From Rhizophagus irregularis (taxonomy: Eukaryota > Glomeromycota > Glomeromycetes > Glomerales > Glomeraceae): a stretch of 64,000 bases of DNA. A program made the position numbers and the translations under genes. This document shows positions 1-64,000 of this stretch, in pieces. Positions within the stretch are counted from its first letter, which is position 1, and each line of letters starts with the position of its first letter. A model generated the notes under the pieces. It saw only the letters and a program-made list of their open reading frames with translations, did not search any database and was not told the origin of the DNA. Where the stretch lies: the NCBI RefSeq assembly GCF_026210795.1, contig NC_089435.1, positions 248,001-312,000 of the forward strand, in the 5' to 3' direction.

Positions 1-618
1 AGTTTATCACAACAGTTTGATTACATCCATCAAATATGTTTGAAAATAGCACCTGATGGTACAAGTAACGCAAAAACGATACATTTTTTGAAACTCGACA
101 TGAAATAAAGGTTGTACAAATTAGTTTAAATTTAAATTGTTTATTTTTGAAATCTGACATAATTTAGGTATAAAAAAAAAGTTTAAATTTTATAATATCC
201 TATCGTAAATTAATTAGACATATTTGTACATATTAAATGTCATTAATGTCGGATCAATTTATTGACAATTACACAACCACACACTTTTGTACTAGATATA
301 ACAACATACTCTAACGTCTCACGGATTAAACCCCAAATTGAGGCATTTTATTTATTATATTAATTAATTTTTTTTTTTTCTACGCTGATACTACCTACTA
401 TATTACGAACAGAAATACTGTAATAATTTGAACATCCACACATTAATATTATTAATGTAAAATATTCTACTTGGAAAAAAAAATTACTAAAATTAAATTA
501 AAAGTAAATTAAAAATTTAAAAAAAAAAAACTGTACAAAAAAATTTAAAGTTTGTTTTGTAAAATTATATACTGTATATATAAAATAGGGGAAATAAATC
601 TATTATTATTATTATTAT
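1..618. other. A+T-rich 3' flank, no gene seen
   Basis: No convincing coding sequence on either strand. It holds homopolymer A and T runs and a short TAT trinucleotide run just before the stop codon of the hydrolase gene, so part of it is probably that gene's 3' untranslated region. Confidence 0.5.
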
Positions 619-2360
619 CTAAATATCCATAAATTCTGGATGAGCTTCTAAATCAGGCAATTTCCCCAACATATTTACCCACTCACGTAAAGTACCTTCA
701 TCCAACATGTCATTTGTTCGTTTACAATTTCCTTTAACATCAATATGTTTATTAGTAAAATAATTTACTTCTCCATTATCATCATTTTCGTCAAGTTCCT
801 CATCAAAATAATCTTGTAATGATATTGATGATGATGATTTCTTTTGTTTTAAGCCGGTTAAGTTTGTGGGAACATCTTTTTCTCGTTGCTTATGAGTTGA
901 TGAAAAAGATGAATGTGGCGATGAAAATGATGAATTTGAAGAGCAACTTGATGCATCATTTGATGGTTCAGGTATAATTTTTCGTACAAAAGCACCCGTA
1001 CGCTTAATTGCATCAGTAGCCGCTGGATGAAACAAGAATAATTGAAATACATGTGGCATAGCTCTAAATTATAAAAAAGTAAATAATAATGTTAAAAATA
1101 AATTAACATATGATGATAAAGAATTACTTATGAGATGATGATTACTTACTCATAGACGTTGAGATTAACTTTGGTCGGAGGATAAGATCTTACTCCTGGT
1201 TTATTACATTCAAAAATTTCGGGATGAGTTTTTGCCGCTTTATGAGCCAACAAAATTGATTCGTCTCTTAATCGTTCTCCACTTCCACATGTCTATATAA
1301 AAAAAATATATATTATATTATTATTATTATTATTATTATTAACTGGAAATTATAAGAAAACATCACGATTAAAATATAAAGTACTTACAATAAAAATTTC
1401 ACCCAACCCTCCCAAATCATCAGAAAGAATTGGGGAAACATAAGGAATGGATAAAGCAGAATTATATGCATAATATTGAACTCTTTCTAATCTTTGTTGA
1501 ATATTTTTATAATCCTTTATTGGATTAGCAGGAGAAGCTTTATGTACAAAACCATTTGGTATATAATCAGTTGGACCATTTGAAAATATAGAAGGTAAAG
1601 AATGATAAAGATCAACCCAAGGAGACCAACAAGCAGCACCAGCAGGTTGAGGTAGACCTGCATCCCTTAAAACGAGCATTAAAGATAAAGCCAAACCACC
1701 ACCAGCAGAATCACCCATGATAACAATTTGTTTTGGATTTATAGGATCGAAACCAGCATCAGCAGGAGGTTGTATTAAATAAAGATAAGCAGCCAAAGAA
1801 TCAACAACAGCAGCAGGAAAAGGGGATTGAGGGGCTAATCTATAATCAATACTAAAAGCTCTAGCGGCACTAGCTTTAGCAACTTTTTGTATTAAAAATC
1901 TATGTTGAGCGGCACTACCCATAAAATAAGCACCACCATGTATATATAAAATTACTCTATCAGCGGAAGTTAATTTCTTTCTATTCTTTGCCTCAACCCA
2001 TTCACCTTTAAGAGGGGATTGTTTCATAGGATCTTCTTTCCATCTCCAACCAACTTTTTCTTCTTGACCACTTAATAAACCAGCCATAATATCTTCAGCT
2101 TGAGAACGACAAGTTTCAGGTACAATAGTTTTTTTAACAGATACAGAAGGAGAAGAAGGTATATGAGCTTTTCCAAGAAATTTTTGATGTTTTTCGATCG
2201 TTTTATGTTTACCCCTTTGAAGAAATGAACGAAGCATTGTAACACCTAAATGTAATTTTAAATCCCAATTTGAATCAGGAATATCATTTTTAAAATGTTT
2301 ATATACAGTACTGAGAAACTTTGGTGTTAAAGCAGCAATATCTTTAGGATCCACCGCCAT
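619..2360 (-). CDS. Alpha/beta hydrolase, hormone-sensitive-lipase (HSL) family, three exons
   Basis: Predicted exons are complement 1389-2360, 1150-1292 and 619-1063, giving 519 residues. Both introns have GTAAGT donors and TAG acceptors, and the frame is kept across both joins. Seen in the protein: the oxyanion motif HGGAYFMGS at residues 141-149, the nucleophile elbow GDSAGGG with Ser218, the acid-residue segment GSGERLRDE with Asp334 encoded by the middle exon, and MPHVFQ with the catalytic His376 at the start of the last exon. These are the ordered signatures of the alpha/beta hydrolase-3 fold, so it is expected to hydrolyse carboxyl esters or acylglycerols; the substrate cannot be told. 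The tail after about residue 410 is Ser- and Asp/Glu-rich and looks disordered. There is no clear signal peptide. The ATG at 2360 has a good context (AAAATGGCG). All catalytic residues are present, so the gene looks intact. Confidence 0.9.
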
Positions 2361-5220
2361 TTTTTAATTATCAGAAAATAGGACGAAGAATGGTATATAT
2401 AATAAAAAAGAAAAAAGAAGAAGCAATAACTACCAATACATTCAATTATTATTTATAAATTTTTTTTTTGTTTTATAAAATAAATAATAAAAAAAATAAA
2501 TATAAGAAGAAGAAGAAAAAAAAAAAAAAAAAAGACGAAAAAATTATATATATATATATATAATTTTTTTTTTTTTTTTTTTAAAAAAGTATAAAAAAAA
2601 AAGAGAAACAAATGGGGATGAAATATAATTAAAAAAAACGGGACAGTATATATATATAGGAAAAAAACAAATGAAAAAGGAAGTCACACAAATGTAAAGA
2701 TGTTTCAAAACGTGCAACTCATGCGATCTGGTATACTTGCCAAAAACATAATATAAAATTTTAAATTAAAATAATAATATACAGTGATACTCTTGAAGAC
2801 ACAATAAGGGAAATGATATTCATTAATGTTTTTATTTTATTACAGTAAAATGTAGAAGTAATGTAAAAGTAATGTAAGGCTAATATTTCATTTTCAAAAA
2901 AAGAAAACTTTCAAATATTTTAAAATTATTGGAGGAATTAAGATTTAAGATGATTAAAAAGATTTAAGATGAGGAGATAATAGAATATTCGAAAAAAAAA
3001 TCCAATATTTAATATTTCTGCAAGTTCTGTAACTGAAACATAAGATGAAAAAGTAATAAAAAAAAAGCGGAGACAAGGGTAAGTTAAGACTCCTGCTTAG
3101 CCTGATATCTAATATCAAAGAAGGCTTAGTAAATTCCATATTTGCATTCATTCCGAATTTATCGAAAATCATTAAGAAAATTAGGTAATGATTTTTGGTT
3201 TATTTACTTTATAAGTGATTGTAAAGAGTAATTATTCGTGGCGTTAATGTAAAATGTGTCTTTATTCTCTTTATCTCCTTAATGTTTGAAAATTTTCTTC
3301 TTATAAACATTTTCATCAAACAAAAAATAATTGTTAATAAAACAGGTAATTTTTTATTTTATCTTTTTTTTTAAGGGAATAAAAAAGACCGTGAAAATGT
3401 AACATAAACATATTAAAATCACCTTCTTTTTCTATGATAGACTTCTGAAGATCATTTACTATTATTATAATCGTTGATCTCTTAATATGGAAATAGTAAA
3501 AATATCAACACTTAAATGTTTATATTTTGGCGGGTTTTATTGAGGTTGATCCAAATTTCCCGCCAACGTTAGAACGTTGATCATAATATAAAAAATAAGC
3601 AGTACATTAAAAAAATTTAGTCGATTTTTTTTTTAATAAGGACTAAATTAGAAAGTAAAAGACAATGGAACTTTTCATCATCATTCATTTTCAATAAACT
3701 CTTTTTAGTGACTTGTATTATATCATGCATTCACTTATGAAAAAAAAAGAAATTCTTTAAACCGATTATACAATCTATAACGAAAATAGAAGAAATAATA
3801 ATCTTTTTTATTTTGACCATCTCATCTCTTTTCTAAAAAACTTTAATCTTAAAAAAACAATATATCTTTTTTTGATTTTTTTTTTTTTGTACAACTGTTA
3901 CTGTTACATATGAACCACATTACCTACATATTGAACTTTTTATGGTCTTTTTATTAATATCTATATAGTTATTAATATAATATATGTAATACATATACAT
4001 ATACTACTACTATACGTATATATTATATATTATATATATTAATTATATACACATTAATAATTTATTTATTTTGATTTTTATTTATTTGATCACATTTCAA
4101 TAAATCAATCACAAATTACATCATATCAAATGCTCCACGCATATGAATTCCCAAATGGACTTTTATTCTCTATTATGGTAAAATGCATAATTATTATTAA
4201 TTGAATTACACGACATATTATTACTATTAGTACGAAAGAGAATTACAATGATGTTGTAAATTCTTTCTTTGCCCTGTACCCCAATACTCCACATCAAAAT
4301 ATTTATTCCTCCACAACAAAATAAAAAAAAATAAAAAAATAAAAAAAAATAAAATAATAATAAATAATTCCACAATTTTTTTGTAATAACAATAATTTTC
4401 CTTACTTTCTAAAAATTTAATTGTTTCAGATTTTTTAGTCTCTCGGAATTTTATTTAAGTTTGATATACAAAAAACGTGTAATTCGGGGTTGACAGTTCG
4501 AAAAAATTTTAATTTGGAAAATCCCGATGTTTATCCTAATTAGCTTTGGCCTCCCGACAACAGTTCAATGGTAAATATTTATTACTACGCCGATATTCGG
4601 CCGTTATGAATTATGATGACCATGCCATACATAATCTGTTAGTGTTACATTTCTAAAATTATTTACTTAATATGGATAGAAAAATTTCACTATTTATAAT
4701 TAATAATTAAAAAAAAAATGTCTCTCAATATTTTAATAAAGTGGATTTCCTCCTCCCTCTCCTTATAAGTTATAAATATATCTATATTAATAATTTATTT
4801 AATTTATTGTTGTTTCCAGATCCTCTCCTTAAAAAATAACTTTAAACTTTAAAAAAAAAAAACTGGTATTGATGTTAAACAGAAAATCTTCTGTATAACC
4901 ACCACGCATCCTATGGTCAAAGTTCGATGATCTCATGTTAATATCGAGTGATTAATTGTATTTAAAAAAATCATGCCATTTTAAATGTACATTCAATTGA
5001 TCTTAGCATTACTGGTTAAATCCTGTCAATATTATTAATAAATTCCACAAAATTTCTTCTTTCTTATAAATTAATGTCACATATGTCTTATCATTTCCAT
5101 TTATTCTCATTTCCACATGTTTAAAATTTAAATCTACGGGAATCCAAGTATTCAGATCATTACTGCTATTAAACAATCTCGGATAGATTCGGGAGAAATG
5201 GAACGTTTCATGAAAAAATA
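2361..5220. other. Intergenic A+T-rich DNA, no gene seen
   Basis: No supported gene in about 2.9 kb. The first part is the likely promoter and 5' untranslated region of the hydrolase gene. The rest is homopolymer-rich, with one AT palindrome (listed separately) and short open frames that lack coding character. Confidence 0.5.
2539..2570. repeat. Perfect AT palindrome
   Basis: A6-TT-(AT)8-AA-T6 forms a perfect 32-bp palindrome about 180 bp upstream of the hydrolase ATG, flanked by A and T homopolymers. It could extrude as a cruciform or help exclude nucleosomes; the role is inferred. Confidence 0.7.
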
Positions 5221-5349
5221 ATGTTCATAAATATGAACATTTATGGAAAGAAGATATGAACATTTGTGAAAGAAGAATATTCATAAATATTAACATTTAT
5301 GAAAAAGAATGTTCATAAACTTGAACATTTATGTTCATAAACATGAACA
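5221..5349. repeat. Cluster of palindromic TTCATAAATATGAA-like repeats
   Basis: At least five imperfect copies of a palindromic motif of the form TGTTCATAAA-x-TGAACATTTATG are spaced by GAAAGAAG-like purine linkers. Each motif is self-complementary, so the cluster can fold into several hairpins. No gene overlaps it. Confidence 0.7.
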
Positions 5350-6143
5350 AAAAATCCGCATTATCATCATCTTCTTTCTCTCCATTTTAATCGTGATTAC
5401 CTGTACACTTCTTTTATCGTTATGGTATATTGACTGCCGAAATCATCAATCATTCATGTATTAGTAATTAATTAATCTGCTTATTGTAAATCACTAATAT
5501 TCTTTTCAACTTATGTAAGTGAATATCCGAATTTCCAATACAGTTGTCGTTTATTAAGTGTGAGGTATTTAGAAAGCCAATTATTACTTTTAAGCGTTAT
5601 GCATCATTTAGAAAAATCCCGTTATGAGATGTACTTATTAGGCGTTTATGCATCTATATTTTTGCATAATAAATGATATTCTCTATTTGATGTGTTTGAG
5701 CGTCTAACGTATATACTGAAGCATAAGTTATCAGTTTCTAAATAAAAAAAAAAGTTACAGAGAAGAAAACAATTTAGTTTCTTTCATACAATAGTTCGTA
5801 ACATAAATTTTAGCTTATAGAGTTTTCCCCTTTTTTAAATAAAGATCAGAAAATGTACACAATCATTGGATAATGGTAATAAATTTATAAAGTTATATGA
5901 CTTATATCATGGTAAATTAACAAAAAATTAATTAAAATTTTTTTTTAATATCACGTTTTAACAGTGACGTTAACGCTATCACGTGAAAGTTCATAACTCC
6001 TAAACTCGGGCCAGACGCTTGTGTAACATTCACGAAAAAATTTCTGCGTGACCATCTGATCGGTGATATGAAGTATAATTATATTCATAATTCATGTTCA
6101 TTATGTCTACGCGTACTTTGCGTTGTTCCGTTATTCGTGTTTT
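5350..6143. other. Intergenic DNA, no gene seen
   Basis: Mixed A+T-rich sequence with no coding region or known element that I can support. Confidence 0.4.
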
Positions 6144-6256
6144 AAAAATTAATTACGAACTTATTTTACCAGAAAAACTATGCGACTAACTAACTATGCA
6201 TATTTTGAACGCGTGAACCCTTTGAACCCCTTTAAATAAGTTCGTAATTAATTTTT
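6144..6256. repeat. Inverted repeat, 23-bp perfect arms
   Basis: The 23-bp arms at 6144-6166 and 6234-6256 (core TTACGAACTTATTT) are exact reverse complements around a 67-bp loop. Size and structure suit a small fold-back MITE, but no target-site duplication is evident. Confidence 0.7.
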
Positions 6257-7729
6257 CTTTCCTGATTAAACTATTCATTTTCCTTCTTGTGTAAGTATTA
6301 TGAAAGTATGATTATTTGATAAAAAGAAAAAAATGTTTAACAAGAAAAGAAGTGAATTACCTACACGTTTATATAACAAAAATTTGTGGGAATTTGGTAA
6401 AAAAAAATTAATTAGAAATTCAAAAGGTAATATTTCATTTTTCCTAGAGTCATATATAATTTTTTTTTCGTTATAATTTAACGTTAATGCCTGATGTCAA
6501 AAAACAAAAAAGTAGGTAAAAATTCGCGACAGTTATGCTAGTAAAGTAGTATGGTACGATATGATATAATAAGTGGTATTATTAATTATGTACGAGTACG
6601 ATGGTACGATGGGTACGATGGTACGATGAGTACGATGCCAATTGTACCGAAATATCCATAGGAATTACAATATCACATGAATAACCTTTAGGTATGATTA
6701 ATCACATTACAGTTGTATTATAGACAAAATGAATACTAATTTTATTTAAAAATTTCCTTTAACTTTTAATGGTAAGTTTTAAAATTAAAAAAAATATTAT
6801 AGGCATATATTTTATTAGGCGTACCTGTAAATTTATTATTGTATATATATATACATCCAAGAGCATACCGTAACCAAAAAAATAACCTAACTGAAAGCGT
6901 AAAAAGTTCAAATAATCTATATATATGGGGAAAACCATACCGATATATTATGGTGTAGATTTTATCGTTTTAATAATCAAAATTAGGTATGATATATTTT
7001 ACCATTATGTTGCTGGTTGGAATAATCTATACTAGTAATCTAAAAGGGTTACCCTAATGGGATTTTCCTGAATATACCTGAATCTTATTTCTTGAAGTCC
7101 ACTTTCCAAATTCCGAATTCAAATATCCCAAATGGACATTTTTCTGAATTTCCGCTTGAAGAAATTAATGTTTTGCAAATTAATTCTATTGCAGAATTAC
7201 TTATTGCTGAAATTATTTGCTTTCATTTTGAAGAATTCGCGTCAGAAGAATCCGAACTTGCGATTTTTTTATTTTCTTGATTAGGAATAATGTTCCATTT
7301 TATAAAAGGATCCGGCATAAAAGAATTCAGGAAATCGGATGGTTCATTTGATTCAGGAGATTGGAATTCGGAAAATAGGTATTGAAGTTTCGGGAATTAT
7401 CCAGTTCGGGAAATGGTCATTCAGGAAATTGACTTCAGGAAATATTTGGGAAAATGCCATTTGGGAAAGTGTCCGACAAGGATCTAAGAGATAAATAACA
7501 AAGATTAAATAATTTCTTTATATCTTTTAATATACTACTGTAGCAAAAAAAAAGAGGATTCCATAAAGAGAAAAGAAAATATTTGGTAAGAGAAAAATTT
7601 ATAAACTTTATAGAATTATGAATAAATATTTTAGAGTTAATATTAACAAGAAATTTATTCAAATCACCGCAGATGATATAAGATATGAATTGCGTGGGAT
7701 AAGAGTTAGGAGAGAGTGATGTTTACATG
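6257..7729. other. Intergenic DNA with low-complexity stretches
   Basis: Holds the GTACGATG short tandem repeat (6590-6637) and a region at about 7080-7470 rich in TTCRGGAAAT-like and AAATGG-like words. No gene is supported; the open frames here start at non-ATG codons and lack family resemblance. Confidence 0.4.
6590..6637. repeat. GTACGATG short tandem repeat
   Basis: About five head-to-tail copies of GTACGATG with one- or two-base variants. Confidence 0.8.
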
Positions 7730-8129
7730 ACAAATTGACACCGCATCGCGTCATTCAAAAAAATTGTTCAGAGGACAGAATACCATACATATTATAATTA
7801 TGGCTATATTCCATATCCTTGAACATCATTTATTCTTGTTAAAATATAATTTATTCTTACTATAATAATTTCTTAAATAAAAATAGAGTTTAAAAAAGGA
7901 CAAGTGAATACTTTTATAAAAAAAATAGTGACAATAATAAAATAATGTAATAATTATAATATAATTATCCATTCAAAATCACTCTTTAAAAAACTAAAAG
8001 ATTTTGGATCGAAAATTAAATGAAGCATATAAGAATCGAATCATTACCAATATCATATGCATATAGTGCAATATCATTTCATTAGCATACCACATTTTAC
8101 TTTGATTGTTTCTGATTATTTGATGTAAT

Positions 8130-8422
8130 TTATCCTGAAGTATTTGAATCTTCAGGGATAGTACCGTTTGGAGAAATTATAATAATTGATCCTGTATCGT
8201 AAGCAGTATTATCTGAATATTCTTGGAAAGTAAGTTGAAAATTGTTGTTTGAATGGTATTTTATTGATAGATAACAGGTTTAGGAATGGATATTATTATT
8301 CAGGAATTGTGCGATTTCTGTCGGTATACGTACTGTACATGGTAGATACGTGTATAATTTGGTATAGAAAGATAGTTATTATTCTTATTATTCTGAAGCG
8401 CAGGAATAATAGTATTATTAAT
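8130..8422 (-). pseudogene. Relic of the Q/N-rich gene family (minus-strand copy, block 1)
   Basis: The reverse strand gives, in shifting frames, recognisable pieces of the family intact at 9369: a PALQN-like segment, PNYTRIYHV, a piece matching the TEIAQLLNN region, FQEYSDN and a C-terminal SPNGTIPEDSN-like end. Several frameshifts and stops make it non-coding. It lies head-to-head with the intact plus-strand copy. Its 3' flank (about 7730-8060) is similar to 13424-13520 and 45250-45600, which shows it moved as part of a larger duplicated segment. Confidence 0.6.
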
Positions 8423-9368
8423 ATATAAATTAGATACTTTTTTTTTTTTTTGTAAATCATATAAGATTAATTATATTTTATAATTCAATATTTCAATTGA
8501 ATATATTTTTATATGATGTTTTTTTTTGTAAACTGTGTTTGTATTGTGTTTGACTTTTTTTTGTGTTTGTTTGTGTATGACCTTTTTTTTTGTAAATTGT
8601 GTTTGTATTGTGTTTTTTTAAAAAACCTTTTTTAATTTTTTTTTGTAAATTTTACTTATATAGTTATTTCGGTGAACGAATAATATTTTACCGTTCAGCG
8701 CCAGTTCATGATCATCATTTGAGATACTAAATTGATGTGGTATGAAAGGTGGATTTAATCTCCTGATGCTTAAAGAATGAAGGGGTGACCTAGCCAAATT
8801 AAATATTAAACATAATGTCCGTGTAAATCGTTGACTACATTCAACGAAACTGACCACACTAAAAACGTCAAATGTTGCATCTTGAAACTTAAAATCGTTT
8901 GCATTAAAATCAATTTTCGATATTAGCTGAATCGATTCCAGTTCTCAATATGATAGATATTCAATAAGAAAATCCTGCATAAATTCTTCAACACGATGAT
9001 TCTATCCGAATTATATCAATAACTAATCATTGAACTAGAGTTAGACGCGATCTACAGTGTAACAACCTCAGTTCAAAAGAAACAGAATGACACAACATGT
9101 GTGACTGACTCCACGATCATGTGAATTTTTGAATGAGCTATTTTTTTTTTTTTTTTGATTGTTTTTTCTTGTATACGTTGTCACTGCAGTCTGCAGTGAA
9201 ACTTGTGTGGTAATATGGTAATTTTACTTGGGACCGGGTACTAACTCAAACTAAAGGAGAAGAAAAACCAAAACATATAAATACATGGTTATTATTTTAA
9301 AAAAAATTTCAAATTTTTCATCGATACAATATAAAATATAAACCAACAATTTAAAAATTATTAAAAAC
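8423..9368. other. Duplicated 5' region of the Q/N-rich gene
   Basis: No independent gene. The stretch from about 8740 to 9050 is similar to 15280-15430 and 38690-38850. The last 80 bp before the ATG at 9369 are similar to the leaders of the copies at 18916, 39286 and 56892, including the run of A, a TCACCAGTACA-like word and an AAACCAACAATTTA-like word. This indicates a shared promoter and leader. Confidence 0.5.
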
Positions 9369-9926
9369 ATGGATTATTCTAATTTACCAATGGATCAAAC
9401 TGGAAATAGCTTCATTAATAATACTAATACGATTGCTCCTGCGCCTCAAAATATTACATATGAATTTTATTTTCCTTTACCAAATAATACGCGTATTTAT
9501 CATGTTACTTATACCGAATTAAATTTAACAGAAGTCGCGCAACTCTTAAATAATAGAATTGATTTATCTCACGTTCCTGATCATCGGTTTCCATATCATC
9601 ATAATGTACAACATTCAATTCGGCAAGAAATTGTTCAACAATCTGCCGGTTATCAACAAAACTACATCCCACAACAATCTTTCGATATTCAACCTAATTT
9701 CCAAGAATATTCAGATAATAATGCTTACGATGTATCCTCAATTCCTCTTATTCAACAACCTGTTGATTATCAACAAGACGTCATTCCACAACAATCTTTC
9801 GATACTATGGATATTCAACCCACTTTCCAAGAATATTTAAATAATAATGCTAACGATGCATCTTCGGTTCCTCCAAACAGTTCTGAAGATGGATACAATG
9901 GAGTTCAATTACATCAAAATAATTAA
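9369..9926 (+). CDS. Unrecognised Q/N-rich family protein, intact copy (185 aa)
   Basis: A single open frame from ATG to TAA. I do not recognise the family. It starts MDYSNLPMDQTGN, then an N-rich linker, then a conserved module of about 46 residues (about 31-76). The module begins YEFYFPLPNNTRIYHVTYTE, continues with a NLTEVAQLLNNRIDL segment, and ends at PDHRFPYHHNVQ. A Q-rich tail follows with repeats of the type VDYQQ-x-IPQQSFD and FQEYSDNN-x-DVSS, and the end is PPNSSEDGYNG. No signal peptide or membrane segment is visible; the tail should be disordered. Three other plus-strand copies in the window are broken, and at least three minus-strand relics exist, so this is the only copy here that could make the whole protein. 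The other copies have the module twice; this one has it once. Function unknown. Confidence 0.7.
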   Translation: MDYSNLPMDQTGNSFINNTNTIAPAPQNITYEFYFPLPNNTRIYHVTYTELNLTEVAQLLNNRIDLSHVPDHRFPYHHNVQHSIRQEIVQQSAGYQQNYIPQQSFDIQPNFQEYSDNNAYDVSSIPLIQQPVDYQQDVIPQQSFDTMDIQPTFQEYLNNNANDASSVPPNSSEDGYNGVQLHQNN

Positions 9927-10151
9927 GGCTAAACCCAAATTATAATTTAAGATAAAACTGTAGTATTAAGTATGTCATTATATGCTGTAAGAAATATAAT
10001 AATACTTATGTTATAATTTATAAATTAATTAATATAATTTCAAATATTTTTATGTTTAACTTAAATAAGCTTCTTAGTTTTTTAAGAATGAGTTTGATAG
10101 AATTGCATATTTGATATTATAATTATGTTATTATTATTATTATATCAGTCC

Positions 10152-10780
10152 AGCATAGCGGACATCCCTATTTTATCACAATACTGATTATTTGTTGATC
10201 ATTTGCCGATCATTTATTCAATTATATCACATAATATAAATACCGTTGCTAAAAAAATTTACATAATAATATATGCTCAAATTACACAAATAATTTAAAT
10301 TTGGTTTTAATTTATTGCATATTAAATTTCATTAGAAACTTTTTAGCTTTTATTATTATTTGGCATATATTTATTCATTTTACGAAATTATTCACTAAAT
10401 ATATTACTAATAAAAAACCTGCATTATGAATCAGATCACTGCATTATTTTTTTTATAGATTCTACATAATATAAGGAATATTTGTGCAAAGTTTTGAGTT
10501 TCGCCCATGCATATTCATCTCCGCCCATCAAATTTTGTCTGATGATCGGTAAAAACTTATGAATTATCATATATGAATAATGTGTTATAAAAATATTAAA
10601 AAATTATGCTAACAATTATATAATTAAAATTATATGATGATTCAATGCTTAGCTTAGATTTCCATAATTTTTTGCCACATTATTTTGAAAATTTTGTGGC
10701 TTTTGCAATAAATTTTAAAATCTGGAATTATGTGATCGGCAAATGATCGGCAAGGTGATATAAGCATGTCCGCCATGCTT
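10152..10780. mobile_element. hAT-like MITE with 8-bp target-site duplication
   Basis: Terminal inverted repeats: the left end begins AGCATAGCGGACAT and the right end is the reverse complement of AAGCATGGCGGACAT. They are flanked by direct 8-bp copies of ATCAGTCC (10144-10151 and 10781-10788). An 8-bp duplication is typical of hAT transposition. The paralogous site near 58126 has a single ATCAGGCC joined directly to TCTATTTTTAT, an empty-site match. No transposase is encoded in the 629 bp. Both subterminal regions contain GATCATTTGCCGATCA-like words. Confidence 0.85.
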
Positions 10781-10788
10781 ATCAGTCC

Positions 10789-12297
10789 TCTATTTTTATC
10801 ACATTTCCAATATTATCCGGTAATCTGGTATTTTTTTTTTCATTCAAACATACCAGACTACACCATTTTTTAAGAATAATTTATGAAATTAAACGAAACA
10901 TCTATTTATTACCTTTAATTTTCATTTTTGATTTTTGATATTTAAATTAACTTTAAGGGCATAGGGAATAATTGGGTATGATGGAAACTTATAAGCTTAA
11001 CATAATTATGTAAGTTTAGATTAAAAGAATTTTCGGTGGATATATACCGTAAATGTGGTTCTCGTCATATTTCTGGATTATTATTATTATTTCTTTTTTA
11101 CAAAAATAAGTGCTTTCTTCTTTAAATTCCATATCTAAGTTACTTTAGATTTAATGTATTCAATAAAGTGGAGAATTACAAGAATTACATTAAATTTCCT
11201 TTTATTATGCAAATGATGATAGGTAAAATCACAAGAAATTATTAAAATTAAACAAGATTTTATTAAGATTGAATATATAAATCCTTTTAGGTCACTTTAT
11301 TTCGATAATATATATTAAAAACTTCTAATAATGGAATTCATGGTCAATTTATACAGGATATCTATATACTGTAAATCCTATAAAAGTAGGGTTGAATTTT
11401 AAGGATATTTCTGATTTTAAACACATTTATTTCAAGCAATAAGATTGGAACGGGAGGTGGAATATCTCTTTACAGTTGTTAATTATAAGAAAATACCATG
11501 AGCCAATAAAAATAAAAGAATGTTTACTTATAGTATCTGACGTAAATCGTCATATGAGGGTTAATTTAATAAATGATTCATAATATACATCATTTTTATA
11601 GTGTAGAAAGTTTTAAACGACTTAATTCACTTTATTACTTTAATCCTCTAAATTTACTTTATTTGTTGAAGAAAATATATTTATAAACAATCGAGAAAAA
11701 TAACAAATTGAGATCTCGTAATATAAATTAAGGATTTATTCTCCCAAAGTTACATGAAGTCACGATAGCTCAAATTTACGATGCTTTTTCCGATGTAATC
11801 TATTGTGGTTGTAACAAACGAATTGAAATTGGAATTTCAGCAGTTGGTTTGGATGCTCCATCAAGTCTTTTTCAATTATTCAAGTGTTAATCTGATAATG
11901 ATTTTTTTTGCCATGAATTTGAATTTTTTTTAAAAAAAAAATCTTGATTCACGTGATAATCCGGCATCCGACATACCGGACCGGATGTCGGGTTCAAAAA
12001 TTTACCTTGTCCCGAATATAGTTTACTGTAATGTGGGCCAATTTTTCGGGATTAGTAATATAAAAAAAACACAATACCCTTCGACGATGACACAACATGA
12101 AATAATTCAAACCTAGAAAATTTTTAAAATAGAGATTTAGTATTCTTATATAATATATATAAGTTATGTTACGATGTCACACGCATTTATAGATTTTATA
12201 TATTTAATTTTTTTAAATGTATATATTGTAGATAGTTTATTGATTAAATGAATAGTTTTATTATTTATGTTTATATTGGGTAATTGACATACATATA
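10789..12297 (-). pseudogene. 3' part of unknown multi-exon gene relic (block 1)
   Basis: Similar to 25974-27200, 42000-43700 and 58130-59060. In the best-preserved copies the reverse strand encodes a segment containing LVGARLVTRPEENLKSLELK, followed by a C-terminal exon of the type LTPEQLKIEKR. Here, around 11800-11900, only RLTLE-like and LMEHPNQ-like pieces survive, with stops. I do not recognise the gene. No intact coding sequence remains. Confidence 0.4.
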
Positions 12298-12476
12298 CCC
12301 TATAAAAATGAAATGTGTTAAATTTGTGTTCATGTGTAAAAAACGTCCAAAAAACACCATTTTGTCCGATTTATGTCTTATTACAAAAAAAATTAAACAA
12401 AATGGTGCTTTTTTAGATATTTTATTACACATGAGCACAATATTAAACAAATTTAACTCATTTCGTTTTTATAGGG
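12298..12476. mobile_element. Fold-back MITE, CCCTATAAAA termini, TSD ATA
   Basis: The 179-bp element is an almost full-length palindrome. It starts CCCTATAAAAATGAAATG, ends in the complementary sequence, and is flanked by ATA (12295-12297 and 12477-12479). It shares termini and the 3-bp duplication habit with elements at 26862, 38037 and 53415. The open frame that runs through it is an artefact of the two arms. Confidence 0.8.
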
Positions 12477-13420
12477 ATATAGTTTATTTATTTTTGGTAT
12501 TTAGTTTGGGTAATAAAGTGGGACGAAATGTGACAATTTGGCCGATCTACAACTTGGCCGGAAGACAATTCGTATTTCGGACAAATTGGCCAAAGGACAA
12601 GTTGGTCTTTGGACAAATTATGCTGAATTCTGGAAAGTATATAAAGGATAGCAGGATTTTTGTCTATTTTCCGAGTAATTTAGCATTGACATTTGTAAAA
12701 GAAGGATCTTCCGAATATTACAGAGCGCCGAGGGAGGCAGTAATAATATTGTTAGAATCCCAAAGATTGTTAATAAAACCCTACCGATTGTTTTCCGATA
12801 TCCTGAATACTTTGTTTGTTTTTTTTATTATATATATATTTGTTGCCAATTCCTTACCGAACGTTATAAATCCATTATTTATTTTCCGTTACTACCTCCC
12901 AATCTACACAAATTCGGTAGCAACAGTTACATCAAGTTCAGTATAAGCAGGTTATGAGTCAAATTCTAACGATCCAACAAACTATAAAGTCTAATAAACA
13001 TGATTGATGAAAATACTTTATCTTGAAACTCATCTTCAATATCTACGCAATGTATTAGCACGAATGTTGGAAAATTTGCTTGCAGTATTTAGAAAAAGTT
13101 GTTTAAGCAAATACTATGAAAATAATTATTTATTGTTCCACTTCGAATGACGTCATCTAATGATCTCTTGAGTTCTTCAAGATTTTTCTGATGTTTTCCT
13201 CCTAAATATTTAGTGATTAAGTTTTTTATTATTTAACATAACAAAATTATATTAATTTCAATTTCAAAAAACAGTAACATTAATAAAATCATGTTTAATA
13301 AAATGTAATCAAAAGTTTAATACTTGATATTAATAACTATTACATATAAAAAAAAATGAAAATATTTGATGAATTTCACTGTTAAAATCATCTTAATTAA
13401 AAATTAAAAAAAAATTTTAA
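12477..13420 (-). pseudogene. 5' part of unknown multi-exon gene relic (block 1)
   Basis: On the reverse strand, around 13140-13215, a clean coding-like exon piece reads KYLGGKHQKNLEELKRSLDD. Its counterparts lie near 27900-27960 and 59700-59830. Around 13050 a degraded piece corresponds to the ARNFPSNANTLWM exon seen at about 27730-27780. The 12530-12640 interval has a run of TTGGCC/GGACAA words of unknown origin. Splice-like boundaries survive in places, but no complete reading frame does. Confidence 0.4.
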
Positions 13421-13571
13421 AATGTATGCTAATAAAATAATGTAAAATTATAATGTAATTATCCATCCAAAAATCACCCTTTAAAAAATAAAAGTTTTGG
13501 ATCGTAAATTAAATGAAGCATAACAACATCAAATGTAATAGTATCATTAGCTTGCCGCATTTTACTTGTAA

Positions 13572-13810
13572 TTTATCCTGAGTATCCGAATCTTCAGGGA
13601 TAGCACTGTTTAGAGAAATTGTAATAATTGAGCCTGTTATTATCTGAATATTCTTTGAAAGCGTAGATTGAATATTCATATTACCGATTGTTATTGAATG
13701 ATATTTTGTTGATAGTTAACAGGTTTAGGAATGTATTCAGGAATTGTGCGAATTTTGTTGAATTTAATTCGGTATACGCATGAACAACGGTACACGGTGT
13801 AATGCCAAAA
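13572..13810 (-). pseudogene. Relic of the Q/N-rich gene family (minus-strand copy, block 2)
   Basis: The reverse strand contains VVHAYTELNSTKFAQFLN, matching the VYHVTYTELNSTEIAQLLN part of the family module, then a YQQ-like tail in another frame, MNIQSTL-like and a C-terminal AIPEDSDTQ-like end. It is shifted and truncated. Its 3' flank (13424-13520) matches that of the block 1 relic. Confidence 0.65.
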
Positions 13811-14394
13811 TTATCTAGTGAATTTATTAAAAGTGTATAAAATTTTAAAGTATTTTTATTTACTGCGATCCGGAATGACAAACATGTTCGATGAGAAATA
13901 TATTTTTGGGAATTATTTTGTTATTGGAGGTAACGTCTGTAATCGACGTAAAACTATTCTTATGTAAATATCTTGTGTATTATTTTATTTTATGTATGTT
14001 ATTTTAATTTGGTTATAATTTTGGGCAATGATATTTTATTGGTTCTTATAATGGGTTATCTAGATTAAGTCCTCGAAGGCATAAGGAAATATTATAAATT
14101 GAGAGCGAATTCCTTTCAGTTAGAAATTATCAAAAACACACCCATGTAATTCCACATATACTGTAATTTTCTTATTTGATTCTTTTTGCCTTTTTCTTAT
14201 AATGAAAAAGTGCCTCATTAATTTATTTTAATTAATGATTTTTTAGAAATAATAATGAAGGGAAAGAGAAATTACATTGTTAGTTTAGAATTTAAGAAAT
14301 TACCTTTTATATCTTGTTAGAATTAGTTTATTATAGTGTAACTCGGGATATATATTAATATTTTATTATTATTATAAATAAATAAGAAAGGATC
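13811..14394. other. Non-coding DNA 5' of the LINE insertion
   Basis: No gene seen. It ends with AATAAGAAAGGATC (14381-14394), the left target-site duplication of the LINE fragment. Confidence 0.5.
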
Positions 14395-15033
14395 AAAAGA
14401 GGAGTATGCGGAATAACCAATAGTAAATGCCCCCGATGCTCGATAGAAGATGAGACATGGGAACATATTTGGACATGTGTTTCAAATAATGCTATGACAG
14501 AAATGAACATTTTTAATAATAGTATTAATCAAATTTTATTGGATAATCAAGACATGTTGGACAAAGATATACCATGTAAAGAATTTACAAACACATTGTT
14601 AAGTATAGCTTCAAGTCGCTCTTTTATAATGACAACTGAAGGTATAATTAGAGAAGTAACAAGAGGTTTAATCAATGAGAAATGGTTAACTACTTATAAA
14701 AAAAATAAAGAACGAAAACTCGTTTTATTGATTCTTAACGAGTATTTAAGTGAGGTTCATAAACAGATTTGGATAGAGCGCTGCAATGAGACAATTGAAT
14801 TGGAGAAACAAATGGGTGTTTTCAAAGATACTAAACGAAAAAGGAACAAAAGTAATGACGATGGAAAACTACTAGATTTGGAGAAATCAGAAAATACTAA
14901 AAACAGTAAAAAAATTAAAAAATTAGTAAAAATAGACTTAGAAGAACAAACAAAAAATGACGTATTTAGATTAGGAGATCATAATAGATTTAAAATAGCT
15001 AGTCAAGTAATTAGTAATTTAGTAAATACTTAG
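14395..15033 (+). pseudogene. C-terminal fragment of LINE ORF2 (zinc-knuckle end of reverse transcriptase protein)
   Basis: The open frame from the truncation point reads KRGVCGITNSKCPRC, then SIEDETWEHIWTC: a C-x2-C-x8-H-x3-C zinc-binding motif typical of the region after the reverse transcriptase domain in LINE proteins. A Lys-rich tail follows, with a basic patch (KDTKRKRNKSNDD) and a stop at 15033. The reverse transcriptase and endonuclease domains are missing, so it cannot move itself. The only internal ATG (14494) lies after the zinc motif. The frame has no internal stop, suggesting a fairly recent insertion. Confidence 0.8.
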
Positions 15034-15229
15034 TTTATGAGAATATATCGTGAATAGCACGCTGGTTACGATAGTTTACACTTTAGAAATTATTCTAAAG
15101 TTTTTATATGGAGAGGTGTAGTTAGAAATAACTAGCTTCAATGTATTTTTTTTGTATTTACTAGTCAATAGAATGCGTTTTAATTTACTAATAAAATGAA
15201 TAAAATACGTTTATAAAAAAAAAAAAAAA
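14395..15229 (+). mobile_element. 5'-truncated LINE (non-LTR retrotransposon) with poly(A) and 14-bp TSD
   Basis: The insert is bounded by direct copies of AATAAGAAAGGATC (14381-14394 and 15230-15243) and ends in a run of about 16 A. The coding remnant is in frame from its very first codon, as expected for 5' truncation during target-primed reverse transcription. The paralogous locus near 55391 reads AAAAAGGATCGTCATTTG without the insert, which supports the empty site. Confidence 0.9.
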
Positions 15230-15243
15230 AATAAGAAAGGATC

Positions 15244-16361
15244 GTCATTTGATTGAGATCATGGATTTCCCGAATGCTTAAAGAATGAAGGGTGTACATG
15301 CAAATCGTTATTGACTACATTAAACGAAACTGGCCATCTAACTTATTTGCATTAAAATCAATTTTCGATTTTAGCTGAATCGATTTAATTCTCAATGTGA
15401 TTTTAACAGTTGCTTTTATTACGGTAGATATTCAATAAGAATATAAAACTGTAAAATAACTATAATTTACGCAGTCGGTTAAAGAGACCGTCATATTATA
15501 CATTCAATAAAATTACTTATTGATTATTCAACTCATCAATTCATCTTCCTTCTTGATTATCTTGTGCAATTTTGAAAGCTATGTAAATTAGTGAAGAAAA
15601 AAATTATTAATGGTAGGCCTGTACATTGATTATTGGGTGACGAACTTGATCAGTTACGGATCCACAAAAAAGTAGAATTTTTGATCGCAATTTATAAATA
15701 AGAAAAAATGAAGGTGTTATTTGTAATTATGTTGATTACATTTTTGGACTGGTTAACGGATTTTGCGATCAAAATCCGAACAATCAGATATGAGTAAGTC
15801 CTAGTGTCGTAAAAATTTTACTTTTTAACATATAGGGTTGTAAAATTACTTTTGGGTTATGTAACTTAATTAATATATAGTGTGTTACGAGTAATGTTAC
15901 GAATAAAGTTAAGAGCCAACAATTATAATATTAAAAAAATAATTATAAATTATTATAAAGTGCTAAAATTTTATAGTGTATACATATTTTTCAAATTTTA
16001 AAAAAATTGTTAAAGAATTTTAATTAGTCCAAAAATTAATTAAGTAGAATATCTCAACAACAGGTAATTCAAATCACGCCAAATTATTTATATATTATAC
16101 ATTCATTCTATAAAATATAAAAAATTTTGTTCAATTTGAATCGCTAATTATAGCAAGAAATATTGACAACCAATGTACACAAAGTATAGTGGGACAATGG
16201 GTCGTGAACAGATCATGTAGTACGTCATTTATATCTTGATTTTAGTAATATAATCAAATCCAAAATAATTAACTACGGAGTATTCTAGTCTAGCCAAAAC
16301 CAGATGGAAAATTTTCATAATGTTGATCAACCTTTCCATTTTTCGTTCAACCAAAAAACGC
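15244..16361. other. Duplicated 5' flank, paralogous to 55391-56600
   Basis: No gene. Ordered similarity to 55391-56600 is plain: GAGACCGTCATATTATACAT, an AAAAGTAGAATTTTTGATCG-like word, ATAGGGTTGTAAAATTAC and CACAAAGTATAGTGGGACAA occur in both, in the same order. The similarity stops at about 16385, where zinc-finger sequence begins. Confidence 0.7.
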
Positions 16362-16673
16362 CTATCGTACTAATATGTATATCTTTGTTTTTTTATGAAC
16401 AAGGACGTGCCTTTTAAGCGCGTCCATTCGACTGAATTGTTTTTCACAATATTGGCAAGGATAAGATTTCACGACCAAATGGATCCTTTTGTGCCGCTTG
16501 AGGTCGTGGTTCCTGTTGAAACCTAATATAAAAAAAAATTTTCGGTAAGTCTCTTAATTAGCAAAGATAAAAAATAAAATAAAAATGATTTGAGGGCACT
16601 GATCACATTTGAAAGGTCTGTCATATAAGGGTAATCTTGAATAACAACTCTTTGGAGGTCCACTATATGAGTA

Positions 16674-17101
16674 CAGTCGACTCTGGTTATAACGAACTTG
16701 TTTGTACCGAAACCTCGCTATACCGAATCATAATTTCCAGAACCGATTTTTTATAAATAATTTCACTGGATATAACGAACTTTTATAATAAAACACTATA
16801 TAACGCATCCGAACCAAACTTAACCAGCCCCTATATATCAGCTATATAATAACTTTATATTTTCTATAACGAACGGTCATGTGACTATATAGTAGTCCAG
16901 GCCAATTTTATAGTGCTGGCCAGAATTACTAGTAATTTTTTCGAAAATTTGTGTTAAAAGAAATTATAATTTTGGCCAGCATTACAAATTTGGCCTAAAT
17001 TACCTATAAAGAAAACTAGTTTGGTATATTATATAACGAATTCACTATATACCGAACTAAACCTCCTGGAACGGAAGGTTCGTTATATCCAGAGTTGACT
17101 G
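16674..17101. mobile_element. pogo/Tigger-like MITE with TA target duplication
   Basis: Inverted ends CAGTCGACTCTGGTTATAAC and its near complement (GTTATATCCAGAGTTGACTG) are bounded by TA at 16672-16673 and 17102-17103. CAGT termini with a TA duplication fit the pogo branch of Tc1/mariner. It carries no transposase. It lies inside zinc-finger coding sequence, and a related end starts at 63880. Confidence 0.85.
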
Positions 17102-17476
17102 TATGTCTGTTTTATTGGTGAAGTACTTTCAGAAGTAGTGTTAGAATTTTGTGAAATAGAAATTGTTGTTGAAACAGGAGTAGGAGTAGGAGTGGAAGTA
17201 GGAGTAGGTTTGGCCGTAAAAATTGTAGAAGGATCATATAATGGTACTAACATTGTTGAACCATTACTTGATTGATTACTAAATGTTGCATAAACAAATT
17301 TGGAGCTATACTGATAGGTAAATTTGTTGTAGCGTCTTGACGAGAAAAGTTATTGATAGATCTTGATATTTGATGATTATCATGATGTTGTGAATTATTG
17401 CCAATAGAGGAAGGAATCGAAGTTTGATAACATTTGATTTGGATTAAAATTATAACCTGAAATTAATTGATTTGTA

Positions 17477-17615
17477 ATGATGTTGATGATGATGATGATG
17501 TTGTTGTTGTTGATGATGATGATGATGATGATGATGTTGTTGATGATGATGATGATGTTGTTGTTGATGATGATGATGATGTTGTTGTTGATGTTGATGA
17601 TGATGTTGTTGTTGA
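17477..17615 (-). repeat. CAT/CAA trinucleotide tract (poly-His/poly-Gln)
   Basis: A run of GAT/GTT triplets on the plus strand gives alternating His and Gln runs on the minus strand, inside the zinc-finger pseudogene. It is open in more than one frame. Confidence 0.9.
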
Positions 17616-18481
17616 GTTGTATAAGCGTTACGAGAATTGATTGAGTAATTATTACCAATATGATTACCAGTATCCAAATTATTAGTTAATGTAATAGATT
17701 GAGTATTAGATGTTGGTAAAATTGAAGAAGGATAACCATAGAGTACTATTAGTAGCTGATGAAATCGCGATATAATTTCCTGAAGGTTCAACAAAAGGAG
17801 GGGAAGGTAAAATAGAAGTTTGTTGAACTGAGGAATCGTGAGAATATTGATGTTGATTAGAAAAAGCGGTAGCTGTCATATCGTTATATTGTCGCGAATT
17901 TTATTGTTGGGAAGTCGTAACGTTCGATTGAGGTGAGTTATTAATATTTATATCCTGGTCTGATAATTGAAATGTCATTGCAGCAATGAACGTCCAATTT
18001 GGTATTTCGAAAAAATTATTGACGCAAGAAGTTGATTGAGTAAGTTCACCTGGTAAATCGAAACCAAAAGATGCTTGAACAGGCGTAGTGGTAGAGATAG
18101 TAGCAGGTGTATTATTAGGAAAATATTGATCGTGAGGGAAATGAGGACGTTGCTGGTCAAGATTCACAGAATGTACAACATCAATCATATTGAAAAATGG
18201 AGAATTGGGGGAAAATTGAACAGTTTTTATGTACAATGAAGACTCTAAAAATTCAGATAATTAAATCTGAAACAATAATATCACTTAAAGAATAATCGTA
18301 AATCGATAGGGATGTGGGTCTTGAAAAAAAGTTACCATATGAAGGGTCCCTGCCTTCTTTTTTATATTTTAAAAAAAAAAATTTTTTTTTTATTTATTTC
18401 AGGTTTTTTTATTTTATGGGAATTTATATAAAGAGTATATTATAAATTTTTTGAACAATTAAAAAAAAAAAAAAAAGAAAG

Positions 18482-18715
18482 AAAATTTTTTTTTTTCCTG
18501 ACCTGGAATCACTTCCAATCAGAACTGTAGTTATTGACAAATGAATTTTAGTTTATTTATATAACCCCTTTTAATAAAAAATTTATATTGTATCAACTAT
18601 AAAATTTTTTTTTTTTCTGACCTGGAATCTCTTCCAATCAGAACTGTAGTTATTGACAAATGAATTTTAGTTTATTTATATAACCCCTTTTATAAAAAAT
18701 TTATAAAAATCGACG
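18482..18715. repeat. Tandem duplication of about 118 bp
   Basis: Two head-to-tail copies share CTGACCTGGAATC, CTTCCAATCAGAACTG and a TATATAACCCCTTTT end, with only a few differences. They lie upstream of the Q/N-rich copy at 18916. Confidence 0.85.
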
Positions 18716-18915
18716 ATCATTTTATTACCTGCATACAATATAAATAATATTGTATTTATTTATGAACGCCCTTTAAAAAAAGAAAATATGTTATACAACT
18801 CAAGGTACTATTGCATACTGTATAAAAAAAAATATAAATACATTTGATTTTTTCTTTTAAAAAAATTTAAAATTTTCACCAGTACAATATACAGTATAAA
18901 CTCAACAATTAGAAC

Positions 18916-19763
18916 ATGGATTATTCTAATTTATCAATAGGTCAAACTGGAAATAACTTCATTAATAATTCTAATGATATTGCTCCTGTGTCTCAAAATA
19001 ATACATTTGAATTTTATCTTCCTTTACCAAATGATACGCGTATTTACCATGTTATTTATACTGAATTAAATTCAACAGAAATCGCGCGACTCTTGAATAA
19101 TAGAATTGATTTATCTCATATTCCCAATCATCGACTTCCATATCATTATAATGTACAGTACAACATATAATTCGGCAACAAATCACCATTCCACAACAAT
19201 CTTTCGATACTATGGATGTTCAACCAATTTATCAAGAATATTCTGCTTGCGATGTATCTTTAATTCTTCCTATTCAACAACCTGTTGATTATCAACAAGA
19301 TACTATCCCACAACAATCTTTCGATACTATGGATATTCAACGTAATTTCCAAGAATATTCAGATGATAATACTAACGATGTATCTTCAATTCTTCCTATT
19401 CCTGTTGATTATAAACAAGACACCATCTCACAACAATTCTCCGATAATATAAAATTTGAATTTTATCTTCCTTTACCAAATGATGCACATGTCTATGTTA
19501 CTTATACCGAATTAAATTTAACGGAAATCGCGCAACTCTTAAATAATAGAATTGATTTATCCCACATTCCCGATCATCGACTTCCATATAATTATAAAGT
19601 ACAACATTTAATTTGTCAACAAATTGTTCAACAACCTGTTGATTATCAACAAGATGCCATCCCACAACAATCTTTCGAAGAATATTCAGATAATAGTACT
19701 AACGATGCATCTTCAGTTCCAAACAGTCCTGAAGACGGGTACAATTCAATTACATCAAAATAA
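18916..19763 (+). pseudogene. Q/N-rich family copy 2, frameshifted, with two modules
   Basis: Starts MDYSNLSIGQTGN and carries the family module (FEFYLPLPNDTRIYHV through HIPNHRLPYHYNVQ). A 5-bp GTACA duplication at about 19154-19163 then shifts the frame and brings a TAA at 19168-19170. In the shifted frame the Q-rich tail continues (IPQQSFDTMDVQPIYQEYS), and a second full module follows (KFEFYLPLPNDAHVYVTYTE through HIPDHRLPYNYKVQ), then another tail and the C-terminal PNSPEDGYN. Relative to the copy at 9369 it has an internal duplication of module plus tail. Leader and 3' flank are similar to the other copies. As written it could make only an 84-residue product. Confidence 0.7.
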
Positions 19764-19854
19764 CTAATGCTAAACCCAAATCATAATTTAAGATAAAACT
19801 GTGGTATTAAGCAAGCTTTTTTTTAAGAGTAGGTTTGATAGATTTATATATTAT
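19764..19854. other. 3' flank of family copy 2, up to the Helitron
   Basis: Similar to the sequence after 9926 (CTAAACCCAAAT, AATTTAAGATAAAACTG, GTTTGATAGA), then the similarity breaks at about 19855, where the Helitron begins. Confidence 0.6.
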
Positions 19855-20213
19855 ACTAGGAAACGGAAACCGTTGGGGGTCCGGAGTGAGAAAATTTTGT
19901 TAATTACTTTTGCAACATTTCGAATTTAAGGTTAGATAAGAAATGTAGTAATCATAAATATCAAATGTAATAATTGAATGTATACGTTAATAAAATTTGA
20001 GTATTATTTGTAAAATAAAATTTAAATAAGTATATCATACTATTATCATGTAATTAATTATTAACAATTGAAAATTGGTAAAAATAAATTCGTAAGAATA
20101 AATGCATAATTAACCGTTTTTTATCACTAATATTTATTCTAAATACGGTAATCTGGCGTGATGATCATATGCGATGTTCGATTAACAAAAGTAAAATACA
20201 AGCCACTATGGAG

Positions 20214-20650
20214 TAAGGTTGCCTGCCGAAACTAAAAAGGAAATTCCGAAAGGTTTCGGCCAATCAAATCAAATGCCGAAAATGCCGAAATTAGGCCGAA
20301 ACTCGGTCTTAATTTTGGCCAAAATTAAAATTCGGCCGAAATTATGATATTGTGTCACGTGACGTTACACAAATTTCCAAAAAAGGAAATTTTGTTTCCC
20401 AGTAAAATCGGAGAAATGTGTCACACAAATGTTACATAAATTTCCATAAAAGGAAATTTACATGTCGATCATTATTCCGGCCAGAATTATAGTATTAATG
20501 TTGGCCAATAATTTCGGCCAAATTTTGGCCTTTCGGTAAAAGTTTCGGCATTGTATAATTTCGGCAAATTTACTTTTAATTGCCTAAACTTTCGGTTTTA
20601 AAAAAGTTTCGGCCTTGGCCTAAACTACTTGATTTCGGCAAGCAACCTTA
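20214..20650. mobile_element. hAT-like MITE nested in the Helitron
   Basis: Direct 8-bp copies of CTATGGAG (20206-20213 and 20651-20658) flank a 437-bp element. Its ends are TAAGGTTGCCTGCCGAAA and the near complement of TAAGGTTGCTTGCCGAAA. The interior is a run of GCCGAAA/TTTCGGC words. It carries no coding sequence. It sits just upstream of the Rep-helicase start codon. Confidence 0.9.
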
Positions 20651-20677
20651 CTATGGAGTTTCTCTATAGCATGCATA

Positions 20678-23600
20678 ATGGATAATAAATTCATAAGCCG
20701 AGACACACTTCGAAAGCGTAAAGCTAGAGAGAATGAAACATCTAGTCAACGTGAAACACGCCTTGCAAAGCAACGTGAAATTACGCGGCAAAAAAGAGCA
20801 AGGGAAAATGCAAATGCTGAAGAGCGAGAGGCGCGTGATGCACGTGACAAAGAACGAAAACGCGTAAAGTTAGCAACAGAAACGGACGAACAACGTGAAA
20901 AATGTCTTAGTTACTACCGTGAACGAAGAAAATACCTGAAAAATATTCAAAATACAACGGCCCAAGACTTGAATTCGCAACAAAAAAATCCGCAGCAAAA
21001 GTATCAAGATAGTGGCGCGGACGGCGCAGAAGATGACGGCGCAGAAGATGGCGCAGACACACATACCGATGCTGGTGTACTTGGTGAATTCGAGCGAGAT
21101 TTTCTAAAGAAATTTCGTAACAAAGTTAATAAATTTAAACATTCGCTCTGCACGACGTGCAATGAAAATTTTCCATCAATTGTAATTATAAGGGGGAATG
21201 CCGATGTTGCCATAAAGAAAAGCAGCCAAAAAAATTTTCGAAAGATAACAATATGGACCCAGGCGAAGTACCTGATGAACTTCGTGATCTCACAGAAATT
21301 AAGGAAATGTTGGTTGCGCGAGTATTTCCCGTGATGTCGGTTTATAGACTTCGTGGAGGTCAGCATGGATATCGAGGAAACGTAATCAACTTTCCTCAAG
21401 ATGTCCAAGAATTTGCTTCAAAGCTTCCTAGGCATCCATCGTTATTAGATGTGCTTGTCATATGTCGTCAATCTGCGAGCAATGCGGAAGCGTTTAGGGA
21501 TTTCAAAGTTTGTCGTGATAAGGTCACTCAAGCGTTAATCTGGTTAAAACAAAATAATCGTTACTACGCTGACGTAATCATCGATCATGAAATTCTCCAG
21601 TCTCTGCCAATTGATGGCACAATTGATGACCAACTTCAAGATATTAATGAAGATATTGATTACGACGAAAGTGAGGATGACGTTATTACACGTACCTTCG
21701 TTCCACTTCCACCCTCAGCCAATCGTAAAGATACTGCTATTAGAAACACACTCGATCGAATACAAAATGAAAATCATCACATAATGTGGCCACAAATAAA
21801 TGGAAATCCTGTTAACGAATTCCAGACGTCAGGGTATATAGCATGCGCATTCCTAACCTTATACCCGACTGGAAGTGCAGACCTTCGCGCAGAACGTATT
21901 AGAGATATAAAGCCTGCCGAGTATTTCAGGTACCTTCTTCAATACAAGGACGGAAGATTTGCGCGTTATGCTCGTTGGCGGTATTTCACATTGAATTCCC
22001 AAATGCGTTGGCGGGCACTACAAGAAGGAAAGGTGTACGTTAAGCAAAATCTTACCGATGCGCAAATTACCGTTACAGATATTCAGGAAAGAATTACCCA
22101 AGGCGATAACTATATGGCCAATAGAATCATGCGATTTGGAGAAGGTTTACGTGGATCTCATCAATTTTGGTATGCTCGATGCAATGAATTAAATGATATG
22201 ATTAAGCAGATAGGACCGGATGGCTTAATCTTTTTTACGTTTAGTGCCGCCGATTTGCATTGGCCTGAGCTCCATTAGCTTATGCCATCTAACAGTAATC
22301 GTGAAACTTCAGCCAAACGCTATCACCAAAATATCGTGGATAATCCTCATATCGCGGACTGGTTTTTTCATAAGCGATTTGAAATTTTCTTTAATGACGT
22401 CTTAAAGAAACAATAGGATTTGGAAGATTGGTGGTTTAGGTTCGAATGGCAACATCGCGGCAGTGTTCACCACTGGTAAAAAAATGATTTATCCTACACA
22501 TATCTTACACATATTGGGTACTCAAAATGTAAAAAATCATACACAAATAATACACATATCATACACATATCGGGTACTAATATATATATCATACATATAT
22601 CAGGTACCTGATAGGTATACTATATATATAAATACCCGATATGTGTATGATATGTGTATTATTTGTGTATGATTTTCTACATTTTGAGTACCTGATATAT
22701 GTAAGATATATGTAGGATATGTGTAGGATAGACCATTTTTTTACCAGTGGCACGTGCATGGAATCGGAAAAAGAAAAAATGCACCTACAATAGAATGGAA
22801 GCATATGAAGGAAGATGAGAACAAAATGAATGAAATTATACAATATCTTGACAGTCTCGTTACCACAATAAATCCAGGACTCGATATGCCTGTTCCTAAA
22901 TGGCATCCGTGCCAAAAGAAAAGCAATGAATTAAATGATGACCAGCAAGACTACATCGACTTGATTAATAAATTGCAACGACATACCTGATGTAGTCCTG
23001 CGTACTGTCTTCGTATCAACCGAGAAGGACAACAAATTTGCCGGTTTAGATATCCTAAAGAAATTGTTGAAAGAACATTCGTGCAAGATGATAACAATGG
23101 ACAACCGGAGCTTGTAACGAGAAGGAACGATCAATACATAAATTCACATAGTCGACTTCAATTACAGGGTTGGAGGGCTAATGTGGATTTAAAGCCAATC
23201 CTTAGTATACATGCTGCGCTGCAATACGTTGCAAAATATGCAAGCAAAGCAGAACCGCGATCGTCAGCCTTTTCGGACGTATTAAATCGAATCCTTAGTG
23301 AAAGTCAGCCAGAAGATACGTTACTTGCTCCGGCCCAAAAGCTTTTATTACATAGTGTTGCGGAACAGGACATCTCTGCCCAAGAAACCTGCCATATTCT
23401 TCTCGGCCTTCCTCTTTACCATTCAAGTCAGCAATTTGTCTTCTTGAATCTTAACAAAGAAGCACCAAGATGGATTTGTGGTACTGGGGAAAGTGAAGAA
23501 TCTTATTCTGTTAATAATGATTCGGGGCGAACGGAGAAATCACCTTTGAAAATATATTGGGATCGACCTACCGAACTTGAAGATTTTACACTATTCCGGC

Positions 23601-25567
23601 TTTACTTGACACACAAGTTGGTTAAAGGTCGATGGAAAGAGTGTCAACAGGAAAATGTTGTGCGTGTCTTTCCACATCCATCATCCTTACGCGAGGGTCC
23701 TCAATGGGAGGAGTTTTGCCGAGTGAAGGTTCTTCTTCACGTTAGACACCGAGATCAAGATTTAACCGAAGACGGAACTATTGCATGGTCATCTTTGTAC
23801 AACGATTATATCGAAGAGATCAATGCTGATCCAATTGATCTACTTGGGTCATCTATAGACGATGAAGAAAGCGAAATAAACGATGAAGAAAAACTATTTG
23901 AAGAAGATGATAATGAACAAGACGAACATCGACCTGACTGGATGTTTCTTGCTGAGATGGGCCCAAAACCAAATTTCGATTGCTCTTTCGATCTAGGTTC
24001 ACGAGACATAGATCGGAACCATGACTGGATTAACGATCCGAGGGAACGATATACGGACCTCGTGGATATTGATACGTTTTTAAGTAGAAATCCTAAGATT
24101 GGTGAAGAAGAAAACGTATTAATGGATTATCAAACATTAAATGTTAATCAAAAAATTGTTTTCGAGCGAATAGAATCACATTATCACAATACGCTTGAGG
24201 GACGTCAAGATGAACCTTTAAGGATCATTGTGATGGGAACTGCTGGGACTGGTAAGACCTATCTAATAGAAGCAATCCAATGCAGGCTTCGAGAAATGGC
24301 AGGAGGACCTAAGTCACCTATAGCAGTGCTCGCTCCGACAGGAGTTGCAGCCTTCAACATTGAAGGTATAACGATTCATTCAGGGCTATCAATTCCGATA
24401 GTTAATGACGCAAACTGTTTTGATATAAGCGGAGAACGGCTGAAGCAACTACAAGATAAATTAAAAGATGTAAGTTACGTAATAATTGACAAGAAGAGTA
24501 TGGTTGGTCGTCGAATGCTTGCTATAATTGATAAGCGGCTCCGACAAGCTTTTCCTGAACATAATAACGAACCATTTGGTGGCAGGTCGATTATTTTGTT
24601 CGGTGACTTCGGCCAACTTCCACCTGTCCTTGATCTTCCTATGTATGCTGATACAAAACGAGGTTCATTATCTAATAGTGGTATTGTGGCATACAAGCAG
24701 TTCAAAGAAGCGTATAAGCTTGAAATTGCACAGCGCCAATCCAGAAATTCTAAAGAGCAACAAAACTTTAGAAATATTCTCTTAAGACTGCGTAATGGAG
24801 AATCTACTATAGATGATTGGAAAATTCTTACCACACGAATTGAAGACAAGCTCAGTATAATAGAACGTAGTAGATTCTCTGACGCTTTGTTCATTCTAAC
24901 AAAGTGGTCCGAAGTCAACGCGGTAAATATAGATCGACTTCGATCTTTGGATGCTCCTGTTGCCAAAATCCAAGCTATACATACAGGTGGAAAAGAAGCT
25001 AAAAAAGCTGACTCAGATACAGCGCATGGTCTCGGAGCATATATATTGCTGGCGAGAGGCGCAAGAGTCATGTTAACGGCAAACTTACAGACAGACGCTG
25101 GGCTAGTCAATGGTTCAATGGGAACTGTCCAAGACATAATATTCAAAGAAGATCAGGGTCCCCCTTCACTCCCTATTGCGGTCTTGATCTCTTTCGATAA
25201 TTATAAAGGTCCCACCATTACTAGCTTAGAGGGTAAAAGAGTTGTACCAATTGTACCAATTAGACGTACCTGGAATGGTAAATCTGGAGCTCCTTGTTCG
25301 CGCTTACAAATTCCAGTTCGTCTTGCGTGGGCAATTACGGTGCATAAAAGTCAGGGTCTTACATTACAAAAGGCTACAATAGACCTTGGTGATAAAGAGT
25401 TTATCGCAGGTCTTGCTTTTGTGGCAGTGTCTCGGGTACGCGCCCTTGAAGATCTTCTCTTCAAACCGTTCAATTTCGAGAGACTTTAGCGTATTAAAGA
25501 ATGCACAAGATTAAAAGAAAGATTAGCCGAAGAGAAACGTTTAGTTTCCATGATGCCAGGAAACTGA
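20678..25567 (+). pseudogene. Helitron Rep-helicase pseudogene
   Basis: Starts MDNKFISRDTLRKRKAREN, an Arg/Lys/Glu-rich coiled-coil N-terminus, then a Cys motif (LCTTCNENFPS), the DUF6570-type segment (YRLRGGQHGYRGNVINFPQ), and the Helitron Rep region ending WQHRGSVH. The Pif1-type helicase has Walker A GTAGTGKT (about 24236-24259), GDFGQLPP, HKSQGLTL and FVAVSRVR. Lesions: a frameshift in a G-run near 21193, TAG at 22276 and 22414, a 279-bp MITE at 22471 that splits the HVHG metal-binding motif of the HUH nuclease, TGA at 22988 and TAG at 25487. After the last stop, 25 further in-frame residues resemble the missing C-terminus (end 25567). The Walker B glutamate is replaced by Lys (IIDKKSM, codon 24491). 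It cannot be functional. Confidence 0.85.
22471..22749. mobile_element. 279-bp fold-back MITE, CACTGGTAAAAAAATG termini (copy A)
   Basis: Ends CACTGGTAAAAAAATG and its exact complement. The whole interior folds back on itself (TATCCTACACATATC and ATCATACACAAATAATACAC against their complements). A second copy of exactly the same length, nearly identical, is at 44290. CACTG ends with a 3-bp duplication at copy B suggest the CMC (CACTA/Mirage/Chapaev) superfamily. Here the flanks are TTCAC and GCACGTG, so the duplication is unclear (2-3 bp). It interrupts the Helitron HUH motif. Confidence 0.85.
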
Positions 25568-25952
25568 ATTTAATAATAGATCTAACAATAAAAAAACAAA
25601 AAAACTGAAGGTATTTTTGATAAAAACATTTTATTATGTCTAATATTATATTTAACGCGCGTTTGTGTTGTAAATAAAATACATTATTTTATTTCTACGA
25701 ATCTAACTAAAGTTTCTAATTCTACAAAACATTTTAAATTTTTTTTTCACTTTTTTTTTTGCAGTATATCTTGTAACACTATTCTTGTAACGCAGTATAT
25801 TTTGTAACACTAACACAGTACTAACACTAGCTTATCTTGTTTATCAGGTTTGTTTATCTATGTAGCACAAAGAATCAGCCGACGTGACGCGTGCGGACAA
25901 ACGGACATCGCCACGTGATCCAATATGTCATTAAGGTTCATAAACATATATA

Positions 25953-25973
25953 GTCCTTCGCTTCGCTCCGGAC
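25953..25973 (+). other. Candidate Helitron 3' terminal hairpin
   Basis: GTCC and GGAC arms enclose a TTCGCTTCGCTCC loop, immediately before the point where host similarity resumes. This is the only GC-rich hairpin in the area. Confidence 0.55.
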
Positions 25974-26861
25974 AATTATTATTATTATTATTTTATACCA
26001 ACAGTCCATTTCCAATATTATTCGAAAATATTTTTTTTTTAATTCAAATATACAACATGTTACATGCTATGATAATCTATTTTAAGAATAATTATTTGAG
26101 ATTAAACGGACGTCTATTTATTACATTTAATTTTCATTTCGGTAATTAAGTTCAAAGAGTATAAGGAATAAATAGGCATGATAGAATTTTATAAGCTCAA
26201 ATAATGTTTAAATTTTCAGTGGATACATAAAAGTGGTTCTTGTCATACTTCGGGATTATTATTATTTTTTTCATAAAAATAAGTGCCTTATCTATCCTAT
26301 ATCTAAATTTCTTTAAAAAAATAAAATAAAATACTTTTCTTTGAGTATTAAAATTAACACATGATCAAAGCGTTTAAAGATTTTAACAAAATTCCTCGTT
26401 TAAAAAAAAAGTAGATTTAATGTATTCAATAAGATTTCCTTTTATTTATCATTCTGCTAATTATTATATACAAATAACGTAAAGATAAAAACCATGATTG
26501 ATCGAAGAAATTAAAAGAGTATTTTTTAAGTTTAAATGTATAATTGTATAAATCACACTCCATTTAGATAATACATATTATTAAACAAGATTTTCTGATA
26601 ATGGAATTTTTTGTCTTTACGTTTGTTCTGTGAATTGTAAAAACAACTATACTTAAATGTTTTCTTTGAGCAAAGCAAAGTTTTAGCACCGATTAAAGAA
26701 GTAATATCAAGTTTTTGTTGATTATCTACGTTGATTATCTACAAAGTTTTACAAAATACATTTTTTAACAGAACTTTGGCGAGAAACTTTAATAGGGAAG
26801 GTTATGAAGTTAATCCAATTGTATTAAAAAGTTTATATCAATTTATACAAGAGAAAAATAC
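25974..26861. other. Duplicated segment (block 2), non-coding
   Basis: Similar to 10800-11700, 42000-42390 and 58140-58750. It holds remnants of the 3' side of the unknown minus-strand gene but no open frame that I can support. Confidence 0.5.
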
Positions 26862-27033
26862 CCCTATAAAAATTTTATCCGTTATTTCTGTAAAAACTCC
26901 GTAAAAATGAGCCTTTCACGGATCAACTCATGAAAAATGTAAAAATTCCGTGATATAAGGTTATTGATTCCAGAAATATGAGCCTTTTACGAAAAAAGAT
27001 GGAATATAAAAAACGGATCGACTTTTTTGCAGG
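26862..27033. mobile_element. CCCTATAAAA-type MITE, TSD TAC
   Basis: A 172-bp element begins CCCTATAAAAATTTTATCCG and ends CGGATCGACTTTTTTGCAGG, with TAC on both sides (26859-26861 and 27034-27036). It is close to the element at 38037. Confidence 0.8.
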
Positions 27034-27109
27034 TACACTTTATTTCAACAAGAATGTTAAGATGGAATATCTCTTATAGTAACATACAAATAAAAATGTA
27101 AAATTTTCT

Positions 27110-27980
27110 TAATTATAGGAAAATAATTATACTCACTTTAATTTAAGTGATTTAAGATTTTCTTCAAGTTAGTACCAACTTTAGGAGCAGCTTTTTGTTG
27201 GAGCCAATTCGTAGCAACCTATATATTAGGAAAAAAACACTTGTTAATATTCAATTATTGAAAGAATTAAAATCTATAGTTTTAAAAGGTTGAATACCTG
27301 AACAGGAAATCTACCAATCTCTTTTGAAATGGCAATGACTTCCAATTTTTTCAACTTTGAATGATTTGCAACTGATTCATCGCGACTTTCAAATTTTGCT
27401 GATTCTCTCGTGTATTTTCGGTAAGAAAACTACTATAAAAATAATTAATACACTAGTTATCTTTAATATTAAAAAAAGCATCAATAATTAATAATTACCC
27501 TTCGCCGAAGATACCACCATGGAATACTTAAAAGTTTATAAAAAATATAGATTTAGTATCCATAATTCAAATAGAGTATAATTTTGTAATACACACAAGT
27601 TCGGCATAAGCAGGTTGTAAGTCAAATTCTAATGACCAAAAAACTATAACGCATTTAAGGAACTAAACACGATTGATGAAAATGTGTTAACTTGAAGTTC
27701 ATCTTTACAAACTAGAATTAATTTTATTTCGTACCTTCATGACTCCCATCCACAATGTATTAGCATTAGATGGAAAGTTTCTTGCAGCAACGTATAATCC
27801 TATTTTTTTTTTTTTTTAATAGTAATATTTAGAAAAATTGTTTGAGCAAATACTATAAAAGTAATGGTTATACTACAAAATAATATAGTTTATTTACTTT
27901 TCAATTTAAAATGACGACATCTAATCTTGTCATGAATTTCTTCAATACAGCTTTTATTAATAATTATCGCATACTTAATA
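27110..27980 (-). pseudogene. Unknown multi-exon gene relic, best-preserved exons (block 2)
   Basis: On the minus strand, coding-like pieces lie between plausible splice sites: YVAARNFPSNANTLWMGVMK followed by GTACGA (about 27710-27785), LLSIPWWYLRR (about 27500-27545), and TRESAKFESRDESVANHSK followed by a segment ending GRFPVQ and then GTATTC (about 27298-27420). A last piece reads VATNWLQQKAAPK and ends LKKILNHLN with a stop (about 27125-27225). Parallel exons occur at 59150-59275 and near 43860. I do not recognise the family. The preceding KYLGGKHQ-type exon is degraded here. Whether this copy is still spliced to a protein cannot be judged; a frame through all the pieces was not found. 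Confidence 0.45.
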
Positions 27981-29454
27981 AAAATATCATTATATTAACT
28001 TGAATTTCACTGTAAAGATCGTCTAAAAAATTAAGAAAAATTCATGCTGTGACTGGTATAATATATAATCTGATGTGACACCAATTTTGTGAATCAGAGA
28101 TTGAAACGTCTCAAGCTGATAATCTCATAATAAATAGAAGACCAGCATGCATTTACTATCTTTTAAAGATCTTCAGTCAAAACCCGATCTTCCTACTGTA
28201 TGCACCGATAATTTCCTATGCCGATAAATTTTCATTGATTTCACAATTACAGCTGATTTCAAAAAGGTCGGAAACTTAACAAATTTTAAAGAACTTGGAA
28301 ATATTCGGTAAAGTTTGACAAAAAATAAAAATTATACGTTAATTTTGGAGTACTATTAGAACGGTGGTATAATTTTATCTTATTTTGAGCTTTACCGAAT
28401 ATTTCCGAGTTCTTTAAAATTTGCTAAATCAGCTGTAATAAAAAAACCTCATTGTAGCAGATGCATGTCGTCTAGAACATGAACATGATGCGCCGTTTCT
28501 GCGATCATCATGTTATTAATAAAGTTAAAAAAAAAAAAAGCCTCATTGTGATATCATAAATGGTTTTCCGAATCACGATGTAACCTGTCCCTTTATAGTA
28601 ATTCCGCATAGTAAATTATACTGACAAATCACATGACTCCATATAACACTGGCATGTAATGCACGTGCTAATCCTTAAAAATTTGTATTTAAAAAAAAGT
28701 ATGAAAGGTTTATTATGAATCACAATATTTCAACCACATGGAAAAAGAAAGACCCAATATTCTTACTTAACAAAGAAAAGAATTGTTTTAACACACGCGC
28801 AGAAGCGTCAACTCTGTTTGGATTATCAAAAAATACCACGACCTATCTGTAGTACTTTTTGTACTTTTTTGTCGATTTATTATGATCGAAAATTTTTAAT
28901 AGTACTGTATCATAAATGTATTCGAAATAAAAAAATACATAAATCAAAAATTACCGACCTTCTTGTCTGTGCATAAATTAGCGAAACTTGTTCGACAGGA
29001 AAATTGACTTTCTGACGTTAGTTCATTTTACATTAGAAATTTTTAACCAATCACAATGAATTTTTTTTAACGCAAATAAAATCATATGATTCGGATTCGG
29101 TCATATAAAATCCTACATATTCCATGAATGAATTGAAGTGAATTTTTATTTACTTGTACTAATTTGAAAAACTTCAATTTATGGTTAATTAACCGATTAA
29201 GTCTTTTTAACTGTTAATGTTTTCTTCCAACATTTATTTTATAATTTAGCTGCGCCCTATAAATTCGAATTTTTAACATAATAAAAAAAAATATACATAC
29301 ATAAATTAATAAAAATTGTACGAAACATTTCTTATTATTAGTACATAATTTTAAATTGACTTTTACACTCTTTTCTCTTGTATAATTATATTCATTATAA
29401 TTATAAATTAATGGACCATCATTTCATATTGCTGAAAATATTGTAGCAAATTTA
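27981..29454. other. Duplicated segment (block 2), 5' side of the unknown gene, with a small MITE
   Basis: Similar to 60020-60600 (GACACCAATTTTGTGAATCA, AAGCTGATAATCTCA and a CTGTGCA-AA-TAGCGAAA-like stretch). No open frame is supported. It includes the MITE at 28250. Confidence 0.5.
28250..28435. mobile_element. Small TIR element, CAGCTGATTT ends, TA duplication
   Basis: Ends CAGCTGATTT and AAATCAGCTG are flanked by TA on both sides. Longer inner arms (AAATTTTAAAGAACTTGGAA against TTCCGAGTTCTTTAAAATTT) make it a hairpin of 186 bp. A TA duplication suits the Tc1/mariner superfamily. The left arm carries a short extra segment. Confidence 0.7.
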
Positions 29455-29640
29455 TTTCTTTATTGACAAGCTTATCATATGTTCATTATATTTATTAATT
29501 TTTGATTGCATTTCTTGAATTAAATTATCAATTTTTTCATTCTCACTGGTCCAGTTTGTAAAATTATTTTTTAAATTATTTAAAAGGTACATACTTTCCA
29601 GATTTTCATTTCTGTAAACGTTGGAAATTTTTTAAAATAA
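29455..29640 (-). pseudogene. Kinase gene 5' fragment (pre-kinase region)
   Basis: The minus strand reads FTNWTSENEKIDNLIQEMQ, then SKINKYNEHMISLSIKK and a stop. The WTSGNExIDxFIQExQ pattern is the segment just before the catalytic domain in Rhizophagus-type tyrosine-kinase-like kinases. The kinase domain itself is absent. Confidence 0.55.
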
Positions 29641-29798
29641 TATAATGTCATATGATGAACATGATGAGTGTAACAGATAACTTGCAGCAAGTTCCTTATT
29701 TGTTAACAGCCAAATTTTATTAATCTTTATAGTTTTAAATAAAAAACTATTTTATTTTATTTTATCACACGAATTATATTTATTTCAAATAAAAATAC

Positions 29799-30330
29799 CG
29801 ATCCAAACCTAAAAGGTGAAACAAAGAAAACTTTTGGTAAAAAAAATAATGAAAAAAAAAATTAGGGGCTCAGCATAGCACGGCAGCGTCAATCCGATCA
29901 CTGATCCAAACCTAAAGGGGAAAGAACAAAAAACAAAAAGGAAAAAAAAATTTAAAATCCGGTTTAAAAAAAAAGAAAAAAATCAGATTTTAAAAACTGA
30001 AGAATGATAAACCGAAAAAAGTGATAAAAAAATACGGATTTCAAAAACCATAAGAAAAAAATTTAATTTTGGTTTAACCGTTAAAAACAACCAAAAAAAA
30101 AATTTTTTCGGTTTAATAAAAAAAATAAATAAATTCAGTTTAACCATCAAAGGAAAAACTGAAGGGAAAAAAACCAAAAAAATTTTTTTTTACTGCAACG
30201 ATGGAATCCCAATGATCAGAATCCCGTTATAACGTAAACTAAACCCGACGCTCACAATCCCGATAAATCATAATCCCGAAAATTCAAAATCTGACACTCG
30301 TTATCCCACACTTAATATCATAAATAAAAA
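29799..30330. repeat. A-rich low-complexity stretch with a short direct repeat
   Basis: GATCCAAACCTAAA-GG-GAAA occurs twice (about 29800 and 29903), followed by degenerate GGTTTAAC/AACCGAAAA words in an A-rich context. No gene seen. Confidence 0.6.
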
Positions 30331-30780
30331 ATATATTAAAAAAAACCTAAATTTCATATTATCTTTTACTTTCTATTCTAAAAATAATGATGATGATTTT
30401 AAGGAAAAAAACAATCATATGCAAACAATTTTTTATTCCATTATTACAGTATTTACATTTCATAAAAGTAAACTACAATGACCACAATGAAAATATCATC
30501 ATAATTATAACGCCAAATTACTATACTCGTTTCCTCTATAAAGCTCTATTATATCTTTATATGCAAACCACATTTTTATTTAATATAAAGCAAAACTGAG
30601 ATCTAAAATATTTTTTTGAGATCCGTAATGCAGATCAATATCTCCGGAAAAAAATGACCCGAAAAAAATAAAATTTCCGTCAAACTTAAATTTTTTTCAG
30701 TAAATAAAAACAAGCAAATTTCAAAGACCAAAAGCGCAATATAACCCATATTAAATCATTCCTATATTTTTATCCAATGG
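30331..30780. other. A+T-rich DNA, no gene seen
   Basis: Only short open frames with low-complexity composition. Confidence 0.4.
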
Positions 30781-31650
30781 AAACAGAATTTAACAAATTA
30801 AATATATCAGATAGAGATTCCTATGTAATCAAAAATAGCCCACTTTGCAATAAACCCTTTACTGAAAAATTATGGTGTAAAGAACATAGAAAAATAAAGG
30901 ATGGAGTGGAAATCCGGATATTGATAAGTTTATAAAAGTTACGATGTATGACGAGCGTCAAAATTTCTATAAGCGCTTTCAAGGCTGGATACCATTTGAT
31001 AAAATTCAGACATAAAAGAAGTTGGTGAAGGTGGTTTGTCCAAAGTGTATTGGGCATTACTAGGTGAATCTAGAGTTCTTGCTGCGCTAAATAGATCACA
31101 GAATACAGAATACATCAGACAAATACATTATTATTATTTAAATGAAGTATGTTTCTATTATTTATTTCTAACTATTTATTTTATTTTATTGTCGTTCAAT
31201 AATAATTATTTTATTGAAATTTATTGTAAATATAGTTTAAATACACTGGGATTTTTTGTGCCAATATGGTGACGGCATATTATTTTTAATGCCGTTTGGA
31301 ATAACTAAAGACCCAGAAACTCAAGATTTTATGAGTGTTATGGATTTTGCAATTTGAGAAATTATCTGAAAACTGGATTTAACATATTTTTATGAAATCA
31401 GAAATTATTTTGGTTATCGCAATCAATAGCGAACCTACTACGATCGTTGCATAAATTAGGATATCTTCATAAAGACTTTCATAGTGGAAATATCTTACTA
31501 GATTATGGTCTTAAAAATCTTGAGTTTATACAAAAAAATAAAATAACATGTAATAATTACATTTCTTCAGCCAACCAAGTACACATTTATAAAATTATAT
31601 GCGAAGTGAATCTCGTATTACAACTTGAATTTTCCAAAGATCCAAATTAA
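30781..31650 (+). pseudogene. Tyrosine-kinase-like kinase pseudogene
   Basis: Plus-strand pieces in order: a Cys-containing segment (LCNKPFTEKLWCKEH), DIDKFIKVTMYDERQNFYKRF, GWIPFDKIQ followed by a stop, then KEVGEGGLSKVYWALLGESR (Gly-rich loop GEGGLSKVY). An intron-like gap follows, then ITKDPETQDFM and the catalytic-loop piece LHKLGYLHKDFHSGNILLDY, where HRD has become HKD. Stops and frameshifts lie between the pieces. No activation segment, APE motif or C-lobe is present after 31530. It resembles other kinases of this window but is clearly non-functional. Confidence 0.65.
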
Positions 31651-32350
31651 AACCAGAAAACCTATGGGAGATGTATTTGGTGCAATAGGAAACCCTACAG
31701 GAAGTCTATTTACTGGAACCCCATTAAATAATTCCAGTCCAGGAATATTCATTTGGTAATCTGGAAGATTGGCCGCATTGCAAGGAGAAAAGTTATTATT
31801 ATTGTTATTAGGATCAGGGCGTCCAACACCAATAAAACTACCGAGAGGAACACCCATTTTATTAATAATATAGTTTATGGTACTTGTATTAGGTTCTGCT
31901 GTCCCAAAAGAAATGATACTAGTTGGAATCAGCGGGGTTGTGCTTGTATGAAGGTACAATGCAGCAATCAGTGCAATAATACTAGTGTTCGTAATAATGT
32001 CTCTACAATCTCCAAATATCTATGGTTCAAGCATATTTACGAAAAGAAAAAGGTTTGATGGCTAACACAATCTGGATTGTGGTTTGTGAACCAAAGTAGA
32101 GAGCGGTTGTTCTATGAAGGTCAGGAAGACTCTGAGAAAAACCAACTTCAACCATCATTGTTGGATATACTATATCATTTTTATCTGCACCCAGACCTCA
32201 GGAGATGTATTGATCGAACCCAACCATCAGATTCCCTTGCAGTGTTTTGACCCAGAATCGTGGTTGCATCAGTACCATACATGAAATTCTCATCATTCCA
32301 TTAATACTGTAATACGTCTAATTGCTGCTGAATGAACAAAGGAAGGTACT
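31619..32350 (-). pseudogene. Degenerate gene fragment, possibly Uma2-like (PD-(D/E)XK fold)
   Basis: Minus-strand coding pieces in shifting frames read YGTDATTILGQNTARESDGW, MMVEVGFSQSLPDLHRTTAL, then YFGSQTTIQIVLAIK, and finally an open frame from about 31959 containing YLHTSTTPLIPTSIISFGTA. The VEVGxSQSxxxLHxxxxxYF pattern recalls putative Uma2-type restriction-endonuclease-like proteins common in Glomeromycotina. That assignment is from memory of the motif and is uncertain. Several stops (in the 32000-32200 part) make it a pseudogene. A Glu/Lys-rich coiled-coil-like piece (ARE-KLLTFQ, EEGKEKEEEYTESRE) lies upstream on the same strand at about 32440-32550 and may belong to it. Confidence 0.35.
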
Positions 32351-32559
32351 TCATATATTTTGATATTCCTGTTATGTAGATACATGCGAACTGAAGAAAT
32401 CATATTATTTTCACGATATTGATATTGGAGATATGTCTAAGAGACAATAATTATTTCCCTTGATTCTGTGTATTCTTCTTCCTTTTCTTTCCCTTCTTCT
32501 CGGGCTTTTTGGAATGTGAGCAATTTTTCTCTTGCTAATTAATAGCCGTAGAGGATAAG

Positions 32560-33119
32560 TGAAGCCTTTTCACTCGTGTAGAGTCTGAAATTACAGCACT
32601 AGTTAATATACTTTAAAACTGGTAAATTCCTATAATCTTACCATCTGTATCATTGTGAGAACTCGAGGTCATAATTTATGTATTTTAAGAGTGATATTTT
32701 AAGAAGAGATTTAGGATATTTATAAGAACGATTGTCGCACAGATTTAGTAATCATCACATGATACCAAACATAATCAATTACTTAGTAAATATATTGTTT
32801 TTGGACGATGCATCATACTGTGTTGTTTTTGATTAAGGAGATGGTGCATACTGTATCGTTTTTGATTATTACAAAAAAAATTGTCATTGTTATTAGTGTG
32901 ATGTAAGATTGTCATGATTTTTCGCAATCAAGATTTTATTAATTATTAGTCACTATGTATTCGAAAAAAAGTATTTATATACCCTCAATACCTTACCCCT
33001 TTTTTTTCATCGTCTTTTTTTTTCGTCAACTAACTACACAATATATACTTTCATTTTCGAGGTCCATCTTCTCTCAGCCAAGACTTCTCTTTATAAAATC
33101 TTCTTTTAGACCCTTTTCT
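32560..33119. other. Non-coding DNA
   Basis: No gene seen. A short direct repeat (ATACTGT followed by GTT/CGTTTTTGATTA) occurs at about 32815 and 32850. Confidence 0.4.
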
Positions 33120-34135
33120 TCACGTCTTCCTTTAGGTATGTGGGTTGGAGTGTGGGAGGGTGTGGGAGGGTGTGGGAGTGCGGGTTGGGAGTGTGGGAGT
33201 GTGGGAGTGTGAAAGTGTGGGAGTGCGGGTTGGGAGTGTGGAAGTGGGAGTGTGGGAGTGTGAAAGTATGGATTTGTGTGTGGGTTTGTGTATGTGGTGT
33301 TTCATTTTATTTTTTTTCGTCATCTTTTTTTTAGGTTTATTTCTCTCTGTCTAGGTCTTTTCTTTATTAGATCTTCTTTTAGGCCCTTTTTCTTTACATC
33401 TCTCTTTAGGTATGTGGGTTGGGAGTGTGGGTGGTGTGGTGTGGGAGTGTGGGTTGGGAGTGTGGGTTGGGAGTGCGAGTGGGTGTGGGAGTGTGAGAGT
33501 GTGGTGTGGGAGTGTGAGTTTGGAGTGCGGAGTGTGAGAGTGTGGTGTGGGAGTGCGGGTTGGGAGTGTGGGAGTGTGGGTTGGGGGTGCGGGTGGGTGT
33601 GGGGAGTGCGGGTTGGGAGTGTGGAAGTGGGAGTGTAGGAGTGTGAAAGTATGGATTTGTGTGTGGGTTTGTGTATGTGGTGTTTCATTTTTTTTTTTTC
33701 ATCATCTTTTTTTTAGGTTTATCTTCTCTCTGCCTAGGTCTTCACTTTATTAGATCTTCCTTTAGACCCTTTTTCTTTACGTCTCTCTTTAGGTATGTGG
33801 GTTGGGAGTGTGGGTGGTGTGGGAGTGCGTGGGTGCGGGTTGGGAGTGTGGGTGTGGGAGTGTGGGTGGGTGTGAGGAGTGCGGGTTGGAAGTGTGGGAG
33901 TGTGGGTGGGTGTGAGGAGTGCGGTTGGAAGTGGGAGTGTGGGAGTGTGGGTCGGGAGTGGGTGGGTGTGGGTGTGGATTGGGAGTGTAGGTGGTTGGGA
34001 GTGTAGTGTGGGAGTGTGGAGTGTGTGTGGCTTATTTTTTTTCGTATTCCTTTTTTTTAGGTCTATCTTCTCTCCATCTAGGTTTTCTCTTTATTAGGTC
34101 TTTTTTCTTTTAGGCCTTTTTCTTTACATCTTCCT
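33120..34135. repeat. G-rich higher-order tandem repeat
   Basis: Three diverged higher-order units begin at the AGGTATGTGGGTTGG word (about 33135, 33410 and 33792). Each has a 130-250 bp minisatellite of GGGAGTGTGG/GGGTTGGGAGTGCG words, followed in the first two units by a GTGTATGTGGTGTTTCATTT tail, and then a pyrimidine-rich linker (TAGGTCTTT...TTTAGGCCC). Almost all guanines are on the plus strand, with many GGG runs a few bases apart. The open frames across it (WECGSVGV-type peptides) occur in several frames and are not genes. Confidence 0.9.
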
Positions 34136-37100
34136 TTCATACAATTCTGTATTGCCCAGTACCTTAAATTACCGATCCATAAGATAAAGCATAAATCAAT
34201 TTATAATATTTTTTTCTTTCTTGAACATTATCTGACGGTATTTTTAGTTTATAGGCACATATAATTAATTTTACTATTTTATCATCTTTTTTTTGCTTTA
34301 CTGATATAAAATTTAATGTTTAAATATCTGATTTTATGAATTTTGAAAAATAACAACTAATATGTTTTATGACTTTTAAATTTTTAATTGAACGTCAATT
34401 TTGTAATTACTATTTATTGATATTGTTTCGTTAATACTTATAAAGAAAATTTGAATGAGTAATTATTGGATGAATTTTGGACTTTGAAAATCTTTTAACA
34501 AAATGTTTACGAATTAATAATGTTGTATAGCTTGCTTTATTAATACTCGCGCAAGATCTTTTATAACGCTCGCACAAAATCTTTTTTAGTTAAAACGAGC
34601 AGGCAATTGTATTTGGAGATCTAATAAACTTATAATTTACAGATTTCATTATATTGTCTCCAAGTTCTTAATGACACCTTCAGTAAAATCACCTTCAAGT
34701 TCAATTTTAAACAATATTAACTCCCCAAAAATTCAGATTATCTATCAGGAATGTGCAATCTAAAAGCAACTTTTTGTCATTAGCAATAATTATTCTGAGT
34801 GTAGTACTATAAATGTTAACCTGCAAAACATAATTAGATTCATATTTCTGTAAAGTATAATTCAATTATTTTCGCGTATTTCACTTCTTTAATAACAATT
34901 TTTAAAACAATGTTAAAGCTTTTATTTATAATTTTCTTTCTTTTAGTAATATCTACATCTTAAAACTTCAATAGTGATTTTTTGTTTTTTTTAAAAAAAA
35001 AGAGCTGTGACGCCATTATTCCAAGTTTCCAATTCAATCGGGTCGGGTCAAACCTGTAACCCGACTCAAAACTTTGAAAATCTCATATTTCTTTTTTACA
35101 ACTCCTTACGATCCATTACGATCCATTATACGAAACATGACGCTAATATTAAACATTTTTACGTGACATTCAATACAAAATGACGCAAAAAATCAAAAAA
35201 TATGTAAAATAAAATATTGCTTGCTCTTGGCCAGTTATAAACATACAACTGTTACTCCTGAACACCACGTAGAGGTGGCAAGCTTCGTTCAAGGAAAAAG
35301 AAACCACTTACCTGTAATCTTAATACAACCAGTTTATAATTAATAGGATTAAAAAAAAACAATAATATTTGGGTTATTAAGAACAAAAATTGAGCAGAGA
35401 CGTTCGGACATATAGATATATAATATAATAACTTTCACAACCTGACAAATTCTATATGAAAACTGTGTTTTTTTAGTTATGTTCTGGCCCCAGATACAAC
35501 TACTTATGCACACATGCATTAAAAACAAGAAAGAAAATTATAAAAGAAAATTATTTACGTAAAAATCAAAACAAATAAAACAAATAATGCACATGTGCAT
35601 CAGAACAAGAAAGAAATTATTTTTGTAAAAATCAAAAATAAGCTTTCTCATTCCCCCATCTAATTATTTGGTTTACATATATACACAATACGTACTATGT
35701 ACATACATACATAAAATACGTACGTATATATACGTAATGTGGGAAAGTCGTTCGAGCAATAAACACAGGTTTCTCTACTCAATTTTATTAAAAAATTTGT
35801 TTATGTATGGCTTTAACTTTTTTAAAGTTTTTAGCGTGGAGTTGGTCGTACCTACGGTTTAAAATGAGGTGTGGAGTTGGTTGTACCTTACCTATTACCA
35901 TACATAACAAGAAAAAAAATAAAATAGAAAGGCGAGAAGAATAAGAAAGGAGAGAGGAGTTAAAGAGAATAAGAGAAAAAAGTGGCTATTTTATATTTTA
36001 ATCATGTATCACTTAACCATGATGAGTCATATTATAAACATGTGAACTCCGTAGTATAAAAAATAGATATTTAATCGTAAACATGTGTTTGCAATAATTT
36101 TTCACGTAATCTTGTATATGACGTCAAATTTATATACTATTTCAGTATTTACTGTGGGCGTTATATCATTACATCATTACATCATTAACCACGATCTCAT
36201 ATTCATTAAAGCAATCTAAACTTTGGCTATATTCAAATAAAATGGCCACAAGTAGAGAAATCGTTCAAATAAACAAGTTAACGATCCATTAGATAAAGTG
36301 CGGAATAGGCTAGTAATGTTATCCTTTTGGTTATAAAATTTATGACAAATTAAAATTTTTATCATTTTAAATATTGGGAATCTCTTCCTCAATGAATTAC
36401 TTTATTATATAATAATCATTATATTTGTAATTAATGATTTTATTATAGAAGTTGCGATAAAAGTAATTTTTAAACATCTTAAGTATAAAATTTTTAAATG
36501 ATTATTATGATTATTGAATTTAGTTTGAATTAGTTTTCCAGTTATCATATCATAATTTTATTTTGGATGCGTTTTTAGGTCTATTCTTTATCAATAGACA
36601 CTTCTTCTTCGATAGCAGATGGTTCTTTACTGATAAGAGTACTTTTATATTTCTTAAAACGTATTTTATTTGCTTTTCTAATTGGAACCAGTGTTTATAT
36701 GAATTATATATACCCATTTTGTTACTGTTTTGTATATTAAGAAACAAAATATATTAAAATCATTAATACGACCTTAATAAACATAATATAAATACTTGCC
36801 TGGTACGACTAGAAAATTTACTAGTTAATGAAAACTTTGTAGACATACTGTAGTACATAAAAACTAATTTTTACTAAAATGGTTGAGTAAGAAGTTGTTG
36901 TTTGATTTGGGCATCTAAAAAATATGAACTATCTTTTATATGTGAATTTTTATAAATATTATGCTTAATCAAATTTTCGATCAACAAAAGTCAAATAGCC
37001 ACATTATTTCATTGTGTTTTGTTTTTCTTATTAAAATAGCAGGCAAACTATTCCTTTATGTATGGGATTAGGTTGTAACGAGGCTATATAGTATAGATAT

Positions 37101-37914
37101 ACACTTTTGTTCTTGTCTATATAAGATAAACAGGTTTGACCAATCTTATTCTCGATTAGAAAAATAGGTGTCCTTTTTTTTTAAAAAAAGTATTAACTAA
37201 TCTGACATCCCATATTTTTTTTCACCGAGGTGCCACACGTGGTGCAGGAATGTTGAGTCGTTTGGCCCTATCAGAAAAATGATCACGTTTCTGAGTGAGT
37301 TTCTTCGGAATAAAAACTAGAAAAAATGATCATTTATCGGAGTGAGTTTTTTCCAGAATTTTTTTTTTATAGGGGAGTGCTTATCAAGTATGAAATAAAA
37401 TTAACAAACAAAGGTTCTAAGCAAATATAGAACGATCGACTAATATTTATCACGTGATTAATATTTATTTTTATTACTATAGGTACTACGAAATGTAAAA
37501 ATAAATAATACTAATATGGTAGATTGTTTCACCTATTTTTGATTTAATAGTAAATTATTAAAAATTAAGTGGCTCTGTTGCCAAATCATATTAAAATAAG
37601 CCTAAAAAAGACCAAAAAGAATTGAATGACTGCATAATACTGTATAAATCATAAATGACATAGTTTAACTGTTAATTTATTTGAGATAATATATTTTAAT
37701 TTTTTTGTAGTTTAGAGTCGCGGTTAACTAAAATGGTAGGTGTCAAATTGTGGAGCTAAAGCATGTACTGTTACATTGGGATTTCATTCTAAATAGTTAC
37801 ATTTTCTATAACCAAGAATTCGGATAATTCATTATTTGATAATTTTATAAATACGTACTATATAATAGTATATATAAATGAGGCTTGTATATAATCTTAG
37901 TTCATTGATTTTTG
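34136..37914. other. Intergenic DNA, one doubtful exon
   Basis: No supported gene in about 3.8 kb. On the minus strand at about 34640-34825 a coding-like piece follows a TTTTGCAG acceptor-like site (VNIYSTTLRIIIANDKKLLL, then DCTFLIDNLNFWG) and meets a stop. I do not recognise it. A short direct repeat (GTGGAGTTGGTYGTACCT) occurs at 35836 and 35871. Confidence 0.35.
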
Positions 37915-38030
37915 GAGAGTAGGTTGAATATTCATATTATCAAAAGATTTTGTTGAATGATAATTTGTTGATAGTTCAGGCTTAGGAAATTTATTCTGAA
38001 GCGCAGGAATTTGTAATAATTATCTTGATT
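37915..38030 (-). pseudogene. Deleted relic of the Q/N-rich gene family (block 3)
   Basis: The minus strand reads IPALQN, directly followed by a tail-like ELSTNYHSTKSFDNMNIQPT segment. This is the family's N-terminal and tail pieces with the conserved module deleted between them. It lies head-to-head with the copy at 39286. Confidence 0.5.
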
Positions 38031-38036
38031 CATATA

Positions 38037-38199
38037 CCCTATAAAAAATTTTATCCGTTATTTCTGTAAAAACTCCGTAAAAATGAGCCTTGTAAATAAT
38101 TCGATAAATTCCGTGATATAAGGTTATTAATTCCGGAAATATGAGCCTTTTATGGAAAAAAGACGGAATATAAAAAACGGATCGACTTTTTTTACAGGG
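38037..38199. mobile_element. CCCTATAAAA-type MITE, TSD ATA
   Basis: A 163-bp element begins CCCTATAAAAAATTTTATCC and ends CGACTTTTTTTACAGGG, with ATA on both sides (38034-38036 and 38200-38202). Most of it is similar to the element at 26862. Confidence 0.85.
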
Positions 38200-39285
38200 A
38201 TAACGTTTGGAGGTATCTCAGAGTTATTTTTAGTTTGACCTATTGATAAATTAAAAAATCTTGTTGTAGCATGTTTCAATTGTTTCAATTGTTTCATGAT
38301 TTTTTTTGTGAATTTTAAAATATGAGAGAATTTTTTCGAAAGAAACTTCGTTCCGAATTTCCGAATGGCAAAGTAGATAGGATAAAAGTATGACGTAGAA
38401 CCGATGATTAGTTACATCTTTTTTCCTTATATATCAAGAAAATATCACACAACATGATTAAGTAACTAAAAGAGCGGATTGTGAACCTTTTTTTTGTTTT
38501 TCACGTTTTACCAAGATTATCAAATTTGTAATAATAAATAGGATTACTTGTACGGCACAAAGTAAGAACAAATGTAATAACAATCAATGATCATTATGTT
38601 ATAACAATCGTCTGTACACGCCTTTAAATATATTATGCACCGTATCTGTTTTAAAAAGGATCGTTATTTGATATACTAATAAGGTTATGAAAGAGGTCCG
38701 AATGCTTAACGAAAGTAATAATGTACAGTACGTACAAATCGTTATTGATCATATTCGACGAAGATTTAACTATCCATAAACTAAAAACAGCAAATTAATG
38801 AATTTAACAGTTACTTTTAATGGTAAGATATTTAAGGAAATTTTGTATCATATGGGATCACTTGATGATCGACATTCCGATGTCAAATCCACTTCTTCGA
38901 TGTAATGATTAATTGTTTATGACAATCAACTATCATACTTAAATAACTACCAATTCAACTCAATGAAACAATTAAACTTGGCTGGGTTAATCACGATATA
39001 CTTTGTTACGTGAAAATATGAAAATATCATATGATATTAAATAATTTACCTGCAACTAATTAATTGTAATTTTACATAGGTGATCAACTTTATACGTTAC
39101 GCAAACAAAATAAAAGTGAAAAAGAAACCCACCCCAAATATAAATAAATACATGACCCCATTCTTTTCTTTTTTAAAAAAAATTTGAAATTCTCATAAAT
39201 ATACATTATAAACTAACGGTATTTTAAAAATTGTTAGAAACTGAATTCAGATAACCGTGTCACACAAGGTTATTCTAATTTACCA
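38200..39285. other. Duplicated 5' region of family copy 3
   Basis: No separate gene. About 38650-38850 is similar to 8740-8960 and 15240-15430. The leader near 39180-39240 is similar to those of the other family copies. Confidence 0.5.
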
Positions 39286-40207
39286 ATGAATCAAACTAAC
39301 TTCGGCATACCTTCAATTATTGACAATAATAATAAAAACTTTCAATACGCTTCAAACTCTGATCCGAATTCAGATACTTCGAATATTAATAACATTAATA
39401 CAACTGCTCCTGCACTTCAAAATTTTACATATGAATTTTATCTTCCTTTACCAAATGATACACGTATTTATCATGTTACTTATACCGAATTAAATTTAAT
39501 AGAAATCGCGCTACTCTTGAATAATAGAATTGATTTATCTCACATTCCCAACCATCGACTTCCGTACCATTATAATGTACAACGTTTAATTAGGCAAGAA
39601 ATTATTCAACAATCTGTTGGCTATCAACAAAACACCATCCCATGACAATCTTTTGATACTATTGATATTCAACCAATTTTCCAAGAGCATCCAGACGACA
39701 ATGCTTACGATGTATCTTCAATTCCTTTTATTCAACAATCTCTCGAATATCAACAAGAAGCCGTCCCACAACAATCTTTTGATAATATAAAATTTGAATT
39801 TTATCTTCCTTTACCAAATGATGTATATATCTATCATGTTACTTATACCGAATTAAATTTAACAGAAATCACGCAACTCTTAAATAATAGAATTGATTTA
39901 TCCTACATTCCTGATCATCGAATCCCATATCATTATAATGTACAACATTTAATTTGGCAACAAATTGTTCGACAACCTGAACCTAATTTTCAAGAATATT
40001 CAGATAATAGTGCTTACGATATATCTCCCATTCAACAACCTGTTGATTATCAACAAGATACCACCTACAACAATCTTTCGATGTTATATAGATATTCAAC
40101 CACTTTTCCAAGAATATTCAAATAATAATACTAACGATGCATCTTCAGTTCCTCCAAACAGTCCTGAAGATGGATACAATGGAGTTCAATCACATCAAAA
40201 TAACTAA
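39286..40207 (+). pseudogene. Q/N-rich family copy 3, stop and frameshift
   Basis: Starts MNQTNFGIPSIIDNNN, a divergent N-terminus, then the module (YEFYLPLPNDTRIYHV through HIPNHRLPYHYNVQ). The frame is stopped by TGA at 39643-39645, where the relatives have a Gln codon. It continues in frame through a second module (KFEFYLPLPNDVYIYHV through YIPDHRIPYHYNVQ), then loses frame in the QDTT tail near 40065. The original frame is regained as DIQPLFQEYSNNNTNDASSV and the usual PPNSPEDGYNGVQ end, with a stop at 40205-40207. The two-module layout matches the copies at 18916 and 56892. Confidence 0.7.
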
Positions 40208-40744
40208 GTCTAAACCTAAATTATCATTAATTTAAAGTATTAAGATATATGTCATTATATGATTTAAGAAAGATAATTATACATTACAATTTAACATTTC
40301 ATGTTAATATAAATTCAGAATTTATATGTTTCACTTAATAAGCTTTTTATTATATTTATGTTTTTTTTTGATATCGCCTGGGTTTTTTTTTCAAATATGT
40401 CACATGATGTACAATATATAGAGTAAATTTATTAATCGGCTGACGGTTGATTTTTTAACTTAGCTAATTTTTGATCGGTTAAACTTAAAAATTTTATCGC
40501 AAAAAGATATTTAAAAAAAATTTTTTTGCAAACATATTTATTCAAAATAATCGTATCTAATGATATTTTATTTACAAATATTAAAATTTAAGTCACACAT
40601 TTACGATTTTAAAGAAAAAAATCACCGTATTTATTTTTTTAATGAAGTGATATAAATAAAAGAATTAATAACAATAAATAAAAAAGATAAACCGTAAATT
40701 GGTATCCAATCAAAATCTCGACAATCACTTGCACGACTAACACA
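40208..40744. other. 3' flank of family copy 3
   Basis: The first 60 bp are similar to the sequence after 9926 and 57879. The rest is A+T-rich with no gene. Confidence 0.4.
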
Positions 40745-40960
40745 AGATCGACAACAAAATCTCGACAATCCAAAATCTCGGCAATCCAAAATCCTGACAA
40801 GTCATTATATCGACAATTTTATGATGTGTGTTTCTAATAAAATAATTTTTGCAATATGTAATATTTAGTTTAAATGTGTTATGATTTTGTCGGAATTTTG
40901 ACTTGTCAGGATTTTGACTTGTCAAGATATTGGATTGTCGAGATTTTGTTGTCGGTCTTG
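40745..40960. mobile_element. Fold-back element with internally repeated arms
   Basis: The left arm (GACAACAAAATCTCGACAAT plus two CCAAAATC-type repeats and CCTGACAAGTCA) is complementary to the right arm (TGACTTGTCAGGATTTTGAC, then ATTGTCGAGATTTTGTTGTC). The arms themselves contain 15- to 18-bp direct repeats. Ends near ACAAGA; no clear target-site duplication. Confidence 0.65.
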
Positions 40961-40989
40961 TATCAGTCGCTCAAATGATTTTCGAGATT

Positions 40990-41960
40990 TCGTACCAAAA
41001 CCAAGTAAATTACAATGATCAAGGAGAAAGATGCTAATAAAAAAAATGAAATAGCAATGGTGTAATGGAAAGTAATAGAAGATGAAAGGGAGTAAAAAAG
41101 AGTAATGAGAAGTAATAGGAAACAAAAAAAAGAAATAGGACATGGTGAGAGATGAAAAGGAGTGGCGAGAGACGAAAAGAAGTGATGAGAGACGGAGAGG
41201 AGTGATGGGAGATGAAAAGGAGCGATAAAAGAAGTGATGGGAGACGAAAAGGGAGACGAAAAGGAGGGATGGGAGACGAAATAAGTGTTGGGAAGATGAA
41301 GAGGAGTGATGAGATACGAAAAGGTGCGATGGGAGACGAAAAGAAGTGATGGGAAGATGAAAAGAAGTGATGGGTGACGAAGAGGAGTGATGGGAGACGA
41401 GAAGGAGTGATAAGAGACAAAAAGAAATGATGGTAAGTAAACAGGAGAGAAAAAGAGATAATGGAAAATGAAAAGATGCAATAGAAAATAATGGGAGACG
41501 AAAACTCCCCACTCTCGCTGTGCAATGAAAGTGTCCAGACAAACCGGCATCAAATGACGCCATTCGAACCAAAAGAAATAAAACGAAAAACAAAAAAGAC
41601 AAAGGAAAAAGAAAAGGATGATGAAAAATGATGAGAGACAAAAGTAAAGAAATGATCATGATAGGAGGTTGGGTAATAATAGGAAACCAAGTAAAAAATA
41701 AAATCATAAAGTAAAAAAAATGAAGTTAGTAAGAAATGAAATATAAGATAGAAACGAAATAAAAAAGAATAAATAAAAATATTTTTATTAATTGTAGAAC
41801 CGAAAAAACTAAAATACCAAAAGAAAAAAATGAAATAAAATTAGTAAACCCAAATATGAAAGAGAAACAAATAAAAAAGAATAAAAAAAATGAGTAAGTA
41901 ACGAAACGTAAAGTGAAAAACAACTGAACCTTAATTGCAGAACCGGAAGGACTAAAGGAC
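40990..41960. repeat. Homopurine minisatellite
   Basis: The plus strand is almost purely purine over much of this interval. From 41140 to 41450 there are many copies of a GGGAGACGAAAAG-AGTGAT-like unit of about 20 bp, with single-base variants. The minus strand is open in three frames (SHHSSSSPITSF-type peptides), which marks low complexity rather than genes. Confidence 0.85.
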
Positions 41961-42390
41961 CTAAAAATAATGAAATAGAGTTAGTAAGACTACAATTGCT
42001 ACATCATTTTGAAAACGATAATAATCTATTTTAAGAATAATTTACTATTTGAGATTAGACGAACATCTATTTACTACCTTTATTTTCATTTGATAGATGA
42101 TGGAATCTTATAAGCTCAAAATAATTAGATAATTCGTTTCACTTCAATAGGTTTATATTTTCAGTGGATATATAAACGTGGTTCTTGTCATACTTCAGGA
42201 TTATTATAATTGCTTTTTTTTTATAATATAAAATAAGTGCTCTCCTTTCTTTAAATTCTATATCTAAGTTTCCTGTAAAAAAAAAAAAAAAAAAAAAAAA
42301 ATTCCTTCGAATATTAAAAATACGAAAAACAAAGATTCTTATTCTGAAAATTACAACGTTACAGTCGTTACATTAAAATTTCCTTTTATT
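41961..42390. other. Duplicated segment (block 3) with a poly(A) tract
   Basis: Similar to 10850-11200 and 25990-26460. Contains a run of 25 A at 42277-42301. No gene. Confidence 0.5.
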
Positions 42391-43180
42391 AGAGCTTTGA
42401 ACTGGATAACCCTAATGCTGTTATGGGGTTATCCGTTTCAAAAAAATTGTATCCGAATACCCTGTGTCAGTTAGTAACGGATAAATCCGAATGAAAATTA
42501 TAAGATATTCGGATTATCCTAAGCTTACAGGCGCAGCAATTATCCACACATATTTATTTATTATAATTAATTCAAATAAATTTATATTTATTACATTTTC
42601 GCTCGATTTAATTTTACTTAATCAATTAAACATCATATCAACCATGTTACAAAGTATTAATGCTTCAAACAAGTCTTCTTTCATTGAAGTTCTTTTAGCT
42701 GTCATTATCAAGCCTGCATCTCTAAATACATGTTCACTTGCGCCTGACGTTGCTTGAATTTGATAAATATTTTCTAGCAATTTGGCTAAAATTGGAAACT
42801 GTCTTTGATTTGCATTCCACCATTTTAGAGAATCTTGGTCCCTAGGAATCTGAGCTATTGCAAGATATTGTTCAACCTCATCATCTCCATTTTCTTTCTC
42901 AGATAGTTCCTCTTCATATTGTATTATTTATATTATTTTGTGCTAGTGTAGTTTCTTTATTATTATCACTAGTAGCCATTTTTAGAAGAGTTAAAAGCTT
43001 AAAAATAACAATTAAGCTATAAACTATTATTAAACCTGGGATATCCGAAAGTATAATCCGGATAATCCTATATAAAAAAAATCAATATTCGGATACTCTA
43101 TAAAAACAATCCGGATATATAGGCTAATAGGATAAATCCTAGAGTATTCTAGTTACATTACCCGTTAAGGAAAGCTCTAG
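42391..43180 (-). mobile_element. Internally deleted hAT transposon derivative
   Basis: Short inverted ends (AGAGCTTT and AAAGCTCT) with subterminal GGATAACC/GGATTATCC-type words enclose the two ends of a hAT transposase gene on the minus strand. The flanks continue the duplicated host segment seen at 11189/11460 and 58510. The target duplication is eroded. Confidence 0.65.
42622..42978 (-). pseudogene. hAT transposase remnant with dimerisation domain
   Basis: The minus strand begins MATSDNNKETTLAQNNINNT and then meets a stop. In another frame it encodes the C-terminal hAT dimerisation region: EVEQYLAIAQIP, DSLKWWNANQRQFPILAKLL, then SGASEHVFRDAGLIMTAKRT, ending NMVDMMFN and stop. WW, the FPILAKLL block and SxxSEHVFRDAGxIMTAKRT are the family signature. 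The zinc finger and catalytic core are deleted. Confidence 0.75.
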
Positions 43181-44289
43181 CTATATCTCTTACAGTTGTT
43201 AATCAACTTAATAAAATAAAAAAATGTTTACTTACATAAATCGTCATCTGAGGCTGAATTTACTTAATAAAATGACTCAGAGAATAATAAATGTCGTAGA
43301 TTTTTATGATATTAGAAAGTTCTAAACGAACTTAAATCGCTCAGTTACTTTAGTCCTTTAAACTTACTTTATTTGTTGAAGAAAATATATTTTAAACAAT
43401 CAAAAAATTGAGATCCTTTAATTATAAGTTAAAGATTTATTAGATTTATTCTTCTAAAGTTACATGAAGTCGCGGTAACTTGAATTGGGAAATGGAATTT
43501 CAGCTGATTTGGGCGCTTTGTCAGATCTTTTTTCAATTTTCAATTGTTCAGGTGTTAATCTATTGATGATTTTATTTTCTCATGAATTTACGTTAATAAA
43601 TAATTTTTTTTTTCGTTTTTTAAAAAAAAAACTTTTTCAAATAATCATACTCACTTTGAATTCAAGTGATTCAAGATTTTCTTCAGGCCGAGTAACTACT
43701 AGCACCAATTAAAAGAGAAATAATTCCAAGTTTTTGTTAAACCCAATTCCATTAATATTCAGTTGTTGAAAAAATTAAAGATCAGAGTTTTAAAAGGTTG
43801 AATGATATAATAACGTGGCTTCATCTAAGATCCTCCAATTTTTTTTCAACTTTTTTGAATGATTTGCAACTGATTCACCGCGACTTTCCGATTTTGCCGA
43901 TTCTCTTATATTTGGTAAGAAAACTAATATAAAGATAATTAATACAATAATTACAATAATTATCTTTTAATATAAAAACTCTTAATAATTACCTTTCGAT
44001 AATGGACACCACATAAAATAATCCCAATATTAAATAGAGATTTAGTATTCTTATATATTCAAATATAATATAATGTAAATTTAATTATATGATACACACC
44101 TCGATTTCAGCATAAGCAGGTTCATTGTAAGTCAAGTTCTAATGATCAAACAAACTATAACGCGTTTGAAATCCAATGAAAGAACTAAACACGATTGATG
44201 TAATACTGATGAATCTTCGATATCTACAAACTAAAATTATTACTATATTTTCGTATCACAGTAATTCTGCAAATGTTTTAGCATTAGTA
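43181..44289 (-). pseudogene. Unknown multi-exon gene relic (block 3)
   Basis: The minus strand carries RLTPEQLKIEKRSDKAPKSA, continuing EIPFPNSSYRDF (about 43465-43560). This is the cleanest copy of the C-terminal exon of the unknown gene of blocks 1, 2 and 4. Degraded ESAKSESRGESVANHSK-type sequence is near 43860-43910, and an AEIEV-like piece at 44100. It is interrupted by the MITE at 44290. No complete frame. Confidence 0.45.
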
Positions 44290-44568
44290 CACTAGTAAAA
44301 AAATGATTTATCCTACACATATCTTACACATATTGGGTACTCAAAATGTAGAAAATCATACATAAATAATACACATATCATACACATATCGGGTACTAAT
44401 ATATATATCATACATATATCAGGTACCTGATAGGTATACTATATATATAAATACCCGATATGTGTATGATATGTGTATTATTTGTGTATGATTTTCTACA
44501 TTTTGAGTACCTGATATATGTAAGATATGTGTAGGATATGTGTAGGATAGACCATTTTTTTACCAGTG
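44290..44568. mobile_element. 279-bp fold-back MITE, CACTRGTAAAAAAATG termini (copy B)
   Basis: Same length as, and almost identical to, the element at 22471. It is flanked by GTA on both sides (44287-44289 and 44569-44571). It interrupts the NANT exon of the unknown gene relic, for which 13055, 27760 and 59569 serve as empty sites. Confidence 0.9.
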
Positions 44569-44896
44569 GTAAATGCCTCAAGATGAAATATTTCTTGCAT
44601 CAAAGTCTTATTTTTTTTAATAATATATAAAAAATTGTTCTAGCAAATACTATGTATAAACATTTTTTACTTCGATATTGATACCCCTTATTACATTCCA
44701 TTTTGTGGGCGTGTTTTTCTCATCATGGGTAACAATAGGCATCAGACCACTCAAAAAACTGAGATAAATATACTCTGCGCGTTATCGATAGTCACGTGCA
44801 AAGTGACAAATAGATGTCACAGTTGTCACACAGATATTGCAAGTCACATGATATTAGTAAACCGAGTAACAAATCAGGAATGTTTCTATACATACA
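44569..44896. other. Non-coding DNA between MITE and retroinsertion
   Basis: Remains of the duplicated segment. It ends with TTTCTATACATACA (44883-44896), the left target duplication of the next element. Confidence 0.5.
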
Positions 44897-45246
44897 GAAT
44901 GGTTCCTATTCCCCTTTGGTTGATCTTGTGCACTTCTAATTTTCTACATTCTGGTGGATGGTCGTCTTATGTTCGACAACCTAGTGTTATAGAGTTAAAG
45001 TTAAATAATTTCATTTGTTTAACAGTTAAAATTTTCTTTTTTTTTAGTTAATTTTTTTTATTTTCTCCTTTTTCCAATAATTCGCTATAGACCGCAGGCT
45101 ATGCCTTGTGTTCTTTTAGAATAGCAGGCAGGGCGACTACACTGGCATCTCCAGTTGTGATTGGGTACATTCTTGTAGTTTATGTTTTTCTCATTAAGTT
45201 GTATGACTCCAGTCGTGTCTAATTTTAAAAATAAAATAAAATAAAA
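44897..45246 (+). mobile_element. Retroposed fragment with A-rich tail and 14-bp TSD
   Basis: Direct copies of TTTCTATACATACA (44883-44896 and 45247-45260) bound a 350-bp insert ending in an AAAATAAAATAAAATAAAA tail. These are the marks of LINE-mediated retroposition. The right flank (AATTGACATCATTCAAAAAA) matches 7730, which has no insert. The insert encodes nothing that I recognise, so it is either a LINE 3' end or a SINE. Confidence 0.75.
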
Positions 45247-45260
45247 TTTCTATACATACA

Positions 45261-45880
45261 AATTGACATCATTCAAAAAAATGTTCAGAGGACAGAAATT
45301 TTTTTGGTAGTTAATATCTTACTTATATATCATCACTATATGGCTATATTCCATATCCTTAGACAATTTGACTTGATGATGAATGTTCATTTACCCTCGT
45401 TAAAATATAATTTATTCTTATAATCAATTTCTTAAATAAAAATAGAGTTAGGACAAATAAATATTTTTATAATAAATAATAATAATAATAATAAAATAAT
45501 GTAAAAATTATAATGTAATCATCCACCCAAATCCATTCTTTAAAAAACTAAAAGGTTTTGGATTGTAAATTAAATCTTTAAATGAAGCATATTGGTGATT
45601 TAAAAATAAAAAATAAAAAAATAAAATATTCAAATTTTTTTTTTAATTTGATTACATTAGCATAAATTAATATATTTATCTTAGCATGTACATTTGTACT
45701 TATACATTAAATAGAATAAAGTTAGAAGACTTTAGTTTATCAAGAAAAAAAATAACTGTTCATTATATTTAAAATAAAAGTCAATAAATATAGATTAAAT
45801 ATAATTAGCTATTAAATAAGTATAAAAAATTTTACATTTTATTATTGAAATATTATTATTTTGATAATTTATATCTCATA
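45261..45880. other. Duplicated 3' flank of the Q/N-rich relics, without the gene
   Basis: 45261-45600 is similar to 7730-8060 and to 13424-13520 (TGGCTATATTCCATATCCTT, AAAATATAATTTATTCTTA, AAGGTTTTGGAT), but the relic that should follow is missing after about 45600. The rest is A+T-rich. Confidence 0.55.
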
Positions 45881-45889
45881 ATTGGAAAA

Positions 45890-46115
45890 GTTATAAAAAA
45901 AAGATTTATTTAAATTACAAACTAAGAAACTTGTAAAATATTACTTATTACTACTCTGATCTTAGTGTTTTAAATAATTCTAAGTATAATAAAAAAAAAG
46001 TGAATATAAATATTTAAGCTAAAAAAAAAGAATTATTTAAATTACAAACTAAGATACTTGTAAAATATTTTACTACTCTTGCCTTAGTGTTTAAATAAAT
46101 CTATACAGAATAAAA
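45890..46115. repeat. Tandem duplication of about 120 bp
   Basis: Two diverged copies share TTATTTAAATTACAAACTAA, CTTGTAAAATATT and CTTAGTGTTT-AAATAA. They lie just beyond the 3' end of the kinase gene. Confidence 0.75.
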
Positions 46116-46203
46116 TAAAAAACAATTTCTTTTGAATGCGTAATATCAAATATCACTTAAAAAAAGCTATAAATTTTTTTAAAAATAAACTGACAATGAT
46201 TAG

Positions 46204-49200
46204 TTAATTTTCATCTGTTTCAATAATTATATAAATAAATTAATTTTCATATAAATAATTTGCAAGATTAATTCTTTTATATATCATAGTACATACCTAG
46301 TGACCCTAAATCCTTAATTATATAATCATTCAAATCTTCACTTACTAGCATTTCATTTGTTTTTACACTAGCTCGTGAATCTTCACTTTCAAGAATTTCA
46401 TTCAATTTTTTACTAGTAAAACCAAGTAAGCGACTTTTATAACATGCTTGTGGATGTGATTCGGTAATAAGATTGTTATACTGCCCAATTGGCGCATTTA
46501 TAAATTCCACAATATTGCTTTTTAATTCTTCATTAGTTTGATCATCATCAGGATGGAAAATCCATTTTTCAATAGTTTTTAATACTTCTTTAGAAGATGG
46601 TCTTTTTGATGAATCTTCATTCCAACATTCTTTCATTAAATCTACATAACATTGTGGAGTATTTTCGATAATTTCAGGACGTTCACCTTTACAAATACTG
46701 AAACTAAGTTGAATATCATGTGCTCTATTATTAAATGGTGGTACCCCAGATGTAAGTTCCCACATAATCATAGAAAAACTATATATATCACTAGCTGGAG
46801 TATAAGATTTGCCTCTTAAAACTTCAGGAGCCATAAATGGCACTACACCATAAATATCATACTTTTTCAAAAATGATTTTACAGGTTGACATAATCCTAA
46901 ATCACTAATATAAATTTTATCACTATACACATCATCATTATGATTTAAAATATTACCATCATGAAAATCACAATGAATAAGATTTTTTTCATGTATATCA
47001 CTAAGTCCAGAAATAATTTCGTACAACATATATAATTTTTGATTCCAATTATTTTTGACTATTCTTGTTAAATTTTCTCTTAAATTGCCTTTATTTGCAT
47101 ACTCCATTACTACCATATATTTTGAAGTATTTGGATCTTCTGTGAATCCATAAACATCTATAATATCACTTGAAGCTGAAACACTTGTATGATATTCCCA
47201 CTATAAATAATAATAATAATTTATTAATATAAATAAATTTTAATTTAAATTAAAAATAGAAAATAATATACTATCATACTTCTTTTAAAAATTCATTTAA
47301 ATTTTCATTTAAATTCTTGTGGCATTTAAGAATTACTTGATTCTTTAACCAAGTAGCTTTATATATAGTACCAAATCCTCCTTCATTAAGATATTCAACA
47401 CTTTCAAATTTGTTATAAGGAATCCATCTTAATTCTTTTTCAAGAATAAAATTATCTATAACTGTATTTCCACTTTTCCCAAATCTATAAATTTAAATAA
47501 TTAAAATTATATATAGATATTATAGATTGTATTATAATTTACACAAAATAAATTATTACTTACTCTAAAATTTAAATATGAATTTAATGTAATACAATAT
47601 AAGTCTTAATTTTTGGATAAATATATACAATAACCTATAATTTACAACTTACCAACTAAAGTAACAGATGTTTTTCAAATGGAAGAATTCAGTTAACAAA
47701 TAAATATTATATAAATATATAATGATACATATACTTACAAGCTAGATCATAAATAATTTTTTTTTAATAAAGAAATTAGTTAGTTTAAATTATATGTAAA
47801 TGTTATAACAATAAGTAATAATAGAATTAAATAAATAACTTATAACTTACGATCTATTTAAATAAAGAAATTAGGTAGTTTAAATTATATGTAAATATTA
47901 TAACAATAAGTAATAATAGAATTAAATAAATAACTTACTCCCTATATTATTTAATAATTTTTTAAATAAAGAAATTAGTTAGTTTAAATTATATGTAAAT
48001 ATTATAACAATAAGTAATAATAGAATTAAATAAATAACTTACTCCCTATATTATTTAATAATTTTTTAAATAAAGAAATTAGTTAGTTTAAATTATATGT
48101 AAATGTTATAACAATAAGTAATAATAGAATTAAATAAATAACTTACACCCTATATTATTTAATAATTTTTTAAATAAAGAAATTAGTTAGTTTAAATTAT
48201 ATGTAAATATTATAACAATAAGTAATAATAGAATTAAATAAATAACTTACCATCTATAAAATAATTTTTTAAATAAAGAAATTAGTTAGTTTAAATTATA
48301 TGTAAATATTATAACAATAAGTAATAATAGAATTAAATAAATAACTTACGAGCTATATTATTTAATAATTTTTTAAATAAAGAAATTAGTTAGTTTAAAT
48401 TATATGTAAATATTAAAACAATAAGTAATAATAGAATTAAATAAATAACTTACTCCCTATATTATTTAATAATTTTTTAAATAAAGAAATTAGTTGTTTA
48501 AATTATATGTAAATATTATAACAATAAGTAATAATAGAATTAAATAAATAACTTACTCCCTATATTATTTAATAATTTTTTAAATAAAGAAATTAGTTAG
48601 TTTAAATTATATGTAAATGTTATAACAATAAGTAATAATAGAATTAAATAAATAACTTACGAACTATATTATTTAATAATTTTTTAAATAAAGAAATTAG
48701 TTAGTTTAAATTATATGTAAATATTATAACAATAAGTAATAATAGAATTAAATAAATAACTTACGAACTATATTATTTAATAATTTTTTAAATAAAGAAA
48801 TTAGTTAGTTTAAATTATATGTAAATATTATAACAATAAGTAATAATAGAATTAAATAAATAACTTACGAACTATATTATTTAATAATTTTTTAAATAAA
48901 GAAATTAGTTAGTTTAAATTATATGTAAATATTATAACAATAAGTAATAATAGAATTAAATAAATAACTTACTCCCTATATTATTTAATAATTTTTTAAA
49001 TAAAGAAATTAGTTAGTTTAAATTATATGTAAATGTTATAACAATAAGTAATAATAGAATTAAATAAATAACTTACACCCTATATTATTTAATAATTTTT
49101 TAAATAAAGAAATTAGTTAGTTTAAATTATATGTAAATATTATAACAATAAGTAATAATAGAATTAAATAAATAACTTACCATCTATAAAATAATTTTTT

Positions 49201-50308
49201 AAATAAAGAAATTAGTTAGTTTAAATTATATGTAAATATTATAACAATAAGTAATAATAGAATTAAATAAATAACTTACTCCCTATATTATTTAATAATT
49301 TTTTAAATAAAGAAATTAGTTAGTTTAAATTATATGTAAATGTTATAACAATAAGTAATAATAGAATTAAATAAATAACTTACGAGCTATATTATTTAAT
49401 AATTTTTTAAATAAAGAAATTAGTTAGTTTAAATTATATGTAAATATTATAACAATAAGTAATAATAGAATTAAATAAATAACTTACCATCTATAAAATA
49501 ATTTTTTAAATAAAGAAATTAGTTAGTTTAAATTATATGTAAATATTATAACAATAAGTAATAATAGAATTAAATAAATAACTTACTCCCTATATTATTT
49601 AATAATTTTTTAAACAAAGAAATTAGTTAGTTTAAATTATATGTAAATGTTATAACAATAAGTAATAATAGAATTAAATAAATAACTTACTCCCTATATT
49701 ATTTAATAATTTTTTAAATAAAGAAATTAGTTAGTTTAAATTATATGTAAATATTATAACAATAAGTAATAATAGAATTAAATAAATAACTTACGAGCTA
49801 TATTATTTAATAATTTTTTAAATAAAGAAATTAGTTAGTTTAAATTATATGTAAATATTATAACAAATAAGTAATAATAGAATTAAATAAATAACTTACC
49901 ATCTATAAAATAATTTTTTAAATAAAGAAATTAGTTAGTTTAAATTATATGTAAATATTATAATGATAAGTAATAATATAATTAAATAAATATCTTACCA
50001 TCTATAAAATAAATTTTTAAATAATGAAATTAGTTAAATTATATAAATAATATAAATATAGATATCATATAACTTACACCCTGTAGTATTATTAATTATT
50101 AATTTGTTAGATATAAAGATAATATAAAAGTATTTACTGTAAATTATATATATTACTTACAATCTAGTTATTTAAATTAAGAATATAATTAGTTGAATAA
50201 TGTAAAATATTGAATTGTTTATAAATAAAAACTTAATATTTCAGCTTGTTTGATATACCTTTAATATGTTGGTCCATTACTATATCAAAATTCTCAAATT
50301 CTCCCCAA
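46204..50308 (-). CDS. Tyrosine-kinase-like protein kinase with a microexon array in its 5' part
   Basis: Kinase exons: 47280-47484 (preceded by TTTATAG, ends LKE|GTATGA), 46297-47200 (preceded by TTTATAG, starts WEYHTSVSASSDI), and a likely 11-bp last exon 46204-46214 giving DEN and stop. Without that last splice the frame would run to 46277. The use of G|GTATGTAC at 46296 is supported by the same boundary in the kinase at 60849. Motifs: Gly-rich loop LNEGGFGTIY, VILKCH lysine, catalytic loop HCDFHDGN (Arg of HRD replaced by Cys, Asp kept), DLG in place of DFG, and MAPE. The kinase exon has no in-frame ATG before the catalytic domain, so upstream exons are required. The candidate first exon is 50259-50308 (acceptor TTTTTCAG, donor GTATAT), with an in-frame ATG giving MDQHIK. 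Between them lie 26 candidate 3-nt exons and one 1-nt exon. The kinase part is firm; the 5' structure is a prediction without transcripts. Confidence 0.65.
47558..50165 (-). repeat. Tandem array of about 104-bp units, each with acceptor, 3-nt core and donor
   Basis: On the minus strand each unit reads ...ACTAAC-(36 nt)-TATAG, three bases, GTAAGT. Cores (plus-strand start positions): 50161 ATT, 50078 GGT, 49999 ATG, 49900 ATG, 49795 CTC, 49691 GGA, 49587 GGA, 49488 ATG, 49384 CTC, 49280 GGA, 49181 ATG, 49077 GGT, 48973 GGA, 48869 TTC, 48765 TTC, 48661 TTC, 48557 GGA, 48454 GGA, 48350 CTC, 48251 ATG, 48147 GGT, 48043 GGA, 47939 GGA, 47851 ATC, 47739 CTT, 47653 TTG, and a 1-nt core (A) at 47564. 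Period is 104 bp, or 99 bp on the side of ATG units, which have a shorter TATAAAATAATTT stretch. The inner 21 units are nearly identical outside the core. The outer five are diverged but keep donor, core length and acceptor. Confidence 0.9.
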
Positions 50309-53022
50309 CTGAAAAAGATAAAGTAAATATCTTTTTTTCTTTTTTTTTATTATTGAGCGCCTTTATCAGTATTAATAAATATGGTAATAATATTTATGCA
50401 AAATACATTATTTGTTATGTGCAAAACGATTGATCACAAGTACAAGCATTGCATCATTGCATGCATACTATATGACAAACAAATTTAGCACAACTGGAAT
50501 GTATATCAATTATTAATTGCAGTAACTGGTTAATCATTTCATCTTAGGTAATTATTAAGTACCAATGAAATGATTATCATTCATTAGCTTGAAGATAAGA
50601 ATGCCAAAAGCCCGTTTAGTTTTAATCATAGCATTATTTTTTAAATAAATTTATTGATCGTACTGACCATGAAATGCAATATATGGTTAATTTGATGCCC
50701 AAATATAGCTTACTTTTCCAGCATTTTTATATTAAGCTTGAAGCTTAAAGCATATACTTAAATGTAGGCTTAAGTATAAGTTTCAAACTTCAAGTTTCAA
50801 GTATTGGATCCACAGTTAGCTTCTCTACAGATGGCAGGTTAATATATATATATATATTTTTTTTAAAAAAAACGTGATTCTTTTTCAAAAAAAAAAAATG
50901 ATAATCGTATACGTAATCATGTACATGTACGTAACAAAATGGTAAAAATGATAAGCATAATTATTTATTTACTATTGTTACCGGTTGTATCAGTAATTAA
51001 GAGTCGTATAACTAGCAGTATTATATCATATAATTACTCGATTACCAACAAGATTCTTACTCAATACTACCTATCCTGGTATTCCGGTATTGTTCGTTAA
51101 GAATTGTCCAGGTGAATAACTACAAAATATGATAAATAATAATACGCAATGGTTATAGAAACAAATGTTAAATGACTGTCAGAAATAACGTGTAAATTTA
51201 ACCAAAGTATAATGATTTTATTAATAGATATAGGACTTCAGGCTTTTACAACAAAGTGATAGAGAAAAGTGATAGGGAATATATTTTAAGACAATTTACT
51301 AGGAGAATATATATATTAAGGTAACTGCTTCTATCAAAGAGTTGGCAGAAGGTATATTTATATATTCATATTAACGATTGTTATTGAATTTATTGAATGA
51401 TATTTTGTAGTATCATATAAAAGTTTATTATTAGAGATTTTTTTGACGATCATTATAATTTATAGTAATCCCTGTTAAAATTCACAAATTCTGTGAGAAC
51501 GCTCCAAATAGTTGTTTTTTTTCATATGATATCTCCCTTTTCAAAAAAAAGTAAACAATTCAAGCCTTTTTAGCTTCTTTAGATACTTCTCAATAAGAAA
51601 AAAAAAATGTTTTTCTTTAGTATTTTCAAAAGAGTGAGGTATTACGTTGTTCTTTGGGTTCTCGTGTATTTGTCTAATCTTTCATTATTGCACAAAGACT
51701 AATAATGCATAGTTTATCGAATTTTTAAAATTTCGGAAATTTTAATGGGTTCTATTTCAAAGTGTGCGCAGATAAATTACTTTCCGAGATATAATTTATT
51801 AATATCAGAAAATAAAGTTAAAAAATCCGAATGAATCTAAAATACCCATATTCAATTCATAACCGGCATAAATTAAGCCATTTCGTATAATCTCTTAATA
51901 TGGTAAATACGTGCATCATTTGGTAAAGGAAATAGAATTCAAATGTATTATTCTGAGGCGCAGAATACAGAATTATCAGTCACTGGCGCAGCGCCAATCA
52001 CTAATTAAAATGTTTGTACTACATAAATTAGCCTATCTTCATTTAGTTGGGACAAAGATTTTAACAAAATATCACTTTTTTTACGATACATTAACCAATT
52101 TTAGTTCTTTCAAAAGTTTTTTACGTGACGAGCCAACCATTAGTATAGTTGTATTGTTGTAAAATTTTGTTGTAAAATTTGGTTGAAAGATTTATATGTA
52201 CGTTGTTGATAAATAGCTGAGAAGGTGAATTCTTTATTATACAGTAAGCGCCAGAACTAAAAAATGTTTAGTTTATAATTACATGTTTCAGAATAATATT
52301 TATTAATCAATAACTTTTTTACATCAGATTTATATGACAGCAACCAACTAAAATAATATTATTTTCGTTTAAAAACAAGATCTTAAATAAAAGTAGTATA
52401 ATTTTGAAGGCTAAATTTGCTTTTATAGCTTGAAAACATTCTATTTATTTGTAAATTTAAAAAAATAGCCAACTACCTGTTATTAATAAAGTTTACATGT
52501 GACGAATAAACCAGAAATTTGAATATTTACTAATAACAAGAAAGTTTCCTAATATTATTTCATTGGATTTATTCGACTCAATTCCTATATATCAGCTTAA
52601 ATTCGTTTGATAGAATATTATGTAAATAATAAAAGTAATACTAAATTATTAGTATTCCTAATATTTATGCATATTATATAATTTAAATTTATTTACTAAT
52701 AGATAAATTGTAAATTATTTATACTGTATATAAAAATTAAGATATAATTGTTGTTTTCAATATTTTTTATAGTCTAATAAAGAAATTCGTGTTAACGAAA
52801 AAAAAACTGTAAAGAGTAATTACTAAATGATTCATTCGTTTATTGTTTACTAATTGGTGAAAAAAAAAAATATTTTTTAGAATTTTATAAATTGGATAAG
52901 AATGGTTTCACAACAAACTTAATTAATAAAGAGTAATCATGGTCATATAAAAATGTATGAAATACATATATTGATAAGAAATAATATATTATATCGAAAA
53001 TAATAAATTTTAAAATATATAA
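50309..53022. other. Intergenic DNA, possible kinase trace
   Basis: Includes the upstream region of the kinase gene. At about 51950-52060 a plus-strand piece (MFVLHKLAYLH) weakly recalls the LHKLGYLHKDFHSG catalytic loop of the pseudogene at 30781, but stops match soon after. A fragment at 51370-51410 resembles the tail of the Q/N-rich relics. Nothing else is supported. Confidence 0.35.
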
Positions 53023-54650
53023 TTAAAGGTTATGCTCCATACAAAATTTGATAGCAGTTTCGTCACAATTATAAGCAGCTAATTTCATATAATCCTTAGC
53101 TTTTTCTATATCTTTTACAACCAATACCATTATAATACATCTTTCCAGCGTTATACATTGCCACTCTAAAACCATCTTCGGCAGCTTTTCAAAATATTTA
53201 AGAGCTTCTGAAAAATTTTGATTTTGTATTTTACTCAACACCTTTGCCATGATACAAACAATCTCCATATCTTAATTTCGCTTCAGGGAATTCATTTGCT
53301 TCATCATCAGCAACTTCTTTAGACAATTCAGCAACAATTTTATCTTTATTTGGGGGACTTTCGACAAATCCTTTTGAAATGTAAATTTGCTTTATAATAT
53401 TTTGCTAGGATTTGCCCTATAAAAAATTTTTATCCGAATATTTCCATTATTTCTCCGTGTCTTCCGTAAAAATTCCGTGAAAATGATACATTCACGGATA
53501 TCCGTGATGATTTAAGGCTATAAATTCCATTAAAATGATACATTCACGGAAAAAACATGGAAAGATAAAACACGGATTAGATTTTTTACAGGGTTGATGA
53601 TTACGGGTTATTGTACTCGTCCCGCCAAGGTTTGCATAGGCTTCAAAGCATTTGTATGCAGTTATTATATCTCCAATAAGTTTGTCTTTTCTATCACACA
53701 ATTTATGTTGTTTTGCTGCATCAATGAGTGTCATGTATTTAAACGATTTAAAATCTGGTAAATTACTTGGAAGGGCATGTGCATCTTGATCAATGCTGTA
53801 TGCTCGTTTGGGAGTAGGAATTAACGAGGCACTTGGTCGCTTTGAATAATCTTTGACACAATTCTAAGAACTTCAAATATTTTTGTAATGTCTGGCCTAA
53901 AATATGGATCTTGATGAAAGACTAAAATGTATATAAAAAAAAAAGAAGAAATTTTAAGTCTAACAAATAAAATTATTATTTAAAATATTTTCTTTTACAT
54001 ACCTTCAAATTGTAATTGTTTGAATTCTTCTGGCATTTGACTATTTTCAGAAAATGGTTCTCTATACATTTTATTACATACTTTTTCACAGTATTATTAG
54101 TATCTTTATATGGAATTCTCTCTTTAGCAATTTCCCAAAGTAAGATAAATCTTACATTTATAATCATAATTGAAATTTGGAGCCCTTTCTAACCATTCAG
54201 GTGCACAATAGCGAACTCGTCCTAAATTTTGTACTTGAATTAATGCAAGTGCAGTTAAACGACTTAATTTAAAATTTGCAAGTTTTGCTGTTTCATTGAG
54301 TGTGATTAATATATTAACAACACTAATATCACGATGAACATACCAGACGCCATTTCTTTTAGATACTATAATTATTAAAAGTAATAGCTTATAATTAATT
54401 TAACATTCAAATAAATTTATTGATAGAACTAAATTTTTAATCTTACTTTAGCTAAATCATCTTGATCGGCTTTAATTGTTCAAGTTCATCAGAAATTTTG
54501 ACATCAATAGAAAAAGACAATAAATTAATACAAATATTAAATTCTCCACATAATTCCTTAAAAGTTTTCTCAATACTTTTCGCTTTAATAAAAAATGTTG
54601 CGAAACATTTTTTTATTAAATTATCTATTAAAAATATTTCGCATTTTTAT
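53023..54650 (-). pseudogene. Kinase-Sel1 fusion pseudogene
   Basis: Minus-strand pieces in order: IEKTFKELCGEFNICINLLS, FSIDVKISDELEQLK and a GTAAGA donor (about 54460-54590). Then a catalytic-loop exon VWYVHRDISVVNILITLNET, followed by AKLANFKLSRL (DFG replaced by NFK) and GRVRYCAPEWLERAP. Then a C-lobe remnant, FQVI-like linker, AYKCFEAYANLGG, and Sel1-type repeats: EALKYFEK, a GFRVAMYNAGKMYYNGIGCK segment in another frame, and KDYMKLAAYNCDETAIKF ending CMEHNL with a stop at 53023. Sel1 repeats are helical TPR-like scaffolds, and kinase-Sel1 fusions are common in Rhizophagus. The N-lobe with its ATP-binding motifs is missing, there are several frameshifts and stops, and a MITE (53415-53593) sits between the linker and the repeats. 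Confidence 0.7.
53415..53593. mobile_element. CCCTATAAAA-type MITE, TSD TTG
   Basis: A 179-bp element begins CCCTATAAAAAATTTTTATC and ends GGATTAGATTTTTTACAGGG, with TTG on both sides (53412-53414 and 53594-53596). It interrupts the kinase-Sel1 pseudogene. Its interior (ATTCACGGA words) differs from the other members. Confidence 0.85.
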
Positions 54651-56891
54651 TAAACTTTTTAAGAAAAATTCATGCGAATTTTTCTTCAACCTGTCAGGTC
54701 AGGTTCAGAGTTCTGGAACCTGTAAAATTATAAATTAATTAAATAAATTAAATTAAACATATTTGGTTTATTCAGCTGATAGATAGATTTTAAAACAAAA
54801 AAAAAAAGAAATGAAATTTCTTTATAAATATGAGTATTGATGAAAGAAAACTTTGAAATTGAATAGATACTATTTTACCTCTTAATCCTAAATTATAGTC
54901 ATCTAATTTTTCTCTTGTTTATTAAAAATTAATGCACAATTAAATGGCTACGGAAAAGCCCAAATCGCAATTTTACTCTAATGATTACACTATTCAATTC
55001 AGCATTCAGTTCCTTTAATATTAAGTATTAATATAAATTAAATTAAATATATATAAATATATATAATTCTGATCCATAATTTGATAATGAACAAGGGCGA
55101 TCATTTTTTGGAAAAATTTACCGGAATCAAAATGATCAGCAAAATTTTAAATCATAGTGATAGTAAAAAAAATGATCGACAAACCACATATTTAATTAGT
55201 AAACGGAAATGCCCGGTGACTGTTATTTAATATATAAATTATCTTGATTTATATTAGGTATTCCGTTTATGGAAGTTACGGAGTTTTTGTTTCATTGATA
55301 ATTATTAGAAATTAGAGATGTGCATGTACAACAGTACATGGCAAAACGTCCAACAATCGTTTAATGCCAGAATATTCAAATATACTTAAAAAGGATCGTC
55401 ATTTGTCGTTTGAGAATTTCTGAATGTAAAATAACCATAATTTGTCGTAGTCAGTCAAAAGAGACCGTCATATTATACATTAAATAAAATTGCATATTGA
55501 TTACATTTTTCTTCTTGATATCTTGTGCAATGTTGAAAGCAATGTGAGTAATTAGCGAAAAAAAATTATTAAGTTCATTTCTGACTGATCGGATTTTTGA
55601 TCAGGGTTTGAGTTAATAATTATTAATTATTATAAAGCTAAACAAGATCATGTCGTTTTTAACTTACTGATATTTTTTAGATAGATTATTATTGCAGATA
55701 TTTTTGACGCATTACGTCATTTGGGTTAAATATCACATATATAGTTTATTTATTATTTTTATATGGAATACAGTTATTGAGATCAATAGAGAATGTTCCA
55801 TTACCTTCTTGGGTGACAAAATTATGCAACTTGATCAATTACATATCCACAAAAAAGTAGAATTTTTGATCGCAATTTAAAAATAAGCAAAAATGAACGT
55901 GTTAATTGTTATTGTTGAAAATTATTTTAATAACATTTTTTGACCGGTTAAACCAATTTTGCGATCAAAATCCTAACAATTATGCAGAAATTGATAGGCA
56001 TAGTATCGCAAAAATTTTACTTTTAAACATATAGGGTTGTAAAATTACATTTTAGGTTGTGTAACTTAATTAATATACAGTAAGTGCTATGTTAAATTTT
56101 ATAGTATTTACAATTTTACATATTTTTCAAATTTTTAAAAAAATTGTCAAAGAATTTTTAATTAGTCCAAGAATTAAGTAGAATATCTCAACAGCTAGTA
56201 ATCAGTAATTCAAAATCATGCCAAATTTTTATACATTATAAATTTAGTTTCATTCTATAAAATATAAAAAATTTTGTTCAATTTGAATCGTTAATTTATA
56301 ACAAGAAATATTATCAATCGCTACACAAAGTATAGTGGGACAATGGAACGATTTGGGAATGAACAGATCATATGATTAATAATTTTGTTTATTTTATTTA
56401 ATTACATACTATATGTATTCAATCTAGGGAAAATAGTTTTTACCAATATATCTGGGATTTCTGGAAAATCATGCGAAACTTTCATTATGTTGATCAACTC
56501 GGTCATCTACTTATAGCGCAGTTTGTAAAACAATCAATCGAACCTTTCATAATGTTGATCAATCTTGCCATGTTTGGTTAACTAAAAACGCCTATCATAC
56601 TAAATATGTATATAACTTGCTTTTTTAGATAATAGGAGGAAAAACTTTAAAGCGGTGACGTTAATTTATTTCTCAGTATGCATAATCTGCATCATGCCGG
56701 CAAAATAATTTATACAAGATGAAAACTAATCCAAATGTGACGTTTAGACGTTACACAACTTTATATATTATCTTGTATATACATAAAGAGAAAAGAAAAA
56801 AGATATATATAAATACGTTGTTATTTTTTCTTTGAAATTTTCACCAGTACACACACAGTATAAACCCAACAATTTAAAAATTATTAGAAAC
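54651..56891. other. Non-coding DNA and duplicated 5' flank of family copy 4
   Basis: 54651-55380 shows no gene. 55391-56600 is similar to 15244-16380 and contains the empty site of the LINE. 56780-56890 is the shared leader of the Q/N-rich family. Confidence 0.5.
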
Positions 56892-57879
56892 ATGGATTAT
56901 TCTAATTTATCAATGGGTCAAATTAGAAATAACTTCATTAATAATTCTAATGCAATTGCTCCTGCGCCTCAAAATATTACATTTGAATTTTATCTTCCTT
57001 TACCAAATAATACACGTATCTACCATGTTACTTATACTGAATTAAATTCAACGGAAATCGCGCGACTCTTGAATAATAGAATTGATTTATCTCATATTCC
57101 AAATCATCGACTTCCATATCATTATAATGTACAACATTTAATTCGGCAACAAATCACAATCTTTCGATACTATGAATGTTCAACCGATTTACCAAGAATA
57201 TTCGGATAATAATGCTTTCGATTTATCTTTAATTCTTCCTATTCAACAATCTGTTGATTATCAACAAGATGCTATCCCACAACAATCTTTCGATACTATG
57301 GATATTCAACGTAATTTCCAAGAATATTCAGATGATAATGCTGACGATGTATCTTCAATTCTTCCTATTCCTTTTGATTATAAACAAGAAACCACTTCAC
57401 AACAATCTTCCGACAATATAAAATTTGAATTTTATCTTCCTTTACCAAATGATGCACATGTCTATCATGTTACTTATGCCGAATTAAATTCAAAAGAAAT
57501 CGCGCAACTCTTAAATAATAAAATTGATTTATCCCACATACCCGATCATCAACTTCCATATCATAATAATGTACAACATTTAATTTGGCAACAAATTATT
57601 CAACAGCCTGTTGATTATCAACAACAAGATGCTATCCCACAACAATCTTTCGATACTATGTTCCAAGAATATTCAGATAATAGTTCTTACGATATATCTC
57701 CTATTCAACAACCTGTTGATTATCAACAAGACACCACTCTACAACAATCTTTCGATACTATAGATATTCAACCCATTTTCCAAGAATATTCAAATAATAA
57801 TGCTAACGATGCATCTTCAGTTCCCCCAAACAGTCCTGAAGATGGATACAATGGAATTCAATCACATCAAAATAACTAA
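56892..57879 (+). pseudogene. Q/N-rich family copy 4, frameshifted, two modules
   Basis: Starts MDYSNLSMGQIRN, then a full module (FEFYLPLPNNTRIYHV through HIPNHRLPYHYNVQ). An 11-bp deletion relative to the copy at 18916 (after CAACAAATCAC, about 57157) puts the tail out of frame; the first frame ends at 57209. In the second frame (from about 57165) the tail, a second module (KFEFYLPLPNDAHVYHV through HIPDHQLPYHNNVQ) and a long Q-rich tail run uninterrupted to the usual PPNSPEDGYNGIQ end. The second frame alone is 235 codons with an internal ATG at 57172, so a product lacking the first module remains possible. Confidence 0.7.
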
Positions 57880-57994
57880 GGCTAAACCCAAATTATAATT
57901 TAAGATAAATATGCTGTAAGAAATATAATTATATTTATATGTAAATTAATTAATATAGATTCAATTATTTGTATGTTTAACTTAATAATATAGT
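57880..57994. other. 3' flank of family copy 4
   Basis: Similar to 9927-10080. Confidence 0.6.
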
Positions 57995-58122
57995 ATGTCT
58001 ACGCATTATGACAAATGATCGATCACGTGAGTTCTCTGTCACTCATGTGACGTCATCCTAAGAAATCGCAAATCTGTATTTTTTTCGCACCGGACTTACG
58101 TCGGTTTCCGTTTCCTATTTAT
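57995..58122 (-). mobile_element. Short element sharing Helitron end sequence
   Basis: Read on the minus strand it begins TAGGAAACGGAAACCG, then GTCCGG-GTGCGAAAA. This resembles the left end of the Helitron at 19858 (GTCCGGAGTGAGAAAA). Its other end has CACGTGATC and a TTTGTCATAA-like word, as the Helitron does near 25915. It sits where the block 1 copy has a hAT MITE and the block 2 copy has the Helitron. Confidence 0.45.
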
Positions 58123-60100
58123 ATCAGGCCTCTATTTTTATCCCATTTCCAATATTATCCGGTAATCTGGTATTTTAAATATACTAGACTACACCATTTT
58201 AAGAATAAGTTATGAAATTAAGCGAAACATCTATTTATTACCTTTAATTTTCATTTTGATATTTAAGTAGAAATTATTAAATTAAATAAGATTATATTAA
58301 CTTAGATTGAATATATAAATCCTTTTGGGTCTCTTTATTTCGATAATATATATTAAACAAAAACTTCTAATAATGGAATTTATGGTCTTCATTTATATCA
58401 ATTTATACAGGAGATCTATATATAAATCCTATAAAAGTAGTGAGAGTTGAATTTTCGGATTTTAAATACATTTCTTTTAAGCAATAAGATTGGAATGGGA
58501 GAATGCCTAAGGTAGAATATCTTGTACAGTTGTTAATTATAAGAAAATATCATGAGTCAATAAAATAAAAGAATGTTTACTTATAGTATCTGACGTAAAT
58601 CGTCAATTTAATAAAATGATTCATAACATACATCATTTTTATGGTGTAGAAAGTTCTAAACGACTTAAATCACTAAATTACTTTAATCCTCTGAATTTAC
58701 TTTATTTGTTGAAGAAAATATATTTAATATAAACAATCGAGAAAAATAACAAATTGAGACCTCGTAATATAAATTAAAGACTTATTCTTCCAATCGCGAT
58801 AGCTTAAATTTTATGAGACACTTTAATGCTTTTTCCGATGTAATCTATCATGATTGTAACAAATAAATTAAAATTGGAATTTCAGCTGGTTTGGATGCTT
58901 CATCAAGTCTTTTTTCAATTATGTTAATAAATAATTTTTTTTTAAAAAAGAAAAAACCTTTTTCAACACTTTAATTCAAGTGATTTAAGATTTTCTTCAG
59001 GCCGAGTAACTAATCTTGCACCAACTAAAGGAGAGGTAATTCCAAGTTTTTGTTAAACCCAATTCGTAGCAACCTATGTATAACGATAAAAACCATTAAT
59101 ATCCGGTTGTTGGAAAAAATTAAAGACTAGAGTTTTAAAAGGTTGGATACCTGAAAACGGAATATGAAATGACAATGGCTTCATCTAAGATCCTCCAATT
59201 TTTTTCAACTTTTGAACGATTTGCAACTGATTCACCACGACTTTCCGATTTTGCTGATTCTCTTATATTTTCTGGCAAGAAAACTAATATAAAATTAATT
59301 ATTAATACAATAGTTACAATAATTATCTTTGGACACCACATGGAATAATCCCAACCTAAAAGATTTTAAATAGAGATTTAGTATTCTTATATAAATCAAA
59401 TATAATAAGTATAATTTAATTATATGATACACACCTCAATTTCAGCTGTTAGTCAAATTCTAACGAACAACTAACTAACTATAACGCGGTTGAAGTCCAA
59501 TGACCTTTAATATCTACTAAAATTATTATTATTATTTCGTACCTCCATCCACGTAATTCTGCAAATGTATTAGAACGAGTGAGTGCTTAAGATGGAAATT
59601 TTGCTTTACAGCAACGTATAATATATACTTACTTTTTTTTAGAAAAAATTGATCGAGAAGATACTATAAATATAATAGTTAATTACTATTCCAATTCGAG
59701 CGACGTCATTTAATGGTCTCATGAGTTTTTCAACTGGAGTTCAAAGCTAATAAGCATGAATAAATAAAATATCAACATTAAACTCTCATCTAAATTCTCC
59801 ACAAACTTTTTCGGTGATTTCCTCCTAAATATTTATTAGTTAACATAACAAATTACACTAATTTCAATTTCTGTAAACGTATTTTTTTGTAAAAACATTA
59901 ACAAAGCATTTTTAATAAAATGTAATCGAACCTTTTTTTAATATTTGTTATTAATAATTATTTCGATAAAAAATACTCTCATATGATTTGATATTAAATC
60001 ATTTTAAGATAAAAATGCCGGTATAATATATATATAATCTGAAGTGACACCAATTTTGTGAATCAAAGATTGAAGCGTCATCAAGCTGATAATCTCAATC
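58123..60100 (-). pseudogene. Unknown multi-exon gene relic (block 4)
   Basis: Minus-strand exon pieces: IIEKRLDEASKPAEIPIL (about 58870-58925), GITSPLVGARLVTRPEENLK continuing SLELK (about 58975-59050), and NIRESAKSESRGESVANRSK continuing VEKNW (about 59200-59275). A degraded NTFAEL-GWR exon followed by GTACG is near 59540-59600, and an EEITEKV-like piece is near 59820. The LVGARLVTRPEENLKSLELK segment is the best clue for a search. I do not recognise the family. Stops (for example VATNWV followed by stop) and shifts break it. Confidence 0.5.
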
Positions 60101-60848
60101 CCAAGCCAATATCTGTTAAGAAGCTATCCTAAATAGGAAGTTTATCGGTACACAATAATATTAAATGAACCCTTTTAAATTAATTTGAATTGTGTAACGA
60201 GTCTCGTCATAAAACTCGTACCATGTCGATCATTTTTATTGACGATACATTAGAGTTTCGATCCCGGTTCGAAGAGTATTCGAAGCAACGGGCTGTTACT
60301 ATTTTTTAAAATAAAAAAAATTACATAAATCAAAAAATTATTGACCTACCTTTTCTGTGCAGAAACTAGCGAAATTTGTTAAACAAGAAATGTGAGTCGT
60401 TATTTAAGTTGGGAATTTTTAAACGAACAATCGAAACATCAGATTTGGATTCTGTCATTAAGAGTTTTAGAACGCTATACAAAATCCTACATTTTTCATA
60501 ATAAGTTTAAGTGACTTTTAATTTTATACACGAAACAACTCTTGAAAAACTTTTGTAAATCATTTCAAGTTAATTAATTTATGATTCAATTAACCAGTTA
60601 AGTCGTTATGGTTTTTCCAACATTTTTTTTTTTATTTTATCTGCGCCTTATATAAATACAAATTATAATAAGAATTATAAGCCACCTTGTAATCTCGTTA
60701 TATTTCACTTTGCGAACATATATCATTTTCTCCAAAAGCTAATTGAATAATATTGTACAATAAAAATATATATACTCTAAATATAATAAGATAAACGATA
60801 TTTTATATGAAAATTTCTTATTTCTTCAGATATGATTAATAAATGAAA
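60101..60848. other. Intergenic DNA
   Basis: 60020-60600 is similar to 28060-29200. The TCGATCCCGGTTCGAAG stretch at 60258 recalls a tRNA B box, but no tRNA fold was found around it. Confidence 0.4.
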
Positions 60849-63346
60849 CTAATTTCTTATGCGTTTTCCTATTTTAAATTAAATAAATAAATAAATAAAA
60901 ATATAAACAACAAATAGTGAAAACATTTAATCAAATAATACTGTATATTTACCATTATTTTCATAAGAATTAATATTTAATTCTTCAATATTTCGTTTAG
61001 TTCCAAGTACGTTGAGTTCACTAATAATATAAAATCGTATTTTATTGATTTTTGAATTGTTTGAAATTAAATTATAAATAATAAATATTTTTAACTTTAA
61101 ATACCTTTCAATACCTATGCCTAATTCGAATTCTTTTGAAATATAATCTATAAGGAAAAAAATTTTTAATTTATTTATTCAAAGATGACTAATAATAGTA
61201 TTACGGTATAGTACATACCATTTGATGAAAAATTGATAGATGAACAATTAGTAAATATAGATGAACATTTAGAAATGTAAGAATTTAATGATCTACTTGT
61301 ATAAATAGCTTTTGGATGAGGCTTTTCACTAAACTTGGAACCAAGCTTCTTCGAAACTATTAAATTTTTCCTTTTTAATTCAGCTTGGTTAAATTGATCA
61401 TGATAGTATTTGAGAGGTTCATCATAATTATGACAACGCCATGTTTCACAAGTATAATAAATTTCTTTTATAGAAGGTCTTTTTTTTGGATCAGAATCCC
61501 AACAACTTTTCATTATATTAGCATAACATTCTGGTGTATCTTCTGTAATTTCAGGTCTTACACCATCCATAATATTAAAAATAAGAATATGATCATGTTC
61601 AATATTAGCAAAAGGCTTACAACCTGTTGTAAGTTCCCACATGATCATACCCAAACTATAAATATCAGATTCTTTAGAATATACAGACCCTTTAAATATT
61701 TCTGGTGCAATATAAGGTATCACTCCATAAATTTCGTTATCCGATGAGGTATCATTTGCAGGTCGTGATAATCCTAGATCTCCGATTTTAATTTTAGCTG
61801 GATAATCTACCAATATATTTCCACTATGAAAATCTCGATGTATAAACTTTGCATTGTGAATAGTCCGGAGTCTAAAATAAAATAATTAATAAATTTGCAT
61901 TATGAATTAATCATTTACCAATATATTTAAAATATGATTACCCAAATGTGATTTGAAATAAAATAATTATTTTCTGTTGCCAATTAATTTTTGTAAAATT
62001 CTTTTGTAAATACTTATGTAAATCTCCATTCTGCGCATATTGCATAACTAGTATATAATCGTCTAATTTTGGATCCTTTGTAAAACCATGGGTTTTAATA
62101 ATAGTTTCATAACTTCCATAATGATGATTTATCTTTAACTATTAATTCCCAAGATTAATAAGATTAAAATTAAAATATTTTTAATGAATATCAAATAAAA
62201 ATAATTACGAATTGTTGACGTATTTACCTCATTCATAAAATATTTTTCAGCAAATTGAGAGTTTTTAAACCTTTTTAAAATGACAATGTTATCTCTAGTC
62301 AAAAAACGATAAATATTCTTATTTGAACCATTTAACCGAGTTGCTTGATATACAATACTAAACCCTCCTTTTGTTATTTCTTTTACATTTGTAAATTGAG
62401 AATATGGTATATATCTCATTAATAGTCCTTTAAAATTATCGCAAATAGAAATACAACACATCTCGAATGGAACGAAATATTCATCAATACTTTTTACATT
62501 GTTAGCAAAATTAGCTATTTCCAATTGATATGATCTTATGCTAACAAGAAAATCATCTAAAACACTATCTCCACTGTTAATACCAATCATCTTTGTGATA
62601 TCAAAAGTAATAGTTGATACTCTCTTGCATTTTTTACATTGCGATTGATTTGTATATCCAAAAATAACATTTGTTGTTAAACAAAATCTACATCCAATAA
62701 AAAATATGAAACAATTTTCACAATACTTTTGACAGTTAGATGTTAATATTAATTCTTCAAAACAAAAACAACTAAATCTATTTTCCCACCATGGTAAATA
62801 AATAATTGAAATAGGCTTTTTAGTTAAGGTTGATTCTATATATCCAATAGAGATTAGATAACAATTTGAACATAATTTAAATTCCGTTATAATGTTATGA
62901 TCTGTTCCTTGATATAATAATTTTCCGCATAGTTTACAATATTTTTCACTTTCGAACACGTTTTTGTATATGGGAATTTTTTTCGATTCCGAAGTGTAAC
63001 TACGTATTTGTTTAAAAACTAATATTGTCAAGCAATTTCTACAGCATTCTTGAATATTTCGTGATACTTTTGTTCCATTTATTTCATGTTCACTACATTC
63101 TAAGTCCTCTGCAAATAAATATACGTCCAAGTATATATTATTATCTGTTATTTTAGTTAAATAACATGATAAGCATTTTTTGCAATATTTTTGCTCATAA
63201 ATTAACGTTTTTGTATATACTCCTCCACAATGAAAACAATATTCATCTCTCAAATTAAATGAAACGAAAAAAATCGGTACGGGACTAGATTTTAATTTTG
63301 GTGTTGGATCAAAAGAATTTTCATCATTTACATTTATAAGATCCAT
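60849..63346 (-). CDS. Tyrosine-kinase-like protein kinase with cysteine-rich N-terminal region, six exons
   Basis: Predicted exons are complement 62228-63346, 61942-62138, 61219-61871, 61105-61147, 60953-61020 and 60849-60868. Every intron has GT-AG ends, and the frame closes exactly to 699 residues. The ATG at 63346 has an A-rich context. Residues 30-245 carry repeated C-x2-C pairs (C37/C40, C55/C58, C137/C140, C159/C162, C209/C212, C219/C222, C237/C240), probably tandem zinc-ribbon-like folds. The kinase domain begins at about 318: Gly-loop EITKGGFSIVY (first Gly replaced by Thr325-Lys326), Lys358 in VILKRF, catalytic loop HRDFHSGN (Asp452), DLG 470-472, and APE 494-496. The tail encodes DYISKEFELG and LGTKRNIEELNINSYENNGK. 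The catalytic residues are kept, so it may be active. Related to the kinase at 46204 and to three pseudogenes here. Confidence 0.85.
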
Positions 63347-63879
63347 TTTATTATGTTTTCCATATAAGCAAGTATTGAAAATTCGATATATTTATAGTTT
63401 TTCAAATCCTTAAATGATGAATATCTGAATAAATATAGAATTTTCTATCAGTGAATTCTCCAGAAAATTCGGTTCGTATTTATTTTTGGAAGTACTTTAT
63501 CTAAGGGTATAATAAATGCATAATGTTAATGATGCTGATCTGTTGATCTACATGCCTAACTCTACCAATTGAAAGGAGAAGAACAAAACAAGGGGGGGAT
63601 GTTTCTATTTTAAGAATTTCATTGAAAAATATTTTTCCTTTACGTTTTGTATATTAAAATAAAATATATAGTTTGACTTCTATCCGTGATTACTAACTAA
63701 ATTGTTGCTGATCGTATTTTAATTTTTGTGCGATCTGTCTGTCGTGTAAAACATTAAACATTTGAACCATCATTTTGATTTTTTAAAGAAAAATTTCCTT
63801 ATATGTCCAAATACACGATCTATTATTGTTAAAGAAAATAGCAAGTTAAAATAAATTTGTGGTAATTTAAATATTATTA
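63347..63879. other. Upstream region of the kinase gene, no other gene seen
   Basis: Likely promoter and 5' untranslated region. Nothing else is supported. Confidence 0.5.
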
Positions 63880-64000
63880 CAGTCGCCACTTAATATAACG
63901 AACCACGGAACCACCCTCCGTATAGGGTGAATTCATAATATAATACTAATAATCTATACAACGAACAGTACGGTATATAGATTCAAACATGATTAAATTA
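63880..64000. mobile_element. Left end of a pogo-like MITE, cut by the window edge
   Basis: After TA at 63878-63879 it begins CAGTCGCCACTTAATATAAC, then GAACCACGGAACC. This matches the end of the element at 16674 (CAGTCGACTCTGGTTATAAC, then GAAC) in layout and many bases. The other end is beyond the window. Confidence 0.6.

Follow-up and report, generated by a model that had tools for sequence, protein, structure and literature searches.

In Tuber melanosporum, genes of the nank (NACHT-ANK) family are reported to contain multiple codon-sized microexons (Iotti et al., 2012, cited in PMC4986451). The account in PMC4986451 presents them as alternatively spliced and as a means of diversification. 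The Schistosoma MEGs, as outlined in PMC10526429, have exons of mostly 15 bp (6-81 bp according to its text, 3-81 bp according to its abstract), introns of up to ~5 kb and secreted protein products. Single-nucleotide exons were reported for Arabidopsis APC11 (PMC4674806) and for plant APC11 and VPS55 (PMC8831610), and the one in Fusarium CYP621A was called the first in a fungal gene (PMC12940212). An exon of 3 bp is found in Drosophila homothorax, where it stands alone and is alternatively spliced (PMC7392893). In Rhizophagus irregularis itself, repeats and a conserved intron are mentioned for the SP7 effectors (PMC11333574); these were also considered, and the word 'microexon' had no occurrences in the available text of PMC11333574.

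The window analysed here is a stretch of 64,000 nucleotides of the R. irregularis genome (contig NC_089435.1, positions 248,001 to 312,000), and all positions below refer to it. On its minus strand, a predicted kinase gene contains a putative microexon array (47485..50258), in which 28 introns (76-109 bp) alternate with 26 exons of three bases and a single exon of one base. The 26 cassettes of the form AG, three bases, GTAAG(T/A) run from 50163 to 47653 with a spacing of 79-112 bp, which is 99-105 bp in the inner part and less regular among the diverged outer units. A first-pass annotation of this DNA had described about 26 units of 99-105 bp with five inner core values plus ATT, ATC, CTT and TTG; the number and all core values were recovered, and the unit length applies to the inner part. 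The array thus stood as described, except that a 27th cassette inside the same interval, TTTTAG-A-GTAAGT, had been missed; its core is the single base 'A' (47564..47564, minus strand), which would put the kinase exon in frame.

The candidate three-base exons, all on the minus strand, were eight GGA (49691..49693, 49587..49589, 49280..49282, 48973..48975, 48557..48559, 48454..48456, 48043..48045 and 47939..47941), five ATG (49999..50001, 49900..49902, 49488..49490, 49181..49183 and 48251..48253), three GGT (50078..50080, 49077..49079 and 48147..48149), three CTC (49795..49797, 49384..49386 and 48350..48352), three TTC (48869..48871, 48765..48767 and 48661..48663) and one each of ATT (50161..50163), ATC (47851..47853), CTT (47739..47741) and TTG (47653..47655). 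The 26 inter-core introns comprised 14 distinct sequences. One 101-bp intron sequence was present in eight identical copies, yet the core after it was GGA, CTC, GGT or TTC. In the 16 main-class units all 28 flanking columns were invariant (six of them by definition of the main class), and the three core columns varied with heterozygosities of 0.54, 0.47 and 0.59. The array was also recovered by TRF (47857-50036, period 104). Near-identical tandem repeats could be taken for a non-coding intronic satellite, a common element of repeat-rich genomes, whose unit merely contains AG-NNN-GTAAGT, for example as decoy or recursive splice sites; the combination of variable cores and hardly variable flanks argues against this, as do the core lengths and codon constraints described below.

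Predicted exon 1 (50259..50277, minus strand; ATGGACCAACATATTAAAG) ends in codon phase 1 at the donor GTATAT (50258), and a similar exon was present in other array genes. The kinase exon (47280..47484, minus strand, 205 nt) extends from FGKSGN through the glycine-rich loop and the ILK lysine and lacks an in-frame ATG. The last exon (46277..47200, minus strand) holds the remaining kinase domain and the C-terminal tail, with the stop at 46277-46279. The kinase exon needs phase 2, and the one-base core bridges it to the phase 1 of exon 1. Joining all exons gave an open predicted kinase of 408 aa starting with MDQHIKDWYD; when the one-base core was omitted, only 41 residues were obtained. The earlier gene model, which lacked this exon, is out of frame for that reason. 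The predicted protein has a Pfam kinase domain match to PF07714 (E 8.2e-42, residues 62-310). Kinase-type families were the only Pfam families found on the predicted protein (four families, E up to 0.001), and we take the kinase to be tyrosine kinase-like.

As in APC11, VPS55 and CYP621A, one base lies between AG and GT in the window gene, and the predicted reading frame depends on it. The exons described in those sources are isolated and belong to conserved genes, whereas the predicted Rhizophagus one-base exon closes a row of three-base exons and recurs in dozens of paralogues. The resemblance to nank, as far as the cited account goes, lies in an expanded fungal family with multiple codon-sized microexons per gene (26 of three bases in the window gene, on sequence evidence only). 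The NACHT and ankyrin domains of nank were not found in the window protein; nank genes are of the NLR type, while the Rhizophagus array genes are kinases. The predicted kinase arrays with their one-base end are a variant of the nank kind, and the first-pass annotation, which knew of no description of a tandem array of microexons, had overlooked this precedent.

The kinase domain could also be reached by a single long intron that starts at 50258 and uses a cryptic acceptor at 47456, in which case the whole array would be intronic. Such an acceptor (TTATAG) exists, and its use would give an in-frame open product of 372 aa with zero microexons. We regard this as very unlikely, as it leaves both the one-base cassette and the stop avoidance between neighbouring cores (see below) unexplained, and the FGKSGN stretch upstream of 47456 shows coding-type conservation; among 43 sequences the Gly codon of FGKSGN was GGG in 21 and GGA in 19.

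Although the single array noted before was real, it had escaped notice that the same arrays precede many other kinase genes of the genome. We read 58 kinase loci, 25 of which were located via the repeat unit (the window included, and with L009 and L023, whose donor is GTAAGC, added by hand), 20 via the end pattern and 13 via kinase homology. L013 was the 5' part of the L012 gene and was excluded from gene counts, and one stray match in L012 was removed. The array, the one-base end and the kinase exon were present in 57 of the 58 loci; the remaining one, the kinase-homology locus L053, contained neither array nor kinase exon within the stretch read. An in-frame kinase exon followed in all 57 array genes (54 by script; L038, L039 and L047 by eye); in the 20 end-pattern stretches both the one-base end and the start of the kinase exon are there by construction. 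The pattern of one-base cassette plus kinase exon start had 55 genomic matches and its reversed-pattern control none, so that chance is excluded. The end core was a single base in all 25 repeat-unit genes (A in 24, T in 1), A in all five kinases of one homology-fetched set, and A in six and C in one of a second set of eight, which included L053.

Arrays contained 8 to 76 cores (46 stretches, some of which cut the array), and in these stretches the beginnings and ends were alike while the middle was very variable. All 12 upstream extra exons found in long-form genes were open, divisible by 3 in length and of the same phase. The array design was retained in paralogues (L046-L048) whose kinases are only 65-68% identical, with introns of 77-79% identity to the consensus unit. 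Five candidate array-free relatives, comprising three loci where long open frames lie close to kinases and two further loci, were rejected as such, since all five had arrays. The repeat-unit pattern was not found in viral contigs or in bacterial and archaeal genome contigs. Exact-pattern searches, which are weak, returned 0 genomic sites for spliced 'fossils' with the joined end TTTGAATTTGGRAAAAGTG and 0 for two joined kinase exons.

A scan permitting cores of 0-15 bases was applied to the first 26 stretches, where 842 of 879 cores had three bases and 24 had one. In 20 new stretches the raw scan, ends included, gave 447 of 490 cores with three bases, 24 with one and 11 with six, and after re-reading 501 of the 520 inner cores had three. 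Over 51 arrays this was true of 1475 of 1551 cores. The step that filled in missed units accepted three-base cores only, and the unbiased length counts are those of the scan alone. The cores AGAGTA, GGAGTA, AGGGTA, TAGGGA and TAGATG were treated as three-base cores, and inner one-base matches preceded by AGAG as AGN (L020 and L046 likewise). Across the codon positions of the cores, the middle base was the least variable. The arrangement of recursive splice sites, with AG directly before GT (zero-length cores), was found in only 2 of 1551 cases. Of 1437 introns, 1176 had a branch-like CTAAC or CTAAT within their final 70 bases, compared with 31 on the reverse complement. The introns shorter than 150 bp fell into all three classes of remainder on division by three (469, 385 and 515). 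Multiples of three are thus kept by the cores and not by the introns, which counts against a non-coding satellite. In this the arrays resemble the Schistosoma MEGs, whose very short exons, arranged in rows and mostly divisible by three in length, occur in expanded families and give protein variation; for the MEGs, the portion of PMC10526429 drawn on here mentions nothing like the near-identical 100-bp unit of Rhizophagus.

When the frame was taken from exon 1, neighbouring cores formed stop codons at 3 of 1404 junctions, compared with 39.0 (sd 4.8) in shuffles and 54 in reversed pairs. The first 26 stretches contributed 2 stops in 865 adjacent junctions (shuffles 19.9, reversed 24). For the 20 new stretches the stop count, the core length and the end CTT-TTG-A were predicted beforehand. 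The stop prediction held, with 1 stop in 461 junctions (15.7 in shuffles, sd 3.0, none of 20000 shuffles being as low; 23 in reversed order), the core-length prediction held narrowly, and the end CTT-TTG-A was found in only 11 of the 20, the others being variants such as TTT-TTG-A. An earlier version with inner cores only had given 3 stops where 14.5 were expected, a count as low being reached once in 20000 shuffles, and the last, small set of seven arrays, from which L053 was excluded, gave 0 stops in 90 with only 2.3 expected. Counted per array (n = 51), reversed stops exceeded forward ones in 23 and forward exceeded reversed in none. Stops were also few when each core was read as a codon (5 of 1423), so that low numbers alone leave the frame unfixed; it is fixed by exon 1 together with the kinase exon, and by the comparison with shuffles. 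No core of the window gene starts with AG, AA or GA, which makes the stop test silent there, and the case for this gene as a putative microexon gene rests on frame, signals and family.

Stop avoidance was absent at lags 2-8, which indicates that cores are joined to their direct neighbours, in order. Bases separated by ~100 bp are constrained like those of a single codon, and only in one direction. A satellite would not account for this, nor for the kinase exon that follows the one-base end in every array gene (20 of the 57 chosen by a pattern including its first bases), and we consider a satellite barely credible. The first-pass annotation had proposed that one kinase gene makes many N-terminal variants by using different subsets of cores. 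Any subset of three-base exons would stay in frame if the one-base exon is used (382 aa in the window gene with the one-base exon alone), and for the Tuber precedent alternative splicing has been reported (Iotti et al., 2012, cited in PMC4986451). Next-but-one cores, however, formed 34 stops against 37.9 in shuffles, and lags 3-8 behaved likewise, so that selection gives no sign of frequent core skipping and the proposal is left unsupported. Choice among cores appears unlikely to us, and rare or regulated skipping is possible. Variation was seen between genes, in their different arrays, and none within one gene.

With every detected core used, 39 of 50 arrays were open over the part read. Three of the 11 others had one stop each (L024, L025 and L028) and eight had a core that was not a multiple of three. 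The broken cores in L042 and L043 may reflect donor ambiguity, and several of the eight are differences in G-runs, for which long-read assembly is a conceivable cause. These 11 arrays, together with the changed glycine loop of L038, would fit an architecture that is real in the family but decayed or silent in the window gene or in a share of the copies. The window gene, in contrast, is fully open with its strong kinase domain match, and we think decay or silence rather improbable.

The array, its splice signals, the core length, the frame and the neighbour-only stop avoidance were read from the DNA, and are most simply explained by splicing that joins every core in turn. We assign a probability of about 0.87 to a coding array in which every core is spliced to its direct neighbour and the one-base core restores the kinase frame. 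The view of the three-base cores as microexons of a kinase gene, already put forward in the first-pass annotation, fits their length, their frame and the avoidance of stops between neighbours. From this we infer actual splicing, sequential intron removal and constitutive inclusion. Transcription of the kinase gene would cross the array from right to left, and the spliceosome would take out the ~100-base introns one after another, joining each three-base core to its direct neighbour until the last, one-base core restores the phase for in-frame reading of the kinase exon. Each three-base exon would be split between two codons (phase 1-1), with one residue per junction, and the array would encode a short N-terminal segment before the kinase domain, predicted as DWYDARRNARNGWILLRRTHGWRNPFE in the window gene. 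Given the long near-identical introns, gain, loss or copying of whole units would leave the frame intact, and the differing cores would make the segment hypervariable, evolving codon by codon. In the Podospora WD-repeat genes het-d and het-e, which also form a fungal family, repeat units are exchanged both inside a gene and from one family member to another, and a few residues diversify (PMC1805685), although those repeats are coding domains and the Rhizophagus units consist of an intron and one codon. A recognition role is reported for het-d and het-e in that source; a binding or recognition role of the array-encoded segment is only a guess.

The lag-wise avoidance of stops between distant bases offers a DNA-only test of constitutive against skipped microexons. 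Tens of constitutive three-base exons in series, if true, would test ideas of how the spliceosome finds exons, because simultaneous occupation of two splice sites only three bases apart is hardly feasible. For plants it is stated that such exons are often missed by aligners and gene callers (PMC8831610), and for this reason the annotation of the N-terminal segment may be wrong in a large kinase family of a model mycorrhizal fungus. The arrays would provide a simple route to a freely variable protein segment without frame errors. Tentatively, and with somewhat less than even confidence, we suggest that dozens to perhaps more than 100 kinases use homogenised introns as recombination handles and diversifying three-base exons as the source of rapidly changing recognition segments, each mature mRNA requiring the error-free splicing of tens of successive three-base exons and of a one-base exon.

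The window (C7:248001-312000) carries on its minus strand a row of 26 cassettes with the sequence pattern AG-NNN-GTAAG(T/A), spanning 50163-47653. In a 27th cassette, AG-A-GTAAGT, the core between acceptor and donor is a single base (47564). On the same strand, a predicted exon 1 at 50277-50259 leaves the reading frame in phase 1, and a predicted kinase exon, starting A|TTT|GGG at 47484, requires phase 2. The addition of 26 x 3 bases leaves the phase unchanged, and the one-base core corrects it for the kinase exon. The predicted product of this gene is 408 aa with every core, 382 aa with the one-base exon as the sole core, 15 aa without any core and 41 aa with all 26 three-base cores but without the one-base exon. 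The kinase exon contains no in-frame ATG and in-frame stops lie immediately upstream of it; therefore, an upstream exon must be spliced on. The predicted protein matched PF07714 (8.2e-42). An identical 101-bp intron sequence occurred eight times in the array, before four different cores.

The genome (146,748,485 bases in 32 contigs) was searched with the repeat unit, which gave 424 matches as a lower bound. Via this unit 25 further array stretches were taken, which together with the window represent 25 genes, since two of them (L012 and L013) are parts of one gene. This gene (G000:C7:2564501-2581000) has an array of ∼10 kb with ∼65 cores (43 + 22), among the longest seen. The one-base cassette combined with the kinase exon start pattern was found at 55 genomic sites, compared to 0 for a reversed control, and 20 of the sites outside the stretches already taken were read as additional loci. 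A further 13 loci were chosen from a kinase homology list, independent of the repeat unit or the pattern, and the array was present in 5/5 and 7/8 of these. In total, 57 of the 58 loci read had an array, a one-base end and an in-frame kinase exon (this exon was identified by script in 54 and by eye in L038, L039 and L047), while neither array nor kinase exon was found in the stretch taken for L053. As the homology list held 182 exon matches, part of them shown, the full family may be estimated at more than a hundred genes. Two gene forms were observed: a short form, as in the window, in which exon 1 is followed by ATT-GGT, and a long form with an extra acidic exon, often with CTT/CTC-TTG/TTA-ATG-ATT-GGT at the array start. 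The acidic exon was open and divisible by three in length in all 12 cases found. The array ended in CTT-TTG-A in 27/46 stretches.

Core length was scanned by scoring acceptors and donors while leaving the core free to be 0-15 bases. The first scan returned 879 cores (842 of 3 bases, 24 of 1, 6 of 6 and 7 others) and 4 matches on the reverse strand. The 20 new stretches gave 490 cores (447 of 3 bases, 24 of 1, 11 of 6 and 8 others) and 9 reverse-strand matches; of the 11 cores with 6 bases, a length likewise divisible by three, seven came from a single diverged array (L044). After re-reading, 501/520 inner cores of the new stretches had 3 bases, where at least 95% had been expected beforehand; the CTT-TTG-A end was present in 11/20, though it had been expected for that set. 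In L042 and L043 the donors overlapped and the cores were readable as 3 bases. The array introns varied in length (80-114 bp, 5-95%), with 469, 385 and 515 introns over the three remainders of division by three.

With the frame set by exon 1, each junction codon combines the last base of one core with the first two of the next, ∼100 bp away. The 1404 adjacent junctions of 51 arrays contained 3 stops, compared to 39.0 (sd 4.8) expected from within-array core shuffles and 54 when the identical core pairs were read in reversed order. Counting 6-base cores, the values were 3 stops in 1423 junctions, 39.8 in shuffles and 56 reversed. Counting each distinct pair once per array gave 3 forward and 46 reversed, so repeats of an identical pair are not the source of the result. 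In 20 fresh arrays, for which the outcome had been predicted beforehand, 1 stop was present at 461 junctions (shuffles 15.7, sd 3.0, 0/20000 as low; reversed 23). The last set of 7 arrays, with 0 stops in 90 versus 2.3 expected, was too small. Cores starting with AG, AA or GA were preceded by a T-ending core in 3/173 cases; none of the window cores could test stop avoidance. The frame one base earlier contained 213 stops/1423, spread over 46/51 arrays, and the frame in which each core is a codon 5/1423, in 4 arrays. As the latter is also low in stops, the frame is marked by exon 1, the kinase exon and the shuffle comparison, and not by the low count alone. Many stretches lack the 5' end of their array, and 'open' therefore means open over the part covered.

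Between cores two apart 34 stops were counted (shuffles 37.9, z -0.8), and for cores three to eight apart z was 0.1 to 1.5. Stop avoidance is thus confined to direct neighbors, which indicates that selection sees neighbor joins and not joins from skipping. We take this lag dependence as evidence for predicted constitutive, ordered inclusion of the cores; rare or regulated skipping could still occur. The array introns, at ∼100 bases with a GTAAGT donor and a CTAAC/CTAAT box about 33 bases before the AG (1176/1437 introns versus 31 on the reverse complement), would fit recognition across the intron. Two splice sites separated by three bases can scarcely be bound at the same time, and for this reason the introns are probably excised in succession, with every excision setting the growing exon beside the next donor, as general splicing knowledge would suggest.

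Across the 565 units of the main class, heterozygosity was 0.66, 0.43 and 0.67 in the core columns, and 0.06 to 0.33, mostly near 0.1, in those flanking columns that have no role in defining class or donor. Either the introns are homogenized by exchange while selection keeps or favors differences between cores, or mutation is faster in the cores; the data are compatible with both. The predicted residues are rich in R (11.4%), D (11.0%), F (9.2%), W (8.3%) and Y (7.5%).

Nine stretches (L003, L010, L014, L016, L024, L025, L028, L029 and L035) contained genes whose array is interrupted by a stop or by a core that breaks the frame, which may reflect gene decay, exon skipping or misassembly of G runs. 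Unrelated DNA was inserted in array introns, with the cores on either side still recognizable, at (array strand) L001 2287-2660, L002 4656-5283, L010 4498-4937 and 5612-6244, and L025 874-1370; some insertions look like small transposons. An L001 array intron contained an element similar to a dispersed repeat with two copies in the window (22548-22730 and 44367-44549), consisting of TAATACACATATCATACACATATCAGGTAC plus an 11-bp GATATGTGTAT array. The window also contained G-rich GGGAGTGTG-like tandem repeats of about 0.9 kb (33142-34030; the surrounding 2-kb bin had a GC of 0.41 and a strong GC skew), a ∼20 bp purine-rich TGAGAGACGAAAAGGAGTGA-like tandem repeat (41146-41437) and 43 tandem ATG copies (17477-17605, 90% matching).

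A search of the openly licensed literature found no arrays of this kind reported for Glomeromycotina or for kinases, and the accessible parts of the R. irregularis assembly paper (PMC10234402) did not mention them. In the portions of the sources consulted, a 3-base exon (PMC7392893) and one-base exons (PMC4674806, PMC8831610, PMC12940212) are described singly, whereas the predicted R. irregularis arrays form rows closed by a one-base core; rows of short exons are described for schistosome MEGs (PMC10526429). Codon-sized microexons were reported in a fungus, Tuber melanosporum, in 2012 (Iotti et al., as cited in the part of PMC4986451 consulted), and the arrays are therefore not wholly without precedent: genes with codon-sized microexons were already known, and the R. 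irregularis kinase arrays would be a further variant of them.
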